This document shows positions 1 through 64,000 of a DNA stretch of 64,000 bases, in pieces; position 1 is the stretch's first letter, and every line of letters begins with the position of its first letter. Location: NCBI RefSeq assembly GCF_032027425.1, contig NZ_JAVSJA010000001.1:744001-808000 (forward strand). Direction: 5' to 3'. The notes beneath the pieces are model-generated. The model saw only the letters and a program-made list of their open reading frames with translations, was not told the DNA's origin and did no database searches. This DNA is from Microcystis wesenbergii NRERC-220 (lineage in GTDB: Bacteria; Cyanobacteriota; Cyanobacteriia; Cyanobacteriales; Microcystaceae). The position numbers and the translations under genes are program-made.

Positions 1-1911
1 CGTGCGCGAGAGGGTCCAGATAAGGAGAGTGATATAAAAGATGCCGATACCCCATTGATACCAAACTAAAAAAGAAATGATAGCGGGTAATTCTTGATCG
101 CGAACTCGCCAATCATTAAAGCCTATTTTTAGCAAATTATTGAGACTTAAATCATAATAATTTAACCAATTCCAACGCTTTTGCCAAGGAATGGGAGTAT
201 AACGATCGCGAAAGAGGGGAAATTCGGGAACTACGGGTAAACGGGTGATTAATAAGCGTAATTGTCGCATACTACCATCTTGTAGGAAATAGGAACTATC
301 CATTAAATCGTGATAGCGTCCCCGACGATAAAGTTCGATAATTAAAATTAGGGGTAAGGGGACAAGAATTAGGGCAATAGCTGTTAAAGTTAGTAGAGGA
401 CGGCTGGCAGATTGCAGGATATTAAACACACCTGAAAGGGTGAGAATAATATAGCTAGTTACCATACAAAGGATTTCATAACGATTAGGAATTACTGGTT
501 TAGGAGTCAGACGACGCACGCGATCAATTAACCAAAATAAACAGCCAAAATAGGCAAAAATTATGATTCCTGTACCGAAAACTAAACTAAAATTTGTACC
601 ATCTTGACTTAAGAGTAATAGTAAAGCAAGGAAAGAAGTATGCAGAAAATCAGCTAACCAAGTGAGGTTAATTAGGCGAATAATTGAGATATTATTTAGC
701 TTTTGTTTTAACTGTTGAACTCGCAATTTTTCGGTTTTGTATTCAATTTGATTAGCATCGGCAATTTGTTCTAGGGAGCGAAAATTACGAACTAAATTTC
801 TTAAAACTGTTTCATTTCCTGCTAAGGTTGGTAAATAAATTGCTTGACCAATTACTCCTCTATCTCCCAGTATTTTCGCTTTATCGGAATCAAAAGCTAA
901 TCCTGATACACTCAAATAACTATTTTTAGTAAAAGTGGAATTACTAAAATCTACCTGATCTAAAAGTTTCACATCTTGAAAACTAACCACACCATTAAAA
1001 TAACTAGACCGGAAAGCACCCGATTTCTCAAAAGTGGCATTTTTAAAGGTTAATAAACTTAAAAATCTACTCTTAGAAAATAGCGGACGATCTCGCCATT
1101 GACTTTGGGAAAAATTGGCTTCTTTTTCCCAGAAAGTACGGGTAAAATCTGCGGGTTTATCGTATTTGGTTTTATCAAAATAAGCTTCGGCAGTAAAATG
1201 ACTGCGATGGAAGTTAGTAATACTTTTAAAATGGGCCGTGCGAAAGATAGCTTTATTTAAAAATTGACTTTGACTAAAATTTACATCTCCCATAAAAGTG
1301 GCTTTGGTAAATTTCGCTACCCTAGCAAAACGAGATTCTACCCAATTACTTTCACGACTAAATTTTGCTGCCATTGCTTCGACAATTTGCAGAAAAAAAG
1401 TCTTAGAAAAGTCCACTTCTCCCATAAATACGGTTCCCTGCAACTTCACAGGTCCGCGAAATACTGTGACATTAAAAACCGGTTCATCGCTATCGAATAA
1501 AAAATTTTCGTCCTGTTGTAATAACTGTTCTTCCGTGGGTGATAATAAGGTAGCGAGAGCCACTTTTGTTAAAGGAGTCGGTAAACCCAGACGGGAAGCG
1601 ATAAAATTGCCTTGAATTAAGGAATTACTAAAATCTAAACCTAGGGGTTGTTTAGCGCGATTAATTTGACCTTGAATCTGTTGATAAAATTGTTCTTGCA
1701 GTTCTTTATTTTCATCGCGGATATCGATAACCAAATTGGCTAAATCGATGGTAGTCATCCCTTCTTTAAGGACGGGTGCGCTTAAACGTTCCTGCAATAA
1801 AGTTACTGTTAAAGGAACTCTATCCATTACTGCCAAACTAGGGAGAGAATGTACAGAGAAAAACAGAAAAACAATGATTAGTAACCAGCAGCCTTTCAAC
1901 AACGCACCCAC
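1..1911 (-). CDS. Pentapeptide-repeat membrane protein, cut by left window edge
   Basis: The frame is open from a GTG at 1911 to the window edge, about 637 codons with no stop, so the C-terminus is missing. An AGGAAA motif sits about ten bases before the GTG and the start lies 5 bp after the DUF2103 stop, so the genes probably share a transcript. Residues 1-25 are hydrophobic (signal or anchor). The middle carries many phenylalanine-centred pentapeptide-like units (A/N-x-F type, e.g. VNFSQSQF, ANFSQSQW), which form right-handed quadrilateral helices in this family. The C-terminal third has several hydrophobic segments likely to span the membrane, resembling cyanobacterial pentapeptide-repeat proteins with an ion-channel-like tail. 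The function is not known. Confidence 0.8.
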   Translation of the reverse strand, partial: MGALLKGCWLLIIVFLFFSVHSLPSLAVMDRVPLTVTLLQERLSAPVLKEGMTTIDLANLVIDIRDENKELQEQFYQQIQGQINRAKQPLGLDFSNSLIQGNFIASRLGLPTPLTKVALATLLSPTEEQLLQQDENFLFDSDEPVFNVTVFRGPVKLQGTVFMGEVDFSKTFFLQIVEAMAAKFSRESNWVESRFARVAKFTKATFMGDVNFSQSQFLNKAIFRTAHFKSITNFHRSHFTAEAYFDKTKYDKPADFTRTFWEKEANFSQSQWRDRPLFSKSRFLSLLTFKNATFEKSGAFRSSYFNGVVSFQDVKLLDQVDFSNSTFTKNSYLSVSGLAFDSDKAKILGDRGVIGQAIYLPTLAGNETVLRNLVRNFRSLEQIADANQIEYKTEKLRVQQLKQKLNNISIIRLINLTWLADFLHTSFLALLLLLSQDGTNFSLVFGTGIIIFAYFGCLFWLIDRVRRLTPKPVIPNRYEILCMVTSYIILTLSGVFNILQSASRPLLTLTAIALILVPLPLILIIELYRRGRYHDLMDSSYFLQDGSMRQLRLLITRLPVVPEFPLFRDRYTPIPWQKRWNWLNYYDLSLNNLLKIGFNDWRVRDQELPAIISFLVWYQWGIGIFYITLLIWTLSRT

Positions 1912-1916
1912 GACAG

Positions 1917-2201
1917 TTATTTTCCTAAACAAGCTTGGATAGCCATTTCTAAATCCTCTTGGTTTAAATCGGTAATAACAAAGACCTCCTGAACACTTTT
2001 TCCTGTCCTCGCAATCAGCTTAAAACCACCACGAATTGGCACTGATATCCGCAATTGTAACCGCGGACAATGACCTTTTGAGCGAGAAAGTACCCCCGGG
2101 GTGACAGTGGTGATTCCTTGATAGGTAATTAACTTTTCTAATACCGCAATCAACCCCGGAATATGAGTAGAATGATTCCAAACTAAGCGACCATTATTCA
2201 T
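1917..2201 (-). CDS. DUF2103 family protein
   Basis: A 94-residue protein resembling the cyanobacterial DUF2103 family, described as predicted metal-binding. The start region MNNGRLVWNHSTHIPGL and the basic, cysteine-containing middle (SKGHCPRLQLRI) are its recognisable parts. The ATG lies 2 bp past the clpS stop, so the two are very likely co-transcribed and possibly translationally coupled. No enzymatic function is known. The family call is from memory of its typical sequence, not a search. Confidence 0.65.
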   Translation of the reverse strand: MNNGRLVWNHSTHIPGLIAVLEKLITYQGITTVTPGVLSRSKGHCPRLQLRISVPIRGGFKLIARTGKSVQEVFVITDLNQEDLEMAIQACLGK

Positions 2202-2203
2202 AA

Positions 2204-2497
2204 TTATGCGGCCTCTAGGGGAGCCATGGTTAATCCTTCCCGTCGCAATTGTTGGTGATAAAGTTCCGCTTGTTCTTGGGGACCTGTCCAGACAATTGCC
2301 TGTCCTTGGTAGTGAACTTGATTAGTTAATTCCCAAGCTCGATCGGTGGTCATATCCGGGATATATTTAATTAAACAATTGGCCACATGATCGAAGGTGT
2401 TAAAGTCATCGTTGAGAACAATAACTTTATAGTTGGGATAAGTCTTTTTGACCACTTGGGTGGACTTATCTAAGGTGGTACTGGGTGCGCTGGCCAT
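2204..2497 (-). CDS. clpS: ClpS, N-degron adaptor for the Clp protease
   Basis: ClpS binds the N-domain of ClpA/ClpC and delivers proteins bearing destabilising N-terminal residues for degradation in the cytoplasm. The 97-residue length fits. The hallmark VLNDDFNTFDHV is at about residues 26-37, where the Asp-Asp and following Asn line the N-degron pocket, and the C-terminal half carries the expected helix and beta strand (AELYHQQLRREGL). It heads a likely three-gene unit with the DUF2103 gene and the pentapeptide-repeat gene downstream. Cyanobacteria often have two ClpS paralogues, and I cannot tell which this is. Confidence 0.92.
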   Translation of the reverse strand: MASAPSTTLDKSTQVVKKTYPNYKVIVLNDDFNTFDHVANCLIKYIPDMTTDRAWELTNQVHYQGQAIVWTGPQEQAELYHQQLRREGLTMAPLEAA

Positions 2498-2552
2498 AGA
2501 AGTTATAATAGGTCAAGGTTTTTGCAATTAAATTCGAGCATTTTGACAACAA

Positions 2553-3686
2553 TTAAGCGGCAAAAGCCACAGTATTATTATTCAAAACCCGGTGATAGTA
2601 ATTTAATAACTGTTTGGTGGCCGCTTGCCATGCCCATTTTTCCGCTTCTAGGCGCGCATTTCGTCGTAATTCCTCTCTTTCTGCCTTGGCGGTTAGTAAT
2701 CTTTGGGTGGCACTAATTAAACCTTTTTCATCCCTAGGATCGAAGAGATGACCATTAACTCCATCGGTGACAATATCAGGAATTCCCCCCGAATTTGCTG
2801 CCACTACCGGACAACCGGCAGCCATGGATTCTAAGAGTACCAAACCGAGGGTTTCTGTGCGTGAGGGAAAAAGAAAAGCATCTGCGGAAGCAAAAGCGGA
2901 GGCTAATTCTAACCCCTGTAAATAACCGACAAAATGGGTATTTGTGTCAGCAAAATGACTTGTTAAAGCTTCCCGATGGGGACCATCTCCCACAATGGCA
3001 AATCTTGCTTCGGGAATCGCTTCTAATACTGGTTTAATGCGATCAATTTCTTTTTCGGCCGACACTCGACCAACGTATAATAAGAGAGGACTATCGGGGT
3101 TATTTTGGGATAATTTCAGTCTCATAGCCGGGGATTTTAAATGAGGTTGAAATAATTCCGTATCGACTCCCCTTTGCCAAAGCTCTACCTTTTCAATGCC
3201 ACGACTAGATAATTCTTGCACCATAGCAGTGGAAGTGCAGAGATTTAAACTTGCTTGATTGTGGGCCAATTTTAATAATTCCCAGAGTAATCCTTCTAGG
3301 GAACCTAATCCATAGTGTTGTAGGTATTGGGGGAGATGGGTATGATAGGAAGCGACGAGGGGAATGTTCATAGTTTTGGCAAAATAAATGCCTCCCACCC
3401 CTAAAACAGCCGGGTTAACCACATGAATAATATCAGGTTTAAACCTCTCTAAAGCTTGACCGACTGAAGGCCGGGGGAAAGCCATTTTTAATTCCGGATA
3501 TAGGGGTAAGGGAATCCCTGTAACTCCATGAATTTTAGCACCTTTGTACTCCTTTAAACCGCCATCGGGAGAGAAAACTAATACCTGATGACCTAATCTT
3601 TGTAGGTGTTCCACGGTATGTTTAAGACGGGTGACAATTCCATCGATTTTCGGCAAGAAAGTTTCTGTAAAAAGAGCAATTCGCAT
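2553..3686 (-). CDS. sqdX: SqdX, sulfoquinovosyltransferase for sulfolipid SQDG
   Basis: A GT4-family, GT-B fold glycosyltransferase of 377 residues. SqdX transfers sulfoquinovose from UDP-sulfoquinovose to diacylglycerol, the last step of making SQDG, an anionic thylakoid lipid. The N-terminus MRIALFTETFLPKIDGIVTR, the HTHLPQY segment around residue 118 and the C-terminal donor site (PSRTETLGLVLLE, with the GT4 E-x7-E pattern) closely match cyanobacterial SqdX. The start ATG is clear. The partner sqdB, which makes the donor, is not in the window. Confidence 0.9.
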   Translation of the reverse strand: MRIALFTETFLPKIDGIVTRLKHTVEHLQRLGHQVLVFSPDGGLKEYKGAKIHGVTGIPLPLYPELKMAFPRPSVGQALERFKPDIIHVVNPAVLGVGGIYFAKTMNIPLVASYHTHLPQYLQHYGLGSLEGLLWELLKLAHNQASLNLCTSTAMVQELSSRGIEKVELWQRGVDTELFQPHLKSPAMRLKLSQNNPDSPLLLYVGRVSAEKEIDRIKPVLEAIPEARFAIVGDGPHREALTSHFADTNTHFVGYLQGLELASAFASADAFLFPSRTETLGLVLLESMAAGCPVVAANSGGIPDIVTDGVNGHLFDPRDEKGLISATQRLLTAKAEREELRRNARLEAEKWAWQAATKQLLNYYHRVLNNNTVAFAA

Positions 3687-3783
3687 AGAGAAAACAAGGT
3701 TAAGTAATAATTAAGGACAAGCTTTTTTTGAGATAGCTAGGAATAATTACTGAATTTCTCAAGGCAATTAACTCCCCAATTAA

Positions 3784-4446
3784 TCATAGATCAGAAAGGC
3801 CAAAGGTTTTAATCACTCGATCGCTACCTTCGATAACCACCGTCGCTCGATAATTATCGCCGATTGCCGCTGTCCATAATTGCCATTCCCCCGCCACATT
3901 GTCTAATTTTAAGGGATTGAGGCCCACTTCCACTCGTTCGAGTCCCCCGCTAATTCCCGTTCCCAGTGCCTTTAAATAAGCCTCTTTTGCCGTCCATAAC
4001 TGAAAAAATAGCTTTTCCTTCTCTGCGGACTTTTCAACAAGCTCGTGTTCCCTAGCACAAAAAAACCTTTTTGTCAAGCTATTTAAATCTTTCATCTGGC
4101 GCATTTTCTCTAAATCTACCCCGATGCGAGCGGTTAAAGTCAAGCCACAGATGGCCATATCTTCGGAATGGGAGAGATTAAACTGTAATTGGTAGTTAAT
4201 ACTCGGTTTTCCCCGTTCACTGTAGATAAACTCGATTTTTTCGGGACTTATCGCCAAATATGACCCTAAAATCTCGCGTAAACACCCCCTCGCCACCAAA
4301 AAACGCCGCTTGTGTTCGGGAAAATGGTAACGATTAGCTCTAATTATTTCATCTTCCGAGAGCAAAGAAGCCAGTTTTTCTAGTCTATCCCCAGAGGGAT
4401 CAAGACTGATAAAATAGAGATGAACCTCATCGGTAGATATAAACAT
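3784..4446 (-). CDS. 4'-phosphopantetheinyl transferase (Sfp/HetI type)
   Basis: Transfers the phosphopantetheine arm of CoA to a serine on acyl or peptidyl carrier proteins. The Sfp signatures are present: GVDLEKM (Mg-binding Asp) and WTAKEAYLKALGTG (WxxKEA). I chose the ATG at 4446 (220 residues); an in-frame GTG at 4461 would add five residues. The size and paired signatures suit the broad-specificity Sfp group, which in cyanobacteria is usually the single enzyme (HetI-like) serving fatty-acid, polyketide and nonribosomal peptide carriers. No carrier protein or NRPS gene is nearby. Confidence 0.85.
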   Translation of the reverse strand: MFISTDEVHLYFISLDPSGDRLEKLASLLSEDEIIRANRYHFPEHKRRFLVARGCLREILGSYLAISPEKIEFIYSERGKPSINYQLQFNLSHSEDMAICGLTLTARIGVDLEKMRQMKDLNSLTKRFFCAREHELVEKSAEKEKLFFQLWTAKEAYLKALGTGISGGLERVEVGLNPLKLDNVAGEWQLWTAAIGDNYRATVVIEGSDRVIKTFGLSDL

Positions 4447-4556
4447 TAAACTCAGAAGCACTCAAATAATTAATTATCGGTAAATTTTACCGTAAAATGA
4501 GAATTGCCGACTCAAGAATTTATCCACCTTCTAACTCTTGACTTTGCAGCACACCT

Positions 4557-5498
4557 ATGAACTTTTTTCATACTGAAGACCACCTCCAACAGTTCGGTAC
4601 AGATATTTTAGAAACAACTTGGCGAGAATTTCCCCAATTAGCTCAAGAACAAATTGCCCTAACTTGGATAGTATATGATCCTCCCGTTATCGTCAACACG
4701 GGGGGAGCAATTTCTCACGAAGAATTCTGGAAATATTCCCCCCGCGGATTTAGCTATCGCGGACAAGAAAGAACCTATCCCGCTAGTTTAGTGAAATTAT
4801 TTTATCTAGTAGCAATTCATGAGTGGTTAGAAGGGGGAATGATTCCCGAAAACACCGAATTAAATCGCGCCATTCGTGACATGATTGTTGACTCTAGTAA
4901 TGATGCTACCAGTTTAGTTGTAGATCTGGTCACGGGAACCACTAGCGGTCCAGAAATTGCCGCCAGTCCCTTTGAAACTTGGAAGCAACAACGCAACATA
5001 GTTAATCGTTATTTTCAATCCCTAAATTGGCCAGAATTAGCGACAATTAACGTTAATCAAAAAACTTGGTCTGATGGTCCCTATGGACGTGAACGCGCTT
5101 TTTTAGGGGAATTAATGGAGAATCGCAATATGTTAACTAGCAATGCAGTGGCGCGTTTAATTCATACTATTATCGGGGGGATTGCGGTTTCTTCCCAACG
5201 TTCCCAGATGATGATGTCTTTACTAAAACGAAGTCTTAATCCTGCTGATTGGACAAGTCAAGGAGATGAGACACAAATTTTAGGATTTTTGGGACAAGGA
5301 TTACCAGAAAGTAGTCAAATTTGGTCAAAAGCTGGTTGGACAAGTCAAGTGCGTCACGATGCAGCCTATATTGAAATTCCCCATCATACTCCCTATCTCT
5401 TGGTGGTATTTACCGAGGGAAAAGATAACAGTCAAAACCGCTCAATTTTACCTTTTATTTCCCAGAAAGTAGCCGAGAAAATCATGCAGTTTAATTAA
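4557..5498 (+). CDS. Serine hydrolase of class A beta-lactamase fold
   Basis: A 313-residue protein of the beta-lactamase/penicillin-binding fold. The nucleophile motif SxxK is S77-L-V-K80 and the second motif S-x-N is S113-S-N115. The third motif reads KAG rather than the canonical KTG (in WSKAGWTSQ). No signal peptide is visible at the N-terminus, so a periplasmic beta-lactamase is not supported; many cyanobacteria carry such a protein of unknown substrate. It is divergent from the phosphopantetheinyl transferase gene, with about 110 bp between starts. Confidence 0.75.
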   Translation: MNFFHTEDHLQQFGTDILETTWREFPQLAQEQIALTWIVYDPPVIVNTGGAISHEEFWKYSPRGFSYRGQERTYPASLVKLFYLVAIHEWLEGGMIPENTELNRAIRDMIVDSSNDATSLVVDLVTGTTSGPEIAASPFETWKQQRNIVNRYFQSLNWPELATINVNQKTWSDGPYGRERAFLGELMENRNMLTSNAVARLIHTIIGGIAVSSQRSQMMMSLLKRSLNPADWTSQGDETQILGFLGQGLPESSQIWSKAGWTSQVRHDAAYIEIPHHTPYLLVVFTEGKDNSQNRSILPFISQKVAEKIMQFN

Positions 5499-5500
5499 TT

Positions 5501-5610
5501 GAAGCTGTAAGTAGGATGGTTTTCTCTGCCATTGCCAAAAGTGCTAGATAAACATCCTACTGCCATAAATCCGTAAATTTACTGATGTGCATCTCAATAT
5601 ACAGCTTTTC
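5501..5610. repeat. Small inverted-repeat element in intergenic DNA
   Basis: GAAGCTGTA at the left and TACAGCTTTTC at the right are imperfect inverted ends, and inside them GTAGGATGGTTT (5511) pairs with AAACATCCTAC (ending 5560). It could be a short MITE relic or a structured 3' region of the beta-lactamase-like gene. No second copy was recognised in the window. Confidence 0.3.
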
Positions 5611-5744
5611 TCGGATAGATGGGGTTCTTTATTGCAGCTGAAATACTTGATTAAGTAAGGATTTAGTCTGTGCTTCACCTTGACGGGAAAGGCCGTCATC
5701 ATTTAAACTAACAATAAGTTGTTCTTAAGTATTTCCTCAAATGT

Positions 5745-7094
5745 GTGACTTTCAACCCTCACCATTGTCATAACGAAAGGGAAGTGGAGAGTAAATTAAT
5801 TGTTCAGTATTTACTCCCAAAACTAGGCTACAATGCCGAACATTGGTATCAACAAGTTAGCTTCGGTAAAGTACGTTTAGATTTCCTTGTTTCCGCTCAA
5901 AAACCTATCAACAAAAAGCAGTTTTTATCCTCTCACTGTCTAATTGTCGAGGCTAAAAACCCCAGAGAAAAGCTCATCAATCATCGTCACCGCTTAGGTT
6001 ATTATCTCAACTACTTTAAAGTGCAGTGGGGATTATTAACCAACGGTGATGAGATTCAACTTTATCAAAGAAAACCCGATAAAATTTATTTAGTTTTTAG
6101 ATGTTCTGGGTTAGAAATTGCCGCTCACTTAGAACAGTTAAAATCTCTGATTGGCTACGAAACTTTATTCCTGGGTATTCCACCGCTCAATTCTCCAACA
6201 ATCAACAACAAAAATCCCATGAAAACCATCGCAATTTATCATCATAAAGGTGGTGTTGGTAAAACCACCGTCGCTACCAATCTAGCGGCAGCTTTGAGTA
6301 AAAAAGGCAAGCGAGTATTATTGATTGATATTGATGCTCAAGCTAATAGTACTTTTGCCGTTGGTTTAATTAAGTTTCAATTCGATGATGACGATGATTT
6401 AAAAGATAAAAATGTTTTTCATTTGCTAGATAACAGTAACCGCATTTTTATTGAGAATATCGTCAGAAAGTCTCAAGGATTCAATCATCCAGAAATTGAT
6501 GTTATTCCCTCTCACATATCTTTAATTGCTAACCAAGCTAAAATTAAAGATAATGCGGCGGTATTTGCTAGATTGGCCAGAAAATTAGAGAAAGTAAAGG
6601 ATCAATACGATATTGTAATTATTGATGCACCTCCCGCACTTGATTTATATGCACGCATTGCTTTAATTGCAGCTGATTATCTGATAATTCCTTCTGATCT
6701 TAAACCATTTTCTAATCAAGGATTAGATAGCGTTAAAAACTTTGTTCAAGAGGAAATCAATGAAAGTCGTGGAGATTTGGGTAAACCAACCTTACAAATT
6801 TTAGGCGTTTTACCTTCCAAAATTTCCACCCATGCTCAATACTTAAGATATAATTTTCCCAAACAAAAACAAGTGATTCCAGACAAATATAATTTACCCT
6901 TGATGGAATCGACTATCTCGGAAAGAATGCCTTTATCTCGCTGTATAAATCAATACGTTACCGTGGGAGATTTAGAAATTCCTGCTCCCCAATCTATAAT
7001 GGATTATGCTGAACATAAAGGCGATGCGGGAGTATCAGCAGCAGAATTTGAAGCCTTAGCACTAGAAGTTTTAGCTAAAATAGGAGTTAAATAA
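5745..7094 (+). CDS. PD-(D/E)XK nuclease-like domain fused to ParA ATPase
   Basis: A 449-residue fusion. Residues 1 to about 140 resemble the N-terminal nuclease domain of type I restriction HsdR proteins, with an upstream acidic stretch (EREVESK), D46 in RLDFLV and the E69-A-K71 of VEAK, the usual D...ExK catalytic arrangement. From M159 it is a ParA/MinD-like P-loop ATPase: deviant Walker A KGGVGKTT (168-175), the IDIDAQ switch (194-199) and DIVIIDAPPA. The GTG at 5745 is the only usable start; an in-frame stop lies at 5715. M159 could once have been an independent ParA start. Its TAA directly abuts the ATG of a ParB-like gene. Family knowledge supports DNA segregation or positioning; a nuclease-armed ParA role is inference. 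Confidence 0.8.
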   Translation: MTFNPHHCHNEREVESKLIVQYLLPKLGYNAEHWYQQVSFGKVRLDFLVSAQKPINKKQFLSSHCLIVEAKNPREKLINHRHRLGYYLNYFKVQWGLLTNGDEIQLYQRKPDKIYLVFRCSGLEIAAHLEQLKSLIGYETLFLGIPPLNSPTINNKNPMKTIAIYHHKGGVGKTTVATNLAAALSKKGKRVLLIDIDAQANSTFAVGLIKFQFDDDDDLKDKNVFHLLDNSNRIFIENIVRKSQGFNHPEIDVIPSHISLIANQAKIKDNAAVFARLARKLEKVKDQYDIVIIDAPPALDLYARIALIAADYLIIPSDLKPFSNQGLDSVKNFVQEEINESRGDLGKPTLQILGVLPSKISTHAQYLRYNFPKQKQVIPDKYNLPLMESTISERMPLSRCINQYVTVGDLEIPAPQSIMDYAEHKGDAGVSAAEFEALALEVLAKIGVK

Positions 7095-7784
7095 ATGTGT
7101 AAATTTTTACGAGTCGATATTACTGATATTAATCCTTCTCTTCCCAGAGAAACCTTCTCTGAAACTGAATTGGAAAATTTAGCCAATCTTATTATTGAAA
7201 TGGGTGGACTTATTCGCCCTGCTATTCTCAAAAAAGCTGATAATAAAAAAGTTGATGAACGTTATAATATTATCAGTGGAGATTTAGAATATTATGCTTC
7301 TGTTATCGCCAATCAGAAAGTTCCTGACCTCGAGATGATTAACGCTTTTGTAGTTGATAAAGAAGCGGAGAATATCGCTTTACAGCAAATACAGTTATTA
7401 TCTCCTTCTCCTGGGTTAATTACCAGGCCCCAAAAAATAGATAATCCTCTAGAATTGAGGATGAGTAATCTTGAAAAACGATTAGAAACCCAGTTACAAG
7501 CAATCCGAGAGGAGTACCAAAAAGAAATCAAAAGACTGGAAGAAAAAATTATTATTTATCCTCCTCCTCCTCCTCCTTCTAAGTCGATTTTAGAGCTTTT
7601 GAATACCTGTGATGCTAATCAACTTAAAAAAGGGGGAATTCCACCTGCATCTGTTAATGACTTTCTGAAAAAACGTTCAGAAAAGCCCTTTGATTCTTTG
7701 GAAGATGTCCTAAATCGCCCAGTGTCAGGAGTTAAAGAGAAAAGATTAATTAAACTTATCGATTATTTGCTGACTTCTAATTGA
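7095..7784 (+). CDS. ParB-like protein with coiled coil and HhH-like tail
   Basis: A 229-residue protein, in tandem with the ParA fusion at zero spacing. Residues 37-75 (GGLIRP...YNIISGDLEYY) resemble the ParB/Srx N-terminal fold, whose usual GERR motif is here SGDLEY, so the canonical CTP-binding arginines are not obvious. Residues 118-153 are heptad-like and charged (coiled coil), followed by a run of six prolines (156-161), and the end (PASVNDFLKKRSEKPF...) looks like a helix-hairpin-helix DNA-binding module. It lacks the normal ParB HTH, so it would bind DNA differently. Its role as partner of the upstream ATPase is inferred from adjacency. Confidence 0.7.
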   Translation: MCKFLRVDITDINPSLPRETFSETELENLANLIIEMGGLIRPAILKKADNKKVDERYNIISGDLEYYASVIANQKVPDLEMINAFVVDKEAENIALQQIQLLSPSPGLITRPQKIDNPLELRMSNLEKRLETQLQAIREEYQKEIKRLEEKIIIYPPPPPPSKSILELLNTCDANQLKKGGIPPASVNDFLKKRSEKPFDSLEDVLNRPVSGVKEKRLIKLIDYLLTSN

Positions 7785-7914
7785 TTTTTGTGGGTGTGTT
7801 GAGCTACTTTAACACACCCTACCGATGGATGTTATAATAATGGAAGATCAGTAAAAAAGCCTGATCCGATAGCGGGCAAAGATTAACTAGAAGACGGGTG
7901 AAAAGAGAAAACTT

Positions 7915-8607
7915 ATGACAACTACCCCAGTAATTGCTGCTTCTTTAACAATTCCTCCCCTAGAAAACGGCGATAAATTAACTCGATGGGAATTTGAACG
8001 ACGTTATCAAGGGATGCCCCATCTCAAAAAAGCGGAATTAATTGAAGGAATTGTTTATATGGCATCTCCCCTCAGATTTGAAAGTCACGCCGAGCCTCAT
8101 GCTAATATTATCGGATGGTTAGCTCTCTATAAAGCGGCGACCCCCGGTGTTAGATTGGGTGATAATGCCACCGTGAGATTAGATATTGATAACGAACCCC
8201 AACCGGATGCCCTATTAAGAATTGACAAGGGAGGACAATCAACAATTAGTCAAGATGACTATGTAGAAGGCGCGCCGGAATTAATTGTCGAAATTGCAGC
8301 TTCTAGTGCTTCCTACGATGTTCATCAAAAATTAAATGTTTACCGTCGCAATCAAGTCCAAGAATATCTAGTCTGGCGGTTTTATGAACAAGAAATTGAT
8401 TGGTTTCGGCTACAGGCAGGAGAATATATTAAACTAGAACCCGATAGTGAGGGCATAATGCGCTCCCAAATCTTCCCCGGTTTATGGCTGGATAAAAACG
8501 CTTTATTAATGGGCGACTTAGGAAAAGTTTTATTGATTTTGCAGCGGGGGTTAGAAACAGCAGAACATCGAGATTTTGTCAAGAAATTAACTGCCAATTA
8601 CAGCTAG
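7915..8607 (+). CDS. Uma2/DUF820 family endonuclease-like protein
   Basis: A 230-residue member of the Uma2 (DUF820) family, greatly expanded in cyanobacteria, with a PD-(D/E)XK-like fold. The core is visible as QPDALLRID (catalytic Asp region) followed by PELIVEIAASSASYD, where the E of VEIA is the second acidic residue, and the downstream HQKLNVYRRNQVQEYLVW is typical. Biological role is not established, though many copies sit near mobile DNA. A second, unrelated-looking copy is at 46599-47183. Confidence 0.85.
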   Translation: MTTTPVIAASLTIPPLENGDKLTRWEFERRYQGMPHLKKAELIEGIVYMASPLRFESHAEPHANIIGWLALYKAATPGVRLGDNATVRLDIDNEPQPDALLRIDKGGQSTISQDDYVEGAPELIVEIAASSASYDVHQKLNVYRRNQVQEYLVWRFYEQEIDWFRLQAGEYIKLEPDSEGIMRSQIFPGLWLDKNALLMGDLGKVLLILQRGLETAEHRDFVKKLTANYS

Positions 8608-8782
8608 ATTGTAAAATTAGACAATTATTCTTGATCCACTGTCCTAGAATTATAGAAAGAGTATTTTTGACTTGAATTTGTTCTTAACTGTACCCCACAT
8701 TTCGACAAGCTCAATGTAAAATAATCTCGCCCCTGATAATCTTCACTTCGACAAGCTCAGTGACCACTCATCACCTTACTTT

Positions 8783-10207
8783 ATGTCAAATCTAATCCTT
8801 TTCTGGCATCGTCGCGATTTACGTCTCTCGGATAATATTGGACTGAGTAAAGCTAGGGAGCGCAGTCCGAAAATTATCGGGGTTTTCTGCCTCGATCCTG
8901 CTATTTTAGAAGGGGATGATATCGCCCCAGCTAGAGTTGCCTATCTCCTCGGTTGTCTAGAGGAATTAGAAAAAAATTATCGCCAAAAAGGTAGTCAATT
9001 ACTGATTATTCGCGGCAACCCCAGTCAAGCACTCGTCAACTTAGCCAGCAATTTATCGGCAAAAGCAGTTTTTTTTAACCTCGATATCGAACCCTACGCG
9101 CGTCAACGGGATCAACAGGTAATCGCCGCTTTACAAACAAAAGGAATTGAAGTAGAAACCTTCTGGGATCAACTTCTCCACGCTCCAGGGCAAGTCCTCA
9201 CCCTCTCAAAAAGTCCCTACACCGTATATACTCCTTTTTGGAAAAATTGGAGCCAATTAGCCAAAGCCAGCCCCAAAACCCTAGAAAACCTGCAAGGATT
9301 AGACGAAAATGAGGGGGAGAAACTCACAGAAACTATTAACTTACCAACCCTAGAAAATTTAGGTTTTACTTGGCAAAACCCCTTACCCCTCACCCCCGGA
9401 GAAAAGGCCGCCCATAGCAGATTAGAAGAATTTTGTCAAGGGGTTATTAACAATTATCAAGAAGATCGTAACTTCCCCGCTTTCGATGGGACCTCGCGCT
9501 TGAGTGCTGCTTTAAAATTTGGGGCGATTGGCATTCGCACAATTTGGACGGCAACCCTAGAGTTATTAGAAAATTGCCGCGCCCAGGAAGCAAAAGATAG
9601 TATTATCACTTGGCAGCAAGAGTTAGCTTGGCGGGAATTTTACCAGCATTGTCTCTATTTTTTCCCAGAATTGGCGGTCGGTGCTTATAGAAAAGAATTT
9701 CGTCATTTTCCTTGGCAGGATAACGAAGAACATTTTCAAGCTTGGTGCCAGGGAAAAACCGGCTATGCGATCGTTGACGCGGCCATGCGACAATTAAATG
9801 AAACGGGATGGATGCACAATCGTTGTCGCATGATCGTGGCGAGTTTTTTAACCAAAGATTTAATTATTAACTGGCAAAAAGGCGAAAAATACTTCATGCA
9901 GAAACTTTTTGATGGCGATTTAGCCGCTAATAATGGTGGTTGGCAGTGGAGTGCCTCTAGTGGCATGGATCCGAAACCTTTAAGAATTTTTAATCCCGCT
10001 AGTCAGACACAAAAATTCGATCCGGAAGGGGAATATATTCGTCAGTGGTTGCCGGAATTAGCTTCCGTAGATACGGAATATCTAGTAACCGGGAAAATCC
10101 CCCGTTTAGAAAGACATCGTTGTGGTTATCCTGAGCCAATTGTCGATCATAATCAACAACAAAAAGAATTCAAACGACTCTATAGTAATCAGAAGCCAAA
10201 ACAATAA
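8783..10207 (+). CDS. phrA: Deoxyribodipyrimidine photolyase
   Basis: A 474-residue class I cryptochrome/photolyase. The N-terminal alpha/beta domain starts with [15 protein letters not shown] and would hold the antenna chromophore. The FAD-binding helical domain carries the signature stretches [20 protein letters not shown] and [13 protein letters not shown]. It repairs UV-induced cyclobutane pyrimidine dimers using blue light. The close match to cyanobacterial CPD photolyases favours that over a cryptochrome. It ends only 6 bp from the convergent RND gene, with no clear terminator between them. Confidence 0.92.
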
Positions 10208-10213
10208 AACTAG

Positions 10214-12859
10214 CTACTTTTGACCGGCTTTAATCTGGTTCCAAACATCCTCTAAACTTAGATATAACACAGGCACAACAATTAAACTCAACAGGGAAGA
10301 AGTGACTAAACCTCCCACAATCACCATCGCCATGGGTTGCCGCAATTCCGCACCAGTACCCAATCCCAAAGCGATCGGAATCATACCTAAAATTGTCGAA
10401 CAGGTGGTCATTAAAATCGGTCTTAACCTAATCATTCCCGTTTCTAAAACCGCTTCCTCCCGACTCCAACCCTGTTGACGCAATTGGTTAGTATAATCCA
10501 GCAATAACACAGCGTTTTTATCGAGTAATCCCAAGAGGAAGATAAACCCGATCAGAGAAATCATACTAAACTCACTACCCGTTACCAATAACCCCAACAT
10601 TGCCCCCACAATCGCTAAAGGTAAACATAAAGCGATGACGATAGTTTCTAGCAGTCTTCTGAATAATAGCCATAAAACTCCTAACATTAAAATTGTCGCT
10701 AGGATTAAAGTGCGACCAAAACTGCCCAAAACATCGCTACTTTGAGAAGAAGTACCCCAACGCTGTAAAGTTATCCCTTCCGGTAAAGGAATCCCTTCAA
10801 TTTTAATCGCCGCATCTTCTAATCCTAAATCGGGACTGAGATTAGCACTGAGAAAAATCGCCTGTTGACCATTTAAACGCTCGATCGCCAAAAAATCCCC
10901 CCGCTCATTTAATCTAGATGATAGGGAAATATCCTTCAAACCGGCGATTTTAGCAGCCTCAACCCGCAATTTCTCGGCACTATCGCGCAATAGCTGCAAA
11001 TTATCGCTTTTAATCGCAATTTGGATCGGCTTTTCCGCTTCCGTTTGCACAAAAGGAATGTCCTCGATACTGACATTCACCCCTCTAATTGGCGGTAAAA
11101 TTTGCCGAATCCGTTGCTGCACGGCACTGGTGTGAGATTTACGATCGCCCTTCAGTGTAACGTGAATTTTGCCCCGATTCGGCTCACCGCGTAAACCGGC
11201 GATCATAAAAGTCGATTCCACTTCCCCATCCTGCAAAATCGGCGCTTCTAATTTGCTGCCATCGCGGATAGTGCGACGCAAAAGAAAACTTTCGGGAGAA
11301 CTAGCTAACTGGGAAATCCAAGCGAAACTATCAGTAGAACTCTTAGCGGTCGGTTTATTAGGGCTAATTTGCGTTATTTTCGGCAAAGGAGAAGTATAAA
11401 CCAGATTAAACTCGCCGCGATCGAGTCGGGGAATAAATCCCCTAGAAATAAAAGGAATCAGGGCAATACCCGCCAAAAAGGTAATTAGGGCAATAGCAAT
11501 GACCAGCAAACGATGACGCAATGACCAGTTTAAGAGCCGTCGATAGGCGTTTTCAATCGGTCGCTTTTGTTTCGTCATTTTTGCCCGTGACTGCGGTTTC
11601 AGCCAATATACTGCCAAAACTGGCGATAAAGTTCGGGCGACCAACAGGGAAAAAATCACCGCAGCCGAGACAGTTAAACCGAAGGGTTGGAAAAACTGCC
11701 CCACCGCACCCCCCATAAAAGCCACGGGTATGAACACGGCAACAATGGTTAAAGTGGAGGCGGTGACAGCTAATCCGATCTCCCTTGTCCCCTTGAGTGC
11801 CGCATTTTTCGGGGTTTCCCCCGCGTCGATTAAACGGGAAATATTCTCCACATCAACGATCGCATCATCCACGACAATGCCAATCACCAAAGCCAGGGCC
11901 AGCAGCGTCAGGGTTTCCAGATTAAACCCATAGATGGCCATGATAATGAAAGTCCCCAAAAGAGATAGGGGGATAACCAGAGCAGAAATGATTGTAGCGG
12001 CGAAACTGCCTAAAAATATCAAGATCACCAGCACCGACAGCAAAACTGCCAAAAGTAAATCATCGATCGTGCCTTGTAGGGCAGCGCGAATATATTCCGC
12101 TTGGGTTTCAGCTAAAATTATCTTGACATCGGGCAGTTTTTGTGCTATGTCTTTAACCAGTTTTTCTGCTTGAGCGGCCAGATCGAGACTATTGGCGGCA
12201 CCTTTTTTGATTACCTGCACTGCGATTGCTTCTTGGCCATTAAAGCGTACCAGCGTGGGTAATGGTCGGGTTAAACTTTTATGGGGATTATCTTCCCTAA
12301 CTGTACCTTGACCGAGTAAATTAACTTTAGCCGTACCTGGGAGAGCTTTTAAGGGCGGAATTAAATTATCTTGGGCGATTTGGCTTAATTCTTCTAGATT
12401 TTTCTGCTCACTCACCAGCGTATATGTAACTGTTGCCGACTCATTTAAATCAACGGGGATAACTTCTGTGGTAGCTTGAGGGGGTAAAGGGACTTGCGAG
12501 ATAGCCTGTTTAACTGCTGCGGTGGCCTTGTCTAAATTTGTGCCAATTTTAAAGAAAACGCTGATTACTGACTGTCCGGGGGCAGTAGTCGAAGAAATAT
12601 CACGACGACCGGGGAGAGAGAAAAGAGGATTTTCTAGGGGTTTAGTTAATTGCTGTTCCGTGGTGATAGCAGTAGCTAAATCCGCTTGAGCGTTAATTAT
12701 GACGACTGGAAAGCTGATATCTGGGAAAAGCGCGTATTTTAAGGAACTAAAAGCCAAAATTCCCGCCACGGCCACCGCTAACCAGAAAGCAATGGTTAAC
12801 CTCGGGGCATTAATCGCTATTCGAGAGATATTCAGACGTTCTCGCCATGATTCTTTCAT
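10214..12859 (-). CDS. RND-family efflux transporter (AcrB/HAE1 type)
   Basis: An inner-membrane proton-driven exporter subunit. It shows the RND plan: one N-terminal membrane helix (about 20-40), a periplasmic porter domain, a helix bundle including the motif LALVIGIVVDDAIVDVEN with the proton-relay Asp pair, a second porter domain, and a final helix bundle (FIFLLGLLDKNAVLLLDY). At 881 residues it is shorter than the usual 1,000-1,050, the reduction mostly in the porter domains. No membrane-fusion-protein or outer-membrane gene is adjacent, so partners must be encoded elsewhere. Substrate cannot be told from sequence. Confidence 0.9.
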   Translation of the reverse strand: MKESWRERLNISRIAINAPRLTIAFWLAVAVAGILAFSSLKYALFPDISFPVVIINAQADLATAITTEQQLTKPLENPLFSLPGRRDISSTTAPGQSVISVFFKIGTNLDKATAAVKQAISQVPLPPQATTEVIPVDLNESATVTYTLVSEQKNLEELSQIAQDNLIPPLKALPGTAKVNLLGQGTVREDNPHKSLTRPLPTLVRFNGQEAIAVQVIKKGAANSLDLAAQAEKLVKDIAQKLPDVKIILAETQAEYIRAALQGTIDDLLLAVLLSVLVILIFLGSFAATIISALVIPLSLLGTFIIMAIYGFNLETLTLLALALVIGIVVDDAIVDVENISRLIDAGETPKNAALKGTREIGLAVTASTLTIVAVFIPVAFMGGAVGQFFQPFGLTVSAAVIFSLLVARTLSPVLAVYWLKPQSRAKMTKQKRPIENAYRRLLNWSLRHRLLVIAIALITFLAGIALIPFISRGFIPRLDRGEFNLVYTSPLPKITQISPNKPTAKSSTDSFAWISQLASSPESFLLRRTIRDGSKLEAPILQDGEVESTFMIAGLRGEPNRGKIHVTLKGDRKSHTSAVQQRIRQILPPIRGVNVSIEDIPFVQTEAEKPIQIAIKSDNLQLLRDSAEKLRVEAAKIAGLKDISLSSRLNERGDFLAIERLNGQQAIFLSANLSPDLGLEDAAIKIEGIPLPEGITLQRWGTSSQSSDVLGSFGRTLILATILMLGVLWLLFRRLLETIVIALCLPLAIVGAMLGLLVTGSEFSMISLIGFIFLLGLLDKNAVLLLDYTNQLRQQGWSREEAVLETGMIRLRPILMTTCSTILGMIPIALGLGTGAELRQPMAMVIVGGLVTSSLLSLIVVPVLYLSLEDVWNQIKAGQK

Positions 12860-12869
12860 GTTTGTTGAA

Positions 12870-12967
12870 TAAGTGGGGTATGGGGTGTGGGGTGTGGGGT
12901 GTAGGGTGTGGGGTGTTTTCTCAGTGAACTGATAACTGATAACTGATAACTGATAACTGATAACTGA
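12870..12967. repeat. G-rich repeats and heptamer (CTGATAA) array
   Basis: Upstream of the RND gene, TGGGGTG-type units repeat from about 12870 to 12915, followed from 12929 by about five and a half tandem CTGATAA heptamers. The same heptamer recurs at 41351-41447 and, in the opposite sense, at 48998-49143. This is the short tandemly repeated repetitive (STRR) class known from cyanobacteria. Confidence 0.85.
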
Positions 12968-13423
12968 CTCCTAACCCCATGGTAGATGTTGGATTTTTGC
13001 AGGAGTTCTATTTTTCGACAAAGATAAGCAAAAATTATTTATTGACTGTAAAAACTTGAGAATATTTAAATTAATATTCCGCAATATTTATAAATTCTTA
13101 AGAATTAATTGAGAAAGATTTTTATTTAACAACGACGTTATCATGGTAACAGCGATTTGATAGAATTTCATAGTGGCTTATTCTGTGCTTTTTTGGGCAG
13201 CAATGGTTGAAACCCTTGCCACACCTAGAAGGTGATCCTAATTAAGACGGGTAAATCAGTCATTTTCACCCACAACGATGATCTTTTTTTTATGTAGTTT
13301 TATTGCAAAAAAAAAGTTTTTTTGACAAAAAGCATAAAGTATGATATATGAGCGGGTAATTATGAATTATGAATTGGGGAGAAGGGAGAGGGGAGAAGGG
13401 AGAAAAAAAGCTGATTACTGATA
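12968..13423. other. Intergenic stretch, no gene recognised
   Basis: AT-rich DNA with no credible reading frame. It contains long A and T runs near 13310-13325 and a TTGACA-like hexamer near 13322, but no convincing -10 at a proper distance from a downstream gene. It ends in a short purine-rich GGGAGAAG repeat against the first MITE. Confidence 0.6.
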
Positions 13424-13526
13424 AGTACCTAAGCAAAATTAATTACACATATCTAACCACCTCTTGCATGAGTGCCTTTTGCATGAGTGCCTTTCTTAAC
13501 TAGGAAATTTATTTTGCACGACTACT
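13424..13526. mobile_element. MITE family A, copy 1 (103 bp)
   Basis: Terminal inverted repeats AGTACCTAAGCAAAATTAATT (left, about 21 bp) and its imperfect complement on the right (TTTATTTTGCACGACTACT) enclose a non-coding core with the duplicated phrase GCATGAGTGCCTTT. TA dinucleotides flank it at 13422-13423 and 13527-13528, the target duplication of IS630/Tc1-mariner transposases. A second copy at 55826-55927 interrupts a transposase gene, proving mobility of the family. Confidence 0.85.
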
Positions 13527-13673
13527 TAAGTAGCTGTTTATAATTAAATTGAAAATGGATTTTAGGCTCGATCCCCCCTTGATAAGGGTAGGGTTGATTC
13601 ATGAATCAACCCTACCTTGAATCAGCCCTATGATAAGGGGGGTGTCTGACAACTTTTAACACCTACCTACTTA
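13527..13673. mobile_element. MITE family B, copy 1 (147 bp)
   Basis: Begins TAAGTAGCTGTTTATAATT and ends ACACCTACCTACTTA, with inverted TAAGTAG ends. The core holds GATCCCCCC...AAGGGGGG stems and the palindrome GGTAGGGTTGATTCATGAAT... (13587-13617). It directly abuts MITE A at the shared TA. Other members are at 15798-15933, 15972-16166 and 47239-47541. Confidence 0.8.
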
Positions 13674-13689
13674 ACTGCTCCCTTCCCTG

Positions 13690-14055
13690 CTATTCATACA
13701 AAATCTCATCAAAACAAGCTTCTCCCACACTGGATAAAGTCCTAGCGGCAGCTTTATCGGTTTTCGACTTCTGCACGAGGGCGCGGAATTGCTGTAGATT
13801 GTAACGAGCTTGGAATTTTTTAATCGTGCAGTCGCATAGGTCTTTTGCCACATCAGCAGCTAATCCTTCCCCGCGCGCTCTTTGTAAACATTCTTGACGA
13901 TAACTGTCGAAAGTCGTGGCAGTATTAGAACTTTGGCTAAGGTAAACGGCATTATTAGCCTTTACTGGAAAGCATAAAGCTAATAAACCGATAAAAGTTA
14001 GTAAATACCTTTGATTTATCATCATAATCGCTTTTTTAAGCCTGAAATCCTCCAC
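13690..14055 (-). CDS. Small secreted protein, function unknown
   Basis: A 121-residue protein whose N-terminus is a signal peptide if it starts at the internal methionines (MMINQRYLLTFIGLLALCF, cleavage near VKANNA). The mature part contains several cysteines (ECLQRA, DLCDCTIKKF, GEACFDEI), consistent with disulfides in the periplasm. I recognise no family with confidence; short cyanobacterial exported proteins with this helical, cysteine-spaced pattern are common. MITE B lies directly downstream of its stop. Confidence 0.6.
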   Translation of the reverse strand: MEDFRLKKAIMMINQRYLLTFIGLLALCFPVKANNAVYLSQSSNTATTFDSYRQECLQRARGEGLAADVAKDLCDCTIKKFQARYNLQQFRALVQKSKTDKAAARTLSSVGEACFDEILYE

Positions 14056-14159
14056 TAGATTAGAGAAGGGCTGCCTAAATTATAGATTGAGTGCTTGACT
14101 CTTGGGTTCCACTCTTGGCAAACTGTCAACTGTTATGTTAGGATAAAGGTCTATTGATC

Positions 14160-14230
<71 letters not shown>

Positions 14231-14278
14231 TGAAAAATATCGGCAATCTTTTCCTGATTGCCTTGTCTAAATGAAAAT

Positions 14279-14896
14279 TTAACAAGGTTTTACTTGATAG
14301 GCTGCCACTAGATAGCGAAAAATATACTCGACTATCTCTAAATAATTCTCGGTAGTTTCTAGAGACTCACCCCACACCGTCACGCCATGGTAAGAAATCA
14401 GTAAAGCGGGAATTTCTGGGGGGAAAGTTGACAATCTACTTTCTATTTCTGCGGCAATTTTCGGCACATCGAGATAGTTAGCAAAAACTGGCATAAATAC
14501 TTGAGGATTTTCTACCCAAATACCTAAACCTTTCAACATTTCTAAGGGAGGTAACGATAACTTGTCCTCGCGAGCAAAACGGCAAACTAAATTCGCTTCC
14601 ACCGAGTGGACATGATAACAAGCTTGTGCTTGGGGAAAGAGGCAATAAATCACCCGATGAATGCTAGTTTCTGCCGAAGGACGATTATCCCGATGAGCTA
14701 ATTCTCTGACTTTTCCCGTCAGATCCACTCGCACAAAATCCTGTTCTGTGAGTTTACCTTTACTTTTGCCACTGGCAGTAATCCAAAAACTATGGTCATC
14801 AACTTTAGCGGATAAATTACCCGCAGTACCAAGCATCCAACCCAGTTGATAAAATCTTCGGGCAGCTGCCACTAGAGATAGACGAGGATCGCTCAT
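14279..14896 (-). CDS. mtnB: Methylthioribulose-1-phosphate dehydratase
   Basis: Class II aldolase-fold enzyme of the methionine salvage pathway, dehydrating 5-methylthioribulose 1-phosphate. The N-terminal RFYQLGWMLGTAGNLSA is typical of MtnB; zinc ligands are visible as H94 and H96 in CYHVHSVEAN and a third His in SYHGVTVWG. At 205 residues the length matches. No other mtn gene is adjacent. Confidence 0.9.
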   Translation of the reverse strand: MSDPRLSLVAAARRFYQLGWMLGTAGNLSAKVDDHSFWITASGKSKGKLTEQDFVRVDLTGKVRELAHRDNRPSAETSIHRVIYCLFPQAQACYHVHSVEANLVCRFAREDKLSLPPLEMLKGLGIWVENPQVFMPVFANYLDVPKIAAEIESRLSTFPPEIPALLISYHGVTVWGESLETTENYLEIVEYIFRYLVAAYQVKPC

Positions 14897-15042
14897 GGTT
14901 TTTAGAGATATGGTAGATAGGGACTGACTATTATGACATCCTCACCCCCCTTTAAGGTTAGGGTTGTTTCATAATACGGTCAGAAAGTCAAAAGCAATCA
15001 CTATCAGGTAAAATAGAGAGTGACCGTTAATATTTTAAAGAT

Positions 15043-15243
15043 ATGTTTAGCTTAATAGAAAAACTTAAATAAGTCAAGGACTCTCGGAAAAATAAACGGA
15101 AAAGACATCCTTTATCGCTAGTTTTGCTAATAATAATATTAGGAACTATGCAAGGATACTCAGGCTATAGAGAGCTAGGGGATTTTGCCAAAAGTCTGCC
15201 AATTTGACCAAAATCTAACCAGCAATTATTGGCATCAATCAGG
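15043..15243 (+). pseudogene. ISAs1-type transposase relic (N-terminal part)
   Basis: Reading from the ATG at 15043 gives MFSLIEKLK, a TAA, then VKDSRKNKRKRHPL, LVLLIIILGTMQGYSGYREL and GDFAKSLP, another stop (TGA at 15205-15207), and PKSNQQLLASI. This order matches the DDE_Tnp_1-associated N-terminal domain of ISAs1-family transposases. Two in-frame stops and loss of the DDE catalytic domain make it dead. Confidence 0.65.
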
Positions 15244-15258
15244 TCGCAACTACTTATT

Positions 15259-15738
15259 TCAAGAGCGATTATCGCGATTAACTTTTCTGATTAACCAATA
15301 ACTTGCCGCTAAAGCTAAGGTTCCCACGGTGAGGGCAATTAAATCATCTTTACTGTATTTATTGGGATCGAAAATAATAATTTTTCGAGAGATGGCAATC
15401 AGGGCAGTAACTACTACTAATTCAACCTGTACGATGTGTTTTCTTAAGTAAGCAGTGACGTTTTCTAATAACTCTAAAGCGATCAAAATATTGAGAAATA
15501 ATCCGAATATTTCAATTAAAGTTTTACTAAAAAAACCGACGGGTTCCGTAGTAAATAGGTCTTTGATTAGGATAACTACTAAATCATAAAGAGAAACAAT
15601 AATAACAACAATTAAGGCTACGGATAAAACCTTAGAAACTATGTTTTCGATGAGATGAATCGACCTCATGAAATCTTCATCGCGCCATTGTTGACCAAAA
15701 TTGATAAGTAGTTTCCGTATCTGTTTGAGCATGATCAA
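15259..15738 (-). CDS. PsiE-like (phosphate-starvation-inducible) membrane protein
   Basis: A 159-residue protein with about four hydrophobic helices (residues 35-58, 75-95, 105-120, 130-148) in the arrangement of the PsiE family (LYDLVVILIKDL, LLENVTAYLRKHIVQVELVVVTALIAISRKIII). PsiE is induced by phosphate limitation in E. coli; function is unknown. Small variant of a widespread cyanobacterial membrane protein. Confidence 0.8.
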   Translation of the reverse strand: MIMLKQIRKLLINFGQQWRDEDFMRSIHLIENIVSKVLSVALIVVIIVSLYDLVVILIKDLFTTEPVGFFSKTLIEIFGLFLNILIALELLENVTAYLRKHIVQVELVVVTALIAISRKIIIFDPNKYSKDDLIALTVGTLALAASYWLIRKVNRDNRS

Positions 15739-15797
15739 TTAAGTAAAAAGTAAAAATTATTATTGTATTTTATTGCTAATTGTTCTATTTAGCTAAC

Positions 15798-15933
15798 AAG
15801 TAAGCCGATCCCCCCTGCCCCCTTATTAAGGGGGGTGCCGATCCCCCCTGCCCCCTTATTAAGGGGGGTGCCGATCCCCCCTGCCCCCCTTAATAAGGGG
15901 GGTATCTGACAATTTTTAACATCTACTTACTTA
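15798..15933. repeat. MITE B derivative with three tandem hairpin units
   Basis: Ends AAGTAAG and CTTACTTA are inverted. Between them are three tandem 33-34 bp units of the form GCCGATCCCCCC-TGCCCCC-TTATTAA-GGGGGGT, each able to form a G/C hairpin. The right side (TCTGACAATTTTTAACATC) is the MITE B right end. Confidence 0.8.
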
Positions 15934-15971
15934 GAACTCTCGAAATAATTGGGTGTATCTTAATTTTGCCT

Positions 15972-16166
15972 TCGATCCCCCCTTAATCCCCCCTTGATAA
16001 GGGGGGTGCCGATAGGCGGGGGGATCCCCCCTTAATCCCCCCTTGATAAGGGGGGTGCCGATAGGCGGGGGGATCCCCCCTGCCACCCTTGATAAGGGGG
16101 GTGCTGATCCCCCCTGCCACCCTTAATAAGGGGGGTGTCTGACAATTTTTAAAATCTACCTACTTA
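15972..16166. repeat. MITE B derivative with four hairpin units
   Basis: A second expansion just downstream: GATCCCCCCTTAAT-CCCCCCTTGATAAGGGGGG units joined by GTGCCGATAGGCGGG linkers, then two shorter units, ending with the MITE B right end TAAAATCTACCTACTTA. No left MITE end is evident. It lies downstream of nrtD and psiE-like genes, where such stems could act as transcription barriers. Confidence 0.75.
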
Positions 16167-16262
16167 GAAATAATTTTACTTGAAGAAGGCTTCCCTAGAA
16201 AAAAATCTAGGTGCGATCGCTATTAAGTCAACCGCACCCCAAACTAATACAAATGCTCACAT

Positions 16263-17102
16263 CTAGCTGACATCATCGTGAGCGAAACGATTATAGAGGA
16301 AGTCGAGGGCATAGTTACGCAGACGATAATATTCAGGGTCCTCCATAATTCTCTCCCGATCGCGGGGACGGGGGAAATGAATATTCATCACTTCGCCGAT
16401 TTTCGCTTCCGGTCCATTGGTCATCATTACCAGCTTATCAGCGAGGAAAAGGGCCTCATCGATATCGTGGGTAATCATCAACACCGTACAGCGTTTATCT
16501 TGCCAGATTTTCAGCAATTCTTCCTGTAATTCCTCTTTGGTAATCGCATCCAACGCGCCGAAAGGTTCATCAAGAATCAACACTTCCGGACGGATAGAAA
16601 GGGCCCGGGCGATCGAAACCCGTTGTTTCATCCCCCCGGAGATTTGGGGAGGGGTTTTATCCATAGCTTCCGTTAAACCCACCATAGCTAAATGTTCCCG
16701 CACGATCGAGCGTTTTTGTGCCTCTGGAGCATTGGGAGACACCGCATCTACCGCGAGATAGACATTTTCAAAAACGCTTAACCAAGGCAATAAAGCATAG
16801 TTTTGAAACACTACCATGCGATCGGGCCCGGGTTTAGTAATTTTCTTACCGTTAACTTTAACGATGCCATCGGTGGGAGAAGAAAAACCCGACACCATAT
16901 TTAATAGGGTGGATTTACCGCAACCGGAGTGACCGATCACACAGATAAATTCACCTTCATTGATGCTGAGATTAACGTCCTTGAGGACGGTGTAGGGGCC
17001 TCTAGGAGTGGGATAAACCTTAGAAACTCCTTCAATGGTAACAAAAGCTTCTTTAGTGGGGGCCTGGGTTGCTCGGTTAACTGTGTCGGTGGTGGTGTAC
17101 AT
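16263..17102 (-). CDS. nrtD: NrtD, nitrate ABC transporter ATPase
   Basis: ATP-binding subunit of the NrtABCD nitrate/nitrite importer. It has Walker A GHSGCGKST, signature ISGGMKQR, Walker B VLILDEPFGALD and the H-loop ITHDIDEA. I chose the ATG at 17102 (279 residues, MYTTTDTVNRA); a TTG at 17138 would add twelve unconserved residues. Last gene of nrtABCD, 79 bp after nrtC. It pairs with NrtC to power transport through NrtB. Confidence 0.93.
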   Translation of the reverse strand: MYTTTDTVNRATQAPTKEAFVTIEGVSKVYPTPRGPYTVLKDVNLSINEGEFICVIGHSGCGKSTLLNMVSGFSSPTDGIVKVNGKKITKPGPDRMVVFQNYALLPWLSVFENVYLAVDAVSPNAPEAQKRSIVREHLAMVGLTEAMDKTPPQISGGMKQRVSIARALSIRPEVLILDEPFGALDAITKEELQEELLKIWQDKRCTVLMITHDIDEALFLADKLVMMTNGPEAKIGEVMNIHFPRPRDRERIMEDPEYYRLRNYALDFLYNRFAHDDVS

Positions 17103-17181
17103 GATTAGTCTTTGGGGGAAATTAGTTAATAGGGGCAATGGCCGGGGATAATTGGCTAGGAATTATCCCCTTAGTCGATTT

Positions 17182-19200
17182 TTAGGCAATTTTGCGAGAT
17201 TCACTGGCACTAGGACGAGCATCAATAGCCACTTCGGCCATGGTGACGTTTTGTTTGATCTCTAAACTATTGAGATAACCGATCGGATCCTCGGCATCAA
17301 ACTCGATACCATCGAATAAAAGGATCGGTGTGCGACGATATTTAATATCCCCTAGACCCAATTCCCGGGCCGCGGTACTAAAAACACCCACCCGACAGAC
17401 GCGTTCGAGAATTTCTACCCAGTTACGGGGGAAAGGAATGTGGCCCCAGCGTGCCATTTGGGTCATCATCCAGAGGTGTTCGGTACGACTGGGACGATTT
17501 ACCCCATCTCCATAGAACAGATGGTGTGCATATTCTTTCATCGGTTGATCGAGACTGCACGCGTAGGAGTTGGGATCACCCAGTTGGATATAATCTATAT
17601 TGGTACTAAGATACTGACGACTGGCGAGGATTTGACGAATTTCTTCCTGATTCCCTTCCTCGGCACAGTAGCTACAACCTTCCAGCAGTGCTTTGACTAA
17701 AGCGACATGGGTATTAGGGTATTTATTAGCCCAATCTTCCCGGACTCCCAGGGCCTTACCCGGGTGGCCCTGCCAGATTTCTAAGTCGGTGGCGACGGTG
17801 TAACCGATACCTTCCATGGCGGCCCTTAGATTCCAGGGTTCACCGACACAATAACCGTCAATACTACCGGTTTTCAGGTCGGCTACCATTTGGGCCGGGG
17901 GAATAGTTTCGAGGTGAACGTCTTTATCCGGGTCAATACCAGAGGCCGCTAACCAGTAACGCAGGAGCAAATTGTGCATCGAGGAGGGGTGAACCATGCC
18001 AAAAATATGGCGCTGCTCCTTCGATTCCAATAGCATCTGTTTTAAGGCGTTACCGTCAATCACTCCCTCGTCATAGAAGCGTTTAGCGAGGGTGACACCG
18101 TTACCGTTACGAGTCATCGTCAGGGCGCTGACAATCGGCAAAGGTTGCTCCTGATAACCACCGACGGTTAACCAGGTGGGCATTCCTGAAGGCATTTGCG
18201 CCCCGTCGAGGAATCCCCCCGCGATCCCGTCCACAACGCCTCGCCAACTGGTTTCCCGGACTAAATTCACCTCATCTAGACCATGTTTAGTGAAGAATCC
18301 CTTTTCTTTGGCCACTGCTAGGGGCGCGCAAGCGGTGAGGGGAACAAAACCGATCTCTAGATTGACTTTTTCTAAACCGTGACGGGCAATCACTTCGACT
18401 TTGCGAGCGCGTAGTTTTTTGATCCGTTTTTGTTGGTTGAGGAAATAGATAATTTCACTCCGGAGACTGTAGTAACTGGGGTGTTCCACCACTTCCATGC
18501 GTTTGCGGGGACGGGGGATATCCACTTCCAAAATACCGCCAATTTTTGAGCCGGGGCCATTGGTGAGCATGACGATGCGATCGGATAATAGCACCGCTTC
18601 ATCCACATCGTGCGTCACCATTACCGAGGTCATTTCGTATTCTTCGCACAGCTGCATTAACTGTTCCTGTAGATTACCTCTAGTCAGGGCATCTAACGCC
18701 CCAAAGGGTTCATCTAAAAGGAGGACTTTCGGACGGATGGCTAGGGCGCGAGCGATCGCTACCCGTTGTTTCATCCCCCCCGATAATTCGTTGGGACGTT
18801 TATCCACTGCATGACGAAGATTGACCAGATCGATATATTTTTCGACTTCAGCTTTTCTTTCGTCTTCTGATAGTTGGGTGAGAACTTGATCGACGGCCAG
18901 AGTGATATTTTCTTTGACGGTTAACCAGGGCAAAAGGGAATAGTTTTGGAAAACTACCATGCGATCAGGACCTGGTTTTTTAATGCTTTGACCTTGCAAA
19001 GTCACCACCCCTTCCGTGGGCAAATCTAAACCAGCAATCATGTTTAAGAGGGTGGATTTTCCGCAACCGGAGTGACCGATGAGGGAGATAAATTCCCCTT
19101 TTTTGATCTGTAAATCAATCCCTTTCAATGCCACATATTCACCGCCACCACTGAGGGGGAATACTTTATCGATGTTATCGACAGCGACAAACAAACTCAT
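17182..19200 (-). CDS. nrtC: NrtC, ATPase fused to NrtA-like regulatory domain
   Basis: A 672-residue cyanobacterial NrtC. Residues 1-250 are an ABC ATPase (GHSGCGKST, LSGGMKQR, LLLDEPFGALD); from about residue 275 onward it is a NrtA-like solute-binding domain (e.g. GFVPLTACAPLAVAKEKGFF) held in the cytoplasm. In studied species this domain mediates ammonium-triggered inhibition of nitrate uptake. AAGGAG precedes the ATG at 19200. Confidence 0.95.
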   Translation of the reverse strand: MSLFVAVDNIDKVFPLSGGGEYVALKGIDLQIKKGEFISLIGHSGCGKSTLLNMIAGLDLPTEGVVTLQGQSIKKPGPDRMVVFQNYSLLPWLTVKENITLAVDQVLTQLSEDERKAEVEKYIDLVNLRHAVDKRPNELSGGMKQRVAIARALAIRPKVLLLDEPFGALDALTRGNLQEQLMQLCEEYEMTSVMVTHDVDEAVLLSDRIVMLTNGPGSKIGGILEVDIPRPRKRMEVVEHPSYYSLRSEIIYFLNQQKRIKKLRARKVEVIARHGLEKVNLEIGFVPLTACAPLAVAKEKGFFTKHGLDEVNLVRETSWRGVVDGIAGGFLDGAQMPSGMPTWLTVGGYQEQPLPIVSALTMTRNGNGVTLAKRFYDEGVIDGNALKQMLLESKEQRHIFGMVHPSSMHNLLLRYWLAASGIDPDKDVHLETIPPAQMVADLKTGSIDGYCVGEPWNLRAAMEGIGYTVATDLEIWQGHPGKALGVREDWANKYPNTHVALVKALLEGCSYCAEEGNQEEIRQILASRQYLSTNIDYIQLGDPNSYACSLDQPMKEYAHHLFYGDGVNRPSRTEHLWMMTQMARWGHIPFPRNWVEILERVCRVGVFSTAARELGLGDIKYRRTPILLFDGIEFDAEDPIGYLNSLEIKQNVTMAEVAIDARPSASESRKIA

Positions 19201-19269
19201 AGTTTTTTCTCCTTAAATTGGCTCAAGTTTCAGTTATTTGAAAATGGGGAAATTTTCCCCATCGATTCC

Positions 19270-20100
19270 CTATTGACGAACGATTTGATTTTGCAACCAA
19301 GCCATAAAGCGATCGAGTAATAAACCCACACCACCGATATAAAACAGAGCGAGAATAATATCGCTGATGTAGTTATTTTGGTAGGCATCCCAGATAAAGA
19401 AACCGATACCGACGATACCCGACATAACGATTTCCGCCGCAATAATCGCTAACCAAGCTAAACCGATCGCAATTCTCAAACCAGTGAATATGTAGGGAAG
19501 AGCCGAGGGAATTAATATCTTGAAAAAGAATTTTTTGCTGGACAATTGCAAGACTTGTTTAACGTTGATATAGTCTTGGGGAATTTGTTGGACACCGACG
19601 GTAGTATTAATCAAAATCGGCCAAACTGCGGTAATAAAGATCACGAATAAAGCTGCAGGTTGGTTTTGTTGTAAAGCGGCCAAAGATAGGGGAACCCAAG
19701 CAAGAGGAGGAACTGTTCTCAGGAATTGGAAAAGGGGATCGAGGGCCTTATTTAAGAAAGAATTTAAACCGACCATAATCCCAACACCAATACCCACCAC
19801 TGCGGCAAAAGAATAACCGATTAATACCCGTTGCAGACTGGCTAAAGTTTGCCAGAATAGTCCCTTATCAATGCCCCCACGATCAAAGAAAGGATACATT
19901 AAATAAGTACGAGTTCGTTCATTGGTGATTAGGTCGGATGGGGGGGGTAATTTGATTAATCCCACCATCGAGACTAATTGCCAAACAATCAGAAAACCCA
20001 AGGTACCGATAATCGGGGGAAGAATATCTTGGGAATGTTTTTTCCAGAATTTACCGAAGTTGAAACCACCTTTACTTGTTCTGCTGACGCTACTTGCCAT
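19270..20100 (-). CDS. nrtB: NrtB, nitrate ABC transporter permease
   Basis: Integral membrane subunit with about six helices and the inner-membrane EAA-like loop near residues 170-200. I prefer the ATG at 20100 (276 residues), preceded by AAGGAAAA at good spacing, over the ATG at 20157, which would add nineteen residues with little conservation. It sits between nrtA and nrtC with short gaps (about 110 and 70 bp). Confidence 0.92.
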   Translation of the reverse strand: MASSVSRTSKGGFNFGKFWKKHSQDILPPIIGTLGFLIVWQLVSMVGLIKLPPPSDLITNERTRTYLMYPFFDRGGIDKGLFWQTLASLQRVLIGYSFAAVVGIGVGIMVGLNSFLNKALDPLFQFLRTVPPLAWVPLSLAALQQNQPAALFVIFITAVWPILINTTVGVQQIPQDYINVKQVLQLSSKKFFFKILIPSALPYIFTGLRIAIGLAWLAIIAAEIVMSGIVGIGFFIWDAYQNNYISDIILALFYIGGVGLLLDRFMAWLQNQIVRQ

Positions 20101-20212
20101 TTTGCCGTTTTCCTTTGTTGAAGATAAAGTTACTTGATTGGGGAGAGAAGAAAACATTTTTGGGATTAATAGACTAGATATTTTATGCCCCTAGCCTATC
20201 GAGAAAAGCTCG

Positions 20213-21571
20213 CTATTTTTTGATCGCCAAACTATCGAGATAAGCTTGGGGATTGGCAGGATCAAAAGTTTTGCCATCAAAGAATTTTTCGACACCGCGG
20301 GAGGTACTGGTGGGAATATCAGCTGCGGGAACCCCTAATTCTGTGGCTGCCGCTTTCCAAAGATCCTCGCGGTTAACCTTGTCGATTAATGCGGAGGCAG
20401 TGGTTAAAGTTTCTTTCGGCAAGAAACCCCAACGAACACTTTCGGTTAAAAACCAGAGATCATGACTCTTGTAGGGATAGGAAACGCTACCGGCGGGATC
20501 TTTCCAGTAGAAAACCCCTTTATTTTTGTCGGTGATTTCCGGTTTACCGTCACCCATTTTCTGCATTCCTTTGAGAGGACCGGCGATAATTTCTTCCTTG
20601 AGGTTGAAATAAGCCGGTTTAGCGAGAATTGCCGCCGCTTCTGCCCGATTTGCCTCTTGATCGAGCCATTGCTGCGCTTCCATAATTCCTTTTAACACCG
20701 CTTTGGTGGCTTTCGGGTTTTTATCCACCCAATCGGCGCGGATAGCGAGGTATTCTTCCGGGTGATAGGGCCAGATTTCTGCGGTTAAAGCTGACATAAA
20801 ACCGATCTGATCAGCCACAATTCTCGCCGGCCAAGGATCACCGGTACTAAACGCATCCATGGTTCCCGTTTTCATGTTGGCCACGGTTTGGGCTGCGGGT
20901 ACGGCAATTAGGTTAATATCCGTATCGGGGTTAATACCACCAGCGGCTAACCAGTAACGAATCCAGAAGTCTTGGTTAGCTTTCGGGAAGGTATAGGCGG
21001 CTTTAAAGGGAGTTCCCGTCGTTTTCATGGCGAGGATGTAATCTTTGGCGGGTTTCAGGTCTAAACCGATATTTTTGCCCTCGTGTTTACCTGCGATCGC
21101 AATTCCGTTACCCTGGGTGTTTAACTGCGCTAACACATACATGGGGACTTTAACGTTATTTTTGGTGATTAGTCCCTCGGAAATTAGGTAAGGTATGGGC
21201 ATTTGCCACTGTCCCCCGTCAATTCCGCCCGCATCTGCGCCAATTTCGACGTTATCTCTAGCGGATCCCCAGTTTGCTTGTTTGGAGACTTCCACATCGG
21301 GCATCCCGTATTTAGCAAAAAAGCCTTTTTCCTTGGCAATAATTAAGGGTGCGGCCTCAACGATAGGAATATAACCTAATTTAATTTTGGTGGTTTCAGG
21401 AGCTTGTTCCGGGGCGATGGCGACGGGAGAAGCAACCGGGGCAGCGGGCGCGGTGGTGGTGGTTCCACCCGTAGTGTCGGGGGGATTACCCACACAACCT
21501 TTGAGGACAACAGCCCCTGCCGCTGAAACTGCCGCCGTGGTTAAAAATTTCCGTCTCGAAAAATTTGACAT
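20213..21571 (-). CDS. nrtA: NrtA, nitrate-binding lipoprotein
   Basis: Periplasmic, membrane-tethered nitrate-binding subunit of 452 residues. The N-terminus has a twin-arginine-like SRRKFL followed by a hydrophobic stretch and lipobox LKGC, then a low-complexity Thr/Ala/Pro linker (residues 33-55). The binding domain begins at about residue 60 ([23 protein letters not shown]). A strong AGGAGG lies 5 bp before the ATG. First gene of nrtABCD. NirA, often nearby in other cyanobacteria, is not in this window. Confidence 0.95.
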
Positions 21572-21970
21572 AGAGTCCTCCTACCTGCTTGCTAGAGCAA
21601 ATATGTGTGCTGAATTATGGCTAAAGAAACCCCCAGCTAAACTTTCCTTCTAGCCTGTGCTATAGAAATTTAGCTATGGAATATCTAAACTCGATTGAAC
21701 TTACTAAATAAGTCTAGCGGAATTTGGAAAAAATAATTAATCTGAGCGAGAATTTTATGTACAAAAATTTAATTCGATTGATAAGAATTAATTAAGACCA
21801 TTGATATATCTAGCTTCTAGCCACTTAAAAAGGTTTCCGCAGGAGCGCCGGCGCAGGGGTGATGGGGTGATGGGAGTGGGGAGAAACAACAAAATGAGCC
21901 AAGGGTGAGTTTTAGGAATGCTGCTCCTTCTGGCTTGGTAGAATAGACAATACGCTTTCACCCCAAAGTA
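21572..21970. promoter_or_regulatory. Divergent intergenic region upstream of nrtA
   Basis: About 400 bp between nrtA and the J-domain gene, so it must hold both promoters. I searched both strands for the NtcA consensus GTA-N8-TAC and found no exact match; TGTACAAAAATTT near 21768 fits only the first half-site. TAGAAT at 21939-21944 is a plausible -10 for the plus-strand gene. Short G-rich GGGGTGATG repeats occur at 21855-21880. Confidence 0.4.
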
Positions 21971-23056
21971 ATGACCAGATCTAAAAAGCCGAAATCACCG
22001 AACTCCTCTGATTCGCCCACCTCCCCTTCCTTGGCTCTCTCTTCCCTACATTTTCGTCTCCAAGCTTTAGAGGAGGAGCATCAGTGGCTTCTCAAGCAGA
22101 TTGCCAGAAAACGCACCGAACTAAAGAAATTCCTCGACCAGATGCGTTCCCTGGCGACGGAGATTTTCCAGAGAGGGCAACCCCTCTATGAAAAACTTAC
22201 CGACCTCGACCGCGAAATACACGCCCTTTTTGACGAAATCCTCACTGCTAGAAAAATGGGGCAGCAGACAAAGAAAAGCATTCTCGGAATTTACGAGACA
22301 CTTCAGTTAACGGGGGTGATTAGCCCAAAATTTGAGGATGGAGATGAAGAACTAGACGAACTTTTCGGAGACGAAGGACCGGAAGGATCATCGGAGCAAT
22401 CCGCGCAGGATTTCTTCTCTGGGGGAGACTCCTACGGCCGTAACGATGATGGAACAGAGATATCACCTGAAAGCTCGCCTAAATCTCCCGAATCTAGACA
22501 AATACGCCGCACTTTCCTGAGAATGGCCGAGATTTTTCACCCCGACAAGGTTACGGATCCCGAAACTCGGATGCGTCACAACGAGATCATGAAGGAAGTC
22601 AACCGTGCCTATAAAGAGGGAGATATTGCCAGACTGCTGGAAATCGAACGACAGCATCAAATGGGGGACTCTTTCGCGGTTGAAGGCTCATCGGAAAGCG
22701 ACCTCAAACGACAGTGCGAGAGGGTTGAAACCAATAACGAACTACTCAAAAAGCAATACGAGAACCTGAAAAGAGAACTGCGCTCGGTGCGAAATACCCC
22801 GGAAGGCGAGATGGTGAGGGCCAGTCGCGCTTGTGAGAAGGATGGCATCGACCCGATTGAGCAAATGCTAGAGGAGATGAAATTACAAGTTCAATCCACC
22901 GAAAAAGTCTATAATTTTGTCCGTGACTTTCGCGATAAAAAGATAACGGTTAAAGAGTTTCTGCGCGGACCGGCCAGGAATATGGGCAGCAGCCCGGAAG
23001 AGATGGAAGACATTCTTGAGCAACTTCTGGAGCAACTTCGCAGAATCAGCCGTTGA
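21971..23056 (+). CDS. J-domain protein with long coiled coils
   Basis: A 361-residue protein. Residues 25-95 are strongly heptad-like, residues 120-175 are acidic and Ser/Gly-rich, and a J-domain core with HPDK at 190-193 follows (RRTFLRMAEIFHPDKVTD, then NEIMKEVNRAYKEGD). Residues 225-275 form another coiled coil. The HPD motif would stimulate the ATPase of an Hsp70, but the domain is internal rather than N-terminal and no G/F or zinc region of DnaJ is present. Client and partner DnaK are not known. Confidence 0.75.
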   Translation: MTRSKKPKSPNSSDSPTSPSLALSSLHFRLQALEEEHQWLLKQIARKRTELKKFLDQMRSLATEIFQRGQPLYEKLTDLDREIHALFDEILTARKMGQQTKKSILGIYETLQLTGVISPKFEDGDEELDELFGDEGPEGSSEQSAQDFFSGGDSYGRNDDGTEISPESSPKSPESRQIRRTFLRMAEIFHPDKVTDPETRMRHNEIMKEVNRAYKEGDIARLLEIERQHQMGDSFAVEGSSESDLKRQCERVETNNELLKKQYENLKRELRSVRNTPEGEMVRASRACEKDGIDPIEQMLEEMKLQVQSTEKVYNFVRDFRDKKITVKEFLRGPARNMGSSPEEMEDILEQLLEQLRRISR

Positions 23057-23075
23057 AGAGAGAACGCCAATATTT

Positions 23076-23291
23076 AGGGTATGCTGAATAAATGTGAAAT
23101 ATAGACGAGGTAAGGGTTTTAGGGTTCTGTTTTGCTCTCACAGGTGCAAGATTTTGAGAGAATCGTCGTTCAAAACCTTGCGTCTTCATCGGCCCGTGTC
23201 CTGTAGGGGCGAAGCATTCGGGCAATAACCTATCGGTGAAACCGTAGATTTTCTATCCGAATGCTTCGCCCCTACTTTTTCAGCAAGTCCT
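23076..23291. mobile_element. MITE-like element with GCTGAA ends
   Basis: Left end AGGGTATGCTGAATAAA and right end (complement) AGGACTTGCTGAAAAAG are imperfect inverted repeats about 17 bp long. Inside, GTAGGGGCGAAGCATTCGG (23203-23221) pairs with its perfect complement at 23257-23275, giving a 19-bp stem. It cuts into the 3' end of the VapC relic. No clear target duplication is visible. Confidence 0.6.
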
Positions 23292-23420
23292 ATTCAATTT
23301 AAGATTATGAGTAATCGCCGTTGCACCTATTAACAGACAGTGATTTTTGATCTGCACTAGAGTGTTGCTATCACCTTTGACAAAATCACTAATCGTACAA
23401 GTATCGAGCAAAACCAGCAC
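23280..23420 (-). pseudogene. VapC-type PIN toxin relic, internal deletion
   Basis: Translation from a GTG that overlaps the antitoxin stop by one base (TAGTG) gives LVLLDTCTISDFVKGD..., the start of a PIN-domain toxin, then jumps to LLIGATAITHNL, which is the PIN C-terminal motif. Only 46 codons remain instead of about 130, so the central acidic residues are gone. The tail NRTC comes from the adjoining MITE. Frame is kept across the deletion. Confidence 0.65.
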
Positions 23421-23656
23421 TAAATCACCTCATCTTCTCTAGGTGGGGAAAGTTCCTCTCTATAAGCTTCAAAAATAATACCATCACTTACCCCTTGAAA
23501 ATTAAGGATAGTTGACGACCATTGAGACTGTTCTTTTGTGGTAATTAAAAGCTGTATTGCTTCTCGAATCAAAGCATTCTGGGATTTGCCTGTAGAGTGA
23601 GATAAAGCCTGTAGTTGCTGACTTAATTCATCTTCCAGATAAAGATTGAAGTTCAT
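23420..23656 (-). CDS. Ribbon-helix-helix antitoxin (VapB/CopG-like)
   Basis: A 78-residue protein with an N-terminal ribbon-helix-helix (MNFNLYLEDELSQQLQAL, then GKSQNALIREAIQLL), the DNA-binding fold of many antitoxins. A TATAAT hexamer lies at 23685-23690 in the right direction for a promoter. It directly precedes the decayed PIN gene, so it is a solitary antitoxin that may still autorepress or guard against a related toxin. Confidence 0.8.
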   Translation of the reverse strand: MNFNLYLEDELSQQLQALSHSTGKSQNALIREAIQLLITTKEQSQWSSTILNFQGVSDGIIFEAYREELSPPREDEVI

Positions 23657-23953
23657 AACTTAAACAAATATCAATTAACTTTATTATAACAGGATAACTT
23701 CTTTCTTTTCTGGGCTGAGATATTTATCAGCGTTTACTATGCTAATAGCAAACTGACCAGCTTTTTGAGCAACTTTACTACCCATAATATCACACCACCT
23801 TCCCAACTGATAACCGATAACTCTTTCATTGTCTTAATAAAATTTAACATTAACGCCATTTTCTCAAAAAAATCGACCCGCCTAAGAGCGGGAAAGAAAG
23901 GAAAAGAGAAAAAATAGGGAATAAGGGTAAAAAGGGAAAAAAGAGAAAAAGGG

Positions 23954-24028
23954 CTACAAAGTCCTCCCAGCACCGCACACCACCCGAAAACCGCAGAGGT
24001 CGAAGTCGCCGCGGCGGTAGCTGAATCT
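23954..24028 (-). pseudogene. C-terminal relic of a formylglycine-generating/SUMF1-like protein
   Basis: In one frame the DNA reads RFSYRRGDFDLCGFRVVCGAGRTL before a stop, which resembles the conserved end (GFRVVCG...RT) of SUMF1/FGE-sulfatase domain proteins, abundant in cyanobacteria. No recognisable SUMF1 sequence continues upstream in the same frame, and longer frames here on the same strand are not protein-like. Confidence 0.45.
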
Positions 24029-24102
24029 TGGCTAATTGTCCAACCGTCTTTTTTAATGGCATTTCCCACAAGATTATGGCAGCAATCCGCCAGCTGCCAT
24101 GG

Positions 24103-25284
24103 CTACAGTTCCCCCCTAAATGCCCTTTGTAAAAGGGAATTAAAGAGATTGTCATGATATTGCAGATTTAGATCCATTTTTTGTCGTTGAGACTGTAAGT
24201 TCAGTACAATATTTTGGAAGTATATTTGTTTTTCCAGAGGTGGCATGGGGATCAAAAAATTTTTGACCATGCTAAGATTAAGATTCGGCTGATTTCCTCC
24301 ACGTCCAAGTTCTCTAAGTCTTTCGTATGAAAGCCTTAACAATGTCCATAAATAAAATGGCGCATATTTTTCGCTTGGCATAATTGCTGCACAAGCTTGA
24401 TTAGTCGCACAAGGTAATCCCAAGAGTGCTGTTCTTCCTCTAGTTGCGCCCTGCCCATACATAGCTATCAAAATAGTATTTTTGGGGAAAATGGATACTT
24501 GTGATGCTCCTTTTTTGGTTAAAAACTCCTCAGTTTCTTTAATTATCAATTCTCTTACTTCAGTCGTTTTTACCCATCTAATATCTCCGCCATAGTTTTC
24601 TTCATCTTCACGACTTGGAGTCTTGCCAGTTTTTACATCTGTTATCTTTCCAATTTTACATATCTCCCACCCTTTCGGATTAGTAACAGGATCACCGAAC
24701 ATCTCTAGGAAAGTCGATTTTAACAACTCCTCAGTCAACCGAATCGCCTCTTTGCGCTTGCGTCGCACCCCATCCGCTTTATCTAAAATTGCCGCAATTC
24801 TTCGCTGTTCTTCGAGGGGTGGGAGGGGGATTTTGAGCTTCTCGATAGTTGATTTTCTGATGGCTGGAACAGTCGTTTTTCCCGCAAGATGATAAAAATC
24901 AAGTGTTCTTAAGTAAAAATACAAATAAGTTGTATCGACCCTTTCTTCTTGTGGAATAACCCCCATGACGTTGTTATCAAATAACATGGGTCGGGTTGAT
25001 ACTGCTCTGAAATTTTGGCGTATAGCTTCACCAATCTTTGCAAATACAATAGTACCCGTAGGAAATGGAGTGAATTTTAATGTGGACAAGTCCTCATTTT
25101 TTACCCAGTTAGGAGCATCAGAAATAAACTGTTCTCCACTTCGCGCTCTGTTAGAAATATCTCCTACTTTCGCAAAGGGAAAATCCCCGCTTTCGCAGCC
25201 TTGCATTGATATAGGGAAACCAACACCGGACTTTATTTCGGCAATCTCTTCCAAAAGGACATCTCGAAAGGTTGTGGTTCTCAT
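24103..25284 (-). CDS. hsdS: Type I restriction specificity subunit HsdS, orphan
   Basis: Two target-recognition domains in tandem: about residues 8-160 and 200-350, each followed by the conserved spacer helix motif (IPLPPLEEQRRIAAILDKAD at 150-169, and a weaker IPMPPLEKQIYFQNIVLNLQ near 345). HsdS selects the bipartite DNA site for HsdM and HsdR. Neither hsdM nor hsdR is adjacent, so it is either an orphan that supplies an alternative specificity or a relic of a decayed locus. The ATG overlaps the stop of a tiny upstream frame. Confidence 0.88.
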   Translation of the reverse strand: MRTTTFRDVLLEEIAEIKSGVGFPISMQGCESGDFPFAKVGDISNRARSGEQFISDAPNWVKNEDLSTLKFTPFPTGTIVFAKIGEAIRQNFRAVSTRPMLFDNNVMGVIPQEERVDTTYLYFYLRTLDFYHLAGKTTVPAIRKSTIEKLKIPLPPLEEQRRIAAILDKADGVRRKRKEAIRLTEELLKSTFLEMFGDPVTNPKGWEICKIGKITDVKTGKTPSREDEENYGGDIRWVKTTEVRELIIKETEEFLTKKGASQVSIFPKNTILIAMYGQGATRGRTALLGLPCATNQACAAIMPSEKYAPFYLWTLLRLSYERLRELGRGGNQPNLNLSMVKNFLIPMPPLEKQIYFQNIVLNLQSQRQKMDLNLQYHDNLFNSLLQRAFRGEL

Positions 25285-25337
25285 CCCAACATCTCCTTTA
25301 ACGCGTGTAAAACCTGATCAATCTTATTTTCAAACAT
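25281..25337 (-). CDS. 18-codon leader-like frame overlapping hsdS start
   Basis: MFENKIDQVLHALKEMLG ends in a TGA that overlaps the hsdS ATG (ATGA), the geometry of translational coupling. It has a fair AAAGGA about ten bases before its ATG. It may be the surviving end of a deleted upstream gene, or a genuine leader. Too short to classify. Confidence 0.35.
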   Translation of the reverse strand: MFENKIDQVLHALKEMLG

Positions 25338-25367
25338 AAATCAAATATCCTTTCGGTTGACTAAAAC

Positions 25368-25429
25368 GGTGGGTTACGACGGATTGTTAGATTGACTTTA
25401 ACGCCTAGATTGTTGCCGTCTAACCCACC
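25368..25429. repeat. Inverted repeat with GGTGGGTTA arms
   Basis: GGTGGGTTACGACGG (25368-25382) faces CCGTCTAACCCACC (25416-25429), giving a 14-bp stem with one bulge. This kind of GTGGGTTA/TAACCCAC palindrome is a common dispersed element in cyanobacterial genomes. It lies between hsdS and the Nudix gene and may end transcription. Confidence 0.6.
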
Positions 25430-25569
25430 CTACTATGAACTTACAATATGATCGATCAATCTTTGTGTCCTTTGTGTCTTTGTGGTTCGTTCCACTCACT
25501 CGCCAGCAGGACTGTATCCTAGAATACATTTTACCCACCAAACCTGGGAGAGCCGATACTAGGAAAAAA

Positions 25570-26025
25570 TCAAGCCACTACAGTGGCACCCCTGAGATAA
25601 TCTTCTAGTTGGCGATCATTGTCGTGACTGAGATTGCCTAGAGGTAAAGTTTCGACGCTAAAAGCTCTCACCTCGCTAACTTCTAATGTATCTTTGATCT
25701 GAAAATTCCCCGCCGCTGTCACTTCAATTAACAATGAAATGGAGTGAATGCGCGGATCGCGGTCAAAAGAGGAATAAACCCCGACTAAACGCCCTAAACT
25801 GACTAAATTTAATCCTGTTTCCTCTTTTAATTCCCTTTGAGCAGTATTAAAAATATCTTCCCCCCAATCGATCATTCCCCCCGGTAGGGCCCATTTGCCG
25901 GTGTCTCTGCGTCGGATTAAAACAATTGTACCATCAGCAAGCAGCGGAATTATTGTCACCCCAGTTACAGGATGACGAAAGATAATTCCCATCACACTTT
26001 TAATAAAATGCCAAACACGACCCAT
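25570..26025 (-). CDS. Nudix hydrolase
   Basis: A 151-residue Nudix protein. The Nudix box GGMIDWGEDIFNTAQRELKE continuing to ETGL is complete (GX5EX7REUXEEXGU), with the divalent-metal glutamates present. It would hydrolyse a nucleoside diphosphate linked to another moiety; the substrate (ADP-ribose, dinucleotide, oxidised dNTP) cannot be assigned. Start ATG at 26025 is supported by MGRVWHFIKSVMG being an amphipathic lead-in. Confidence 0.9.
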   Translation of the reverse strand: MGRVWHFIKSVMGIIFRHPVTGVTIIPLLADGTIVLIRRRDTGKWALPGGMIDWGEDIFNTAQRELKEETGLNLVSLGRLVGVYSSFDRDPRIHSISLLIEVTAAGNFQIKDTLEVSEVRAFSVETLPLGNLSHDNDRQLEDYLRGATVVA

Positions 26026-26067
26026 ATATAAGCTGTTCGTAATTTAAATTGCTTGTTGAGACGAGGC

Positions 26068-26175
26068 AAAAGGCAAAAGGCAAAAGGCAACAGTAAAAGG
26101 ATTGGGGGAGGTTCGGCTAATTGTCAGAAGAAAGAGGTTTCCTTCCCTACACCCCACACCCCACACCCTACACCC
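26068..26175. repeat. Low-complexity GGCAAAA and CCCCACACC repeats
   Basis: Three tandem GGCAAAA units at about 26070-26092 and CACCCCACACCCC repeats at 26150-26173 fill the gap between the Nudix gene and argH. No gene or terminator is apparent. Confidence 0.6.
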
Positions 26176-26227
26176 TCTTTCAAGTCAGGACTTTTGCCTA
26201 ACACCTATCCCCCAACCCCCAACAATA

Positions 26228-27616
26228 TCAATCATGATCGAGAATGGCTTTAGCTTGAATTAAAGCCGATCGCACTTGTTCAAAACCTGTGCCACCATAG
26301 CTATTACGGGCCGCCACCACCTGACGAGGAGCGATCGCGTCGTAGATATCGGCCTGAAAAGCTGGATGTAATTCTTGCCATTCGGTCAGGGTTAAATCTT
26401 TCAATAACTTACCCGCTGCTAAACTGCTTTTAACGACTTTCCCGACTAAATTATAAGCTTCTCGGAAGGGAATTCCCTTACTGGCTAAATAATCCGCCAC
26501 ATCCGTCGCATTAGAAAAATCTTCCGCCACCGCATTAGCTAATCGGTCGGTTTTAAATTGAATTCCGGTGGCTAAAAGTACCGTCATCGCTTGCAAACAA
26601 ATCCGCACGGTTTTAACGCCATCAAATAACGCCTCCTTGTCCTCCTGCAAGTCTTTGTTATAGGCTAGGGGTAAACCCTTCATTAAGGTCAATAACGCCT
26701 GTAAATGCCCAAAAACCCGCCCTGTTTTGCCGCGCACTAATTCGGGAACATCGGGATTTTTTTTCTGGGGCATAATGCTAGATCCCGTGGCACAACTATC
26801 GGTGAGAGTGATAAAACTAAATTCTTGGGAAGACCAGAGAATCATTTCTTCGCTCAAACGGCTCAGGTGGACCATAATCAGACTAGCGGCCGTCATAAAT
26901 TCAATGGCAAAATCTCGATCGCTAACTCCATCGAGACTATTGTTATACACCTGCTCAAAATCGAGTAAATTGGCACTGTAATGACGATCGATGGGAAAAG
27001 TCGTCCCCGCTAAGGCCCCGCATCCTAGGGGCGAAATATTAGTCCTGGCGCGAATTTCCCCTAATCTTTGGTGATCCCGTTCGGCCATTTGAAAATAAGC
27101 TAGGAGATGATGGGCTAAACTAATCGGTTGAGCGCGCTGTAGGTGGGTATAACCGGGGATCAGGGTTTCCAGATGGTTTTCAGCGTGATTGACTAAAGCT
27201 TGCTGAAAATTGCGAATTTCTTGCCTAATATCATCGATTTGTTGTCTAAGATACAGACGTATATCCGTTCCTACCTGATCGTTTCGTGAACGGGCCGTGT
27301 GTAGTTTTTTGCCCACATCTCCCACGATCTCGGTTAAACGACGTTCCACGGCAAAATGCACGTCCTCTTGATCGATGCCGGGGTTAAAGTTGCCGGTGCG
27401 ATATTCTTGACGAATTTGTTCCAATCCAGAGACGAGACTATCTGCTTCTTCGGGGCTGATAATACCCGTATAGGCGAGCATTTTAGCGTGAGCGATCGAT
27501 CCGGTGAGATCATACTCGATTAATTCGATATCAAAGCCAATACTGGCGTTAAATTCTACGATCGTAGGATGGAGACTACCTTCAAAGCGATCGCTCCAAG
27601 TTTTCTTTGCTGTCAC
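26228..27616 (-). CDS. argH: Argininosuccinate lyase
   Basis: Last step of arginine biosynthesis: argininosuccinate to arginine and fumarate. I place the start at the GTG at 27616 ([13 protein letters not shown], 462 residues), the family norm; an upstream TTG at 27652 would add twelve unconserved residues. Signature [12 protein letters not shown] is present near residue 270 and the TARSRND segment near 110 lines the active site. A HIP1-like GCGATCGCG occurs near 26334 within the gene. Confidence 0.95.
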
Positions 27617-27785
27617 TGTTTTCGTTAGATTATTGTGTATAAAGTTAACCAAAATATGCTGGACAATTTTGGGGAATAATCCGCTGCTGATAGCATTACC
27701 GCTTCAGGTTAGAAAAATCTCCAACCCTACAAGCATAAGAATAGCAAGAATTGCTCACTCTGGCTGAATGCTGATAGGCGAAAAG

Positions 27786-27989
27786 CTAATAAGAAGTAAA
27801 ACCTCGAAACATATAACCGGCAATGAAACCGATTACTAAAGCCCATGCTTGCCCAGTTTTGACGAAATTTGAGAAGGCTTTCTGGACATTCCCGATGATA
27901 TCCACGTCTTGCTCCGAAATAGTCATCAAGACATTGGTGAGAGGCGAAAAGTCGATCGAGACAGATAGATGATGCAAGGTGTCGATCAC
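27786..27989 (-). CDS. Small membrane-anchored protein, unknown
   Basis: A 67-residue protein starting at a GTG at 27989 with GAGG nine bases upstream. The C-terminus ALVIGFIAGYMFRGF is a single membrane-spanning segment ending at the stop, a tail-anchor pattern. The middle is soluble and amphipathic (SEQDVDIIGNVQKAFSNFVKTG). A TTG at 28025 could lengthen it, but lacks a ribosome site. No family recognised. Confidence 0.55.
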   Translation of the reverse strand: MIDTLHHLSVSIDFSPLTNVLMTISEQDVDIIGNVQKAFSNFVKTGQAWALVIGFIAGYMFRGFTSY

Positions 27990-28049
27990 GATGGCATTCC
28001 TCAAAGGCGAAAATCTACAAAACAAGTTAACACAAAGAGGAGGTCACTT

Positions 28050-28661
28050 TCAAGATGATTGAGATTGCTGGTAATAGGCTAATAGTAAATTGCCCGCTTT
28101 TTCTAAATCTTGCCCAAAGGCGATAATTCCTTCCTCATGACCACTCATCACTAAAATTTGTTGCTCCTCTAGACGATCTTCTTGACATAAACGGATAATT
28201 TCTGCGGCCATTTCTGGGGTTCCATAGGCAATATTTTCTTGAGTAGTCGGCACTCGATACATCAAATTTTGCCACAGGGGTCGATGATGAATATGAATCA
28301 CCCCATTAATCTGGGGATTCGCTTCATAAATTGCTCCATGAGTTAAGGTTTCTGAAGAAGCGGCAATTGTTCCCCGACAAGTGACCCGATTTTCTCTCCA
28401 ATCGTAGTCTATAACTGTGGTGTAATGGGATTCATTTAATACTGGAATTCCTCCAGTGTTAGTGCCAGAAATAATAATTTCTTTGTCTATTTTTCCTCGT
28501 TTACTCACATTCCCAAAACCGATTCCGTTATCGTATTGACCGATTAATCCCAGTTGATAGAGCCGATTGCGCCAATAATTTAATTCTGCAATCTCTGAGC
28601 TTACTAAGGGACGGTCAGGAATCCAAGTACAATTATATTTAACGTAACCTTCATCAATCAT
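28050..28661 (-). CDS. Class II aldolase/adducin-like protein
   Basis: A 203-residue protein from the ATG at 28661. The aldolase II fold is visible as GFGNVS (about residue 48), THGAIYEANPQINGVIHIHH (zinc-binding HIHH) and the late SGHEEGIIAFG. The acid/base and substrate-specific residues differ from fuculose aldolase and from MtnB, so activity is unknown. It overlaps the upstream small gene by 8 bp, so the pair is one operon. Confidence 0.75.
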   Translation of the reverse strand: MIDEGYVKYNCTWIPDRPLVSSEIAELNYWRNRLYQLGLIGQYDNGIGFGNVSKRGKIDKEIIISGTNTGGIPVLNESHYTTVIDYDWRENRVTCRGTIAASSETLTHGAIYEANPQINGVIHIHHRPLWQNLMYRVPTTQENIAYGTPEMAAEIIRLCQEDRLEEQQILVMSGHEEGIIAFGQDLEKAGNLLLAYYQQSQSS

Positions 28662-28992
28662 AGATTTTTTGAAAATATTCGGGATAATTTTGACAAACTT
28701 TCTGCACAAAGTCCTGGAGAGGATAGGAAATATTAGTGATATAATTATTTTTGATAACTTGGGAAAATAGGGGTAAAACTTCCGTGTCTAAGGCGGGTTT
28801 AAATAAGTCCATCGGCAGGATTAAATCGGAACCTTCCCGCACATCAATTGTCTCAAAATTATCGGACACAATTAACCAAAGAGGACGCACCCAAAGAGCC
28901 GAACGACTTTCGATCACCTGAATTACTTCTCCGTATAAAGTTCGATTTTTGCAGAATAAACTAACAATTTGATGGGGAGTAAATGTGTTCAT
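28654..28992 (-). CDS. Conserved hypothetical protein upstream of aldolase-like gene
   Basis: A 112-residue soluble protein (MNTFTPHQIVSLFCKNRTLYG...). The first 65 residues look like a small beta barrel (alternating hydrophobic strands LYGEVIQVIES, LWVRPLWLIVS), the rest helical. I do not recognise a named family; proteins of this type occur across cyanobacteria. Translationally overlapped with the following gene. Confidence 0.6.
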   Translation of the reverse strand: MNTFTPHQIVSLFCKNRTLYGEVIQVIESRSALWVRPLWLIVSDNFETIDVREGSDLILPMDLFKPALDTEVLPLFSQVIKNNYITNISYPLQDFVQKVCQNYPEYFQKIYD

Positions 28993-29369
28993 AGACTCTC
29001 ATACATGGCAATTAGATTGGGTAAATAATTAAGTTTTCATGGATAAAAAAGCAGAGAAATTAGCTGAATGTTGACCAGCTTTTTTTAGTGATCACTGAAG
29101 CAGAAACCCTTAACTAAAATCCGGTCATCATCAACATTCCCATCGATAGCAGAAATTTTCCTTTTTGCGAGAAGTATATCCCATTTTGACATAGATTGTA
29201 ATCAACTGACAAATTACTTAAAATAATTTAATCTTTTTTTCCAAAAAAATTGTTAAAAACTTGACATAAATACTAATTTACCCATATTTGAATGATCCTA
29301 ATTAGGCGTAGGAAATGAGAGAAAATGAATGTATTAGGAGAGACAAGATTTGAGCAGGGAGTAATTAAT
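28993..29369. other. Intergenic region, possible promoter for broken gene
   Basis: AT-rich DNA without a coding frame. TTGACA at about 29262 followed after 17 bases by ATATTT is a plausible promoter for the plus-strand locus at 29370. Confidence 0.35.
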
Positions 29370-29672
29370 ATGTCCCTGAGCAATATGTGCGATCAAGATA
29401 GCTATGTAGGTCAAGAACTAGGCAAAGTTTACCACGATTATCAAGAAGAACACGAAGAAGCGATCGGCAACCCTTGACAGGACTCCTATCAATTTACCAT
29501 ATACGTTCCCCATCCCAATCAGCAAGAGGAAGAAATCAGCCTAGAAGAAGGTTTAGGTTGCAGTTACAATCTGGAAGTGAAGCCCATTATCAAGAGAAGT
29601 CAAATTCCCTATAAAATTCCTGAAGGGGGTCATTTTGTTGTCGTGCTTAAACAGGTAAAATTAGCAGGATAA
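29370..29672 (+). pseudogene. Hypothetical gene broken by in-frame TGA
   Basis: From the ATG the frame reads MSLSNMCDQDSYVGQELGKV and so on to a TGA at 29475-29477, then continues without frameshift (QDSYQFTIYVPHPNQQEEE...) for 64 more codons to a TAA at 29670. The second half keeps coding character (GLGCSYNLEVKPII...). One nonsense mutation, probably from a sense codon, is the simplest explanation. No recognised domain. Confidence 0.55.
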
Positions 29673-29714
29673 TTTCAAATTGCCGTCCCAGGAATATTTA
29701 TCTGTCCTTGAGGA

Positions 29715-30146
29715 ATGCTCAATCTTGATATTATCGTCGATCTGGATGAGAATCAATACCAACCACTGGTGATCAAACATCCAATTATCCGCGATTATCC
29801 TAGGGATTGGGAAAACAAATTATTAAGGTTTCTCAAACAGGAAATTCCTGGGCAAGAATTACCCAATGTCGTTAATTATGTGGACTGTTCTTTTAACCCA
29901 GATTATCTTCGTACCCACTGGAGGGAAGTCTATCTAGGGTCTGCTGAAAAAGTTTTTCCTGGGGGCAGGGTGTGGCCCCCCCAACCCCCCCGACATCGGG
30001 GGGGCAGGGGGGGTGTGGGCTTCGGCCGTGAGCTCAGCGTTCGACAAAAGCTCACGCCGAGGTCCGAACGGGTGTGGGGTTTTACCGGTTTTGAGGTGGC
30101 CAATTACCTAATTTTCAGGGAAAAAGTCCCGGAATTTTCCCCCTGA
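29715..30146 (+). pseudogene. Hypothetical gene disrupted by a 287-bp repeat
   Basis: The first 75 codons (MLNLDIIVDLDENQYQP... to THWREVYLG) are ordinary; the rest of the frame is read from an inserted repeat and is rich in Pro, Gly and Arg. Skipping the insert, coding-like sequence resumes at 30239 and, after one frame change, runs FKAFARDSMRDSVVVVSRL to a TGA at 30388. So the native protein was about 125 residues. Function unknown. Confidence 0.6.
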
Positions 30147-30225
30147 TCACTCCCATGCCCGGTACTTTTTGATTGACAAAAAGTCTAAAAGTCTTACCCA
30201 ACAAGGTTTTTAGATTTATTCAGCC
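29939..30225. mobile_element. 287-bp MITE-like insert with 13-bp direct repeats
   Basis: AAGTCTATCTAGG occurs at 29926-29938 and again at 30226-30238, flanking the insert as a target duplication. The ends GTCTGCTGAAAAAG and (complement) GGCTGAATAAATC are imperfect inverted repeats related to the 23076 element. The inner segment CCAATTACCTAATTTTCAGG with GGAAAAAGTCC recurs in reverse at 56640-56780. Confidence 0.65.
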
Positions 30226-30488
30226 AAGTCTATCTAGGTGTCAGGGGATTTAGTGGTTTTTAAGGCATTTGCTAGGGATTCGATGAGGGATTCGGTAGTA
30301 GTGGTGAGCCGTCTTGCTTATCCGGTAAAGGTAGCGGGATTGGCGAAAGATCAAACCGCAGCAGAAAAAAGGCTCACATCCGCTCAGTGATAACTGCTCA
30401 CTGTTAATCTGGGGATTACCTAATGTTTACCTTGATACAGTAAAGTGGGGTTAAAATTGTTAGCCCTTCACCCAGGAGAACTTTGATC

Positions 30489-31091
30489 ATGTTGCTCACC
30501 TATAATCCCAACTCCTCACCCTTCCGAGAAGACTATAGCGAGAGTCGTCGGCTCCATTTTTATGATCGCGGGGAAAATATTCCTCTGGTGGTTGATGGAG
30601 TCTGGCAAGTTTATCGGGGTATGGCGCAACTAAGTCAAGTATCTGAGAGTGGAGAGGAAATTTTACTAGGCTGGGTTCATTCATCCCACTTTTTCGGCTT
30701 AAATTTGACCCATCTAGAATCCTATCACGCCAGAGCCTTGTCGGAACTGTACCTAAAATGGTACACGAGCGCCGAAGTGGAAAATTCGGCGGAATTAACC
30801 AGGATGATGTTAAATCAAATGATCCGTCGTCAACAACAAACGGAATCGCTCCTTGCAATCGCAGGACTCAAACGAGTGGAGGAACGTCTCCAGCAGTTAC
30901 TACAGTTATTAAAGCGGGAGATGGGAGAACCAATCGCCCAAGGCAGTCGTTTAAAGATACGTTTAACCCATCAAAATCTCGCCAATGCTATCGGTACCAC
31001 CAGGGTAACGATAACGCGTTTATTAGGGGAATTTCAGCGTCAGGGAGCGGTGAGTCTCGATTGCGCTCGCCATTTAATCATTCACGATTAA
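30489..31091 (+). CDS. Crp/Fnr-family transcriptional regulator
   Basis: A 200-residue regulator with a reduced cyclic-nucleotide-like beta barrel (residues 15-95, GVWQVYRGMAQLSQVSESGEEILLGW) and a C-terminal winged HTH whose recognition region is LTHQNLANAIGTTRVTITRLLGE. I use the ATG at 30489, ten bases after AGGAG; the TTG at 30483 is too close. The effector is not predictable; cNMP-binding residues are not obvious. Its 3' end overlaps the convergent ROK gene by 18 bp. Confidence 0.85.
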   Translation: MLLTYNPNSSPFREDYSESRRLHFYDRGENIPLVVDGVWQVYRGMAQLSQVSESGEEILLGWVHSSHFFGLNLTHLESYHARALSELYLKWYTSAEVENSAELTRMMLNQMIRRQQQTESLLAIAGLKRVEERLQQLLQLLKREMGEPIAQGSRLKIRLTHQNLANAIGTTRVTITRLLGEFQRQGAVSLDCARHLIIHD

Positions 31092-32009
31092 GTCAGACCC
31101 CACCATAATAGACTCCCCGCGGCGGTCGATTAATTGCCAAGCTAATTTAGCGGCCCCCACCATCCCGGCGCGATTACCTAACTCGGCCGTTAATACCTCT
31201 AATCCTTCTCTGGAACTAGGTAAAACCCGTCTTTCGATTTCTGTGAGCAGAGAGGGAAAGAAAAACTTAGCACTGGCGCTAATGCCGCCGCCGATAATTA
31301 CCGCCTCTGGGGTGAGAACATAGAGTAAACTGGCGATACCAGCCCCCAGTAAACAACCGTAACCCTGCCAGAATTCTAAAGCCTCTCGATCGCCTTTTTC
31401 GGCCAATTCTGCCAATTGCTTCGGTTCTTTGCCAGTCATCCGGCGAATAGCTTGCAGGGAGGCGTATTGTTCTAAGGAACCCTGATTACCGCTATTGCAC
31501 AATGGACCGTCAAAATTGAGGGTTATTAAGCCTAATTCTGCGGCTGTTCCCTTGCTGCCGACAAATAAGTGACCATCGAGGATAATTGCCCCTCCTACTC
31601 CCGTCCCCAAGGTCAACAGGAGCAAGTTTTGAAACCGTTTGCCCGCTCCTAACCAAGCTTCCCCTAAACCGGCACAATTGGCATCATTGGCTAAAATTGT
31701 CGGCATTCCCGTACTTTCTTCTAACCAATCGGCGAGGGGAATATCCCGCCATCCTGCCAAATTAATCGCTATTTTGGCAATTCTTCCCTGAGCATCCGCC
31801 GGCCCCGGCGTTCCCACACCGATGGCTTGACAACTTTTATCTAAATTTACTTGACAAATGCCTTGATGTATGGTATGGGCGACTTCTTTGGGTGTAGCGG
31901 GTTGGGGAGTGGGCAAGGTGAGAGATTCGAGACAATTGCCCTCTTGGTCAAACTTACCAATTTTAATAGCGGTTCCACCTAAATCGACACCTATGACTGT
32001 TTTCACCAT
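31074..32009 (-). CDS. ROK-family sugar kinase (glucokinase-like)
   Basis: A 311-residue ROK protein: phosphate-1 loop GVDLGGTAIKIGKF, catalytic base in LANDANCAGLGE (about residue 109) and phosphate-2 LTLGTGVGGAI. The structural zinc site typical of ROK proteins is lost: the Cys-rich CxCGxxGC region reads CNSGNQGS (171-178) and the usual histidine after ELG is Leu (161). Probably phosphorylates glucose or a related hexose, which fits cyanobacterial ROK glucokinases. Convergent 18-bp overlap with the Crp gene. Confidence 0.85.
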   Translation of the reverse strand: MVKTVIGVDLGGTAIKIGKFDQEGNCLESLTLPTPQPATPKEVAHTIHQGICQVNLDKSCQAIGVGTPGPADAQGRIAKIAINLAGWRDIPLADWLEESTGMPTILANDANCAGLGEAWLGAGKRFQNLLLLTLGTGVGGAIILDGHLFVGSKGTAAELGLITLNFDGPLCNSGNQGSLEQYASLQAIRRMTGKEPKQLAELAEKGDREALEFWQGYGCLLGAGIASLLYVLTPEAVIIGGGISASAKFFFPSLLTEIERRVLPSSREGLEVLTAELGNRAGMVGAAKLAWQLIDRRGESIMVGSDLIVND

Positions 32010-32289
32010 CGGGCTTTCCTTGTTACTCTGGGAATAGCTAGGTTTATTATCACTCTTTTTGGCGGTTTTTTGGCTCTCTTGGGGTTATGGTGATCAGCTG
32101 ATCTGATCGAAGAAAGGGCGTACGCTATACGCCCCTACCACTCCTCCAATATACAAGGGGCGCAACGTGGTCAGTGAGTTGATCGAACTGCCTGCGCCCA
32201 TAATCTAACATAATGAACATTTTTCACCCAATGTCCAAGAGAGCCGTTTTTTTTGGGTTAATATCGAGATAACTACAAGGAGGCAGCAG

Positions 32290-32778
32290 ATGATCACCAC
32301 TACTTCCACTCTCTACGATAGCGATTATCAACTTTGGTTAGAAAACACTATCAACCAATTGCGTCGGGGGGATTTTCAAGCGGTAGATTGGCCGAATTTA
32401 TTAGAGGAGTTAGCAGATTTGGTTAAAAGTGAACGACGAGCATTAGAATGTTTATTAACTCGACTTTTAGAACATTTACTGAAGTTAACTTACTGGCAAT
32501 CCCAACGGGATTATAATCAAGCTGGATGGAAAGGGGAAATTAGAACCTTTCGGAAACAAATCAAGAAATTACTGAGAGATAGTCCCAGTCTCAAACCCTA
32601 TTTATCCGAGATACTTGAGGAATGTTACACCGATGCCCGGGAGATAATTATTGATATAACTGGATTAGATGCCAGTATTTTCCCTGGGGAAGTGTTAGCT
32701 AGTCTAGAGGAGATTCTCGCTGAAAATTGGCTGCCGGATTGGGAAGCTATCGGCAATGATTCTGAAAAGTGCAATTAA
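32290..32778 (+). CDS. DUF29 family protein, copy 1
   Basis: A 162-residue member of the DUF29 family, an alpha-helical cyanobacterial expansion of unknown function. The start LYDSDYQLWLENTINQLRRG and VDWPNLLEELADL are the family hallmark. AAGGAGG lies upstream of the ATG. It is followed 13 bp later by a near-identical paralogue. Confidence 0.88.
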   Translation: MITTTSTLYDSDYQLWLENTINQLRRGDFQAVDWPNLLEELADLVKSERRALECLLTRLLEHLLKLTYWQSQRDYNQAGWKGEIRTFRKQIKKLLRDSPSLKPYLSEILEECYTDAREIIIDITGLDASIFPGEVLASLEEILAENWLPDWEAIGNDSEKCN

Positions 32779-32791
32779 GGAGTAAAAAATC

Positions 32792-33256
32792 ATGAATATT
32801 ACTATTTCAAATCTCTACGATAGCGATTATCAACTTTGGTTGGAAAACACTATCAATCAATTGCGTCGGGGTGATTTTCAAGCGGTAGATTGGCAGAATT
32901 TATTAGAGGAGTTAGCAGATTTTGGGAAAAATAATCGACGAGCATTAGAAAGTTTATTAACTCGACTTTTAGAACATTTACTGAAGTTAACTTACTGGCA
33001 ATCCCAACGGGATTATAATCAAGCTGGATGGAAAAAAGAAATTAGAAATTTTCGGATTCAGATCAAAAAAATTCTCAAAGATAGTCCCAGTTTAAAGTCC
33101 TATTTAAGGGAAATTTTGCAGGAATGTTATCTCGATGCTCGCCATCTGCTTATTGACGAAACCGAATTAGATGCCAGTATTTTCCCTCTGGAAGTGTTAG
33201 CTAATCTAGAGGAGATTCTCGATGAAAATTGGCTGCCGGATTTTCGGGAGACATAA
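32792..33256 (+). CDS. DUF29 family protein, copy 2
   Basis: A 154-residue paralogue of the preceding gene. The two are very similar at the DNA level in their central parts (for example identical runs around LLTRLLEHLLKLTYWQSQRD), showing a recent tandem duplication. Divergence is concentrated at the two ends and around the acidic C-terminus. It is probably co-transcribed with copy 1. DUF29 proteins frequently sit in multi-copy clusters beside mobile DNA. Confidence 0.88.
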   Translation: MNITISNLYDSDYQLWLENTINQLRRGDFQAVDWQNLLEELADFGKNNRRALESLLTRLLEHLLKLTYWQSQRDYNQAGWKKEIRNFRIQIKKILKDSPSLKSYLREILQECYLDARHLLIDETELDASIFPLEVLANLEEILDENWLPDFRET

Positions 33257-33294
33257 ACAGCGATAAATCTTCCCAAGCAAACTAAAGATTAGCT

Positions 33295-33675
33295 TCACCT
33301 ACCCGGTTTACAAACATTATAATCTTCGTGAGAGATGACCGCTTCCGGGACGAGGAGATTGCCGTAGTCGCGACAGATGAGGCGATAATTGCGGGTAACG
33401 GGGATACTGATAATAAAGCGATCGTGTCGCAATCGTTTACCATGGAAATCTCGATAATTGCGGTGATTTTGCAATCCTTGCAGGATTTCCCTAGCTTTAA
33501 GTACCACATTTTTCGGTAATTCCCGCAGATCGATCGGATCTTGGGAAAAAGTGGCTTCCCAGGCATTTTTTTGACGTTTTCTTTCTTCCCAAGCGGCATC
33601 TAGTTCAGCGCAATGATGGCAGACTTGGCCATAACCCTTGTGACCACAGGGAAACTTCTTCTTTCTTCTGGACAT
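33295..33675 (-). CDS. Zinc-ribbon protein with RelE/ParE-like C-terminus
   Basis: A 126-residue protein. The N-terminus has CGHKGYGQVCHHC, a C-x8-C-x2-C zinc-ligand set with a nearby His. Residues 50-120 (VLKAREILQGLQN..., GKRLRHDRFIISIPVTRNYRLICRDY) resemble the beta-sheet core of RelE/ParE-type toxins, including strand IPVTRNYRLIC. The likeness is by eye only. It stands alone with no obvious antitoxin next to it. Confidence 0.6.
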   Translation of the reverse strand: MSRRKKKFPCGHKGYGQVCHHCAELDAAWEERKRQKNAWEATFSQDPIDLRELPKNVVLKAREILQGLQNHRNYRDFHGKRLRHDRFIISIPVTRNYRLICRDYGNLLVPEAVISHEDYNVCKPGR

Positions 33676-33879
33676 AATACCATCTGTCTGTAAGGCTGTG
33701 AGAGACTATTCAAGAGCGGTAAAGCTTGCTTCACTTTTGGCAGATGGAGAAGAAAGTCTTTACCTAGCGATTATCTATACTTACCAGCATACAGGGATCG
33801 ATACCTCGTTTGGCCATTGACCAGCAAGAAAGTTTATCTTCGTTAGTTGAGGCTGCTGTCCCGACAAGATCAAGGCTGC

Positions 33880-34950
33880 TTAGAATAATTCCCATTCTTG
33901 GGTTCTTAAACGTTTGAGAATGGCCAAACGGCTGCTAAAATAATTGGCGCACAGACGACTATAATCGGTTAAACGCAGGTTATTTAAGCTAATTGACCAA
34001 GACCAAATATAGGCCGCTTGGGTGAGATACTGAAGACAAGATAATTCACCATCGGTTAAAGGCACTGTTTCATCGTAGCCTTGGATGAAACCGTGGCGAA
34101 CCAGGCGATTTAAGCCGGATTGTAGGGAAACTTGCAGAAATTTAGCGATATCAAAAACTCGCCAACCATAACCGCACTGATCGAAATCAAATAGGGTCAT
34201 CTGATTATCAGGGGTGATATGCACATTACCACTATGAGGATCGCCCCAACAAATGCTCCAATAGGGAGATTCTGTCGGTAATTTAGCGGTTTCTTCCTCT
34301 ATTTCCCCAATGGTTTCTAAAACACAGTCTAGGTCCCTCGGTCGTTGGTGCAGAAAAGGTGCGATAATTTGCAGGGAATCGTCGAGAAGATATTTGAGGT
34401 TGAGGGGATGACGATAGGCTAGGGGTTGAAAATCTGCTGTCACCCGATGTAAATTAGCCACGATCGCCCCTAAATGATAGGCTTGTTCTATATCTAGATC
34501 CCCAATAGCAATTCCTCCCGGGGCATAGGGAAAGAGGACGGCGTAACGTTTCCCTTCCGGGGCATTAATTTCTACCGATAAATCACCGTTTTTGGTGCGA
34601 ATTGGGGCGGCGACGGGAACCTGAGAGCGATCGAGATAATCTAATAATTCTAACTCGAAGTCGATTTCCATTTTGCTGCGCCAATGGCAGTGAGACACGC
34701 GCAAAATGTAGGGAGTTGTCAGGGTTTCGAGGAGATACACATCACTTAAACCCCGATGCCAAAATTGACAATTTTTCGGTACATCAATCTCGTAACGAGA
34801 AAAAACTAAATCTGCTAGGGCCGCAGGAGCAAGAGTCGAGTAGAATGCGGGAAAAGTTCGTTCTCCAGTCTGAAAATTAGCAGCGGGAGAATCAGAAAGC
34901 AGTAAATTGAGCGAAGCCAGAAAAGTCGTCACGGTTCCCTCCCGATGCAA
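33880..34950 (-). CDS. APH-fold phosphotransferase (aminoglycoside/choline kinase-like)
   Basis: A 356-residue kinase-fold protein. The catalytic loop reads ICWGDPHSGNVHI (Brenner motif, catalytic Asp) and the metal-binding Asp is in TLFDFDQCGYGW. The N-lobe shows the ATP-anchoring strands (VYLLETLTTPYILRVS). Lengths and motifs fit the broad APH family that includes homoserine kinase II, fructosamine and choline kinases; the substrate is not assignable. It does not imply antibiotic resistance. Confidence 0.8.
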   Translation of the reverse strand: MHREGTVTTFLASLNLLLSDSPAANFQTGERTFPAFYSTLAPAALADLVFSRYEIDVPKNCQFWHRGLSDVYLLETLTTPYILRVSHCHWRSKMEIDFELELLDYLDRSQVPVAAPIRTKNGDLSVEINAPEGKRYAVLFPYAPGGIAIGDLDIEQAYHLGAIVANLHRVTADFQPLAYRHPLNLKYLLDDSLQIIAPFLHQRPRDLDCVLETIGEIEEETAKLPTESPYWSICWGDPHSGNVHITPDNQMTLFDFDQCGYGWRVFDIAKFLQVSLQSGLNRLVRHGFIQGYDETVPLTDGELSCLQYLTQAAYIWSWSISLNNLRLTDYSRLCANYFSSRLAILKRLRTQEWELF

Positions 34951-35070
34951 GTATGGACAACGCTCGCATCATTCTATTTTATAGGCCACATATATTACAA
35001 ATTGGTTCGAGCGCTCCGTATATTTTGCTACATTCCTCTGTAAGTTATCAGATTTGAGTTTTAAGCACCC

Positions 35071-35170
35071 ACAGCAGTTATCTGAATGGTGAGATAGGAA
35101 GTTTTCGTTTTGGGGAGTCGGTCGTTAATACCAAATTAGGTTACACTTCATCTTTATGAGAAAGGCTGTA
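35071..35170. mobile_element. MITE family C, copy 1 (about 100 bp)
   Basis: ACAGCAGTTATCTGAATGG at the left and (complement) TACAGCCTTTCTCATAAAG at the right are weak inverted ends. The core GAAGTTTTCGTTTTGGGGAG and CAAATTAGGTTACA is shared with 41154-41268. Its right end supplies the last codons and the stop of the neighbouring Toprim-like gene. Confidence 0.6.
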
Positions 35171-35861
35171 CTAAAGTTGTTGATTCTTCCTGACTGAGAT
35201 GACGTAGTTTATCCCGAAAATAGCCAAAGCTGGGCGATCGATTAATATCCACATTCATCTGAGGAGAAATATTTTCTGCCCAGACTGTTTTCTCTTGACC
35301 CACAGAAGCTCCACCTAACTTAGATAATTGTTTCGCTCCACCTTTATATACAGCATCTGCCAGTTTTTCCCAAGTACCACAGATACTATCATTAATATAG
35401 GAATCCAAGATAGCACTTTTGGCCTGGGGATAAGCAATTTTTATGGCATTAATATCACCTAAATACCAAGCTTCTCCTTCTTCAATAGCAATACAGAAGT
35501 AAATTTGGGATTGGATAGCAGATTTTTCCAGACAATTGCTTAATTCCTGTCGAAATTCCCGAAAACATCGATTATCCAGATCGCAAACCACGCTCAGTAC
35601 AGCAGCATAATTATCAGGGTAACTAGAAAAAGTTTTATCATATCCTTGAATCAGTTTAGGTAGTCGTTCAAGAAGAATCCGTTTACTAGGATCGGAAACA
35701 GACTGTAAGTCTCTGGGAATATGACCACTGCCTTTATAGGAATGAACCCTAAATGTATGACCTGCATTCATGTCAATAATCCTAGGAATCAGAATATCAA
35801 GTGCTTTTTTTCTCGACAAATCCTCGACCAAAATTTCAAAGTGCCTGACCTTATCTCTCAT
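35154..35861 (-). CDS. Toprim-like nuclease partner (DUF4276-like)
   Basis: A 235-residue protein translated 11 bp inside the end of the ATPase gene. Toprim-type acidic residues are visible: E13 in ILVEDLS, the D94-x-D96 pair in VVCDLDNR, and a later IEEGEAWYLGD (127-137) resembling the hEhEAW motif of DUF4276 proteins. Toprim domains cut or join DNA with divalent metal. The last few residues (VQPFS) lie in a MITE, so the native C-terminus is slightly altered. Family assignment is from motifs, and DUF4435 is an alternative. Confidence 0.7.
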   Translation of the reverse strand: MRDKVRHFEILVEDLSRKKALDILIPRIIDMNAGHTFRVHSYKGSGHIPRDLQSVSDPSKRILLERLPKLIQGYDKTFSSYPDNYAAVLSVVCDLDNRCFREFRQELSNCLEKSAIQSQIYFCIAIEEGEAWYLGDINAIKIAYPQAKSAILDSYINDSICGTWEKLADAVYKGGAKQLSKLGGASVGQEKTVWAENISPQMNVDINRSPSFGYFRDKLRHLSQEESTTLVQPFS

Positions 35862-37140
35862 CTAAGTAATCACTATACCAAAGACTACCAAGGGGCAATC
35901 CTTCTGAGACGAGATTCTTGATTAAGGGATTGTCACTGGCCCGTTTAATCCGAGAAAAACCATCATCACCTTTTTCCAGAATCCAAACTTCTTCCGGCTG
36001 GAGAGCATCAACAAAATAAGGTTGATGAGTGGTGATAAAAATTTGAGAACGTCCTCTCTGTCCTGTGGCGTGTTTTCTAAATTCTTGAGCCAAGGTTTCT
36101 AATAGTTTATGGTATAAGCCGTTTTCTGGCTCTTCAATACAGATAAATGGCGGTGGAGAAGGGTCTTCTAACAGTAAGAGATAGGCGAATACTTTTAAAG
36201 TACCATCGGACATTTGCTGTACATAAAATGGGTCTTGGAATCCCCGATCATTAAATTTTAATAGTAGTCGATTATCGGGACTTTTTTCGGTACTAATTTT
36301 TTCTATACCCGGTATCTTACGAGAAATACTATTAAGTATATTCTGAAATTTCTTGGAATGCTCTCTTTCCATAAACTGCACCACATTACCGAGATTATCT
36401 CCATGGATATTCAGATGTTTCTGGGGTCCGGCTAGGGGCAAACTTCTGGCCGCATCGGGAGTAAAATAGCTGAGATACCATCCCTCAATAAATCTCCGAA
36501 ATAGGGAAATTCTCGGATGCTGTTTGAGAGAACCTAACGTAGCAATTCCTAGTTTGCGCTTATCATTCAGTTCCACTAACTCGGTTTCCTTGCTTTCCTC
36601 ATCAGCTTCTCGTTGAATTTTTTCTATTAACTTAAGTAAATCAAAATGGTCTTGACCTTCTTCTACTTGTTTCCCTTCTTCTTCTCCTTTCCAGACGATT
36701 CCTTTCCCTTCATCGAGGATTAAAAATGAAAAAGGCCATCCGGTCTTTTGACCTTTTCTTCTCTGTCTGAGTCTTTCTTTTTTTACATAAGGTCTATTAT
36801 CGGTATCTAGATCAATAGCTAATTCATAGGTAATTGGTCGGGAATTGTAATCTTCTTTATAGTAAATCTGAAATTCAATGCTTCCTTCCTGACCCTGGGA
36901 ACGAAGACGCTCAAACCCGCCCCGACCTCGCACATCACAAGCTTCTTCTACTCCTCCTTTAAGACAATCAGATAAAAAACCGAACGCATCAAAAAGTGTG
37001 CTTTTTCCCACACCATTTTTGCCGATAACGGCCGTCATCGGTGTCAGAGAATCTCGATTTTGAGTATTCCATAACTTGCCCAGAGTTATATCCTTGAGCG
37101 CTCGATAATTTTTAATCCTCAATCCCTCAATTCCGGCCAT
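35851..37140 (-). CDS. AAA/ABC-type ATPase of a two-gene defence-like module
   Basis: A 429-residue SMC/OLD-like ATPase. Walker A GKNGVGKST (40-48), a long insert with charged helices (145-200), signature QMSDGT (309-314), Walker B FICIEEPEN (332-340) and an H-loop FITTHQPY (368-375). This is the AAA_21/AAA_15 architecture that senses or loads a nuclease. The partner overlaps it by 11 bp. In PARIS and related systems an ATPase holds a Toprim effector until a phage trigger appears; that role here is inference. Confidence 0.82.
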   Translation of the reverse strand: MAGIEGLRIKNYRALKDITLGKLWNTQNRDSLTPMTAVIGKNGVGKSTLFDAFGFLSDCLKGGVEEACDVRGRGGFERLRSQGQEGSIEFQIYYKEDYNSRPITYELAIDLDTDNRPYVKKERLRQRRKGQKTGWPFSFLILDEGKGIVWKGEEEGKQVEEGQDHFDLLKLIEKIQREADEESKETELVELNDKRKLGIATLGSLKQHPRISLFRRFIEGWYLSYFTPDAARSLPLAGPQKHLNIHGDNLGNVVQFMEREHSKKFQNILNSISRKIPGIEKISTEKSPDNRLLLKFNDRGFQDPFYVQQMSDGTLKVFAYLLLLEDPSPPPFICIEEPENGLYHKLLETLAQEFRKHATGQRGRSQIFITTHQPYFVDALQPEEVWILEKGDDGFSRIKRASDNPLIKNLVSEGLPLGSLWYSDYLDER

Positions 37141-37143
37141 TAT

Positions 37144-37284
37144 TTAGTCCCGTTTCTCATTACTAAAGTAATCTGAGCAATTTCTCCCCGGAGAATATAT
37201 AGTATAGACTGATTCTAGAGCGGTTATTAATAGAGTTCTTGCCTGATTAATTTTTGAGAGTTCAAAAATGAGAAAAATAGGCAT
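37144..37284 (-). CDS. 46-residue frame just upstream of ATPase gene
   Basis: MPIFLIFELSKINQARTLLI and onward to FSNEKRD ends 3 bp before the ATPase ATG. Its length, amphipathic first half and tight spacing would suit a small regulator, but codon evidence is too thin and no ribosome site stands out. It may be a chance frame. Confidence 0.25.
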   Translation of the reverse strand: MPIFLIFELSKINQARTLLITALESVYTIYSPGRNCSDYFSNEKRD

Positions 37285-37403
37285 AAAATCCTTAGATAGA
37301 GCATTTAATTGATTAATGCTCATTCTTAATTCTCCTGACTACTGACTACTGGCTACTGACTCCTCACCTAAGGTCAGATTTTTGATTTTTACAAGAGGTC
37401 TAA

Positions 37404-40400
37404 TTACTGACCCGATTCGATCGCTCCTTCGGCCTCATGGACAATTGCCCTCAATCGATCTAAAGTTTTCTGGTCCACCTGCGTCCATAATCCCCGTTGT
37501 TGAGCTTCTAATAATCTTTCGGCCATATCTCGCAATGCCCAGGGGTTTTTCTCCTGAATAAATTGTTGTACCTTGTCGTCAAATAAATAAGCTTCGGCTA
37601 CTCCCTGATAGATAAAATCCTCCACTAGGTGAGTAGTGGCAGAGTAGGCAAAAATATAATCTACGGTCGCAGCCATCTCGAAAGCGCCTTTATAGCCGTG
37701 TCGCATCACTCCCGCTATCCATTTGGGGTTCACTACTCGCGAACGATATACCCGGCGAATTTCTTCCTCTAGGCTTCTGATGCGGGGATTTTCCGGACGG
37801 GAATGATCACCAAAATAGGTGACGGGATTTTTGCCGGTTAAAGCCCGGACACTGGCAGTTAAGCCGCCTTGGAATTGATAGTAGTCATCGGAGTCGAAAA
37901 TATCGTGTTCCCGATTGTCCTGATTGTGCAGCACTATCTCTAATTCTTGCAGTCTATTTCTCAATACTTCCGGTAAAGAATGGGCAGTTCCTTGACTATC
38001 ATAGGCATAACAACTCCAGTTAATATAAGCATTAGCTAAGTCTTGATCATTTTGCCAGTTTTGTGACTCGATTAACCCCTGTAAACCGGCCCCGTAAGCA
38101 CCCGGTTTGCAGCCAAAGATTCTGGCAGTAGCTCTCAGTTTCGCCTCTTTTTCTCCTAAGCCCTGACTTAGCCAAAACTCCCTCTCTGTCTTCACTTTCG
38201 CCGCTAAAGGATTAATTTTTTCTTCTTCCTCTTGACAAGCTACCGCATTTATGCAAGAATTAAGAAGATGTAGTATGCTGGGGAAACTGTCCCTAAAAAA
38301 GCCGGATACCCGAACAGTAACATCAATGCGAGGACGGCCTAAGCTAGACGGGGTAAGGATTTCAAACCCGACCACCCGACGGAAAAAACCATCCCAAAGG
38401 GGACGAATTCCCAGTAAAGCCATGGCTTCGGCCACATCTTCGCCACTATTTCTCATCGTCGAGGTTCCCCAGATAGAAATCGCCAAAGTGCGGGGATATT
38501 CGCCATTTTCTTGGGTATAACGTTCAATTAGTGCCTCTGCGGCCTTTCTTCCCACTTCCCACGCGGTTTCTGTGGGGATTGCGCGGGTATCGACAGAATA
38601 GAAATTTCTGCCGGTGGGGAGAACATCGGGACGGCCGCGGGTAGGAGCGCCGGAAGCACCACTGGGGACGTATTGGCCAGCGAGACCTTTTAAGAGATAG
38701 GTAAGTTCATCGGGGGTTTGTTTTAAAGCAGGAATTAACTGATTTTCTAGCCAAACCAATTCTTTTGCCGTATTTTCGCCTAGAGGTTCAATTTTCTGGC
38801 TAATTAAATCCTGAGCGAGACTTTCCAGATAGGTAGTAGTATCGTTATATTCCGTCAGGGGGTCGCAGTCGAGATGGAGGTCAAGGGCGATCGAACGGGT
38901 TAAACCGGGGCGGTCGGGACTGGGAGAACGAGCGATCGATTGGATTAAATCAATTAACTGCTGACCCTGGGGACATTGACCGAAGATATGTAAACCGTCG
39001 CGGATTTGTGCTTCCTTGAGTTCACAGAGATAACCATCCACGACGGTGAGAAATTGACTAAAGGAAGCGCTGGTCGCAACGCGCTCGCTACGCGAGATCG
39101 TGCCTAGCTCTCGATCGAGATTAGTTTTCGCCACCAGATCACTAATCCGCTCGCGAATCAGAGCTAAACGAGAAGGATCAAGAGATTCTGCCTGATAATA
39201 TTCATCGATGAGGGACTCTAACTTTTCCCAATCCCCATACAATTCCGCTCGCGTCATTGGGGGGGTGAGATGGTCGATGATAACAGCTTGGGAACGTCTT
39301 TTAGCGCTGGAACCTTCTCCGGGGTCATTGACAATAAACGGATAAAAATTCGGCAGCGACGAGAAAGCAATTTCGGGATAACAATGGGGAGAAAGAGCGA
39401 GACTTTTCCCGGGTAGCCATTCTAAATTGCCGTGTTTACCGAGATTAATCACAGCAGTGACTTGGAATTCCTGTCGTAACCAATGGTAAAAAGCGAGATA
39501 GCTGTGGGTAGGTTCCAGGTCGGGGGAATGATAATTAAGAGTCGGGTCAAGGTCATAACCGCGAGAAGGTTGAATACCGATAAAGACATTACCTAACTGG
39601 ATGCCGGGGATAGGAAAATCCCCGTCCGGATGTCCCCAACGGTCAAGCATAGCGCTTTGATTATCGGGGGGAAGGGAGGAGAAATAATCTAGATATGCTT
39701 CTAGGGAGAGAGATTGATAGATAGGTTTTAATTCCCTTGTCTCCAGGTCATTAGTGATACCGGAAATCAGCAATCGCATTAATTCATCGCTATGGTCGGG
39801 GAGGTCGGTGAGGGTATAACCTTGGGTTTGTAGTGCGCGAAGAATTTCCAAACCACTAGCGGGAGTATCTAAACCGACTCCGTTAGCGATACGACCATCC
39901 TTATTGGGATAGTTGGGGAAAATGAGAGCAATTTTTTTCTGGGAGTTGGGAAGGGAGGAGAGTTGACAATAGTTTGCGGTTAAATCAGCGACAAAATCAA
40001 CCCGGTGGGGGAGGGGTTGATAGATAACTATTTCCGTTTCTAGTTTGGGATGTCGGGTGAGGACAGATTTAAAGGAAATAGCGCGGGTGATAATTTTGCC
40101 ATCCATTTCTGGTAAAGCGATATTCATGGCCACATCCCGGGGGGAAAGACCTTGATAACCCTGTTGATAAGCTTCTAAACTGCTGCTGCTGAGGATAACT
40201 TGGAAGATGGGTTTATTGAGGGACTGCCAGAAGTGATGATTTTGTTTGTCTTCCGGTCGTTGGATAGAGAAGCTAGTGGTGTCGAGAATTAGGTCTGGGG
40301 GATGGTGGGAAAAGAGGGTTAATAGTTCCTCTTGCACTTCAATTTCCCGGAGAGAGGAGAGAAAGATGGGGACAGTTTCCATATTTCTTTGGGTGAAAGC

Positions 40401-41045
40401 GCTGATTAAAGCATCGATAGCTTTGGTATTACCCGCGAGATAATGGGAACGATAGAAAAGTATCCAAGTCCGTGCTTGGGGTTGGGATAGGGTTATCTGG
40501 GAATAGATTCCCAACCGAGGGACAACCTGAGGAGGAGAGGGAGGATAGTCGAGATGGAGACAGGTATGCGCGATAAATTTAGCAGCATTAATCCAGTTAT
40601 CTATCCCTGCTTCCGTGAAATAGCACCATAACTGGTTAACAGTAGTCAGGGAAGCAGTGGAATGACTCATCAACTCTAAATCCGGTTTATCCTCTCCCGG
40701 GAGGACAAATAAAGTCGCACCGGTTTCCTCGACAATTTCCTTAACTACTTCCAACCCGTAGGACCAACTCCCCCGTCCCCCCAATAAGCGAAGAATAATC
40801 ACTCTTGCTTGGGATAGTACCTTGTCCCCATAGTTATCGATACTGTATTGCTGCTGTAACTGGGATAAATTGAGGGCGCGAATTGCGGGAAAATTATCCG
40901 GTAGATGGTCGATAGCTGCCGCTAGAGTTTGAATATCGGTATCAGCCATGGTGAGGAGAACAATCGGGGCCGGATTTTGGTCAATAATAATCACCCCTTC
41001 GGTATCTGCTGTCCAACCACCCGCTTGGGGAGCAATTCGGTGCAT
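37404..41045 (-). CDS. cobN: Cobaltochelatase subunit CobN
   Basis: A 1,213-residue large subunit of the aerobic cobaltochelatase that inserts cobalt into hydrogenobyrinic acid diamide for vitamin B12, using CobS/CobT or ChlI/D-type ATPases. Motifs INLGKHGNLEWLPGK, FGCKPGAYGAGLQ and YKGAFEMAATVDY are typical. Cyanobacteria make pseudocobalamin, and CobN there may work with the Mg-chelatase ATPases; no such gene is in the window. The related ChlH has similar length, but the CobN motifs favour this call. Confidence 0.9.
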   Translation of the reverse strand: MHRIAPQAGGWTADTEGVIIIDQNPAPIVLLTMADTDIQTLAAAIDHLPDNFPAIRALNLSQLQQQYSIDNYGDKVLSQARVIILRLLGGRGSWSYGLEVVKEIVEETGATLFVLPGEDKPDLELMSHSTASLTTVNQLWCYFTEAGIDNWINAAKFIAHTCLHLDYPPSPPQVVPRLGIYSQITLSQPQARTWILFYRSHYLAGNTKAIDALISAFTQRNMETVPIFLSSLREIEVQEELLTLFSHHPPDLILDTTSFSIQRPEDKQNHHFWQSLNKPIFQVILSSSSLEAYQQGYQGLSPRDVAMNIALPEMDGKIITRAISFKSVLTRHPKLETEIVIYQPLPHRVDFVADLTANYCQLSSLPNSQKKIALIFPNYPNKDGRIANGVGLDTPASGLEILRALQTQGYTLTDLPDHSDELMRLLISGITNDLETRELKPIYQSLSLEAYLDYFSSLPPDNQSAMLDRWGHPDGDFPIPGIQLGNVFIGIQPSRGYDLDPTLNYHSPDLEPTHSYLAFYHWLRQEFQVTAVINLGKHGNLEWLPGKSLALSPHCYPEIAFSSLPNFYPFIVNDPGEGSSAKRRSQAVIIDHLTPPMTRAELYGDWEKLESLIDEYYQAESLDPSRLALIRERISDLVAKTNLDRELGTISRSERVATSASFSQFLTVVDGYLCELKEAQIRDGLHIFGQCPQGQQLIDLIQSIARSPSPDRPGLTRSIALDLHLDCDPLTEYNDTTTYLESLAQDLISQKIEPLGENTAKELVWLENQLIPALKQTPDELTYLLKGLAGQYVPSGASGAPTRGRPDVLPTGRNFYSVDTRAIPTETAWEVGRKAAEALIERYTQENGEYPRTLAISIWGTSTMRNSGEDVAEAMALLGIRPLWDGFFRRVVGFEILTPSSLGRPRIDVTVRVSGFFRDSFPSILHLLNSCINAVACQEEEEKINPLAAKVKTEREFWLSQGLGEKEAKLRATARIFGCKPGAYGAGLQGLIESQNWQNDQDLANAYINWSCYAYDSQGTAHSLPEVLRNRLQELEIVLHNQDNREHDIFDSDDYYQFQGGLTASVRALTGKNPVTYFGDHSRPENPRIRSLEEEIRRVYRSRVVNPKWIAGVMRHGYKGAFEMAATVDYIFAYSATTHLVEDFIYQGVAEAYLFDDKVQQFIQEKNPWALRDMAERLLEAQQRGLWTQVDQKTLDRLRAIVHEAEGAIESGQ

Positions 41046-41153
41046 AAGTTTTGAGAGTCAGGTTAAATAATGATTAGGTTTTGAGAATCAGGGTCTCGAT
41101 CGAGGGATCATTTTTAGGTAGATAGAGATGATTATATCTGTCTGCGGCAATTT

Positions 41154-41268
41154 ATAGCAGTTATCTTAATGGTGAGGTGCGAAGTTTTCGTTTTGGGGAG
41201 CCAGTGGTCGGTCGTCAGGAGTTGATATCAAATTAGGTTACATTTCCCACTTATGAGAAACACTGTTA
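41154..41268. mobile_element. MITE family C, copy 2
   Basis: ATAGCAGTTATCTTAATGG to (complement) ACAGTGTTTCTCATAAG; the core CGAAGTTTTCGTTTTGGGGAG and CAAATTAGGTTACAT matches copy 1 at 35071-35170. It lies between cobN and the histidine kinase. Confidence 0.55.
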
Positions 41269-41350
41269 AGAATAGGGATTGGGGAATAGTAGGGGATAGG
41301 GACTAAGAAAACTTGACCAAACCCCAGTCCCCAGTCCCCCCATCACCTTA

Positions 41351-41447
41351 CTGATAACTGATAACTGATAACTGATAACTGATAACTGATAACTGATAAC
41401 TGATAACTGATGACTGATAACTGATAACTGATAAATGATAAATGATA
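41351..41447. repeat. Heptamer array (CTGATAA), about 14 units
   Basis: Tandem CTGATAA units, with single-base variants (CTGATGA, ATGATAA), run up to two bases before the ATG of the histidine kinase. The last units create ATG triplets, one of which is the apparent start. No conventional ribosome site lies between the array and the start. Confidence 0.9.
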
Positions 41448-41448
41448 A

Positions 41449-43650
41449 ATGAATGCTTCTCCCGCTTATGTTTGCTGTCAAGTGTTGTCATCTACTCACC
41501 TCGAACAAATTCGTTCTTGGTGGGGACAGTTGGCAATACAGGTGACAGGGCCGAGGATTAGTCTAAGTGAAAGAGATATTCCCCCACAGACAGGAGAAAT
41601 CTATCAACTCTTGCTTTCCACTGACCTACAAGTTTTATTGTTAGCCAGTCCCCAAGAACATAACTTTGAGTACGAAGTCCGCATTAGTTTTGAAGCGAAC
41701 ACGATTAAAAACTTTCTGCAAGGACTGGCTGTCAAGTCTCTCCACCACCCAAAAATTCAGCAGGGTTATCAAATTTTAAATCTGCCTCTATCCAATAATG
41801 TCAGCAGTTTTCAAAATAAAATTTTAGTCAAAATTCTCTCGATAATTTCTTCTCCGTCTGCTGATGGGGGTTGTCCCCGCATCTTCTCCGTTTGTCAACC
41901 GGTAGAAGCTGCCCTATCCCAACAAATCCAACAGGAAAGATTATTAAACCAAGTCATCACCCAAATGCGTCAGAGTCTGGAGTTACCGGTGATTCTGGAA
42001 ACCGTAGTCAGGGAAGCGCGGGAGTTTCTGCAAGTGGACCGATTGTTAATTTATCAATTTTTCCCTGGTACTGGTGAGGGAAAGGGAAAAATAACTTCCG
42101 AGTCGCGCATTTCTGACCAGATAAATTCGGTGTTAAATTTAACCCCCGAAGACGATTGTTTTTCCTATATTCCCCAATACAAGGAAAAGTATCGTCAAGG
42201 ATTAATTCTGGCTGTGGATGATGTGGATGTTAACTATTCTTCTTCCTTCTGTTTAGCCGAATTTTTGCGACAGCACCAAGTGCAATCAAAATTAATCGCC
42301 CCGATTGTGGTACAAGAAGAATTGTGGGGTTTATTAATTGCCCATCAATGTCAAGAAAAACGCCGATGGTTGCCGCAAGAAAAGAAATTTTTAGGTCAGA
42401 TTGGTGAACATCTCGCCATCGCTATCTATCAAGCGCAATTATATTCTCAAGTCCAGGAACAAAAAGATATTTTTGAACGCCGGGTAATAGAAAGAACCCA
42501 AGAATTACAAGATACTTTAATGGCCGCGGAAGCCGCTAACCTCTGCAAAAGTGAATTTTTAAATAATATGAGTCATGAGTTATTAACTCCCCTAACTTGT
42601 ATTATCGGTTTGTCCAGTACCCTGCAAAAATGCTCGGCAGCCAGTAATTTTTTACCTCCCGACAAACAAAAACACTATCTACAAGTGATTCAGGATAACG
42701 GCAATAAACTATTAGAATTAATTAACGACTTGCTTAATTTCTCGCAAGTTTCGGCAGGGAAAGCCGTTTTAGATATTAAACAATTTTCGCTAAAATATCT
42801 CTGTAATCACGTTTTAGAAATTATTAAAACAGAGGCAGAAACTAAAGAAATTCATCTGATTTTAGAGATGAAAATTACCGAAAAAGATCATTATTTTTAT
42901 GCCGATTATGATCGAGTTCAACAGATACTTTTATACTTGTTAAAAAATGCCCTGAAATTTACCCCCGAACAGGGTGCTATCACGCTGAGACTGTGGAAAG
43001 AAGGCAGTCAGGTCATTTTTCAGGTAGAGGACACGGGCATCGGCATTCCTGCTCAAAAAATACCGCTTCTGTTTGAAAAATTTACCCAATTGGATGGCTC
43101 CCGCAAACGTCGTTATGGTGGTGTGGGATTAGGATTGGCTTTAACTAAACAATTAGTGGAAATCCATCGCGGCACGATCGAGGTAGAATCTTGCTTAGAT
43201 AAAGGTTCCATCTTTACCGTCCGTTTACCTCAACAAAAGCCCCCCAAATCCCAACCCCAAACCTCGGATAATAATCCCCATTTTAATCACCACCATCCCA
43301 CTGTAGTTTTAATTGAAAGTGACGAAGAAATTGCCAATCTTATTTGTGAGTTATTGATGGTGGCACATTATCAAGTTATTTGGTTAATCGATAGTGTCTC
43401 CGCTATCAAAAAAATTGAGATCGTGCAGCCAAGTATTATAATTGTCGATCGAAAAATGCCCGATATATATCATCTCTGTCATCTCTTAAAAAAATCCAGC
43501 CAAACTCAAGCCAGTAAAGTGCTAATCTTGAATGATACCCCCGAAATCAGCGTTAATTTCCTCGGTCGTCATGGCATTGACGACTATCTCCTCAAACCGA
43601 TTCAACCCTCCCTCTTGTTGGAAAAAATCCGCTATCTAACCGCTTTATAA
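41449..43650 (+). CDS. Hybrid histidine kinase with cyanobacteriochrome-like GAF
   Basis: A 733-residue soluble sensor. Residues 1-155 are unassigned; 175-330 form a GAF domain ending LWGLLIAHQC, with D235-D-C237-F238 (the DXCF motif of some cyanobacteriochromes) and C268 in SFCLAEFL. A coiled-coil linker (330-365) leads to HisKA with H376 (NNMSHELLTPL), then the ATPase (KNALKF, DTGIGIP, GVGLGLAL), and a C-terminal receiver with VDRKMPD. The receiver lacks some acidic pocket residues (ESDEE kept). Light sensing is inference; the neighbours psaL-psaI suggest but do not show it. Upstream DNA is a repeat array. Confidence 0.85.
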   Translation: MNASPAYVCCQVLSSTHLEQIRSWWGQLAIQVTGPRISLSERDIPPQTGEIYQLLLSTDLQVLLLASPQEHNFEYEVRISFEANTIKNFLQGLAVKSLHHPKIQQGYQILNLPLSNNVSSFQNKILVKILSIISSPSADGGCPRIFSVCQPVEAALSQQIQQERLLNQVITQMRQSLELPVILETVVREAREFLQVDRLLIYQFFPGTGEGKGKITSESRISDQINSVLNLTPEDDCFSYIPQYKEKYRQGLILAVDDVDVNYSSSFCLAEFLRQHQVQSKLIAPIVVQEELWGLLIAHQCQEKRRWLPQEKKFLGQIGEHLAIAIYQAQLYSQVQEQKDIFERRVIERTQELQDTLMAAEAANLCKSEFLNNMSHELLTPLTCIIGLSSTLQKCSAASNFLPPDKQKHYLQVIQDNGNKLLELINDLLNFSQVSAGKAVLDIKQFSLKYLCNHVLEIIKTEAETKEIHLILEMKITEKDHYFYADYDRVQQILLYLLKNALKFTPEQGAITLRLWKEGSQVIFQVEDTGIGIPAQKIPLLFEKFTQLDGSRKRRYGGVGLGLALTKQLVEIHRGTIEVESCLDKGSIFTVRLPQQKPPKSQPQTSDNNPHFNHHHPTVVLIESDEEIANLICELLMVAHYQVIWLIDSVSAIKKIEIVQPSIIIVDRKMPDIYHLCHLLKKSSQTQASKVLILNDTPEISVNFLGRHGIDDYLLKPIQPSLLLEKIRYLTAL

Positions 43651-43654
43651 GTGG

Positions 43655-43710
43655 GGTTTGCGGCAAAAAGTTTTTTGTGCGGGTAGGGGTTTTACCCATT
43701 TTCATCTTCT
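43655..43710. repeat. Fragment of the GCGGCAAAAAGTTTTT repeat
   Basis: GTTTGCGGCAAAAAGTTTTT and the nearby GGGTAGGGGTTTTACCCATT match the end of the repeat at 56640-56780 in the opposite sense. It is a partial copy. Confidence 0.45.
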
Positions 43711-43726
43711 TTTTTCTTCAGAAAAT

Positions 43727-43769
43727 AGGGCTTGAAAACTAACTATTAAATAGCTAATTTTCAAGCCCT
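43727..43769 (-). terminator. Hairpin ending the psaL-psaI transcript
   Basis: AAGGGCTTGAAAA and its complement TTTTCAAGCCCT (43727-43738 and 43758-43769) form a 12-bp stem around a 19-base loop, followed on the minus strand by ATTTTC. It is downstream of psaI and may also stop readthrough from the kinase gene on the other strand. Confidence 0.7.
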
Positions 43770-43793
43770 TAATTGTAGGAATCCTAGGCTAAA

Positions 43794-43910
43794 TTAGGAT
43801 TCACTTTCGATATAGATGAATAACAAACCCATGACTACGGCTGGCATTAACCAACAGACGATCGGGATTAAAATCCAAGGCAGATAAGAAGCTGCGTAGG
43901 CACCAGTCAT
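43794..43910 (-). CDS. psaI: Photosystem I subunit VIII (PsaI)
   Basis: A 38-residue protein read from the ATG at 43910, with one transmembrane helix ([20 protein letters not shown]) and the conserved end [10 protein letters not shown]. PsaI sits beside PsaL in the trimerisation domain of photosystem I in thylakoids. It is 56 bp downstream of psaL on the same strand, which is the usual cyanobacterial pairing. Confidence 0.95.
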
Positions 43911-43966
43911 GTCAAATGCTCCTAGTAAAAAAATAAGGAAATGATAACAGGTAGAAAAAGGGTTAA

Positions 43967-44449
43967 TTATTGATTAAAAACCCCGCGCATGATGCCATCA
44001 ACGACACCAAGATTTTCTAGGAGGAAATAGGCCACAAAAGCGCCGCCCATACCACCAATAAAGAAACCGGCGGCGAATTGACTCCAACCCTCCGCCGATT
44101 TCAGCGGATCACCAGTAGCGGCCTTACCTTGGAAAGAGACAAGACCATAACTAGCTAAACAACCCGTAGCCAAAAGAACCATGGCTAAAGCGGGGATTAA
44201 GCCGCCGAGATTAGCATATTCCGAGTCTCTTAAGGGTCCCAGGACAACCCAGGGACCACCGAGGAAATAACCGTGGGCCATACCCACTTCTAGACCGCGC
44301 AGAATTGGGGCTAGACCGGGACGATAGGCAGGTAAGTTACCAATAAAAGCTTTGGTAAAACCAGAAGCGGAAATGGGGGTAGCTAGATGACCAATGAACG
44401 GATCATCATTGTAGGGTGTCACCACCTGTTTGTATCCAGTTTCAGCCAT
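43967..44449 (-). CDS. psaL: Photosystem I subunit XI (PsaL)
   Basis: A 160-residue membrane protein that binds chlorophyll and holds the photosystem I trimer together. The N-terminus [20 protein letters not shown] and the three-helix pattern with [17 protein letters not shown] are diagnostic. I use the ATG at 44449, with AAGGAG upstream, rather than a start fifteen codons earlier. It forms an operon with psaI. Confidence 0.96.
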
Positions 44450-44579
44450 TGTGTTTGAGTTCTCCTTTTTCCGATCAACAGGAAAATTGATCATAAAACT
44501 TTAAGATTACACTTTAGGCCTAAGAATTACTTCAAGCAACCCCATCGATCGAGTTTTCAAGGGTTGACGGCTGAAACTC

Positions 44580-44687
44580 TCACAATTCGTTACATTTCTC
44601 TCAGGAGAAGGGAGTGGGGAGTGGGGAGAAGGGAGTGGGGAGATGGGGGAGAAAAAAGCTGATCACTGATCACTGATCACTGATTAA
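44580..44687. repeat. GGGAGTGGGGAGAAG and CTGATCA repeats
   Basis: Purine-rich GGGAGTGGGGAGAAG units from about 44606 to 44645, then three tandem CTGATCA units at 44659-44681. This is the same low-complexity class as elsewhere in the window, next to the usp stop. Confidence 0.7.
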
Positions 44688-45094
44688 GGGATAATCAACA
44701 CCGGACAGGGGGCAAGGTTAATAACTTTGGTGGTGACGCTTTCGGACACGCCTTCGCTGGTTAATCCTAAACCGCGACAACCCATAACGATCAGGTCGGC
44801 ATTAACTTCATCGGCCACATCACAGATGACAAAAGAGGGTATTCCCTCCCTTTCAATCATTTCCGCCTTGATGCCAGCTTGGGCGAAAATCGCTTGCGCC
44901 GATTGTAACAATCTATCCACCGCTTCGATCGAACTCATCTTATCGTCGGGGGCAATTTCTCCGGTGGGTGTCGTTTCCACCACCGACAACAGGACCAAAC
45001 GACTGTCAAAGATTTTGACTAATTCGATCACACTACTGGTAGCGTCACGACTTTCGCGGCTGTGGTCGATGGGAAATAAAATCGTCTCAAACAT
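44684..45094 (-). CDS. Universal stress protein (UspA family)
   Basis: A 136-residue single Usp domain starting MFETILFPIDHSRES. The nucleotide-binding loop is present as GCRGLGLTSEGVSESVTTKVI, close to the ATP-binding G-2x-G-9x-G(S/T) pattern. The longer frame to 45184 adds thirty residues of low conservation and is not preferred. It is divergent from pgk, 163 bp apart. The stress it responds to is unknown. Confidence 0.87.
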   Translation of the reverse strand: MFETILFPIDHSRESRDATSSVIELVKIFDSRLVLLSVVETTPTGEIAPDDKMSSIEAVDRLLQSAQAIFAQAGIKAEMIEREGIPSFVICDVADEVNADLIVMGCRGLGLTSEGVSESVTTKVINLAPCPVLIIP

Positions 45095-45257
45095 AATTAG
45101 CAAGTCTCTCCAATCAAATTTTTCTGGGCAAATCGGTCTTGGAACTGCAAAACTGATCCCCAAATCTGAAATAATCTTTGTCAAAGTAATTGCCGCAAGT
45201 AGCGATACCCTGATTTAATCTTTATTGTACGGTAAGCAATCTAGGAGGTTATCGGCT
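45095..45257. promoter_or_regulatory. Divergent promoter region of usp and pgk
   Basis: Both genes must be transcribed outward from this 163 bp. I see no certain -35/-10 pair. CTAGGAGG at 45240-45247, ten bases before the GTG, is the strong ribosome site that fixes the pgk start. Confidence 0.45.
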
Positions 45258-46466
45258 GTGCCAAAAAAAACAGTAGCCAATTTGACTGAAGCTGATTTAG
45301 CGGGTAAACGGGTCTTAGTCCGGGTCGATTTTAACGTTCCCATGGACAAAGCCACCGGGGCAATCAGCGATGATACCCGCATTCGGGCGGCACTACCAAC
45401 CATTGAGGATTTAATCAAAAAAGGGGCTAAGGTTATTTTATGCAGCCACATGGGTCGTCCCGACGGTCAAGTTAAAGAAAATTTGCGTCTGACCCCTGTG
45501 GCTAAACGTCTCTCGGAATTACTGGGCCAGGAAGTAATCATGTGTCCCGATTGTATTGGTGAGGGAGTTACGGCAGCGATTAGCCAAATGTCTAACGGTC
45601 AAGTGGCCCTTTTAGAAAATCTGCGTTTCCACGGTGAAGAGGAGGCAAATGACCCCGATTTTGCCAAACAATTAGCCGCTAATGCCGATTTATACGTTAA
45701 TGATGCTTTTGGTACCGCCCACCGCGCCCACGCTTCCACGGAAGGCGTTACCCACTATCTCAGCCCCTCGGTGGCGGGTTATTTGATTGAAAAAGAGTTA
45801 AACTACCTACAGGCCGCCATTGAAACTCCCCAACGTCCCCTAGCGGCGATTATCGGCGGTTCTAAGGTTTCTAGTAAAATTGGCGTGATCGAAACTCTAT
45901 TAGAAAAGTGCGATAAACTGCTCATCGGTGGCGGTATGATCTTTACTTTCTACAAGGCCCGCGGTTTAAGTGTTGGTAAGTCTTTGGTGGAAGAGGACAA
46001 ACTGGAATTAGCCAAATCCCTGGAAGCGAAAGCTAAAGAAAAAGGAGTGGAATTCCTCCTTCCTACCGATGTGGTGTTAGCGGATCAATTCGATAAAGAT
46101 GCCGAGTCCCAAATCGTCAAGGTCGAAAATATTCCCGATGGTTGGATGGGATTGGATATTGGACCTGAATCAGTTAAAGTTTTCCAAGAAGCTTTATCTA
46201 GCTGTAAATCTGTCCTCTGGAATGGCCCCATGGGGGTGTTCGAGTTCGATAAATTTGCGGCGGGTACAGATGCGATCGCTCACACTTTAGCCGATTTAAC
46301 CGCTACGGGTACAACTACTATTATCGGTGGTGGTGACTCGGTAGCGGCGGTGGAAAAAGTGGGAGTGGCGGAAAAAATGAGCCATATTTCCACCGGTGGT
46401 GGCGCTAGTTTGGAATTACTCGAAGGGAAGGTTTTACCCGGTATTGCCGCTCTCGATGAAGCCTAA
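45258..46466 (+). CDS. pgk: Phosphoglycerate kinase
   Basis: Interconverts 1,3-bisphosphoglycerate and 3-phosphoglycerate, giving ATP in glycolysis and consuming it in the Calvin cycle. I start it at the GTG at 45258 (402 residues, [14 protein letters not shown]), ten bases after AGGAGG; an upstream in-frame TTG at 45225 would put the ribosome site inside the gene. [18 protein letters not shown] and the C-terminal [11 protein letters not shown] are signature segments. Confidence 0.97.
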
Positions 46467-46492
46467 TTATCGCTAATATCTCAGGTTTAAAC

Positions 46493-46519
46493 AAGGTGGG
46501 TGTTGCCCCACCTTTTTTT
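46493..46519 (+). terminator. Rho-independent terminator of pgk
   Basis: AAGGTGGG and CCCACCTT flank a short loop and are followed by seven T, 27 bp after the pgk stop. A classical intrinsic terminator. Confidence 0.88.
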
Positions 46520-46598
46520 ATGAATTAGGGAGTGGGTTTTTAAAGTTGGATTGGGAGTTAATCATACAAATACTTTTGCGGCAAAAATAGTTGAGCCA

Positions 46599-47183
46599 CT
46601 AGGATACTTCAATCGCGGTAAAATCGACACGCTGATATAAATCTGTCAGGGATATTTGAAAATCTAGAGAAAACAAAGTTAAAATCGCTTCTTGATCGTG
46701 ATAATCCCGAAATGCCCAATGATCGCCTCTTTTATGAAATTGTTCTATATAATAACCATATTGATCGATTAAAATATATTCTTCAAAACTATTAAGAGAA
46801 CGGTAAAATTTAAACTTATCACCCCGATTATAGTCTTGAGTAGATTTTGATAAAACCTCGATAATCACCTGTGGATTGGTAATCGTATCGGTGCGTCCTC
46901 TTTCAAGAATTGGTTCTCCCTTAACGATCATAAGATCGGGATAGGTGTACACATTATAGGCGGGTATTGCCAAGCGTAGATCGGTGATAAATATATCATA
47001 GGCTTGATTCTGGATAGTTAAGGGAAATCTTCTATAAAAATTTCCCGCAATGCGATTATGGTTAGGAGTTCCCCCAGTCATAATAATAATTTCTCCATCT
47101 CGATACTCGTGTCTGTCGGTGGCAGTTTCCTCTAGTTGAAAGTATTCTGCGACTGTGTAGCGTTTCTCAGTGGTTGCGACCAT
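46599..47183 (-). CDS. Uma2/DUF820 family endonuclease-like protein
   Basis: A 194-residue Uma2 protein. YRDGEIIIMTGGTPNHNRIAG, YPDLMIVKGEP (catalytic Asp region) and PQVIIEVLSKSTQDYNRGDKF (catalytic Glu) mark the restriction-endonuclease-like core. It is different in length and sequence from the copy at 7915. Start ATG at 47183. No partner gene. Confidence 0.88.
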   Translation of the reverse strand: MVATTEKRYTVAEYFQLEETATDRHEYRDGEIIIMTGGTPNHNRIAGNFYRRFPLTIQNQAYDIFITDLRLAIPAYNVYTYPDLMIVKGEPILERGRTDTITNPQVIIEVLSKSTQDYNRGDKFKFYRSLNSFEEYILIDQYGYYIEQFHKRGDHWAFRDYHDQEAILTLFSLDFQISLTDLYQRVDFTAIEVS

Positions 47184-47238
47184 ATTGACCCCTTGAAAGC
47201 AAAGCTCTGTCTTTATAATAACCTGTTTTCTGAAAAGG

Positions 47239-47541
47239 TAAGTAGCTGGTTATAATTAAATTAAAAATGGATTTTAGGTTAGATCCCCCCTGCCCCCCCC
47301 TTGATAAGCTGTCCTTTAGTCACATCTTTCTTAACATTTCAAACCTTTGTAGCACAAGGCTTTCAAGACTCGGTTAACAATTTGTAATATTCCTTGTTGA
47401 CACCCTTACTGACAAAGAAAAAACTGAAATCAAGTCAGGATAAGGGTTGGAGTGCTTACTGCAAAAATTGTTAAGAAAGATCCCTATAAGGGATAGCTTG
47501 ATAAGGGGGGTGTCTGATAATTTTTAACGCCTACCTACTTA
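47239..47541. mobile_element. MITE family B copy, interrupted by a second MITE
   Basis: The left part TAAGTAGCTGGTTATAATTA and right part TCTGATAATTTTTAACGC...CTACCTACTTA match the element at 13527-13673. A foreign 188-bp segment splits its C/G-rich core between 47309 and 47496. Removing it restores CCCCCCTTGATAAGGGGGG, the stem seen in other copies. Confidence 0.8.
47309..47496. mobile_element. MITE family D (188 bp) inside MITE B
   Basis: Ends CTGTCCTTTAGTCACATCTT and (complement) CTATCCCTTATAGGGATCTT are imperfect inverted repeats that continue as TCTTTCTTAACA on both sides. The 9-bp target CTTGATAAG is duplicated at 47300-47308 and 47497-47505. It has no coding capacity. Confidence 0.82.
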
Positions 47542-47583
47542 CAATTATCGGTTTTAATCAGGTGCTGACTGCTGTATAAATAT

Positions 47584-47611
47584 CGAGAGACCTTGTTAAC
47601 AAGGTCTCTCG
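47584..47611 (-). terminator. Perfect 28-bp palindrome after opcA
   Basis: CGAGAGACCTTGTTAACAAG continues to GTCTCTCG as a perfect palindrome, 30 bp past the opcA stop. It is likely the terminator of the zwf-opcA unit, though the T-tract that follows is weak. Confidence 0.65.
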
Positions 47612-47641
47612 AAAGTGGGTGGGATTATTGTTGCTAATTTG

Positions 47642-48997
47642 TTAATCCGGTTGGGATAATTTGAGGATAGCGCTAGTGACTTTCATGCTTTCTTGATAAA
47701 GCACGTCCTGGCCCCAACGCTGTAACTGTTTACCTAGCAGAGTTTCTGTTTTTTGGTCTTCCAGATGGGACACTTGTTCAACCCGGCAAGATTGGGCCCC
47801 TCCCGAAGCTTCCATCCGCATACAGCCGGTAGTTCCCGAACAAATTACCGTACAACAATCGGCCTGAAGATTAGTAGAACTGAGTTTAATACTAATCAGA
47901 TCCCCTTGTATCTCACCCCAATCGGCCACGGGAACACCGGCTAATTCAGCCTCAATTAAACGCTGGTCCTGACCGAGGAAACTAATCCGATGAATAGCGT
48001 AATCTCCCGACCGGTGACTATATCCCACCGGTCGCCATTGTAACCGGCTGGCCATCCAACCGAGGAACATAAAAGCTTGACAAGGATTGCCCTTTTCATA
48101 ATCAATAGTGATGCGATCGACTTCCAGAATAGCATCCCGGCGCTCCGGTGGATCAAAAGCCTCGGCGGTTAGTTCTTGCCAAGGAGCGAGACGACTCCAG
48201 TTCAGGTCAGCTAATGGTACATCTGTGGCTAATAAATCCCCCACTTGCAGCAGTTCCGTTTCCGGTTCCCGAAAAGTGCTGGAATCGACGATAATCGTAT
48301 CACATTGACTGGCCAGACGTTTAAATAGTCCATATTCGCCATCGGGACTGGCTTTCCACCAGAGAAATTTGGGCAAACTGGGAATAGTTAACTCGGAAAT
48401 AATGCCGCCAATTCGTTCCAAAGCTTCCGCTGTACCGCTTAAAGTAACGTATTCACAGCAAACTAAAGTGTTCTGACTACGTTTGTTAACGGGACAATAG
48501 GCAGAAACAGAGGCTTTTACCCCTTCATCGGCCTCGGCGGTGGGACAGAGGGTAATAATGCGACAGGGATTGGAAGCAGCGATCGCATCTGCGACCCCAA
48601 TCGCATCCAAATCGGCGGCGTATTGACGATGATTAGCCCCATCCTCGGCGTTTTTTTCCGCTTCCCAGGCCGCCCTTAACCGAGCGACAAATTCATCGCT
48701 AGAAAGCCCAGTTACTTCTAGTTCTAGGTCCTTCTGGGCGACTTTGATGGCGGCGTGGGTCCGCGGACCGGCAATACCATCAATCGGGCCGGTGTAATAG
48801 CCGAGAAGGGTTAACAATTCCTGTACTGCGTCGGGTTCATAGACAATAAAGCTAAAGGTGGTGGCCCGGGTGGCGGCCATACCATCCTGATTATCATTAT
48901 AGGATTGCCAGATATCGCGCAGTTCCTGCTCGATCACATCGATGGAAACATCTTTCGGTGCTTGCAGGGAGACAATGGGGGGGCTTTGGGTGGTCAT
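47642..48997 (-). CDS. opcA: OpcA, glucose-6-phosphate dehydrogenase activator/assembly protein
   Basis: A 451-residue cyanobacterial OpcA needed for full activity of Zwf; it links the oxidative pentose phosphate pathway to redox (thioredoxin) control in studied species. A peptidoglycan-binding-like helical segment (LLGYYTGPIDGIAGPRTHAAI) sits near residues 62-85; the C-terminal half is the OpcA domain (FLWWKASPDGEYG and others). Several cysteines suit redox regulation. It is separated from zwf by 147 bp of repeats rather than being tightly linked. Confidence 0.92.
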   Translation of the reverse strand: MTTQSPPIVSLQAPKDVSIDVIEQELRDIWQSYNDNQDGMAATRATTFSFIVYEPDAVQELLTLLGYYTGPIDGIAGPRTHAAIKVAQKDLELEVTGLSSDEFVARLRAAWEAEKNAEDGANHRQYAADLDAIGVADAIAASNPCRIITLCPTAEADEGVKASVSAYCPVNKRSQNTLVCCEYVTLSGTAEALERIGGIISELTIPSLPKFLWWKASPDGEYGLFKRLASQCDTIIVDSSTFREPETELLQVGDLLATDVPLADLNWSRLAPWQELTAEAFDPPERRDAILEVDRITIDYEKGNPCQAFMFLGWMASRLQWRPVGYSHRSGDYAIHRISFLGQDQRLIEAELAGVPVADWGEIQGDLISIKLSSTNLQADCCTVICSGTTGCMRMEASGGAQSCRVEQVSHLEDQKTETLLGKQLQRWGQDVLYQESMKVTSAILKLSQPD

Positions 48998-49143
48998 GTC
49001 AGTTATCAGTTATCAGTTATCAGTTATCAGTTATCAGTTATCAGTTATCAGATGTGAGTTACCAGTTATCAGTTACCAGATGTGAGTTTTTAGTTTACTG
49101 ATTACTGATTACTGTTCACTGTTTACTGATTACTGGTCACTGT
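48998..49143. repeat. Heptamer array (TTATCAG) between zwf and opcA
   Basis: About eight TTATCAG units from 48999 followed by degenerate ATTACTG and GTTCACTG units. It fills nearly the entire zwf-opcA gap, so it either arose in the operon leader or is tolerated there. Confidence 0.88.
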
Positions 49144-49144
49144 T

Positions 49145-50674
49145 TTAGAGTCGTCGCCAACGACGGCCATCGCGGTTAAGGAGAAATTCCGCTTCTGTGG
49201 GTTCCCAGGTACCCGCTTCGTATTGGGGTACGGAGGCGGGATCGGCGGGGGCATCCCAAGCGGCGAGAGCGGGAGTAACGATGCGCCATGCTTCTTCTAC
49301 CTCGTCAGAACGGGTAAATAGGGTTTGATCTCCTAGCATAGCGTCTAAAAGTAGGCGATTATAGGCATCGGCGCTGGTGACACCGAAGGAGGAACCATAA
49401 CTAAAGTCCATTTCTACCGTGCGCGTGCGTAATTCCGACCCCGGCATTTTTGCCTCAAAACGGAGGGCAATGCCTTCGTTAGGCTGAATCCGCATACTCA
49501 GTACATTTGCATTAGTTTGTTGAGCCGCCGATTGGAAGATTAATAACGGCACATGGCGGAATTGGATGGCAATCTCGGAAACTTTTTTGGGCAGACGTTT
49601 ACCGGTGCGCAGATAAAAGGGGACACCCTGCCAACGCCAGTTATCGACGATTAATTTCATGGCCACATAGGTGGGAGTGGTCGATTCCGGATTAACCCCC
49701 GGTTCTTCCCGATAGCCCGGAATAGGTTTTCCTTTCATCCAACCGGCTTTATACTGGCCGCGGATGGCGGATTTTTCTAGGTTATTAATATCGGCCAGGT
49801 GAGTCGCTTGTAGGACTTTGACTTTTTCGCCGCGGACACTATCAGCGTTAATAGCGTTGGGTGCTTCCATCGCCGTCAAGCAGAATAACTGCATCAGGTG
49901 ATTTTGCACCATATCGCGCAAAGCTCCCGATTTTTCGTAATATCCGGCCCGCTCCTCCACTCCCACGGTTTCGGCCACGGTAATCTGGACGTGATCGATA
50001 AATTGACGATTCCAGAGGGGTTCAAAGATAGCGTTGGCAAATCGGAACACCAGCAAGTTTTGGACGGTTTCCTTGCCTAAATAGTGGTCAATGCGATAAA
50101 CTTGGTTCTCCTGACAAACCTCTTGTACGACTCGATTGAGAACTTGGGCAGAACTGAGGTCTTTGCCAAAGGGTTTTTCGATCACTAACCGGTGTTTAAT
50201 CGGGTCTTTCAGCATTCCGGCCGCGCCGAGGTTTTTAAGGCCGGGGGGGAAGAAATTAGGAGAGACGGCTAGATAAAAGACTCGATTGCCGCGGGTTCCC
50301 CGGATTCCGTCTAGTTCTTCCAGAAAGACTTTCATTTTGGCGTAACTTTCTGGATCGTCCATGTTGCCGGGGAAATAGTACAATCCTTGGGCGAAGTCTT
50401 GCCAATATTCCTCACTGCCAATCCCGTCGGAAAATTCTTCGATGCCTTGGCGCATCTGTTGGCGAAAATAATCATGACTCCACTCTCGGCGCGCTGTACC
50501 AACGATGGTTAATTCGGCCGGTAGTCGTCTTTCCCGTTTCAGTTGATAGAGGGCAGGAACCAGTTTTCTTTGGGTTAAGTCTCCTGATGCCCCAAAAATG
50601 ACTAAAATTAAGGGTTCTGGGGTTCTTTCTTGTCGCAATCCCACTCGGAGAGGATTTTCGAGCAGCTTTACCAT
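49145..50674 (-). CDS. zwf: Glucose-6-phosphate 1-dehydrogenase
   Basis: First enzyme of the oxidative pentose phosphate pathway; makes NADPH in the dark from glucose 6-phosphate. It is 509 residues. The coenzyme site [11 protein letters not shown] (28-38) and the substrate site [13 protein letters not shown], with catalytic His, are present. OpcA follows downstream on the same strand. The IS200/IS605 tnpB ends about 107 bp upstream of the start, so its promoter region is confined or altered by the insertion. Confidence 0.97.
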
Positions 50675-50781
50675 AGGATTTTGTCTAGCCGAGGTGCATT
50701 ATTTTCCAGTCTAGCGAAAATACTCGACGGGATACCTAAATTGACGCTCCCATCGCACTCAAGCGCTTCAGGATTCCCTGT

Positions 50782-51894
50782 TCATCCAGTTACCTTATCT
50801 ATTAGGCTTTCACTTAATAGACAGTGGGTAGTCTGTAGTCGGGCTTGAATTTCTGTCCGCCCGACAGTATTTGCCCGTGCGAGAATGTTTATAGCGGCGT
50901 TTTCGTCTCTATCCAAGACACACCCACAAGAACAAACATGAGTTCTTACAGATAATGTTTTCTTGACGATATTACCACAACTAGAACATTGTTGGCTAGT
51001 GTATTGTGGGTTCACCGCTACCACAAACTTCCCGTGTATTTTCCCAAAGTAGTCTAACCAATCGGTGAACATTGACCAACTCGCATCTTGAATAGATTTA
51101 GCAAGCTTGGGATTTTTCACCATATTGGACACCTTCAAGTCCTCATAGACTACCAAATCGTTAGATTGGATTAACGCTTTTGCTGTCTTGACGGCAAAAT
51201 CTTTACGCTGTCTAGAAACTTTTAGATGAAGGCGAGCTACTTTAGATTTCTGTTTTAATCTTTTTTGGCTTCCCTTTTTCTTCTTTGAGAGTTTACGTTG
51301 AGCCTTTTTTAGTCTTTTTTCCGACTTACGAAGAAACCGTGGGTTATCAATTTTATCCCCATTAGAGTCGGTTAAGAAATGGTTTAAACCTAAATCAATC
51401 CCTACTTCTTTTCCTGTAGAGTCAAAGGGTTCTACTCTCTCAATTTCTAAGACAAATTGACAATAAAAGCCATCGGCTCGTTTAATAAGCCTGATTCTTT
51501 TGATAGTGGATTTATCGAGAATCTCACGTTTAAAAGTACCGATTAGCTTTAATTTTCCTATCCCTGTTTTATCCGTGATGTGGATAAACTTTTTGTCTTC
51601 TGTTAGTTTCCAACCAGAAGTTTTGTACTCGACAGACCTTGAAAATTTTTTGAATTTAGGATAGCCTTTTTTCGCTAAACCCCTTTGACAATTGTTGTAA
51701 AAACGGGATATAGAAAACCAAGCTCTTTCGGCACTTGCTTGACGAGCCATAGAGTTGAGTTTACCGACAAAAGGAAATTCAGAACTGTTGGCTAATTCTG
51801 TAGTTAATTTACACAAAGTACCATAGTTAACCTGATCTTCTTTGGTAGAGTCCATCCAAAATCTTAGACACTTATTTCTAATAAACTGTCCCAC
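50782..51894 (-). CDS. tnpB: TnpB, RNA-guided nuclease of IS200/IS605
   Basis: A 370-residue TnpB (ancestor-type of Cas12). RuvC residues are complete: Asp in GIDLGLNHFL, Glu in VVYEDLKVSN and Asp in DRDENAA; the zinc finger CSSCGNIV...CSCGC lies between. From family knowledge it uses a guide RNA from the element's end overlapping the 3' part of the gene. The frame continues upstream of the GTG at 51894 (VVIEFKLKVNPSQEIAIQEAI) to a TGA at 51973-51975 with no ATG, GTG or TTG, so the true start is lost or unusual. Confidence 0.85.
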   Translation of the reverse strand: MGQFIRNKCLRFWMDSTKEDQVNYGTLCKLTTELANSSEFPFVGKLNSMARQASAERAWFSISRFYNNCQRGLAKKGYPKFKKFSRSVEYKTSGWKLTEDKKFIHITDKTGIGKLKLIGTFKREILDKSTIKRIRLIKRADGFYCQFVLEIERVEPFDSTGKEVGIDLGLNHFLTDSNGDKIDNPRFLRKSEKRLKKAQRKLSKKKKGSQKRLKQKSKVARLHLKVSRQRKDFAVKTAKALIQSNDLVVYEDLKVSNMVKNPKLAKSIQDASWSMFTDWLDYFGKIHGKFVVAVNPQYTSQQCSSCGNIVKKTLSVRTHVCSCGCVLDRDENAAINILARANTVGRTEIQARLQTTHCLLSESLIDKVTG

Positions 51895-52024
51895 CCTGAT
51901 AGCCTCTTGAATAGCTATTTCTTGGGAAGGATTGACTTTTAACTTAAACTCTATGACTACGGGTTCGACCTCTCAATGTGTTATGTTATGATTATAGCAA
52001 TCCACTGTACAAAATATCAAGAGT

Positions 52025-52465
52025 ATAAAGACTAATTATTTTAAAACTCCTAGAGCTACCTTTAATCTCACCGTACATATAGTTCTCGTCACCAAATATC
52101 GTAGAAATGTGTTTCAGAAAAAGCATTTAGAATTTTTGAGAATAGTTTTTCAAAACATAGCCGAGAAATGGGAGGCGAAGGTAATAGAGATTAACGGAGA
52201 ATCAGACCATGTTCACATTCTTTTAACTTACCCCCCTCATAAACTGTTAAGTAGTCTAATCGCTAACTTAAAATCAACTTCTTGCCAGCTGATGTGGGAT
52301 AACTTTTCAGACCACTTGAAAGAGATATATGGTCAAGATAAGAGAATTTTGTGGACAGGGGCATATTTTGTGGCTAGTTGTGGCGGTGTCACAATAGACC
52401 AACTTAAGAAATATGTCGAGAATCAAGACTCCCCTGAATATTATAGCAAAGAGCGGGATAGTTAG
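52025..52465 (+). CDS. tnpA: TnpA, HUH transposase of IS200/IS605, 3' end altered
   Basis: Y1 transposase that moves single-stranded DNA. The HUH motif is DHVHILL and the catalytic Tyr is in LKKYVENQ. Homologous sequence (TNYFKTPRATFNLTVHIVLV, TKYRRNVF) begins upstream of the GTG at 52109, from an ATA at 52025 where ATG is expected. The reading frame originally ended GAATATTAG (SPEY); an insertion into that TA now appends YSKERDS from the IS630 end. The start defect probably makes it weak or inactive. Confidence 0.75.
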   Translation: MKTNYFKTPRATFNLTVHIVLVTKYRRNVFQKKHLEFLRIVFQNIAEKWEAKVIEINGESDHVHILLTYPPHKLLSSLIANLKSTSCQLMWDNFSDHLKEIYGQDKRILWTGAYFVASCGGVTIDQLKKYVENQDSPEYYSKERDS

Positions 52466-52559
52466 GACATATGGCATAGAACGAGTTAGTTAGGACAGAT
52501 GCCTGAAGGCTTTACTCACAGCATCCACAAGGTTTTCACTATCATTGATAATCTGACTA

Positions 52560-53085
52560 TGGCATAGAACGAGTTAGTTAGGACAGATGCCTGAAGGCTT
52601 TACTCACAGCATCCACAAGGTTTTCACTATCATTGATAATCTGACTAACATAGTTTTTCAATCTAGCCCAGAACTTTTCAATTTTGTTGAGGTCTGGAGA
52701 ATAGGCGGGTAAAAATAGCACTTCACATCCCGCTTTAGCTAACAATTTTTTGATTCTCTCTTTGGGATGAAAACTGGCGTTATCAATGATGATAATTTGA
52801 CCGGGTAGTAGTTCGGGTAATATGGCATAGAACGAGTTAGTTAGGACAGATACCTGAAGGCTTTACTCACAGCATCCACAAGGTTTTCACTATCATTGAT
52901 AATCTGACTAACATAGTTTTTCAATCTAGCCCAGAACTTTTCAATTTTGTTGAGGTCTGGAGAATAGGCGGGTAAAAATAGCACTTCACATCCCGCTTTA
53001 GCTAACAATTTTTTGATTCTCTCTTTGGGATGAAAACTGGCGTTATTAATGATGATAATTTGACCGGGTAGTAGTTCGGGTAATA
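52560..53085. repeat. Two tandem 263-bp IS630 left-end units
   Basis: 52560-52822 and 52823-53085 are almost identical units (left IR to GGGTAATA), followed by the same sequence leading into the full transposase at 53086. The two differ at a few positions (GATGCC versus GATACC; GTTATC versus GTTATT). They carry only the C-terminal transposase end. Confidence 0.92.
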
Positions 53086-53103
53086 TGGCATAGAACGAGT
53101 TAG

Positions 53104-53650
53104 TTAGGACAGATGCCTGAAGGCTTTACTCACAGCATCCACAAGGTTTTCACTATCATTGATAATCTGACTAACATAGTTTTTCAATCTAGCCCAGAAC
53201 TTTTCAATTTTGTTGAGGTCTGGAGAATAGGCGGGTAAAAATAGCACTTCACATCCCGCTTTAGCTAACAATTTTTTGATTCTCTCTTTGGGATGAAAAC
53301 TGGCGTTATCAATGATGATAATTTGACCGGGTAGTAGTTCGGGTAATAGCAATTGTTCTATCCACTCACACACCAACTCTGTATTACAGTACCCCTCAAA
53401 CACCATTGGCGCGATCGTGGAACCACGCCACCAACCGCTGATCACACTAACTCGTTCGCTACAGTGACCTAACTTTAAAGCCTCAAATCTTTCTGATTTG
53501 TGACAATATCCATAAGGATAATCGATGGTGTTATCTATTCCAGCTTCATCAATATAGACAAATCTTTCCGGGGCATAACCTCTGATTTTTTGGAGAAACT
53601 CTTTTCGGGCTTCTTCATCTCTTTCTCTGTAGCCATAAGTTTTTTTTTAC
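53104..53650 (-). pseudogene. IS630 copy I transposase, ORFB part
   Basis: The DDE half of the transposase (IIIIDNASFHPKER, LPAYSPDLNKIEKFWARLKN), complete to its stop (KAFRHLS). The frame continues upstream without a start as expected for a part reached by frameshift from ORFA. It is cut at the poly-A run by the ISL3-family element at 53651, so copy I is inactive unless that element excises. Confidence 0.8.
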
Positions 53651-55072
53651 GGCTCTTCGGTAATTGTTATGCAAATAATTAACTTCAAATAAAATTCGAT
53701 GATAGTGCCTACGCTCAAAAATAGCTGAAATTTATACAGGGAGAGATTTTAGACACAAACAGGTTAATACCAAAAGATAGACAATCGAGTTAAGATTTGA
53801 TATAATAGCCAAAAACCAGAGTATTTTACTTATGATACTTGACAAATTTTTGAACCTAGAAGGAACCTCTATTCAAGGCTATCGACACCTAGAAAATGTC
53901 GGTATAGTTTGACCAGTCGAATCGAAAAAGAAAAAAGCAATCTGTCCTCGTTGTGGGTTAGAGAGCGATAAACTACACCAAAATCATCGATATTTAGTCA
54001 AAGATTTACCAATCTCAGGACAACCAGTGTACCTACAAGTTAATCGTCGTCAATTTAAGTGCGATAATTGTCGAAAACCCTTGAGCGAAGAGTTAGATTT
54101 TGTCGCCAGTAAACGAACCTATACGAAAAGACTAGCCGAAAATATACTCGAACAATTAAAATCAGGAGATATTTTAAATGTTAGTCGAATAAATGACGTA
54201 ACGGAAGAAGAGATTCAAAGAAGGCTAGAGGACATTGCTGAAGAAATTACCGAGCCAGACCTATCGGAATTAAAAAGACTAGGAATTGATGAAATCGCTC
54301 TAGTCAAAGGACAAAAAAATTACTGTGCGGTTTTAGTAAATTTAGATACGGGAAAACTAATAGCTATTCTAGAGAAGCGAACACAAGAGGAGTTGAGAAA
54401 AACGCTTACAGGCTGGGGAAAAGAGGTGTTAGAGCCAATTGAAGAAGTGAGCATAGACCTTTGGTTGCCCTATAAAAATTTGGTGAAAGAATTGATGTCA
54501 TCGGTTGAATTAGTCGCCGATAGATTCCATGTAATGAAACAAATTAATCAAGAGTTAGACGAACAGAGAAGAGCAGAAAAAAGAGCCGTAGAAGCGCAGA
54601 AAAATAAAAAACAGAAAGCGGAAAAAGAAGCGAAGCTAGAAGTTTTAAAGCGAAGTAAATATAGCCTATTAAAAAATGAAGAAGATTGAACGGAACCCCA
54701 AAAAATTAAACGAGAAGCTATCAAAGAAAATTGGCCAAATTTGAAAAAGATGCCGGAATTAAAGGAAGAATTCAGAAAGATTTATGAAACCTCAGAGAAT
54801 CCGACAGAAGGACTGCTATCTATCTCGGAATGGTTGGCAAAATCCTCCATTGTTTTTACCAAGAGTTGTCAAACAATCCGAAACTGGTTTGGAGAAATCA
54901 TTAGTTATTTCGAGCGAAGAACAACGAATGGATTAGTCGAGGGAATCAACAATAAACTTAAACTAATAAAACGGCGAGGCTATGGCTTTAGAAACTTTCG
55001 GAATTTTTGGGTTAGAAGTATGTTATCTTGGCATCTTGTCTGTTGATTTAGCATAAAGAGTAACGAAGAGCC
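53651..55072 (+). mobile_element. ISL3-family element (1,422 bp)
   Basis: Ends GGCTCTTCGGTAATTGTTAT and (complement) GGCTCTTCGTTACTCTTTAT are the typical ISL3 inverted repeats. The 8-bp flanks are TTTTTTAC (53643-53650) and TTTTTTTC (55073-55080), a target duplication with one change. It sits in the poly-A frameshift window of IS630 copy I. Confidence 0.85.
53832..55046 (+). pseudogene. ISL3 transposase with two premature stops
   Basis: A 405-codon frame that would encode the whole DDE transposase (zinc-ribbon CPRCGLES...CDNCRKP, IDEIALVKGQKNY, VADRFHVMKQ, C-terminal NGLVEGINNKLKLIKRRGYG) but has TGA at 53910-53912 (expected Trp) and TGA at 54687-54689. All parts stay in one frame. The element cannot move with its own enzyme. 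Confidence 0.88.
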
Positions 55073-55405
55073 TTTTTTTCTAGTAAATCCAATTCTTTTG
55101 AGCGCTTGACCAATTCTCATCCTACTGACTGGGTTAGCCCATTTTTGCGCCATTTTTTCTTGGGTCAAATGCCCATATTGTTCGGCCAACTTTTGAAAGG
55201 CTTCTAAATCGTCAATTTTGGGCTTCGGCCCTCGACGATAGTTAGTTTTAGCGGCCACCGTCCCAGTTTGTTTCTTCCGTTTCAGCCATAGGTCTAATGT
55301 ATTACGACTAATATTGAGGGTGCGACAGACATGGCTTTTTTTCTCCCCTCGCTCTACGGCACTCACTGCTTTCTGTCTTAAATCATCACTATAGGGTGCT
55401 GCCAT
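55073..55405 (-). pseudogene. IS630 copy I transposase, ORFA part
   Basis: Starts MAAPYSDDLRQKAVSAVERG (helix-turn-helix with TLNISRNTLDLWLKR) and ends at the poly-A run where the ISL3-family element starts. Nearly identical to ORFA of copy II (56038-56371). The reading frame continues into ISL3 DNA as a chance tail. Confidence 0.82.
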
Positions 55406-55465
55406 GAAAGCTTCTCCTCATTTCTTTTTCTCTATTATGTCCTAACTATCCCGCTCTTTGCTATA

Positions 55466-56371
55466 ACATAGTTTTTCAATCTAGCCCAGAACTTTTCAAT
55501 TTTGTTGATATCTGGAGAATAGGCGGGTAAAAATAGCACTTCACATCCCGCTTTAGCTAACAATTTTTTGATTCTCTCTTTGGGATGAAAACTGGCGTTA
55601 TCAATGATGATAATTTGACCGGGTAGTAGTTCGGGTAATAGCAATTGTTCTATCCACTCACACACCAACTCTGTATTACAGTACCCCTCAAACACCATTG
55701 GCGCGATAGTGGAACCACGCCACCAACCGCTGATCACACTAACTCTTTCGCTACAGTGACCTAACTTTAAAGCCTCAAATCTTTCTGATTTGTGACAATA
55801 TCCATAAGGGTAATCGATGGTGTTAAGTAGTCGTGCAAAATTAATTTCCTAGTGAAGATAGGCAAGAGGCAAGAGTGCCTCTTGCAAGAGGTGTTTAGAT
55901 ATGTGTAATTAATTTTGCTTAGGTACTTATCTATTCCAGCTTCATCAATATAGACAAATCTTTCCGGGGCATAACCTCTGATTTTTTGGAGAAACTCTTT
56001 TCGGGCTTCTTCATCTCTTTCTCTGTAGCCATAAGTTTTTTTTTTCTAGTAAATCCAATTCTTTTGAGCGCTTGACCAATTCTCATCCTACTGACTGGGT
56101 TAGCCCATTTTTGCGCCATTTTTTCTTGGGTCAAATGCCCATATTGTTCGGCCAACTTTTGAAAGGCTTCTAAATCGTCAATTTTGGGCTTCGGCCCTCG
56201 ACGATAGTTAGTTTTAGCGGCCACCGTCCCAGTTTGTTTCTTCCGTTTCAGCCATAGGTCTAATGTATTACGACTAATATTGAGGGTGCGACAGACATGG
56301 CTTTTTTTCTCCCCTCGCTCTACGGCACTCACTGCTTTCTGTCTTAAATCATCACTATAGGGTGCTGCCAT
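55466..56371 (-). pseudogene. IS630 copy II transposase, frameshift type, MITE-disrupted
   Basis: ORFA (MAAPYSDDLRQK to GFTRKKKL) and ORFB (KTYGYRERDEEARKE... to LPAYSPDINKIEKFW) are joined by a run of ten A (56036-56045 on this strand), where a -1 slip fuses them, as in other IS630 elements. A MITE at 55826-55927 breaks ORFB at DYPYGY/IDNT, and the last thirty codons are displaced by copy I. Not functional. Confidence 0.8.
55826..55927. mobile_element. MITE family A, copy 2 (102 bp) in IS630 ORFB
   Basis: AGTAGTCGTGCAAAATTAAT on the left and AATTTTGCTTAGGTACT on the right, flanked by TA (55824-55825, 55928-55929). The uninterrupted version of the target is visible at 53525-53545 in copy I (GGTGTTATCTATTCC), so the insertion is proven by an internal empty site. 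Confidence 0.95.
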
Positions 56372-56530
56372 GAAAGCTTCTCCTCATTTCTTTTTCTCTA
56401 TTATGTCCTAACTATCCCGCTCTTTGCTATAGTTGTGCTTCGCTGTTTTATGCTGGTCGGTTTTTCATCTCGTCAGTGAAACCGAGGGTTCCTTCAAACC
56501 GACATTTAAGGTAAAAATTAACAACCACAA

Positions 56531-56604
56531 TCAGTGATCAGTAATCAGTAATCAGTCATCAGTAATCAGTGATCAGTAATCAGTCATCAGTCATCGGTAA
56601 TTGG
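56531..56604. repeat. CAGTAAT/CAGTCAT heptamer-like repeats
   Basis: Degenerate tandem AGTAATC and AGTCATC units about seven bases long, of the same general type as the CTGATAA arrays. Confidence 0.75.
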
Positions 56605-56639
56605 ATAATATCTTTAGGCCTTTTTGAGATCAAACAGTG

Positions 56640-56783
56640 CCAGGCCTGGGAGTGAGCGGGGGGAAAATGGGGGGACTTTTTCCCTGAAAATTAGGTAATT
56701 GACTTCCTAAAAATGGATAAAACCCCACACCCCACATCCTACCCCTAGGAAAAACTTTTTGCCGCAAACTCTGATGGAGGAGA
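56640..56783. repeat. GCGGCAAAAAGTTTTT repeat, full-length copy
   Basis: Contains GGACTTTTTCCCTGAAAATT and AGGTAATTG followed by GGATAAAACCCCACACCCCA and AAAAACTTTTTGCCGC. It is the reverse of the core of the insert at 29939-30225, and its end matches 43655-43710. It abuts the 3' end of the DUF3747 gene. Confidence 0.6.
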
Positions 56784-56788
56784 GGCCG

Positions 56789-57979
56789 TTATTTTTTGGC
56801 GGTTTTAACACAATCGAGGGTACGGACGATCGCAGCAGCCGCATAGTTACGACGGGCGGGATCGTTTGGTACAAAAGCACTACCCTGTTCGTTTAAGGGA
56901 GAGGCCACACCGCAAAATCCCGACATCTGGGTAATTAAACCGGCGGCCCAATGACCGGAAGTATCGGAAAAATTGACGGGGGTTTTAGTTTGGGCTAAAT
57001 CGGGGGCTTGTTTTTGCCGAGTTTTCAGGTAGGTGGCGGCCTGTTTGAGAATCGCCATCAATTCGGCCCTGGTGATGGGGTCGGTGGGACGGAATTCGCC
57101 GTTAGCTTTGCCGGCAACAATACCATTGGCCCGGGCCCATTGGATTTTTTTGGCACTCCAGCGCGTCGCGTCCACATCGTTAAAACTGCCGCTGCCGGGG
57201 GGAATCTCTTCTAGGTTAATTTTGGTGACAGTTCCCATCCCTTCAATAATCATCGAGACAAATTGTTCCCTGGTGACGGGATTTTCGGGGCGGAAGGTGT
57301 TATCTTCTTTAAAACCAGCCACTACCCCAAGCGCGATCGCTTTTTCGATCTCAGTTTTATAGATATCGCCGCTAATATCCTGAAAACTGGCCCCAGCAGT
57401 GGGGGGAGGAGTGGTTTCGCTGACGGAAGGTCTGCCGGCGGCTGCGAGAACTTCCGCTTCTTTGCCGCTAAAGTAGAAGTGGCCTAAACTTTTGCCTTCG
57501 AAGGTACGACGGCTAAATCTCCAACCCGGTTCGAGGATAATTTTCATAAATCCTGTTTGCATTCCCCTGGTTCTTCCCACCACTAATTCCGGTCTGCGGG
57601 CATCCCGGGGAGTTCCCACTAAGTATAATTCGCCATTGCGTTCCACAATACGCAAGATGTAATCTAGCCCAAAATCCCGGCCATCGAGACGGATAGAATA
57701 ACCATTACTATCGGTGGCGCGGCGACAAATGCCGGTAAAGTCAAAGTTGAGGAGCAGCGGGTCAATCATGACGGGATTTGAGCCGCTTTCGCTCCAACAC
57801 TTCTGTTTTCCCTGGATTTGTTCCAATACTAGCAGGTCAAATTTATTACCTCCGTAGGGACGAGCGATCGCTATTACCTGGCTCTGCTCGATGTCCTGTT
57901 CGTCAAAGTTGACCGCTGCTGTGGAAGTTATGCCCAAGGTCATTAGGGCGGTTAGGGCGATCGATAATCTGGCTTTCAT
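56789..57979 (-). CDS. DUF3747 and S-layer homology domain protein
   Basis: A 396-residue exported protein. Signal peptide in residues 1-22 (LSIALTALMTLGITSTAAV). Residues 25-180 resemble DUF3747 (NFDEQDIEQSQVIAIARPYG; LYLVGTPRDARRPELVVGRT). Residues 195-390 contain three SLH-type units (FQDI...IEKAIALGVVAGF, FNDV...IQWARANGIVAGK, FSDT...) that bind cell-wall polymers. Likely a periplasmic or cell-envelope protein. HIP1 GCGATCGC occurs near 57332. Confidence 0.88.
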   Translation of the reverse strand: MKARLSIALTALMTLGITSTAAVNFDEQDIEQSQVIAIARPYGGNKFDLLVLEQIQGKQKCWSESGSNPVMIDPLLLNFDFTGICRRATDSNGYSIRLDGRDFGLDYILRIVERNGELYLVGTPRDARRPELVVGRTRGMQTGFMKIILEPGWRFSRRTFEGKSLGHFYFSGKEAEVLAAAGRPSVSETTPPPTAGASFQDISGDIYKTEIEKAIALGVVAGFKEDNTFRPENPVTREQFVSMIIEGMGTVTKINLEEIPPGSGSFNDVDATRWSAKKIQWARANGIVAGKANGEFRPTDPITRAELMAILKQAATYLKTRQKQAPDLAQTKTPVNFSDTSGHWAAGLITQMSGFCGVASPLNEQGSAFVPNDPARRNYAAAAIVRTLDCVKTAKK

Positions 57980-58437
57980 GATCTTTAATCTATAAGACGA
58001 TTTTTACGGTAAAAATAGACGTGCTAGTCCCAATATTCTAAGACTGAATACTTCTGGTTGTTGTTCCTGACTGCGCCGGATTGTTGTCTGTCTGCACAAG
58101 TTTTCTCTCAATCTTCAATTTCCGAACCTATTGATCCGAGCAATATTCTGATGGAACTGGTGGATTGATCAATATTAATTCGGTTAGCTGTTGAAGCTAG
58201 GGAGATTTTGGCGAATTGTTGAAAATTTTAGCCAGCCATTCGAGTCTTAGGCTAAGATGGGGAGAGAGGCTTTTAATTGGCCGCATCCCTTGAATTCCTC
58301 ACAGGATTTAAGCCCAATAATCGCCTAAAAAATTGCAATTAATCGATTGAGGGCTATCAGTGCTGCGGTGAATTATCATAGTTCATTAGCTCTAGTGAGC
58401 CATTGCCCTTTCTTTGGTGTGTGTGAGGTAAACAATT
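57980..58437. promoter_or_regulatory. Divergent intergenic region before tamB-like gene
   Basis: 458 bp with no gene. It must contain promoters for both neighbouring genes. A GTGAGGT ribosome site lies at 58424-58430. AGCCC (58311) and GGGCT (58352) can pair across an AT-rich middle. No other signals are certain. Confidence 0.5.
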
Positions 58438-61400
58438 ATGAGTAACTCCCCTGGCGATCCTTCTCCTCGTCCTAATCTTTTTCTGAGTCTCGGTCGATTT
58501 GTCCGCCGGCCTTCTACTTTAATTGTCGGGGGAATTACTCTCCTAGGAATTACCTCCCTTGGCTATTTTACGACTCGTTATTTAGTTTATGAACGTCTCA
58601 CCCCAATTTTAGATAATATCTTCAGTGAAATGCTACACAGACCCGTCAGGGTAGGTAAGATAGAGGGTTTTTATTTTAATCGCATTCGTATCGGTAAATC
58701 GGAAATTCCAGCTACGGCCAATTCTGCCGATAGTTTATCTATTGATGCGATCGAATTGGGATTAAATCCGCTGCCCTTACTTTTAGGCCTGCCGCTGCCG
58801 ATTGATGTCAAGTTAATTAATCCCAGTATTTATCTCGATCAGGATAAAAATGGTCAATGGCTCGATAATTTAGAAAAAATAGCTAGTAACTTAGATCGGG
58901 AGGCACCCATTAAGTTAAATCTGGGTTTTCAGGTGGAGAAGGCAGCTATTACTATCCAACCCTATGCCCTGAAAAAACCCATAGAAATTAAGGCCGATGG
59001 TCAAGGAAGATTTATTGATCATCAAAAGCAACCTCTCACCTACGATCTCAGCGCAGAAATCCTCAAAAGTCAAGTAAAAATTAAAGGAGAAACAGCGTTA
59101 AAAACGGGTGAAAGCCTAACTAATCTTCAGATTGATCGTTTAAACTTAAGTGAACTATTAACTTTAATTCCTGGGAGCAATTTTCAATTAAATCAAGGAC
59201 AAGTAAATGCTAATATTGCTCTCAATATTCCCAGTTGGGCAAAGCTAAATCAAAGTCAAGGTAATGGCAATTTTCAGGTGACGGAAGTAGCGGGAAAATT
59301 CCAACCTTTTCAGTATCCAATTAAGTTGACAACTAAGTTAAATTTACAGGGAGATAAAGTATTAGTTGAACAGGCGATCGCAAGTATTGGCAAGATTAAA
59401 ACTGAGGTGAAAGGAGAAGTAAATTGGCAAACTGGTTATCATCTCAATGTCGCTCTAGAATCGGTGGATTTACAACAGCTTTTAAGAATTATTTATCTGC
59501 AATCACCTCTAGATTTACGGGGAGAAGCACGCTCTACTTTTCAAGTGACGGGAAAACTAGATCAACCTCTAATTAAAGGAACCGTTAGCAACAGCAAACC
59601 GATTATTTTTGAGCAAATTCCTATTCAATCAATAACCAGTAATTTTCAAACAAATCTCAATAGTCTTAATTTAGATAAAATTCAAATTAAACCCGTCGCA
59701 GGTGGAGAAATTAAAGGGGAAGGAAAATTGCAGTTAAATATTCTGCAATCCCTGCAAAAAAATCAACCTCTTGACGGGACAAAAATGCCGATTAATTTAA
59801 ATTTACAAGCGCATTTTCCCACAAAAAAAATTATATCTCAATTCGCAACAATTCCCGCTAAAATTAATATAAACGATCTGCAAGCTAATATTAAAGCTAG
59901 AGGTAGTTTAGGACTGCCTCAATTATTAATTAATTGGCAAATACCTGGGGTTAATCGGTCAGGATTAATTAATGTTGCCGGGGAGGGCAAAGTATTTTTA
60001 GGAGGCAACAAAATAAATTTAACCGATACGGTCATTAAAACAAATGGCGGCAGACTACAGGTTAATGGGAATGGTGATTTTACTAGCAAATTAGTCCAGG
60101 CAAAAATCACGGGTAATAACTTTTTATTGACTCCTTTTGTGCCTATCGTTTGTCAATATGTAGATAGTATTTGCCCCTACCTAGAAACCTTAGAACCCTT
60201 AAATTTAGAGACAGCGAATATTCAGGTTAGTGGCAAAATTGACCAACTTAATGTTAATACTTTAAACGCAGTTGCTAACTTAGGAATTAGCAGTAAACAA
60301 GGCACAATTTTAGTCAATAGTCAAGTATTGCAGGGAAATCTTCAGGCTAAAGCTGTCCTAGCGGGATTGCCGATTAATTCCCTATTGCCTAACTTACCAA
60401 CTCAGGTTAAATTACTGCGATCGCAGATTAATTTACAAGGTTATTTAGGGGAATTACTGAATAATAAAAATAATATTTTCAGCAGTTGGCAAGGTCAAGG
60501 AAATCTGGAGTTATTAGTAGATAATAATCCTTTAATTGCCACAGCAAAACTGAATCGAGGTTTGATGACAGGTACAGTTAATACCAGTGGGATTAGTCTC
60601 AATAATTTTACAGAAAATTTAACGATTCCCGTCAGTTTAGGCAGGGCAAAAATTAACTTTGCTGGCAGGATAAATTCTCTGATTAGCGGTACTTTAACGG
60701 ATTTACAAACTTGGCGCGGAGAGGGAGATATACAGTTATTTGTCAATAATCAATCCCTAAGAACGACAACCCAACTGGAACAAGGTATTTTAAGCGGTAT
60801 AGTTAATACAGATGGCATTAACTTAAATCCGTTTTTACCCAATATAAATATTCCTGTTAGTCTAGGAAAAACCCAAGTCAATTTCACTGGTGCAATCAAG
60901 GAATTGTTAGCGGGAAAAATCCCTAATTTTTCCACCGTCAATGCTAGGGTAGATACTCGCTTATTAGTAGATAATAATCCGATTAATACTGCTATTCAAT
61001 TAAACAACGGGATTTTTAATATTCTCGGTAGCTTAGAGAATTTTCAGACTAATATTCCCATACCTTTGAATATTTCCCAAACCAGGTTTCAAGCAACAGG
61101 AAATGCCCAAACTATTTTCGACTCCCTGCTAGAAAAACAACTTAACTTAAGCAGTATCAAAGCAGTTTTTAACTCTCGTATTAATGTAGCCAAAGGAGAA
61201 ATTAAAGCTAAGGCACAACTGAATAATAACTTCTGGCAAAGTGATATTATTGCCGCTAATCTCGATCCCACTGCCGTACTAGGGCAATTGCCAGGAATAA
61301 AATCAATCTCGATTCCTAACTTAGATTTTAGAGCTAATTTAGCGGGAAACATTGAAGAAATTTGGCAGGGAGTAACACCAATTCAGGTTAATAATCTCTC

Positions 61401-64000
61401 GGCACAGTGGGGAGAAAATAGCTTTGATGTGCGAGGAAATATTCTTTTAGCTAATCTTATCAGTCAACCCGATATCGCTGAGGTTAACTTAAATCTACAG
61501 GCAAAAACCGACCTTGCTGCTGTACCGCTAACTCAGATTATATCGCTTTTACCGATTGATTCTAACCTAAAACCCAGAGAATCGACACTGACAGGGATCG
61601 GAAAATTTCAAGGACAAATCACAGGAAAAAATCTCTTAACTGCTTGGCAAAAAGTGGGAAATATACAAATCAAAGGAGATATAAATTTAGCTAACTTTAG
61701 CATTAATGATCGACCCTTTGAACCTATCTTAAAAGGAAGTATGCAAGCAGGAATCGGTCAAAATATTAGTTTAAATCTGCGGGGAAATCAGGACATTATT
61801 GACCTAACTTTCGATCCTTGTCAACAAAATAATTGTCTGCTGCCCTATCTTCCCTTAGGGATAAATATTCGCCAAGCTTTTGGAAATAAAACTCCTTTTC
61901 TAGCAACAGCTAAACGAAGCGGAGAAAATTTAAATGTTCAGATTGCCGATTTTCCCCTAGAAATCCTGAAAATATCTCCCACGGCAGCCTACAATATTCC
62001 GGGGATTATTGCTGGACAAGTGAATGCTAATCTAGACATCAATTTATTTAACTTACAGGGACAGGGACAACTAGAGATTAATCGACCTAGTTTAGGTAAC
62101 TTAATCGGGGAAAAATTAACGGCAAATTTGGTTTATCGGGATTCTATAGTTCAACTGCAAGAAGGTAGTTTACAAGCGGGTGCAAGTCAATATAATCTGC
62201 AAGGTTTATTTAATTGGCAAACCCAAGCAATAGAAGCTAAACTGAGGGTAGATAAAGGTTATATTCAAGATTTATTATCAGTTGCTAGTATCTATGATTT
62301 AACCAGTTTAATCACCCTTTTCTCCTCAGAGAATAACCCAGCTATTCAACTTAGTCCCCTAGGAGTAGGTAATCCCGAAGCTTCCCTAGCACAACAGGTA
62401 AATTTGCGGGCAAAAATTGAAGAAATAATCCAGCAATTAGCAGGGGAAAGAGGGGTAGTCGGCATACCTTCCGAACTAGATTTTCGCGGCCGTTATCAAG
62501 CAAATATAGCCTTAACTGGGACTTTAAAAAATCCCGAACTGAATGTACAATTTCAGGGCAATAGATGGGAATGGCGACCCCAAAGACCGACAGTAAATAT
62601 TGTTAAACCTCTGGGAATTGTCACCACCGATACCCAATTAATTCCGATTGATGAAGTAACAATTAATCTTAACTTAAATCGTCAGTTGCTCAGGATAGAA
62701 CCGATTAGATTAAAATCACGAGATTCTTCCGTATTTTTAGCGGGTGATTTTTCCTTAAACAAAGTAGAGGGAACTTTTGCCGTGGAAAATATTTCTCTCG
62801 ATCTCTTGAGAAATTTCGTCCAGTTTCCCTTGGATGTATCCGGTAGTCTAAAAACTCAAGGACAAATTGCAGGAACCTTATTAAATCCTCGTATTCAGGG
62901 TAACTTTGCCTTTATTGATGGTGCAATTAATGCCCAAAATATTAATCAAGATATAATTGGTTTATTTACCTATAATCAGTATCGTTTTGATTTGCGGACA
63001 ACCTCCTCCGAATCAATCCAAATCTATGCCAGCATTCCCTATCCTCCCTTACCGGGTAATGATCAATTAAAAATCCAAGCAAAATTAGGAACCGATGCAA
63101 TCAAATTAATTGAAGCTATCAGTCAAAACGCCATCGAATGGGTTAACGGTGAGGGAGAGGTAGTTCTTTCAGCGACGGGAAGATTAGATGTAAAAGAGGG
63201 CTTAAAAATCAAAGATTTAGAAGCAAATGGTATAGTTACTCTCGATAATGCCGCTATCCGCAGTGTTGCTTTTCCAGAGATTTTAACCGTAAATGGCCGC
63301 ATTGGGTTAACCCCTGAAAACTTAACAGTAGAGGAATTACAAGGCTCGATCGCTGATAGACAAATTTCTGTGGTGGGAGTTTTACCTTTCTTTCAAGCCA
63401 TCAAAAATAATCCTAATCCCTTAACAGTTAATATTCAAGAGGGAGATATAGCAATTAATGGTCTTTATCGGGGATTAATTGCTGGGAATGCCATGGTAAC
63501 GGGAACAATTCAGCAACCAATTATCGGGGGGAATGTGCGTCTTTCGAGGGGTAAAGTTTTTCTTCCTCGCACCCCAGAAATTAATCAAGAAACGGATAAA
63601 CCAGTGAGTCGCTGGCTGCAGCCTCTCAACATTCCTCAGACGACAAATATTACTCCAGTTTTAAATAATTTCCAAGTGTCTTTAGCGGGATTATCCATCG
63701 AACAAGAACCTTTGTATCAATTTGATTTTAGTGGTGCTTTAACCTTGAACGGTTCGCTCACTCCACTGGAGAAATTACAAACCAATGGAGTGATTAATCT
63801 CGATCGAGGACGGGTTAGTTACATCGATACTCGTTTTCTTCTTAACCGACGCAATCAAAATGTTATTGTTTTCGATTCTAGTCGCGGGTTGGGACTTTTA
63901 AATCCCTTTGTTGATATTCAACTGCGAACAATTCTCAGCGAATTTTCTCAATCTCGCGATTTTGCTATCTCCCGTCCGGGGGGGGATTTTCCTAGTAATG
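58438..64000 (+). CDS. TamB-like translocation/assembly protein, cut by right edge
   Basis: At least 1,854 codons with no stop reaching the window end. The N-terminus has one transmembrane helix (about residues 31-50, LIVGGITLLGITSLGYF) and then a long run of beta-strand-rich repeats (e.g. INLNLQAHF, VTGKLDQPLIKGTV), the beta-taco groove of the AsmA/TamB (DUF490) superfamily that spans the periplasm and moves lipids or helps outer-membrane protein assembly. Length and repeats match cyanobacterial TamB/Tic236-type proteins. The C-terminal DUF490 part is only starting at the edge. Confidence 0.88.
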   Translation, partial: MSNSPGDPSPRPNLFLSLGRFVRRPSTLIVGGITLLGITSLGYFTTRYLVYERLTPILDNIFSEMLHRPVRVGKIEGFYFNRIRIGKSEIPATANSADSLSIDAIELGLNPLPLLLGLPLPIDVKLINPSIYLDQDKNGQWLDNLEKIASNLDREAPIKLNLGFQVEKAAITIQPYALKKPIEIKADGQGRFIDHQKQPLTYDLSAEILKSQVKIKGETALKTGESLTNLQIDRLNLSELLTLIPGSNFQLNQGQVNANIALNIPSWAKLNQSQGNGNFQVTEVAGKFQPFQYPIKLTTKLNLQGDKVLVEQAIASIGKIKTEVKGEVNWQTGYHLNVALESVDLQQLLRIIYLQSPLDLRGEARSTFQVTGKLDQPLIKGTVSNSKPIIFEQIPIQSITSNFQTNLNSLNLDKIQIKPVAGGEIKGEGKLQLNILQSLQKNQPLDGTKMPINLNLQAHFPTKKIISQFATIPAKININDLQANIKARGSLGLPQLLINWQIPGVNRSGLINVAGEGKVFLGGNKINLTDTVIKTNGGRLQVNGNGDFTSKLVQAKITGNNFLLTPFVPIVCQYVDSICPYLETLEPLNLETANIQVSGKIDQLNVNTLNAVANLGISSKQGTILVNSQVLQGNLQAKAVLAGLPINSLLPNLPTQVKLLRSQINLQGYLGELLNNKNNIFSSWQGQGNLELLVDNNPLIATAKLNRGLMTGTVNTSGISLNNFTENLTIPVSLGRAKINFAGRINSLISGTLTDLQTWRGEGDIQLFVNNQSLRTTTQLEQGILSGIVNTDGINLNPFLPNINIPVSLGKTQVNFTGAIKELLAGKIPNFSTVNARVDTRLLVDNNPINTAIQLNNGIFNILGSLENFQTNIPIPLNISQTRFQATGNAQTIFDSLLEKQLNLSSIKAVFNSRINVAKGEIKAKAQLNNNFWQSDIIAANLDPTAVLGQLPGIKSISIPNLDFRANLAGNIEEIWQGVTPIQVNNLSAQWGENSFDVRGNILLANLISQPDIAEVNLNLQAKTDLAAVPLTQIISLLPIDSNLKPRESTLTGIGKFQGQITGKNLLTAWQKVGNIQIKGDINLANFSINDRPFEPILKGSMQAGIGQNISLNLRGNQDIIDLTFDPCQQNNCLLPYLPLGINIRQAFGNKTPFLATAKRSGENLNVQIADFPLEILKISPTAAYNIPGIIAGQVNANLDINLFNLQGQGQLEINRPSLGNLIGEKLTANLVYRDSIVQLQEGSLQAGASQYNLQGLFNWQTQAIEAKLRVDKGYIQDLLSVASIYDLTSLITLFSSENNPAIQLSPLGVGNPEASLAQQVNLRAKIEEIIQQLAGERGVVGIPSELDFRGRYQANIALTGTLKNPELNVQFQGNRWEWRPQRPTVNIVKPLGIVTTDTQLIPIDEVTINLNLNRQLLRIEPIRLKSRDSSVFLAGDFSLNKVEGTFAVENISLDLLRNFVQFPLDVSGSLKTQGQIAGTLLNPRIQGNFAFIDGAINAQNINQDIIGLFTYNQYRFDLRTTSSESIQIYASIPYPPLPGNDQLKIQAKLGTDAIKLIEAISQNAIEWVNGEGEVVLSATGRLDVKEGLKIKDLEANGIVTLDNAAIRSVAFPEILTVNGRIGLTPENLTVEELQGSIADRQISVVGVLPFFQAIKNNPNPLTVNIQEGDIAINGLYRGLIAGNAMVTGTIQQPIIGGNVRLSRGKVFLPRTPEINQETDKPVSRWLQPLNIPQTTNITPVLNNFQVSLAGLSIEQEPLYQFDFSGALTLNGSLTPLEKLQTNGVINLDRGRVSYIDTRFLLNRRNQNVIVFDSSRGLGLLNPFVDIQLRTILSEFSQSRDFAISRPGGDFPSN

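Follow-up and report, generated by a model that had tools for sequence, protein, structure and literature searches.

A putative nuclease-ParA fusion with an exchangeable, matched ParB-fold partner on cyanobacterial chromosomes

Two abutting genes in Microcystis encode a predicted HsdR-type nuclease domain fused to a ParA ATPase, followed by a ParB-fold partner protein. Each part of the pair is a known fold. Across homologous loci the putative nuclease is constant, while the ParA part and the ParB-fold domain of the partner are exchanged jointly, the locus staying the same. Of the functions considered, surveillance of foreign DNA fits best the predicted domains and the exchange pattern. A chromosomal two-gene DNA-surveillance nuclease, with its specificity in the Par pair and without a visible modification enzyme, is a plausible account of these sequence comparisons, with the chances for and against it about balanced.

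The window analysed here is a 64-kb stretch, positions 744001-808000 of a 4.68-Mb contig, in a genome of two contigs. The open reading frames at 5745-7094 and 7095-7784 bear out the original prediction that the partner starts at the base right after the stop of the fusion gene, with zero bases between that stop and the ATG at 7095. Both this zero gap and the GTG start of the fusion gene are repeated in all 11 Microcystis genomes. A search of Rfam over 4400-9000 gave zero matches. The features of the locus are as follows.

5745..7094, + strand: nuclease-ParA fusion gene (GTG start, 449 aa)
5745..6164, + strand: predicted HsdR-type PD-(D/E)XK domain, aa 1-140 (HSDR_N_2/HSDR_N profiles; invariant D46, E69 and K71)
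5880-5882, + strand: D46 codon, read from the sequence
5949-5951, + strand: E69 codon, read from the sequence
5955-5957, + strand: K71 codon, read from the sequence
6165..6218, + strand: variable low-confidence linker, aa 141-158 (pLDDT below 50 at 147-155)
6219..7091, + strand: ParA ATPase domain, aa 159-449 (AAA_31, 4.4e-52; Foldseek matches to ParA/Soj/McdA)
6246-6269, + strand: Walker A KGGVGKTT, residues 168-175, read from the sequence
6420..6824, + strand: allelic block V1, ParA aa 226-360 (DNA identity windows)
7095..7784, + strand: ParB-fold partner gene (ATG at 7095, 229 aa)
7095..7364, + strand: allelic block V2, covering partner aa 1-90 with the ParB/Srx fold (alleles 47-78% identical in DNA)
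7278..7289, + strand: Box II position, G62-D-L-E65 in place of GxxR (partner alignment)
7446..7553, + strand: predicted long helix (coiled coil), aa 118-153 (partner model)
7560..7577, + strand: run of six prolines, read from the sequence, its length varying between strains
7587..7781, + strand: predicted helical HhH-like tail (model and family profiles), exchanged independently of V1 and V2

Taken alone, the N-terminal domain of the window fusion is borderline, since its scores for HSDR_N_2 (PF13588) lie around the 25-bit cut-off (22.6 bits for the whole fusion, 24.9 for residues 1-159 and 25.0 for residues 1-153). Domain calls that are weak in the window proteins become firm in the family as a whole, at the level of profiles and alignments: HSDR_N_2 is matched by 14 of 14 family N-domains and HSDR_N by 13 of 14 (E<=0.01), and D46, E69 and K71 are invariant in all 62 aligned homologues. 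The fusion was modelled with AlphaFold2 from an alignment of 62 rows (mean pLDDT 88.8). In the N-domain the model places a helix at 11-26, strands at 34-40, 43-50 and 65-70, a helix at 77-91 and a strand at 95-99, a predicted alpha-beta-beta-beta-alpha-beta core in which D46 sits on the second strand and E69 closes the third. Single-sequence and profile searches of the N-domain against PDB sequences gave four matches and zero nucleases, and the best 50 Foldseek matches listed for the whole fusion were all of ParA/MinD type, with none for the nuclease half; the assignment thus rests on the Pfam profiles, the invariant D..ExK residues and the predicted topology. These support the original prediction of a restriction-like module built on D46 and E69-x-K71, in that residues 1-140 match HsdR N-terminal families and the homologues keep D...ExK.

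The pN/pS ratio of the nuclease domain in the Microcystis loci is 0.14, indicating purifying selection, and together with the invariant catalytic residues this argues for a working nuclease. Type Ia ParA proteins carry an N-terminal HTH that serves DNA binding and autoregulation, and the N-domain described here stands where other long ParAs carry their DNA-binding domain, so that it might be a dead nuclease serving only in DNA binding or autoregulation. Given that D46, E69 and K71 are retained in 62 of 62 homologues and that D..ExK can also be read by eye in the diverged type 2 and type 3 fusions described below, we consider this explanation highly improbable. Only ParA-type ATPase families scored over cut-off in the fusion, in which no SF2 helicase translocase was found; ResIII reached 15.2 bits against a cut-off of 22.5 and was placed on the P-loop.

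The remainder of the fusion is a ParA, as the AAA_31 match confirms, and its Walker A motif is the perfect KGGVGKTT that had been predicted, invariant at residues 168-175 in 62 of 62 homologues, with the signature lysine present. The partner was predicted to combine a ParB/Srx-like fold with a coiled coil, a proline run and an HhH-like tail in place of the ParB HTH, and profiles and predicted structure uphold this description. ParB_N is over cut-off in the window partner (9.5e-8) and is matched by all 58 partners examined (E<=0.01). In an AlphaFold2 model of the partner (58 rows, mean pLDDT 83.1), helix 118-153 is followed by a low-confidence gap and then by the helical tail. The best Foldseek matches of this model were ParB-CDP (6sdk), ParB (7bm8) and Noc (7ol9), with PadC (6ryk) also among the matches and sulfiredoxins ranking lower. 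The HhH match of the window partner is weak (E 0.04); at E<=0.01, the tails of the 58 partners matched HHH_6 (15), HHH_3 (4), Rho_N (4) and SAP (4), families that may overlap. No HTH was seen among the 25 of 38 families listed for these partners. At the last position of Box II, 56 of the 58 carry E, one A, one T and none R. According to the available part of Kaljevic et al. 2025 (PMC12704722), Box II GxxR is needed for nucleotide binding, which the R-to-A change abolishes. With GxxE in its place, the partner is predicted to bind NTP in an unusual way or not at all.

A second nuclease-ParA and partner pair (type 2) is found in the same genome at 4483403-4484734 of contig C1. Its ParA has a readable D..ExK N-domain (HSDR_N_2, 0.001), and its partner gives a weak ParB_N match (0.0071) and a Rho_N match (2.5e-6). 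Nine of the 11 same-genus genomes have type 2 at full length, one of the copies with an internal TAA, and it is missing from G004 and G005; it is nearly full length in 12 of 48 other genomes, with a partial copy in G014. A third type occurs in G054 and G057. Since types 1, 2 and 3 were all found, the combination of a nuclease-ParA fusion with a partner of ParB fold and DNA-binding tail has at least three diverged forms.

To describe the exchange, we profiled DNA identity to L001 in 15-codon windows along the 11 Microcystis loci. Nuclease windows were 87-100% identical, and in five loci (alleles B and C) identity was 53-91% in V1 and 47-78% in V2. The two blocks are linked in 11 of 11 loci, though parted by a conserved C-terminal stretch of ParA, and form three linked alleles: A (L001-L006), B (L007, L008, L010 and L011) and C (L009), the divergence in allele C continuing into the coil. 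The partner tail has alleles of its own, one of which is shared by L005, L009 and L010 across A, B and C. The pN/pS ratio is 0.32 for the ParA block and falls to 0.05 when only allele A is taken; it is 0.44 for the ParB-fold block and 0.61 for the partner coil (0.86 within allele A).

The same pattern is found in 13 Nostoc/Desmonostoc loci with a common upstream neighbor, where identity is 91-98% among the nuclease domains, apart from one group at 80%; it is 54-99% in ParA, which forms seven groups, and 38-98% in the ParB-fold domains, which form six. The ParA and ParB-fold groupings nearly match, differing at L113 only. The tail of L125 is common to L105 and L113 (89-95%), from which its Par pair differs. 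In three swapped pairs the nuclease and near flanks are alike and most of the cassette is 49-70% identical in DNA, with higher values at its edges; the DNA profiles place the start of the exchanged segment about at linker aa 141-158. Between L131 and L113 the downstream flank is gapped and then recovers, and between L105 and L102 the far upstream region is unrelated. In L079 and L120 the cassette is 97-99% identical versus 56-97% for the flanks, as after a recent transfer.

Across 63 loci, distances correlated most strongly between ParA and the ParB fold (r 0.84), with lower values for nuclease and ParB fold (r 0.53) and for nuclease and ParA (r 0.36). The bootstrap interval for the difference between 0.84 and 0.53 was 0.17-0.48, and the highest r of 1000 Mantel permutations was 0.18; because of how they are built, partial correlations inside the nuclease domain come out close to zero. 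In 57 of 61 classed loci, a single ParA position (196) predicts whether partner position 8 is acidic: I at 196 goes with an acidic residue (24 loci, against 1 with another residue) and L with a non-acidic one (33 loci, against 3 with an acidic residue; Fisher p 1.1e-12, ignoring shared descent). Two further loci fall outside both classes. Plain differences in rate were ruled out as the source of the allelic blocks, since the flanks and nuclease are alike on both sides and since the pattern is not seen in the type 2 pair. That pair, compared as a control in nine loci of the same strains, kept 80-100% identity along both genes, apart from one dip, in six of them, which supports exchange being locus-specific and nothing beyond that. 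Co-variation of ParA with its partner would also suit a cognate ParA-ParB pair of any kind, a positioning system included.

Distribution was examined in a close set of 59 genomes, comprising this genome and 58 relatives. The intact fusion is present in all 11 Microcystis genomes and in 12 others, and the partner adjoins it in 11/11 Microcystis and 12/12 intact type 1 loci outside the genus; the same two-gene order thus recurs in other genomes. Type 3 is represented in this set by L029 and L030, a broken copy by L017 and a contig-end copy by L028, and three loci of one genus (L015, L024 and L025) hold ParA relatives without the nuclease domain. A scan of one genome per species gave 223 relatives of the N-domain, of which 80 were listed and used; by title, all are cyanobacterial except Desulfonema magnum (L124). 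A script found the intact fusion in 74 of these 80 and missed one more (L112). Frames are broken in L075, L088 and L091, L106 is cut by a contig end, and L135 shows the nuclease domain but no matching ParA. The loci in which the nuclease is missing (L015, L024, L025), broken or alone (L017, L075, L088, L091, L135) count against the surveillance reading. A partner ORF lies within 100 bases of the fusion in 70 of the 74 intact cases, the four exceptions being L116 and L126, which end at the contig, L122, where the ORF is displaced, and L093, which has none. Across the phylum, the N-domain was matched in 39 of 292 cyanobacterial genomes (six of them Microcystis) and 23 of 115 genera, with 36 of the 39 matches in open frames of at least 449 aa, a count that scores the N-domain and not the fusion. 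Presence is patchy even inside one genus (G028 and G033 versus G021 and G140).

The pair is carried on chromosomes, as originally claimed: the window copy lies on the 4.68-Mb contig, and complete chromosomes occur among the 80 listed loci. Only 4 of 72,556 records in a plasmid collection matched the N-domain, all of them weakly (Phaeobacter, 30% identity), a phage collection gave zero N-domain matches, and of 39 pattern matches in viral contigs zero were confirmed. The ParA part nevertheless matches plasmid- and phage-type partition families, and the linked alleles resemble incompatibility groups, as might be expected of a domesticated or selfish partition module that is armed, stabilizes its own locus in an addiction-like way and competes with related modules. 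The scarcity of plasmid matches tells against such a module, as does the failure to find iteron-like direct repeats in the flanks of the pair, and we regard it as very unlikely.

The evidence also supports the earlier view that the pair is not an ordinary partition system. Canonical parS sites (up to two mismatches) numbered two forward and one reverse, compared with five and one in the control, a count that covers the canonical site and leaves room for a centromere of another kind; the strict ParA-binding motif LG-R/K-GL was found in none of 70 partners, and a relaxed [LI]G[RK]xL was found in three (L080, L095 and L127). Ordinary plasmid partition was ruled out by the chromosomal location, the lack of a parS-like site and the absence of the defining ParB motifs, GxxR among them. 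With dnaN as a proxy for the origin and a circular genome assumed, the pair lies about 1.26 Mb from dnaN in this genome and within 5% of the genome from it in one of eight genomes (G002, 51 kb), which rules out origin-linked chromosome partition.

A broader role in chromosome or nucleoid maintenance is an unlikely explanation with several points in its favor. On this view the pair would help to order or resolve the polyploid chromosomes of cyanobacteria that have no canonical ParB, and the nuclease would trim linked or damaged DNA. The only two ParB_N matches of this genome are the window partner and a 93-aa ORF, which we take from its length to be a sulfiredoxin. Canonical ParB is over cut-off in 0 of 11 same-genus genomes, against 24 of 59 relatives, and within Microcystis the position of the pair is conserved and purifying selection is apparent. 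Cyanobacteria lack classical ParABS according to the available part of a review (PMC7766704). Against this role stand the patchy occurrence (39/292 genomes), the distance from dnaN in all but one of the eight genomes, the coexistence of the pair with canonical ParB in some genomes (e.g., G026, G037 and G055) and the exchange of the cassette, which would be unexpected for a housekeeping function.

The gene neighborhood was surveyed through 122 nearest neighbors at 65 loci, of which 119 were scanned. Among the 25 of 75 families listed, the most frequent were fatty-acid desaturase (14), family 2 glycosyltransferase (13) and a second ParA (11), along with many singletons; in Microcystis the neighbors look like housekeeping genes. 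Whether the pair lies near defense genes had been posed as a check: some such genes are present, and most neighbors are either of housekeeping type or a further ParA. PADLOC matched 60 families among the 119 neighbors at 1e-10 (25 listed), scanned without a background control. Weaker matches among them were to BrxHI (3), PDC-S03 (2) and SspH (1). When nine neighbors were rescanned, AriAB (L140), DpdF (L073) and a PD-T4-6-type kinase (L133) were identified. Membership of a defense island was set aside, the count supporting neither enrichment nor depletion of defense families; the housekeeping-like neighbors and the presence of the pair in 11/11 Microcystis genomes are unlike a typical defense island and count against the surveillance reading. 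A further point against it is that no family of PADLOC 2.0.0 covers the nuclease-ParA fusion; none matches the partner. The only match of the fusion, PDC-M28B, falls on ParA residues 155-257 and is also given by a plain neighboring ParA. HsdM and HsdS were found neither among the presumed identities of the adjacent window ORFs nor among the 25 of 75 neighbor families listed, and the Pfam matches of fusion and partner include neither a GmrSD-type HNH nor DUF262.

An AAA_16 ATPase and a DEDD exonuclease, the latter partly with a Cas4-like end (PDDEXK), lie near several loci. These genes, together with the HhH- and SAP-type tails, would suit a ParA-driven positioning module that brings a nuclease of repair or recombination to DNA lesions or to incoming transforming DNA and has no immune role. 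The ATPase is found in 13 of 59 relatives, of which G058 alone has the type 1 pair and G054 has type 3; it is thus rarely with the pair, and the AAA_16/DEDD neighbors are not part of the unit, which rules out a larger operon that includes them. Since such a module would also leave the swaps unexplained, we think it quite improbable.

How a surveillance nuclease of this kind might operate can be sketched from ParA biology. ATP-bound ParA would dimerize on DNA and so bring two nuclease domains together, while the cognate partner would hold DNA through its HhH- or SAP-type tail and engage ParA through its ParB-fold domain; this engagement may license or release cutting, the partner acting as activator or release factor. 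The Par pair would then decide which DNA, or which state of DNA, is the target. From the exchange pattern we infer that the specificity of the Par pair is under selection, and repeated exchange would most simply reflect selection for new specificities against foreign DNA such as plasmids. Restriction specificity subunits (HsdS) are likewise exchanged behind a constant nuclease. The adjacency of the two genes, their chromosomal and patchy occurrence, the DNA-binding tails and the diverged type 2 pair in the same genome also speak for the surveillance reading. The DNA-patrolling or plasmid-restricting device first suggested for the pair would be a candidate role of this sort; the exchange of the cassette was no part of that suggestion. 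More tentatively, and with the balance tilted against it, types 1-3 may form one class of a new kind of restriction-like immunity, in which a constant HsdR-type nuclease is steered by exchangeable, matched ParA-ParB-type pairs. Targets would be chosen by a partition-type machine and not by sequence recognition and methylation, for example by engaging the partition complexes of incoming plasmids or the state of their DNA.

The pair resembles ParABS in having a ParA ATPase beside a ParB-fold protein with which it co-evolves, and differs from it in the nuclease on ParA, in a partner without recognized HTH, LG-R/K-GL or GxxR, in lacking a parS-like site and in not being linked to the origin. It shares the HSDR_N-type nuclease domain with HsdR of Type I restriction, but ParA replaces the SF2 translocase and neither HsdM nor HsdS was seen beside it in the families listed. 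McdA/McdB carboxysome positioning likewise uses a cyanobacterial ParA, and the fusion is structurally similar to McdA (6nop), which has no nuclease. As far as the available parts of the sources go, PadC of Myxococcus (PMC5703909, PMC12704722) is also a ParB-fold protein that serves ParA and not a centromere, but it binds CTP and bactofilin and has no nuclease (PMC12704722). GmrSD type IV restriction enzymes (PMC4619093) also couple a ParB/Srx-fold domain to a nuclease; that nuclease is HNH, usually in one fused chain and without ParA. The ParB-CTPase-fold fusions of Kaljevic et al. 2025 (PMC12704722) similarly join a ParB fold to other domains; in the portion available, DUF3850 alone of those surveyed is consistently beside parA, and the term "helix-hairpin" is absent from the main text. 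A nuclease-ParA fusion was not found in the open-licence literature searched, including the available parts of PMC12704722, PMC4619093, PMC7766704, PMC12839542 and PMC10853773. Relative to that literature, a constant putative nuclease with an exchangeable Par pair is new, being found in none of these sources.

The pair occurs in Microcystis, which forms blooms, and in many related cyanobacteria, and its putative function would be that of a DNA-guarding device. If this is true, ParA-type ATPases, known as movers of plasmids, chromosomes and carboxysomes, also steer nucleases, with specificity passed on by swapping a cognate ParA-ParB-type pair. The locus offers a concrete, testable system in a group said, in the available part of the review, to lack classical ParABS (PMC7766704), and its naturally matched and mismatched pairs lend themselves to the study of partner recognition by ParA. 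More speculatively, it could bear on the poor transformability of some cyanobacteria.

The window pair is not the only nuclease-ParA arrangement in this genome, which also carries a second, diverged pair (type 2); a further diverged form (type 3) is found among the numbered loci (L), which are drawn from this and other genomes.

C1:4483403-4484734 (own contig; L143 2724-4735), minus strand: second, diverged nuclease-ParA fusion with overlapping partner
L147 378-2777; L148 2427-4836: third form, HSDR_N-ParA with partner

A full-length type 2 fusion is present in 9 of the 11 Microcystis genomes, and its partner, whose gene overlaps that of the fusion, combines a ParB-fold with a Rho_N/SAP tail. 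Box II of the type 3 partner's ParB-fold (GxxR in nucleotide-binding ParB) reads by eye as GADW. Downstream of Microcoleus-type loci (e.g., in L086 at 7789-8886), there is also a type-3-like partner that lacks its ParA.

The frame is disrupted inside the nuclease or ParA part at four loci; the partner remains detectable at three of these (L075, L088 and L091), and at L017 an adjacent ORF is annotated for it. Three loci from one genus (L015, L024 and L025) encode a ParA without the nuclease domain, accompanied by the partner in L024 and L025.

Several features lie around the pairs.

Window 4557-5498: beta-lactamase-family gene upstream of the pair
Window 5510-5561: short inverted repeat, one side of the pair (repeat search)
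Window 7791-7823: short inverted repeat, other side (seen by eye)
L087 2986-3867: second, plain ParA, with similar ones elsewhere
L099 7166-8650; L080 7544-9613; L110 7745-8671; L148 304-2358: recurrent neighbours (DEDD exonuclease, AAA_16 ATPase, PDDEXK_1 protein)

The beta-lactamase assignment derives from the orthologue at L063 3813-4751 (PF13354 match, 1.5e-17), and both inverted repeats look MITE-like. A plain second ParA occurs less than 5 kb from the pair in 16 loci, upstream and on the opposite strand in those viewed; its closest solved relatives are Soj/ParA, and McdA is absent from its 13 matches to solved structures. The L099 DEDD exonuclease has a Cas4-like end, and together the exonuclease, AAA_16 and PDDEXK_1 neighbours possibly constitute a separate DNA-processing unit.
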